This document shows, piece after piece, positions 1 to 8,518 of a stretch of DNA of 8,518 nucleotides. Where the stretch lies: NCBI GenBank assembly GCA_030692055.1, contig JAUYCY010000102.1, positions 1-8,518 of the forward strand, given 5' to 3'. Made by a program: the position numbers and the translations under genes. Position 1 is the stretch's first letter; the number at the start of each line of letters is the position of its first letter. Source of the stretch: Candidatus Omnitrophota bacterium (lineage in GTDB: Bacteria; Omnitrophota; Koll11; Duberdicusellales; 4484-171). The notes under the pieces are model-generated. The model made no database searches, was not told the DNA's origin, and saw nothing but the letters and a program-made list of their open reading frames with translations.

Positions 1-120
1 CTCCGCGGCAAGTGAGCGGAGTATGTTCTATACTAATATTATCACTGGTTCATTCATTGCCTTGGAATGAGGTCAACTACGTTTACGATTTCGGCTTCAT
101 CCCCGTGGCAAGCCACGGGG
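1..120. repeat. two GC-rich hairpins in non-coding flank
   Basis: Two short perfect hairpins are visible. CTCCGC (1-6) pairs with GCGGAG (16-21), and CCCCGTGG (101-108) pairs with CCACGGGG (113-120) across a CAAG loop. Both carry GGCAAG at or next to the loop, which suggests related units. A frame is open from base 3 to a TAA at 136-138, but it runs through both hairpins and gives no recognisable protein, so I do not call a gene. A related inverted arrangement (CCACGGG/CCCGTGG followed by AGCTTCAT) occurs at 4724-4750. Confidence 0.55.
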
Positions 121-141
121 TATTCGCCGAGAGAGAATAAA

Positions 142-245
142 GAAGCTCTCTCGACTTTATCGCACAAATATTTCATAACTAATTTAGATTCAATGCCGTC
201 TCTGTAAAATTCTTATTTTTGACTTCTTGGTTGCAAGAAAGCTTA
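142..245 (+). repeat. dispersed repeat R1, copy 1
   Basis: The first 43 bases (142-184) match the reverse complement of 8116-8158 at 37 of 43 positions, and weaker similarity runs on to about 245. The unit has inverted ends: GAAGCTCTCT at the left and AGAAAGCTTA at the right here, GAAGCTTTCT and AGAAAGCTTC in the other copy. This is typical of a small non-autonomous element or a hairpin RNA. No coding capacity is supported. The GATTACAC repeat starts immediately after it. Confidence 0.65.
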
Positions 246-246
246 T

Positions 247-337
247 GATTACACAGATTAGATGCAGATTACACTGATTAAGAATACGTATAAAATCTAT
301 CGAAATCTGTGTAGTCTTTTTAAAATCGGTGTAATCA
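247..337. repeat. GATTACACAG-type inverted repeat, copy 1
   Basis: The motif GATTACACAGATTA (247-260) is followed by AGATTACACTGATTA (266-280). After a short spacer come the inverted forms AAATCTGTGTAGTC (303-316) and AAATCGGTGTAATCA (323-337). Each left arm can pair with either right arm, so the block can fold as nested or alternative hairpins. A shorter relative is at 7704-7755. I recall similar GATTACACAG palindromes as common in metagenome-derived genomes, but that is memory and not tested here. Confidence 0.7.
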
Positions 338-341
338 ATCC

Positions 342-378
342 TTCGATTACACTCAGGATTGACCCTGAGCTTGTCGAA
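342..378. repeat. TTCGA...CTCAGG/CCTGAG...TCGAA hairpin
   Basis: TTCGA (342-346) pairs with TCGAA (374-378), and inside it CTCAGG (352-357) pairs with CCTGAG (364-369). The motif belongs to the same 'CTCAGGGTCGAA' palette as the longer palindrome at 4107-4206. With the GATTACAC block it fills the gap between repeat R1 and the hairpin at 386-421, which are directly adjacent in the other copy at 8016-8158. Confidence 0.6.
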
Positions 379-385
379 TGGGTCA

Positions 386-421
386 AGTTCTTTCCTTTTG
401 CAACAAACTTGGGAAAGAACT
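386..421 (+). repeat. AGTTCTTTCC hairpin, copy 1 (second half of R1 composite)
   Basis: This is a 36-base hairpin with arms AGTTCTTTCC and GGAAAGAACT. It matches the reverse complement of 8016-8051 at 30 of 36 positions. Similarity continues loosely beyond it: AATAA, then TTGCC, in both copies. In the right-hand copy it directly follows R1. Here about 140 bases of other repeats lie between, so this copy appears interrupted. Confidence 0.65.
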
Positions 422-456
422 AGAATAAACGCTTGCCGTTATTTTATTCCTAAAAA

Positions 457-540
457 GGTAAGCATACTGCACAAGCTTTCGGCGCAAAAATTAACCCTGA
501 TTTTATAGAACAACTTAAACAGGCATCGGGAAGAGAATGA
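457..540 (+). pseudogene. 3' remnant of a TPR protein gene
   Basis: The frame ending at TGA 538-540 reads HTAQAFGAKINPDF, then IEQLKQASGRE. This matches the C-terminal tail of both intact TPR genes downstream (for example HKAEALGGKVDPKF, then LEGLRKASGREK in the gene at 1823). It is therefore the last 25 or so codons of a third paralogue. An in-frame TAA at 451-453 and unrelated repeat DNA lie just upstream, so the 5' part is lost, probably by repeat insertion or deletion. Its stop codon overlaps the ATG of the next gene in an ATGA arrangement, which suggests the paralogues were once translationally coupled. Assignment as a remnant is firm; how it was lost is inference. Confidence 0.75.
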
Positions 541-1781
541 TAAAAAAGTTAACCCTGCAATTTTTGATATTGCTTTTAAGTATCGGTAACATATATTCTG
601 CAGTTTCTGAAAAAGAATGGCTAGACAACGGGTTAGCTTATTTAAAAGAAGAAAAGTATGATGAGGCAATAGCTGAATTTGATAAGGCAATTCAAAAAAA
701 CCCAAATTATATCGAAGCCTATGATGCTAGAGGCCGTGCTTATTATCTTGGAGGTGACTTTGAAAAAGCAGTTAATGATTATACTAAAGCCATAGAGAGT
801 AATCCTAGCGATGCCGAAAGCTATTACAATCGCGGACTTGCCTATGAAAGTAAAGGCGATCTCGGTAAAGCCCTTGATGATTATGCCAAGGCCGTAGAAA
901 TAAACCCCAGTTATACTAAAGAATATCGCGGCAGAGGGCTTGCCTACTATTTTAGAGATAGATTTGACCAAATTATATTAGATATTACTAAAGTCAAAGA
1001 AGTCAAGCCCGAAGATATGAAGGTTTATTATACCCGAGGGCTTGCTTATGACTTTCAAGATGAACCTGACCGCGCAATTAGTGATTACACTACAGCCATA
1101 CAAATTAATCCTAATGATTTCAGGGCATACTACGGAAGAGGTGTCGCTTACTATCTTAAAAATAAATTTGATAATGCAATATTAGATTATACCAAAGCTA
1201 TAGAAATCAACCCCGATGATTTTGAAGCTTACCATAAGCGCGCACTCACTTATTTATATAAACGTAAATTTAATCAGGCCATTTCTGATTGTAATAAAGC
1301 TATAGAAATCAATTCTGGCGATATTTCTAATTACATAATTCGGGGAGCTATCTATACTAATAAACGTAATTTTAGCCAAGCTATTTCTGATTTTAGTAAA
1401 GCTATAGAAATCAACTCTAACGACGCCCAAGTCTACTGCGCCAGAGGTATCGCCTATTATTTTAAAGGTAGCCTTAACCAGGCTATTTCTGATTGTAATA
1501 AAGCCGTAGAGATTAACCCTAATTTTGACGAAGCTTTTCTTACTTTAGGGCTTGCTTATGGTAATAGAGGAAACTTTCTCCAGGCTATAGCTAATTTTAA
1601 TAAAGCAATAGAAGCCAATTCTAGTTGTGCTGACTGCTACTATAATCGCGCAGTTGCCTATTTCTCAAACAGAGACTATATTAGGGCTTGGGATGATGTA
1701 CATAAAGCTGAAAGTTTAGGTTTAAAGCCCGATGAAGGATTTATCCAAGCGCTCAAAAGAGATTCTGGAAAAGAAAAATAG
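537..1781 (+). CDS. secreted tetratricopeptide-repeat protein (11 TPRs)
   Basis: The 414-residue product begins with a signal peptide: MIKK, then a hydrophobic run to about residue 20, with likely cleavage after YSA at 22. The rest, from about residue 25 to 398, is 11 TPR units of 34 residues in exact register, each of the form 'YxxRGxAYxxxxxxxxAIxDYxKAIEINPxx'. A 16-residue tail follows, DEGFIQALKRDSGKEK. TPR arrays form a superhelical scaffold for protein binding; the partner is unknown, and the signal peptide places it outside the cytoplasm. The DNA of repeats 7-9 is nearly duplicated at 102-bp spacing, which suggests recent internal expansion. The start overlaps the stop of the TPR remnant upstream. 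No clear promoter is visible within the repeats. The next gene is 41 bp downstream with only a weak hairpin (TTCTTC/GAAGAA) between, so co-transcription is likely. Confidence 0.93.
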   Translation: MIKKLTLQFLILLLSIGNIYSAVSEKEWLDNGLAYLKEEKYDEAIAEFDKAIQKNPNYIEAYDARGRAYYLGGDFEKAVNDYTKAIESNPSDAESYYNRGLAYESKGDLGKALDDYAKAVEINPSYTKEYRGRGLAYYFRDRFDQIILDITKVKEVKPEDMKVYYTRGLAYDFQDEPDRAISDYTTAIQINPNDFRAYYGRGVAYYLKNKFDNAILDYTKAIEINPDDFEAYHKRALTYLYKRKFNQAISDCNKAIEINSGDISNYIIRGAIYTNKRNFSQAISDFSKAIEINSNDAQVYCARGIAYYFKGSLNQAISDCNKAVEINPNFDEAFLTLGLAYGNRGNFLQAIANFNKAIEANSSCADCYYNRAVAYFSNRDYIRAWDDVHKAESLGLKPDEGFIQALKRDSGKEK

Positions 1782-1822
1782 GTATATTCTTCTTAGAAGA
1801 ACAATTAGGCAAGCAGAAGACG

Positions 1823-2377
1823 ATGAAAAAAAAGAAATTATCCAGACTAATAACTGTTATTTTATGTTTATGCTTTTGGATCCCTTCATTCGCTGAAACC
1901 GTTGTCTTAAAATCAGGCAAAACTTTGACAGGAAATGTAATTGAGAAAACAGATCAATACGTAAAGCTAGATATCAATGGTACGTCCCAAACCTGCTATT
2001 TTGATGAGATTGAAAGTATTGATGGCAATAAAATAAGTTTACCTTCCCTAACGGAAACCGCAGGCAAAACAACACAATTTTCTTTACCTAAAAACATAAT
2101 TTTAGTGAAGAAGGCAGACTTAAGCAAACAAGTGTTCAGTAGAGGCGTAGCTTATACCCAAGTAGAGAAAAATGATGAAGCAATAGCACAATTTACCAAA
2201 GCAATAGACTTAGAACCTCGCTACGTAGAAGCCTATCTTAGTCGAGCACTCGCTTATTTTGCTAAAAAAGAATACGAAAATGCCTGGAACGATGTTCACA
2301 AAGCAGAAGCCTTAGGTGGTAAGGTAGACCCTAAATTCCTTGAAGGCCTAAGAAAGGCATCGGGGAGAGAAAAATAG
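1823..2377 (+). CDS. secreted protein with SH3-like N-terminal domain and C-terminal TPRs
   Basis: The 184-residue product has a clear signal peptide (KKKK, then a hydrophobic stretch, with likely cleavage after SFA at residue 24). Residues 26-68 form a compact beta-rich module, 'VVLKSGKTLTGNVIEKTDQYVKL' through 'YFDEIESI'. I know this module from other exported proteins of uncultured bacteria, where it looks SH3- or LSm-like. After a linker come about one and a half TPR units (residues 105-165), then the tail KVDPKFLEGLRKASGREK. That tail is shared with the gene before it and with the remnant at 457-540. The three are thus paralogues, probably one co-expressed cluster. The ribosome binding site is weak (AGAAGA). 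The molecular function is unknown; a role as a periplasmic or envelope adaptor is inference. Confidence 0.88.
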   Translation: MKKKKLSRLITVILCLCFWIPSFAETVVLKSGKTLTGNVIEKTDQYVKLDINGTSQTCYFDEIESIDGNKISLPSLTETAGKTTQFSLPKNIILVKKADLSKQVFSRGVAYTQVEKNDEAIAQFTKAIDLEPRYVEAYLSRALAYFAKKEYENAWNDVHKAEALGGKVDPKFLEGLRKASGREK

Positions 2378-2410
2378 AGTTATTATTGCGTATAATTTAG
2401 GGATGTAATC

Positions 2411-3199
2411 ATGAGCACAACTATTTTTTATTTTACCGGAACCGACAATAGCTTAAAAGTCGCCCGCGATTTAGCAAAAGAATTAGGCGATGCTAATATA
2501 ATTAGCATACCTAAAGTTATTGATAAAGAGTTTGACTTGTCAGCAGAGCGGATAGGCATTATCTACCCTGTTTATATGTTTGGAATGCCTTTGATTGTAA
2601 GAAAGTTTATAGAGAAATTAAAAACTAATAAAAACAAATATATTTTTGCTATTGTCACTTATGGCGGGATGGTAGGTAATACTTTAGGCCAAAACGTAAA
2701 AGAGCTCGCAACGCAAGGCTTAAAGCTTTCTGCTGGATTCGCTATCAGAATGCCGGGCAATTACACACCTCTCTATGAAGCGGTTGCACGCCAAAAGCAA
2801 AACAAGATGTTTGCGGAGGAGGCCCAACGCATTAAAGAAATTGCTAAGGCAATAAACCAAAAATGGCCGCATAAAATTGCAAAAGGAAATTTTATAGCCA
2901 ACTTTATTTTTTCAGAAATAATCTATAATTTGTCTTCGCCAAAAATCCCAATTATGGATAAAAAGTTTTGGGCTGATGAAAAATGCACCAGTTGCGGTAT
3001 TTGCGTAAAGGTATGCCCAGTAAATAACATCGAACTCTCCAGTAAAAAACCGCGCTGGTTGCATAACTGTGAACAGTGCTTTGCCTGCTTGCACTGGTGC
3101 CCACAGGAATCGATTCAATATGGAAAAAAAACCTTAGGCAGAAAACGCTATAGAAACCCGGAGATTAAATTAGAGGATTTGATAAAGGAGGTCAAATGA
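2411..3199 (+). CDS. EFR1-family flavodoxin/ferredoxin fusion protein
   Basis: The 262-residue product fuses a flavodoxin-like domain (about 1-150) to a two-cluster ferredoxin domain (about 185-240). The N-terminal FTGTDNS (8-14) matches the FMN phosphate-binding loop of the family, and YGGMVGN (about 84-90) lies where a second flavin loop is expected. Two 4Fe-4S motifs are complete: C192, C195, C198, C202 followed by P, then C220, C223, C226, C230 followed by P. Such proteins are cytoplasmic electron carriers that couple flavin and iron-sulfur redox. The specific partner is not known for the family and is not shown by the neighbours. No signal peptide is seen. The gene lies 33 bp after the TPR gene and its stop overlaps the ATG of a following, truncated frame. 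The family assignment is firm; the electron-transfer partner is open. Confidence 0.92.
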   Translation: MSTTIFYFTGTDNSLKVARDLAKELGDANIISIPKVIDKEFDLSAERIGIIYPVYMFGMPLIVRKFIEKLKTNKNKYIFAIVTYGGMVGNTLGQNVKELATQGLKLSAGFAIRMPGNYTPLYEAVARQKQNKMFAEEAQRIKEIAKAINQKWPHKIAKGNFIANFIFSEIIYNLSSPKIPIMDKKFWADEKCTSCGICVKVCPVNNIELSSKKPRWLHNCEQCFACLHWCPQESIQYGKKTLGRKRYRNPEIKLEDLIKEVK

Positions 3200-3252
3200 A
3201 ACTTGCGACTTTTCAAGTTATACACGTAGAAAAATCGCTTAGTCGAATTTGA
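3196..3252 (+). pseudogene. coupled gene start, truncated after 18 codons
   Basis: The sequence AAAGGAGG (3184-3191) is a near-perfect Shine-Dalgarno site 4 bases before an ATG at 3196. That ATG overlaps the TGA of the EFR1 gene (ATGA). The frame reads MKLATFQVIHVEKSLSRI and then stops at 3250-3252, exactly where a strong hairpin repeat begins. So good an initiation site for only 18 codons suggests a once longer, translationally coupled gene cut off by the repeat. A genuine short leader peptide is an alternative. The lost product cannot be identified from 18 residues. Confidence 0.5.
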
Positions 3253-3299
3253 CCCTTGACATCTACCTTAATAAAACCATCAAGGTGAATGTCAAGGGT
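3252..3299. repeat. strong two-part hairpin (CCCTTGACAT palindrome)
   Basis: ACCCTTGACAT (3252-3262) pairs perfectly with ATGTCAAGGGT (3289-3299). After a two-base internal loop, ACCTT (3265-3269) pairs with AAGGT (3282-3286) around a 12-base loop. There is no T-run after it, so it is not a classical terminator, although it could end or protect the upstream EFR1 transcript. It also contains TTGACA-like hexamers on both strands. It sits exactly at the breakpoint of the frame starting at 3196. Confidence 0.7.
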
Positions 3300-3306
3300 T
3301 CAATTC

Positions 3307-3349
3307 CGACAGACAACTTATGTTCGCAGTAGCTCCATAAGTTGTGTCG
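3307..3349 (+). repeat. leader hairpin upstream of the split gene
   Basis: CGAC plus ACAACTTATG (3307-3310 and 3313-3322) pairs with CATAAGTTGT plus GTCG (3336-3349), leaving a two-base AG bulge and a 13-base loop. It ends 6 bases before the GAAGGAGGGG ribosome binding site (3355-3364) of the frame starting at 3367. It could therefore affect translation of that gene as a 5'-UTR structure. A regulatory role is inference only; no known riboswitch is recognised. Confidence 0.55.
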
Positions 3350-3366
3350 TCATTGAAGGAGGGGAT

Positions 3367-3404
3367 ATGTATTTAGAGCTATTAAAGAAACTATATTACC
3401 AGGA
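3367..3404 (+). pseudogene. 5' fragment of the gene continued at 3717
   Basis: An excellent ribosome binding site (AAGGAGG, 3356-3362) precedes ATG 3367. The frame reads MYLELLKKLYYQ and then enters the repeat element at about 3405, reaching a stop (TAA) at 3466-3468. The frame starting at 3717 lacks any ribosome binding site. Joining base 3404 to base 3716 gives an uninterrupted frame, MYLELLKKLYYQE followed by MKLKVIK. This fragment and 3717-4103 are therefore best read as one gene of 141 codons interrupted by the tandem elements. The junction is flanked by CCAGGA (3399-3404) and CCAAGA (3710-3715), an imperfect 6-bp direct repeat. Confidence 0.6.
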
Positions 3405-3530
3405 GCGCAAGAAAGTTCGCTTGCCAACGAAGTTGGCAAGTTCACAACTTCGAACTTCCTTGCGGTAACTTTCGAAACAGGAACAACCTTTTGTTGATAC
3501 AGCAAAAACCTTTTTATACTTTCCTATACC
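3405..3530 (+). mobile_element. structured repeat element, copy A
   Basis: The unit starts with GCAAGAAA. The outer stem is GCAAG (3407-3411) with CTTGC (3459-3463), a conserved A·C mismatch at 3412·3458, and GTTCG (3415-3419) with CGAAC (3451-3455). Inside is the perfect hairpin CTTGCCAAC/GTTGGCAAG (3420-3440), followed by the single-stranded TTCACAACTT. After a further 47 bases comes the 19-mer TTTTTATACTTTCCTATAC (3511-3529). Copy C (8245-8365) shares the whole plan and copy B follows directly. No protein is encoded. It may be a non-autonomous element or a structural RNA; the type of mobility is unknown. Confidence 0.7.
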
Positions 3531-3709
3531 GCAAGAAACTCGAAGCAATGTGGATTTATAAACAAGAAACCTCACTTCGCCGCAAGGCGAAGCTCACAAC
3601 TATTTTAGGTTAGCGCCAAGCGCCCCCCCTTAGAGGTTCCTTGGCGTGGCTGCGAATGAAAAATAAGCATTTTGCATTAGCAATTCGCCTTTTTATACTT
3701 TCCTATACG
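3531..3709 (+). mobile_element. structured repeat element, copy B (diverged, longer)
   Basis: This copy starts with the same GCAAGAAA (3531-3538), then has about 24 extra bases before a second CAAGAAA (3563-3569). The outer stem is CAAG/CTTG plus CCTC (3570-3573) with GAGG (3633-3636), keeping the A·C mismatch. The inner hairpin is CTTCGCC GCAA GGCGAAG (3575-3592), different in sequence from copies A and C but still fully paired. The motif CTCACAACT follows. An insert of about 31 bases with a C7 run and its own GCGC/GCGC stem lengthens the apical side. The 19-mer TTTTTATACTTTCCTATAC (3690-3708) stands 46 bases after the outer stem. Confidence 0.65.
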
Positions 3710-3716
3710 CCAAGAA

Positions 3717-4103
3717 ATGAAGTTAAAAGTAATTAAGCTAAGAGGGGCTATACTAGGTAAATTAGGAAATTATCTAACCATTTCGGAACTGGAAGGTAGG
3801 GGTGATATCACAGAAGAAGTTAAAGATAGGATGCTTAGAGATAGAGACAATGCGGATAAGGTAGAAGAACGTCTGTATAAAAACACCCAAGATGAGATAG
3901 CCTCTATCAACAGAGAAGAGCAAGAGGAGTTAAAAAACACCAATTATAATGCCGACGAATACGCGGATTATCTATTTCAGGCAGAAAAGATGTATGCCAT
4001 AGAGACCGAGCTGGCAGAAAAAGGCTTATATCCCGAAGGCGTATATAATGAGCAGAAAGAATCGCAAACAGATAATGAAGCCTTCCATAGTTCCTCGGGC
4101 TAA
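3717..4103 (+). CDS. hypothetical protein, 3' part of a split gene
   Basis: I do not recognise the product. The 128 residues are strongly charged and mostly helical in character, rich in E, K, D and N (for example DITEEVKDRMLRDRDNADKV). There is no signal peptide, membrane segment, cysteine motif or clear catalytic motif. The ATG has no Shine-Dalgarno site, because the terminal 19-mer of repeat copy B ends 8 bases before it. With the fragment at 3367 the original protein would have had 141 residues and a good ribosome binding site. Whether the 3717 start is used is doubtful. The last codons (FHSSSG) run directly into a hairpin repeat (CGGG ctaa CCCG, then 4107-4206), so the C-terminus may also have been altered by repeat insertion. 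Confidence 0.55.
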   Translation: MKLKVIKLRGAILGKLGNYLTISELEGRGDITEEVKDRMLRDRDNADKVEERLYKNTQDEIASINREEQEELKNTNYNADEYADYLFQAEKMYAIETELAEKGLYPEGVYNEQKESQTDNEAFHSSSG

Positions 4104-4106
4104 CCC

Positions 4107-4206
4107 GTTCGACTTCGCTCAGGATGGTTCGACCCTTCGGCCATACTCAGGGTCGAACACTGAGTATGGCCGAATGTGCTCGAAGGAATGGTGAGCGTAG
4201 TCGAAC
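4107..4206. repeat. 100-bp palindromic repeat (TTCGACTTCGCTCA type)
   Basis: GTTCGACTTCGCTCA (4107-4121) pairs with TGAGCGTAGTCGAAC (4192-4206) at 14 of 15 positions. Inside it, GGCCATACTCAG (4139-4150) pairs perfectly with CTGAGTATGGCC (4160-4171). The motif GGTCGAA and its complement recur within it. I know such palindromes as frequent in genomes of uncultured bacteria. A minus-strand frame running through it and the next palindrome is a by-product of the repeats and not a gene. Confidence 0.8.
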
Positions 4207-4257
4207 CAAAGCCTGTGGTTTCAGCATGGCTAATACCAAGCGGCGCACTATATAATC

Positions 4258-4277
4258 CCTGCCTGCCGGCAGGCAGG
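4258..4277. repeat. perfect 20-bp palindrome CCTGCCTGCCGGCAGGCAGG
   Basis: The 20 bases are their own reverse complement, and the block is far richer in GC than its surroundings. The same CCTGCCGGCAGG core is widely scattered in genomes of uncultured bacteria (from memory), where it yields spurious 'LPAGRQ' translations. Only one copy occurs in this window. No function is evident. Confidence 0.75.
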
Positions 4278-4400
4278 CGCGCTTGTGAATGCCGCGGATT
4301 TCTGAGCACCTTAATACGATAATAAGCGAAATCCCGACATCATCGGGAAGCGCCGTGAATGTATAAAATATAGCTCAATAGAGTTAGTGCTGTTACATTA

Positions 4401-4449
4401 AACCCAGATTTTGCGTTAGCAAAATATATGCGAAGCATAACTCTGGGTT
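4401..4449. repeat. three-way-junction palindrome
   Basis: The closing stem AACCCAGA (4401-4408) pairs with TCTGGGTT (4442-4449). Within it are two adjacent perfect hairpins, TTTTGC/GCAAAA (4409-4414 and 4419-4424, loop GTTA) and TATGC/GCATA (4427-4431 and 4435-4439, loop GAA). All stems are perfect and almost no base is left unpaired except loops and junction. It is not a tRNA. It could be a cruciform insertion target, a transposon-derived element or a small structured RNA. Confidence 0.6.
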
Positions 4450-4538
4450 CAGCTCTTTAAAAATAATAGGCTTTTCTCTCTCTTATATAGTCTGTTGCGA
4501 TACGAAAGCACTTTTGCTTATCATGAGAGGTCATGCTG

Positions 4539-4640
4539 GAACCAATAAGAAAAAACTTTGCTATGCAAAGATTGGTTACAACCATTGGTTCTGTTTGAAA
4601 ATACACGCATTTCGCATTAGCTGAAAGTATTTATCCCGAC
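4539..4640 (+). repeat. probable diverged copy D of the structured element
   Basis: GAACCAAT (4539-4546) can pair with ATTGGTTC (4584-4591) or, without the G, with ATTGGTT (4571-4577). These enclose AAGAAAAAA, the hairpin CTTTGC TAT GCAAAG (4556-4570) and a TTACAACC segment. That follows the plan of copies A-C: outer stem, AAGAAA, inner hairpin, TCACAAC. Downstream, GAAAATACACGCATTTCGCATTAGC resembles the corresponding part of copy B (GAAAAATAAGCATTTTGCATTAGC). The terminal 19-mer is degraded to a weak AGTATTTATCCC. The relationship is plausible but not certain. Confidence 0.45.
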
Positions 4641-4681
4641 GCGATAAAACCACCCCGATATTTTCATCGGGGTAAATGGAA

Positions 4682-4743
4682 GCGTGGTCGGGATTTCGCT
4701 CCACGCGCAGCGTCTGTGACAAACCACGGGCATTAACCCGTGG
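4682..4743. repeat. two short GC-rich hairpins
   Basis: GCGTGG (4682-4687) pairs with CCACGC (4701-4706), and CCACGGG (4724-4730) pairs with CCCGTGG (4737-4743) around a CATTAA loop. The second, with its AGCTTCAT flank, resembles the CCCCGTGG hairpin at 101-120. From 4744 to 4862 I see only AT-rich sequence with no convincing promoter or ribosome binding site for the protease gene. Confidence 0.5.
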
Positions 4744-4862
4744 AGCTTCATTTACTAAAAAGGCTTGTAACTTTTTTTACGTTTGTCTTTACGCATACCC
4801 TATCATGCAACAAAGAATTGCACAATTTCCATAACAACCTAATGCAAAATCTCGGTTAAAGC

Positions 4863-6674
4863 ATGAAGATAAAAACTAAAGAATGGATTATATTTATTTT
4901 AATAGCATTTTTGTGTTTTGGGTTTTGGTATAAATTAGAATACCCTCATTTTACCTTCCTAAATTTATCAATAGATAAGCAAAAAGCGCTATCAGCAGCA
5001 GACGATTATCTTAAATCAAAAAGTATAGATACCGGAGAATATTCAAAAGCAATTATTTTTGATGTTGATGATTGGTTCAATCGCTATCTGCAAAGGACTC
5101 TTGGTGTAAAAGGCGAGGAAAATTTTATAAGGCAATACGATTATGATTTATTTTTTTGGAAGATAAGATTTTTTAAAGAATTACAAAAGGAAGAATATAT
5201 TGTAAAGGTCAGCCCGCATAGCGGTAGTATCTTGGGCTATAAACATCTGATAGAGGATATAGAGTCGAGAGAGGATATAGGAAAAAATATCGCAAGGCAA
5301 AAGGCAGAAGAATTTTTGAAGAATAATTATGCTTTTGATGTTGCGACATATGATTTTCACGAAGAAAAAACAAAACGTTACGAAAAGCGTACAGATTATG
5401 TTTTTTCTTGGGAAAAGAAAGGCGTCTATATTCCATGGAAAAAAGACCAAGGCACAGCAAAGCTACTGACTGGGGTAACCGTATCGGGTGATGAAATAAG
5501 AGAATACTATAAAAATAGATTAGAGGTGCCAGAAAATTTTCAGCGCTACGTGGAAAATCAGCTAATCCTAGGAAGGTATCTATATAATTTTTATTTTATT
5601 TTATTGGTAATCTTGATAATGTTTTCCGTAAATATCGTTATAAAGAGAAGATATAATGTAACCGCCCGCCCCATAAAAAAATGGTTTTGTTATCTGGCAG
5701 CGTTTGTGGCGATAATTAACGTAGTAGATGTTTTTAATGGCTTAGGGGATGTTATAATGGAATATCCTACAAGCGCGCAGATAGCGTCGTTTATCGGGCT
5801 TCACTTAACGCGGACAACTTTAAATATCACTTTATTATTTATTGCTTTTATCATGCCCGCCATTGCCGGAGAACTTTTAGCTAATGAGGTGCTCCCTAAA
5901 GATAAGCGTAATTTCCTGCACTATATTAGGGCGAACTTTTTTAATAGAAGTATAAGCAAAGCCATAATCCTTGGCTATACGATAGCGATTATAACGTTGG
6001 GGCTTCAGGCAATTATATTTTATCTAGGACAGAAAACTTTAGGCGTATGGAGGGAATGGTTTAAGCTAACTCAATTCTCATCCGTGTATATACCGCTATT
6101 TAGCGTTTTTACCGTTAGTATTACCGCAAGCCTTAATGAGGAAATTACCTTTAGGCTTTTTGGAATAAGTTTGACAAAGAAGTTTTTCAAAAACACAATA
6201 ACTGCCGTGGTATTAACTTCGATACTATGGGGCCTTGGCCATACCGCATATGCCATATTCCCGGTATGGTTTAGAGTGATTGAGGTAAGTTTCATTGGTT
6301 TTTTGTTCGGATTTATATTTTTAAGATACGGAATTATACCACTGATCGTGGCACATTACCTATTTGATGTATTTTGGGGTAGCGCCGCATATATTTTAGG
6401 ACGTAGTCAAACATCTTTATTCTTTGGTTCCATTTTAGTATTGGCCCTACCGTTAATTTTTGCCATAATTGCTTATTTGGCAAACAGAGGCGATAAAGAG
6501 CGGGATATAAAAACTATGCTTGATAAAATCCAGGAGTATAATTTAGGGATTCTGATTACATTTATGTCTACGAAGAAATCCCAAGGCGTAAGTCCCGATA
6601 TTGTTAAAGAAGAGCTTATCCAGCATAATTGGGACCCTTCTTTGATAGATATAGCGTTAAAGGAGGTGTTTTAA
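4863..6674 (+). CDS. CPBP/Abi-family intramembrane metalloprotease with PepSY-like ectodomain
   Basis: The 603-residue product has an N-terminal membrane anchor (about 8-25). An extracytoplasmic part (about 30-235) follows, with two PepSY-like modules (41-127 ending YIVKVSPHSGSILGY, and 142-215). Seven or eight membrane segments follow from about 241 to 540. The CPBP (CAAX protease/bacteriocin processing) signature is complete: E426-E427-x3-R431, H460 in WGLGH, and H498-x3-D502. These residues bind the metal and perform intramembrane proteolysis in the family. The soluble C-terminus (about 541-603) ends in a UBA-like helical motif, 'VKEELIQHNWDPSLIDIALKEV'. PepSY domains elsewhere restrain peptidases, so self-regulation is a fair inference; the substrate is unknown. 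No Shine-Dalgarno is visible before the ATG. The stop codon lies inside the left terminal repeat of the next element. Confidence 0.88.
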   Translation: MKIKTKEWIIFILIAFLCFGFWYKLEYPHFTFLNLSIDKQKALSAADDYLKSKSIDTGEYSKAIIFDVDDWFNRYLQRTLGVKGEENFIRQYDYDLFFWKIRFFKELQKEEYIVKVSPHSGSILGYKHLIEDIESREDIGKNIARQKAEEFLKNNYAFDVATYDFHEEKTKRYEKRTDYVFSWEKKGVYIPWKKDQGTAKLLTGVTVSGDEIREYYKNRLEVPENFQRYVENQLILGRYLYNFYFILLVILIMFSVNIVIKRRYNVTARPIKKWFCYLAAFVAIINVVDVFNGLGDVIMEYPTSAQIASFIGLHLTRTTLNITLLFIAFIMPAIAGELLANEVLPKDKRNFLHYIRANFFNRSISKAIILGYTIAIITLGLQAIIFYLGQKTLGVWREWFKLTQFSSVYIPLFSVFTVSITASLNEEITFRLFGISLTKKFFKNTITAVVLTSILWGLGHTAYAIFPVWFRVIEVSFIGFLFGFIFLRYGIIPLIVAHYLFDVFWGSAAYILGRSQTSLFFGSILVLALPLIFAIIAYLANRGDKERDIKTMLDKIQEYNLGILITFMSTKKSQGVSPDIVKEELIQHNWDPSLIDIALKEVF

Positions 6675-6980
6675 CCCAAAATTTGCAACAGAAATTAGCA
6701 GCAGTTCAATTTACTGCGTAGCTTAAAGTTAGGTGATAATCCCTTGTGTCAAAAAAGTGTATTGCAAATTTTGCCTTTAGGCAGCCCTAATTTTGCAAAA
6801 AAGGCAATTAGTTAATATAAAAGGCTATAATTTCAGCATTTTAGTTTTGTTTAAATCAAGCCCTATCAGTAAAATTAGGGCTAGGTTAACCCAGCCCTTT
6901 ATTTCTACGGATGGATTCCTTCTTATGAGAATAAAGGGCTGCCCCTTGACAATTTTTATTAATGAAAAAATTGGGTTAAA
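6670..6980. mobile_element. 311-bp MITE-like element with perfect 10-bp terminal inverted repeats
   Basis: TTTAACCCAA (6670-6679) and TTGGGTTAAA (6971-6980) are perfect inverted ends. Inside are further long inverted repeats: AAAATTTGCAA/TTGCAAATTTT (6678-6688, 6762-6772), AGCCCTAATTTT/AAAATTAGGGCT (6783-6794, 6871-6882), AGCCCTTTATT-CT and its complement (6893-6906, 6928-6940), and CAATTTTT/AAAAATTG (6950-6973). A second AGCCCTA at 6859-6865 competes for 6876-6882. No credible gene is encoded. The left end supplies the stop codon of the protease gene, and the right end lies 6 bases from the ATG of the zinc-ribbon gene. A direct target duplication is not obvious. Confidence 0.6.
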
Positions 6981-6986
6981 AATAAT

Positions 6987-7301
6987 ATGAAAAAGTGCCC
7001 ATATTGTGCAGAAAATATTCAAGACGAAGCGCTAAAATGCAGATTCTGTGGCGAGTTTTTGAATAAAACCACAAAGGACAGGTGGTATTTCAAACCTTAT
7101 TCTTTAGTAATTGCTTTTCTTTGCGTCGGTCCGTTTATGTTACCTTTAATTTGGTTTCATCCGCGCTTGAGCCCAACTGCAAAAATAATTGTAAGCACTA
7201 TAATCATAATAATAAGCCTCATAACAGGGATTTTGTTATATAATTCCATAAAAAATATAATTGATTATTATCAAAAAATATTTTCGCCCGGCACTATATA
7301 G
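6987..7301 (+). CDS. zinc-ribbon membrane protein
   Basis: The 104-residue product starts with a compact zinc ribbon, C4-x2-C7 and C18-x2-C21 ('[22 protein letters not shown]'-like, split here for length). It is followed by two hydrophobic segments (about 38-57 and 66-86) and a short polar tail. Such 'double zinc ribbon plus membrane helices' proteins are widespread and poorly understood; the ribbon is expected on the cytoplasmic side. The ATG lacks a Shine-Dalgarno site, because the bases before it belong to the right end of the element at 6670-6980. Expression may depend on that element or be impaired. The next gene begins 124 bp downstream, after another hairpin repeat. The domain call is firm, the function open. 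Confidence 0.8.
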
Positions 7302-7329
7302 TTTTATTCAATTTGGTAAAATGTTAAAA

Positions 7330-7411
7330 CGCTAATATTCGCGAATCCAACGCTAATTTACGCGAATAAATTCATTCGCGATTATTTGCGTTAGATTAGC
7401 GTAAATTAGCG
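7330..7411. repeat. CGCTAATTTACGCG palindromic repeat in cupin leader
   Basis: CGCTAATTTACGCGAAT (7351-7367) pairs with ATTAGCGTAAATTAGCG (7395-7411) at 16 of 17 positions. The inner arms CGCGAAT (7361-7367) and ATTCGCG (7374-7380) offer an alternative small hairpin. A further left arm, CGCTAATATTCGCGAAT (7330-7346), can compete. The right arm ends 3 bases before the AGGAGG ribosome binding site of the cupin gene, so the fold could modulate its translation or mark an insertion into the leader. Confidence 0.7.
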
Positions 7412-7425
7412 TATAGGAGGTTGCT

Positions 7426-7695
7426 ATGGAGGTAGAAGTTAGAAAACCAACAAAAGAAGAATTGACAAAGCTAGACATAAAAGCTTGGCCGATCTGGGAG
7501 AAGCAAGTGTGTAGTTTCGATTGGTTTTATGATGAAAAAGAAACATGTTTATTTTTAGAAGGCGATGTAGAGGTCCAATGCCCTGACGGCATAAAGGTAA
7601 AAATTCAAAAAGGCGATTTAGTGATTTTCCCTCAAGGGCTAAAATGTAAATGGCACATTAAGAAAGCCGTGAGAAAGCACTATAAATTTGGCTAA
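7426..7695 (+). CDS. small cupin-domain protein (EutQ/cupin_3 type)
   Basis: The 89-residue product is a single beta-barrel cupin and matches my memory of a common 85-90-residue bacterial family related to the cupin_3/EutQ-like group. The recognisable core runs WPIWEKQVCSFDWFYDEKET, then CLFLEGDVEV (about 41-50) and KGDLVIFPQGLKCKWHI (about 62-78), ending HYKFG. The usual first cupin histidines are not evident, so metal binding and enzymatic activity are uncertain; many members have unknown roles. The start is fixed by AGGAGG (7415-7420) 5 bases before the ATG. It is convergent with the minus-strand gene at 7765-7932, and a GATTAC hairpin lies between them. Confidence 0.9.
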   Translation: MEVEVRKPTKEELTKLDIKAWPIWEKQVCSFDWFYDEKETCLFLEGDVEVQCPDGIKVKIQKGDLVIFPQGLKCKWHIKKAVRKHYKFG

Positions 7696-7703
7696 TTTTT
7701 TAC

Positions 7704-7755
7704 TGATTACAATGATTAAATAATCTGCGTAATCATTCCAAAATCTGTGTAATCA
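7704..7755. repeat. GATTAC-type inverted repeat, copy 2
   Basis: TGATTAC (7704-7710) can pair with GTAATCA at 7729-7735 or at 7749-7755, the latter within AAATCTGTGTAATCA. It is related to the fuller block at 247-337. It lies between two convergent genes and starts 8 bases after the cupin stop, so it may also act as a bidirectional transcript end; neither side has a strong T-run, and this role is inference. Confidence 0.6.
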
Positions 7756-7764
7756 AGTACTTAG

Positions 7765-7932
7765 TTAGCTAGATTTTTTTTCGTGTTTTTTTCTCTTTGC
7801 CAAAAATTTCTTTGCCAAGACGCTGAGCTTCTCTAAAGGTATTTCGCCTTTGCAGTATAATCTTACCTTTTCTTTGGCTTTGCGCACTTTTTTAGCGTGA
7901 ATTCTTTTCAGCTCTTTTTTATATCTTCCCAT
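7765..7932 (-). CDS. small basic hypothetical protein (55 aa)
   Basis: On the minus strand AAAGGAGG (plus 7937-7944) precedes ATG 7932 by 4 bases, and the frame runs 55 codons to TAA at 7765. The product starts MGRYKKELKRIHAKKVRKAK and ends KKFLAKRKKHEKKSS. It is extremely rich in lysine and arginine, helical in character, with a single cysteine and no membrane segment. I do not recognise a named family. The composition suggests nucleic-acid or ribosome binding, which is inference. A well-formed promoter lies upstream at 7976-8004. Good initiation signals, a clean frame and codon use like its neighbours make a real gene likely despite its size. Confidence 0.75.
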   Translation of the reverse strand: MGRYKKELKRIHAKKVRKAKEKVRLYCKGEIPLEKLSVLAKKFLAKRKKHEKKSS

Positions 7933-7975
7933 TGCTCCTCCTTTGAATAATAACTATTTAAGATAATGAGAATAA

Positions 7976-8004
7976 TTTATACCATATAAGTGTATTTATG
8001 GCAA
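7976..8004 (-). promoter_or_regulatory. sigma-70-type promoter for the 55-aa gene
   Basis: On the minus strand TTGCCA (plus 7999-8004) and TATAAA (plus 7976-7981) are separated by exactly 17 bases; each hexamer differs from consensus at one position. Transcription would start about 35-40 bases before ATG 7932. The -35 box lies in the zone where similarity between the two R1 composites still persists (both have TTGCC), so the repeat may have supplied part of this promoter. Confidence 0.55.
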
Positions 8005-8015
8005 TACCTTATTAA

Positions 8016-8051
8016 AGTTCTTTCCCAGGTTTATGGCAAAGAGAAGGAACT
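8016..8051 (-). repeat. AGTTCTTTCC hairpin, copy 2
   Basis: Read on the minus strand this 36-base hairpin agrees with 386-421 at 30 of 36 positions. The arms are less perfect (AGTTCTTTCCC against GAGAAGGAACT). Here it abuts repeat R1 directly, which indicates the original arrangement of the composite. Confidence 0.65.
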
Positions 8052-8053
8052 TA

Positions 8054-8158
8054 AGAAGCTTTCTTAATACAATGACTTTAAAAAGATAGTCATAAGAGAT
8101 AACTCCTTGATTTATAATTAGCTATGAAAAATTTCTGCCATAAAGTTGAGAAAGCTTC
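8054..8158 (-). repeat. dispersed repeat R1, copy 2 (inverted)
   Basis: Read on the minus strand, 8158 to 8116 matches 142-184 at 37 of 43 positions, and similarity continues weakly to the AGAAAGCTTC end at about 8054. The ends GAAGCTTTCT and AGAAAGCTTC are perfect 10-bp inverted repeats. A 72-codon minus-strand frame ends inside it. The differences between copies are not biased to silent positions and similarity continues past the stop, so I treat it as non-coding. Confidence 0.65.
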
Positions 8159-8244
8159 CTTGTCAACCTTAGCTTATAGTCCTTGCGTGAGCAGTAATGT
8201 TGATATTTAGCAAAGCCAACCCTTACTATTCGCCTATTTAGCCA

Positions 8245-8365
8245 GCAAGAAAGTTCACTTGCCAACGAAGTTGGCAAGCTCACAACTTTGAACTTCCTTG
8301 CGGTAGCTACGACACAAAATTGAACTATCCGCATTACCACGACGCATTTTTATACTTTCCTATAC
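8245..8365 (+). mobile_element. structured repeat element, copy C
   Basis: The plan is the same as copy A. GCAAG (8245-8249) pairs with CTTGC (8297-8301), followed by the same A·C mismatch, then GTTCA (8253-8257) with TGAAC (8289-8293). The inner hairpin CTTGCCAAC/GTTGGCAAG (8258-8278) and the CTCACAACTT linker follow. The 19-mer TTTTTATACTTTCCTATAC stands at 8347-8365, 45 bases after the stem. The last pair of the outer stem is A-T here and G-C in copy A, a compensatory change. No gene boundary is visibly interrupted at this site, and no flanking GCAAGAAA is found on the 3' side. Confidence 0.7.
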
Positions 8366-8382
8366 CGGCGCTGTTGCGAAAC

Positions 8383-8401
8383 TACCCTTGTCAATAGGGT
8401 A
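8383..8401 (+). terminator. weak hairpin after element C
   Basis: TACCCT (8383-8388) pairs with AGGGTA (8396-8401) around a 7-base loop and is followed by TTTTAT. This could be a weak intrinsic terminator, but no gene lies just upstream on either strand. From 8402 to the end of the window I see only AT-rich sequence without a credible gene. Confidence 0.3.
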
Positions 8402-8518
8402 TTTTATAAAGAATACAAGCGGTTATGCTCTTAATGCCTTATAGTTAAACATAAAAGCCTTTAGATTGCAAAGAAAATATTTTTTTAAAGAAAATAAGAA
8501 AAAATAATAAGTTTGGCT

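Follow-up and report, generated by a model that had tools for sequence, protein, structure and literature searches.

Putative miniature rolling-circle transposons with IS91/ISCR-type ends, two of them in a split gene, in a Candidatus Omnitrophota bacterium

The window, i.e., the whole 8,518-nt stretch of Omnitrophota DNA analyzed here, carries three short segments (A, B, and C; Table 1), each 122–148 nt long, without a gene, and built on one plan: a tetranucleotide and hairpin at the left (ter) and a 19-mer at the right (ori). As a first-pass annotation of this DNA had claimed, the 19-mer, TTTTTATACTTTCCTATAC, is identical in all three (exact occurrences at 3511, 3690, and 8347), the mean in shuffled sequences being 0.01 matches with ≤3 mismatches allowed. 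A and C have a 64-nt block in common, and the + strand of each copy, folded as single-stranded DNA, beats its shuffles (identity and z-scores in Table 1). The GCAAGAAA motif corresponds to the left end, CAAG-AAA, and at A and B also to the right-hand target; C was negative in the target-tetranucleotide test, its right flank being GCGC, not CAAG. Two features reported earlier were seen again by eye, namely an A·C mismatch beside the outer stem of all three copies (A3412/C3458 in A) and compensatory outer-stem pairs (GTTCG/CGAAC, GTTCA/TGAAC, and CCTC/GAGG), while the spacing from outer stem to 19-mer, previously given as 45–47, came to 55 (A), 53 (B), and 53 (C) by hand count. A supposed fourth copy at 4539–4640 was dropped, as no 19-mer occurs there at ≤3 mismatches. 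Viewed by eye, that stretch holds an AACCAAT...ATTGGTT hairpin and nothing specific.

Table 1 Features of the split gene and of elements A, B, and C (PMC sources, here and in the text, are cited from excerpts).
Feature	Position	Strand	Basis
Host gene piece 1 (MYLELLKKLYYQERKK)	3367..3414	+	Homologues P0002-P0018; last 7 bases common with A left end
Element A, putative miniature IS91-type	3408..3531	+	Homologue placement of gene pieces (17/17), 19-mer, fold z -4.67
A ends	left CAAG 3408-3411; terminal dinucleotide CG 3530-3531		
A outer stem AAGTTCG (3413-3419) / CGAACTT (3451-3457)	3413..3457	+	DNA fold; compensatory A/B/C differences
A left (ter) hairpin CTTGCCAAC-GAA-GTTGGCAAG	3420..3440	+	DNA fold; counterpart hairpin shows covariation across 23 relatives
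A internal CTTGCGGTA, complementary to right end + target TACCG-CAAG (3527-3535)	3459..3467	+	Minimum-energy DNA fold 3408-3535
A right (ori) end, 19-mer + CG	3511..3531	+	Exact 19-mer; resembles ISCR1 oriIS (PMC13023784)
A target tetranucleotide CAAG, host gene	3532..3535	+	Homologue placement; CAAG is a listed IS801 target (PMC3189936)
Host gene piece 2, between A and B (KKLEAMWIYK)	3532..3562	+	Homologue placement
Element B, putative miniature IS91-type	3563..3710	+	Gene pieces on 17/17 homologues, 19-mer, fold z -3.07
B ends	left CAAG 3563-3566; terminal GC 3709-3710		
B left (ter) hairpin CTTCGCC-GCAA-GGCGAAG	3575..3592	+	DNA fold
B right (ori) end, 19-mer + GC; target CAAG 3711-3714	3690..3710	+	Exact 19-mer; homologue placement
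Host gene piece 3 (QEMKLKV...; ORF from ATG 3717)	3711..4103	+	ORF list, homologue placement
Element C, putative miniature IS91-type	8246..8367	+	94% identity with A over 64 nt, 19-mer 8347-8365, fold z -3.34
C ends	left CAAG 8246-8249; terminal CG 8366-8367		Borders set by comparison with A
C left (ter) hairpin, identical to A's	8258..8278	+	DNA fold

Judged from the placement of its pieces on homologues, one gene appears to be interrupted by both A and B, each inserted precisely with its junctions at CAAG. The three gene pieces sit at residues 1–16, 14–26, and 25–44 of 17/17 homologues (best ungapped placement), and overlap by RKK and QE alone, i.e., the codons of CGCAAGAAA and CAAGAA, which are present on both sides of A and B. 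The sequence common to adjoining pieces, 9 nt at A and 7 nt at B, is the end/target motif itself, and gene-piece comparison revealed no target duplication beyond it at either element. This placement also moves the start of B, previously set at 3531, since 3532–3562 is host gene lying between the two insertions. The same tetranucleotides recur in IS801, for which CAAG and GAAC are among the listed targets and GAAC is the left end (PMC3189936). More broadly, YRAR directly follows the right end at 46/54 sites. A plasmid collection yielded no match to 3400–3720.

The split gene also weighs on the nature of the fold. A conserved structured RNA or an intrinsic terminator (a hairpin, then a T run) would account for the T run near the hairpin and for the many related copies that seem, in no systematic count, to sit between long frames. 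However, one coding frame contains two of the copies, what stays invariant is a DNA end, and the flanking sequence resembles a target motif; we hold this reading to be extremely improbable. The RNA alternative of the first-pass annotation gained no support either, with two copies inside a gene and, in Rfam, no match at curated thresholds, only two chance-level miRNA matches at 7327–7414.

We next consider the fold itself, which is under selection at two places. Covariation was evaluated on 23 related short elements of similar length, with longer elements and A–C left out. For the left (inner) hairpin, 0/500 shuffles reached the observed score, while the outer stem, although 90.8% paired, showed covariation not above shuffles; the stem covariation proposed earlier thus held for the inner stem and not for the outer one. 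At the foot of the right hairpin, a copy's own terminal dinucleotide (NN) was strictly the best of 16 in 31/54 copies representing seven NN types, compared to a mean of 8.1 and a maximum of 15 copies across 2,000 shuffles. The 23/54 copies in which it was not strictly best include A–C, S2.42 (NN=AG), and the archaeal short elements (NN=GT). This 54-site set was obtained after removal of 31 named loci and transposase loci L061–L082; the named loci were those of Clostridium and other Firmicutes together with L023 (Leptospiraceae), L031 (Omnitrophota, left end unclear), the gene-linked L018, L042, and L045, and the contig-edge L019 and L034. An ungapped complement search for a guide had given an average rank of 6.6 (of 16), bulged stems being missed, and was replaced by DNA folding after its result was seen. 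Selection on the fold as a single-stranded DNA transposition substrate, one of the possibilities originally raised, is the best-supported reading.

By its sequence, the invariant 19-mer can be assigned to the oriIS-type ends of IS91/ISCR family rolling-circle transposons. The published ISCR1 oriIS is GTGGTTTATACTTCCTATACCC, and its core, TTTATACTTCCTATACCC, is one T apart from the TTTATACTTTCCTATAC found here (PMC13023784). The first-pass annotation had recognized no described family, yet beyond this resemblance the 19-mer is common to elements encoding IS91-family transposases: a transposase bounded by such ends, which it had suggested looking for, was found with the exact core in Clostridium G474 and in Methanosarcinales L158 and L159. 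The Clostridium genome (one 6.48-Mb contig) has 14 core sites, all 14 with AA-TRAA after the core; 13/14 copies can be aligned along roughly 1.62 kb, the remaining one (L218) as two pieces, and AGAAC-AAAAGTGTCTGCGACAC could be identified as left terminus in 8/14, an exact seed having failed in the other 6. L159 spans about 1.5 kb between a left CAAG-AAAGCCCCTATCGGGGC and a right TTTATACTTTCCTATACGT. The proteins encoded, of 409 aa in Clostridium and 466 aa in L159, both score above cut-off against NF033538 IS91 family transposase, Y2_Tnp, and Zn_Tnp_IS91; a PDB search with the former returned one chance-level match (E 0.1). In both lineages the transposase gene has the 19-mer end on its 5′ side, unlike in ISCR, where oriIS sits downstream of the gene (PMC13023784). 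The label “ori” is therefore given here on account of sequence and of the left GAAC/CAAG, and gene order plays no part in it. Among 17 Omnitrophota IS91-type gene loci, a related end was seen only at L070, and 7 of 30 Methanosarcinales IS91-type loci show a 19-mer-type end, most IS91-type genes having none nearby.

These coding relatives bear on two further explanations. REP elements carry a tetranucleotide at their foot, and REP-like elements mobilized by a Y1 (REP-associated) transposase would be in line with the tetranucleotide at the hairpin in both kinds and with the Y1_Tnp genes in 25/27 host genomes. Nevertheless, the core (≤2 mismatches) occurred at 0/30 Y1 loci fetched of 84 listed (about 1.5 kb each side), and Y2 IS91 transposases are found between these very ends, which leaves this explanation very unlikely. 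IS200/IS605 ends or integron attC sites likewise form single-strand hairpins, and one subfamily here has an internal stretch complementary to its end and target, as do the guides of IS608; given that the same ends carry IS91-family transposases, and that the insertion at CAAG inside a gene has no cassette structure, we deem this option far-fetched.

Short units of a similar kind (62–174 nt) are present in Omnitrophota, where 33 core sites occur in 17/285 genomes (reversed pattern, 0), and short elements of this plan were found in several phyla, archaea included. In the wider set, 84 distinct core sites were kept and a left end was assigned in 44, four of these calls (L007, L031, L043, and L054) looking doubtful; the CAAG in 36/44 left ends is not independent evidence, because the left-end rule itself searched for [CTG]AAGAAA or GAACAAA plus a hairpin. 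Within the order to which G001 belongs, core plus CAAG were found in G001 alone (1/42 genomes). Viral contigs included 0 with the 19-mer and 1 with a shorter pattern, its neighboring frames viewed by eye alone.

No transposase family matched in the 8 of 17 listed window ORFs tested (the other 9 are overlapping or antisense frames of 65–109 aa), hence A–C are not IS91 elements proper. PF04986 was detected in 0/13 short-element hosts (Omnitrophota, Planctomycetota, and others) and 0/3 archaeal hosts, and PF14319 above cut-off in 2/27 hosts, both short pieces. The Clostridium transposase, used as a query, gave fragments in 3/27 hosts, with a long match nowhere but in G246, which is without the exact core. 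Of the 285 Omnitrophota genomes, 12 have PF04986 and 17 have the core, and no genome has both. Overall, an intact helper transposase was not found in the short-element hosts searched, many of which are draft MAGs.

Rather than a self-maintaining miniature family, the short units could have arisen as truncated, one-ended products from a full-length IS91-type element, in the way described for IS801, 26.3% of whose insertions were miniatures of 229, 360, or 679 nt (PMC3189936). One locus, L179, has two tandem 31-nt CAAG...ori units, an arrangement expected if an internal CAAG had been used in a one-ended event. However, the excerpted account describes IS801 miniatures without a left stem-loop (PMC3189936), while the left hairpin is kept and covaries here; the plan is common to many genomes; and the hosts that were searched yielded no long parent sharing the interior. 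In addition, L085 and L100 (G144), as well as L001, L024, and L059 (G001), resemble one-unit families at independent sites without a long parent. We thus view truncation as unlikely.

Taken together, A, B, and C are very probably non-autonomous miniatures among the rolling-circle transposons of IS91/ISCR type, presumably mobilized in trans as single-stranded DNA, and would be prokaryotic equivalents of non-autonomous Helitrons. Observed here were the borders of A and B, the precise CAAG insertion in the gene, the ends common with elements encoding IS91-family transposases, and the conserved folds. The helper in trans, strand, nicking order, and intermediates are modeled on IS91, IS801, and Helitrons: the right end (19-mer plus NN) would serve as origin, where a Y2-HUH transposase acting in trans would nick the strand reading CTTG-N′N′GTATAGGAAAGTATAAAAA; rolling-circle synthesis would then peel the nicked strand off until stopped by the hairpin and CTTG of the other end, i.e., the presumptive termination site (CAAG, AAA, then hairpin), and the element would be joined beside a new CAAG-like tetranucleotide.

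Among known systems, the IS91/ISCR elements IS91, IS801, and ISCR1 share with A–C the oriIS core, the GAAC or CAAG tetranucleotide, and a left stem-loop (PMC13023784, PMC3189936), but A–C are only 122–148 nt and carry no gene. IS801 miniature fragments are also short, keep the right end and left tetranucleotide, and are moved in trans; these are truncated and, per the excerpt, without a left stem-loop (PMC3189936), while the A–C type has both folded ends and spans several phyla. Non-autonomous Helitrons likewise have no transposase, a terminator hairpin near one end (11 nt from it in Helraiser; PMC4778049), and a rolling-circle logic; unlike these, A–C are prokaryotic, with CAAG/GAAC instead of CTAG-type ends and no RepHel helper. 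REP elements with TnpA-REP are comparable as short palindromic sequences linked to HUH enzymes (PMC8266576), but no Y1 transposase with these ends was found in the 30 loci examined. In the literature searched, which covered few subscription journals and is partly represented by excerpts, IS801 fragments were the only IS91-type miniatures of this kind.

The life style of non-autonomous Helitrons would thereby extend to bacteria and archaea. IS91/ISCR elements have been linked to the movement of resistance genes, and how their ends are recognized is, to our knowledge, poorly worked out. The 62–174 nt family indicates which parts of ter and ori are kept by selection, i.e., the left tetranucleotide, the left hairpin, the right-hairpin foot with its two terminal bases, and the 19-mer, and elements of the A–C type would offer a small substrate for biochemistry.

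Finally, a Y2-type rolling-circle element might recognize its own end and its target through base complementarity to an internal guide, a reading we consider quite unlikely. In A, B, C, L001, L024, L059, and L095, an internal (C/T)TTG-N′N′-G is complementary to the terminal NN and target CAAG. Across the 35 copies in which the foot partner could be placed, guide–target matching beyond NN was not above shuffles (471/5,000 reached it), and the reading may therefore apply to a single subfamily or to none. Copies with a (C/T)TTG-type guide sit at CAAG in 6/7 cases vs 4/28 for those with other guides (Fisher p 0.0008, a generous value because the 7 copies come from three sources, i.e., the window, G001, and G159, and the guides of A–C were hand-placed). 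In IS608, target choice is set by a few internal guide bases, and the same would apply here if this reading were true. Within the A/B/C subfamily, the guide CTTG can also pair with the left-end CAAG.

The invariant 19-mer tail described in the first-pass annotation, TTTTTATACTTTCCTATAC, was exact at all three window sites (3511–3529, 3690–3708, and 8347–8365), with no further site at ≤3 mismatches in the window (shuffle mean 0.01). ORF 3717–4103 returned 18 matches, i.e., itself and 17 homologues of 145–151 aa, three of them from Omnitrophota/Omnitrophica. When the three pieces of this gene were each placed on the homologues separately and ungapped, they fell on residues 1–16, 14–26, and 25–44 in 17/17 homologues, with identities of 11–15/16, 9–12/13, and 6–13/20 (the N-terminus of homologue P0002 reads MYLELLKKQYYQERKKLEEMWIYRQEMKLKV). 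The only overlaps between the pieces there are RKK and QE, which CGCAAGAAA and CAAGAA encode; A and B have thus inserted into a single gene, each at a CAAG, and no part of the gene is lost. The same pieces place the start of B 32 bases downstream of the one first proposed. A and C are 94% identical across 64 common nt.

Miniature elements and pieces of the interrupted gene in the window
Feature	Position	Length	Sequence	Remark
Element A	3408–3531	124 nt		insertion in gene, at CAAG
Element B	3563–3710	148 nt		insertion in gene, at CAAG
Element C	8246–8367			borders by comparison with A; right flank GCGC
Gene piece 1	3367–3414		MYLELLKKLYYQERKK	
Gene piece 2	3530–3568		RKKLEAMWIYKQE	
Gene piece 3	from 3711		QEMKLKVIKL...	

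The 19-mer resembles the oriIS of ISCR1, given as GTGGTTTATACTTCCTATACCC in PMC13023784, and its core pattern ends elements that encode IS91 transposases. The first-pass annotation recognised no described family; one exists, the tail being an ori-type end of IS91 elements by its sequence and by the left GAAC/CAAG. In Clostridium G474 (6.48 Mb in one contig), each of 14 core sites is followed by AA/TRAA (slashes mark element borders); 13/14 copies align across ~1.62 kb, while L218 aligns in two pieces. In 8/14 copies the left terminus could be read, as AGAAC/AAAAGTGTCTGCGACAC; the remaining 6 did not match the exact seed. The element gene encodes a 409-aa IS91 family transposase (NF033538, 4.6e-94; Y2_Tnp, 2.2e-43; Zn_Tnp_IS91, 1e-24). 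At three other Clostridium IS91-type loci (L061, L064, L065), no core was found inside the fetched stretch. Y2_Tnp is present in 18/149 Methanosarcinales genomes. Of 30 loci fetched, seven have the core on the 5′ side of the transposase gene, exact in L158 and L159 and with one or two changes in L160, L161, L163, L164, and L179. The left end CAAG/AAA(A)GCCCC...GGGGC lies 1.52–1.53 kb off in L159, L160, L161, and L163; L158 and L164 showed none under the rule used for L159. The four with both ends are built like A, with CAAG, AAA, and a hairpin at left and the 19-mer plus two bases at right. The Clostridium and archaeal transposase genes are oriented away from the 19-mer end, opposite to ISCR (PMC13023784). 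In archaeal locus L179, two tandem 31-nt units CAAGAAAATGCGTTTATACTTTCCTATGCGT (~1603–1664) are arranged as expected if a one-ended event had used an internal CAAG. In C. cuniculi (L011/L062), a broken IS91-type transposase adjoins an exact 19-mer, next to genes that we take to be TnsC- and TnsD-like.

The element fold is under selection. As + strand ssDNA, A, B, and C all folded better than dinucleotide shuffles (z −4.67, −3.07, and −3.34), and an Rfam search of the window gave no match at Rfam thresholds. Compensatory change had been proposed for both stems, and the inner (left) hairpin bore this out: across 23 aligned short elements, 6 cells showed two-sided changes vs 1.0 in shuffles, 0/500 shuffles reached the covariation score, and 16/500 reached the three pairs changed on both sides. 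The outer stem, 90.8% paired, did not exceed shuffles (124/500 reached its paired cells, 301/500 its covariation score). Across 45 elements, the mean fraction of arms better than the own left arm was 0.206 against the inner and 0.275 against the outer region (0.5 expected). At the right end, the terminal dinucleotide was strictly the best of 16 for the fold in 31/54 copies, vs a mean of 8.1 and a maximum of 15 when dinucleotides were shuffled among copies 2,000 times. Seven types contribute (CA, with 17 copies, CC, TG, GC, GG, TA, and TT), and excluding CA leaves 14/36. Since related copies enter these counts repeatedly, none is to be read as a probability. The own dinucleotide was not strictly best in, among others, the copies of genome S2.42, archaeal short elements, Planctomycetota copies, and, in a short fold, window A–C. 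In the DNA fold of A, the right end pairs CTTGCGGTA at long range with TACCG/CAAG, target included.

Scanning GTDB species genomes for the 19-mer yielded 60 contig stretches (21 Omnitrophota, 20 Clostridium, 5 Methanosarcinales/ANME-2, 4 Planctomycetota, 10 others), part of which are probably chance or unrelated. At L018, L042, and L045 (Nanoarchaeota and Woesearchaeota included), the 19-mer stands at the start of one common gene (MxLTLxEPRLLKESMNII), presumably sliding-clamp-like, and is probably a shared promoter-like stretch rather than an element. The core TTTATACTTTCCTATAC occurs at 33 sites in 17/285 Omnitrophota genomes, the reversed pattern at 0 in the same 285. Among the 30 of these sites listed, 23 units start with CAAGAAA and 2 with TAAGAAA, and five (L095, L097, L098, L102, L111) with neither; the clearer units, bordered by the left-end rule, span 62–174 nt. 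Dyads of CACAGATTACACAGATT and AATCTGTGTAATC lie at window 234–340 and 7707–7757 and in L008, L016, L038, and L097; the window dyads have CAAGAAAG at left (234) and lack the right end. Similar stretches occur shortly 5′ of the 19-mer in one Omnitrophota genome and in Planctomycetota Yes70-35, so the dyads may represent a further subfamily of miniature IS91-type elements.

No intact helper transposase was found in the short-element hosts searched. PF04986 was absent from 16/16 hosts (Omnitrophota, Planctomycetota, and archaeal included), and PF14319 exceeded the cut-off in 2/27 (G012, G016), as short pieces only; at a loose threshold it also appeared in 8/14 control genomes, above the cut-off in none. 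Omnitrophota with Y2_Tnp (12/285) and with the core (17/285) showed zero overlap. A search of 28 genomes with the Clostridium transposase gave a 39% match in G246; the hits in G002, G012, and G016 were fragments. The G012 fragment extends to the contig end, as a collapsed repeat would. In G246, a related end, TTCCTATGC, lies ~50 nt before the gene (L070), the only such case among 17 Omnitrophota Y2_Tnp loci. In G002 (S2.42), host to several short elements, L237 (~1501–1638) weakly matches the C-terminal portion of an IS91-type transposase (E 6.1e-7) and is probably a relic.

A–C are ordinary in kind, as IS91-type mobile DNA, and distinct in form: miniature elements that retain the two folded ends and occur in several phyla, the hosts searched having yielded no intact helper. 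As far as our searches reach, no earlier description of this form was found in the literature. By analogy with IS91, IS801, and Helitrons, the ori foot would be nicked first and the strand displaced until halted at the ter hairpin and tetranucleotide, and the freed strand would be joined to a CAAG-like site; short elements would be mobilised in trans. Published descriptions give a Helitron terminator hairpin 11 nt from the end (PMC4778049) and, for IS801 of the IS91 family, a GAAC left end, the targets GAAC, GGAC, CAAG, and CGAC, action in trans, and short right-end fragments (PMC3189936). In the subfamily with an internal TTG, it is conceivable, with low probability, that an internal guide pairs with the target: CAAG is the target of 6/7 copies with TTG beside the foot vs 4/28 others (p 0.0008, the 7 copies coming from three sources and the A–C guides being hand-placed), and guide–target matching over all 35 copies was not above shuffles (471/5,000).

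Other window repeats include strong hairpins at 3245–3306 (28-nt arms, 82%) and 7350–7412 (18-nt arms, 94%), neither related to the 19-mer, and a 53-nt inverted repeat (385–437 and 8000–8052), 77% complementary and 7.6 kb apart.
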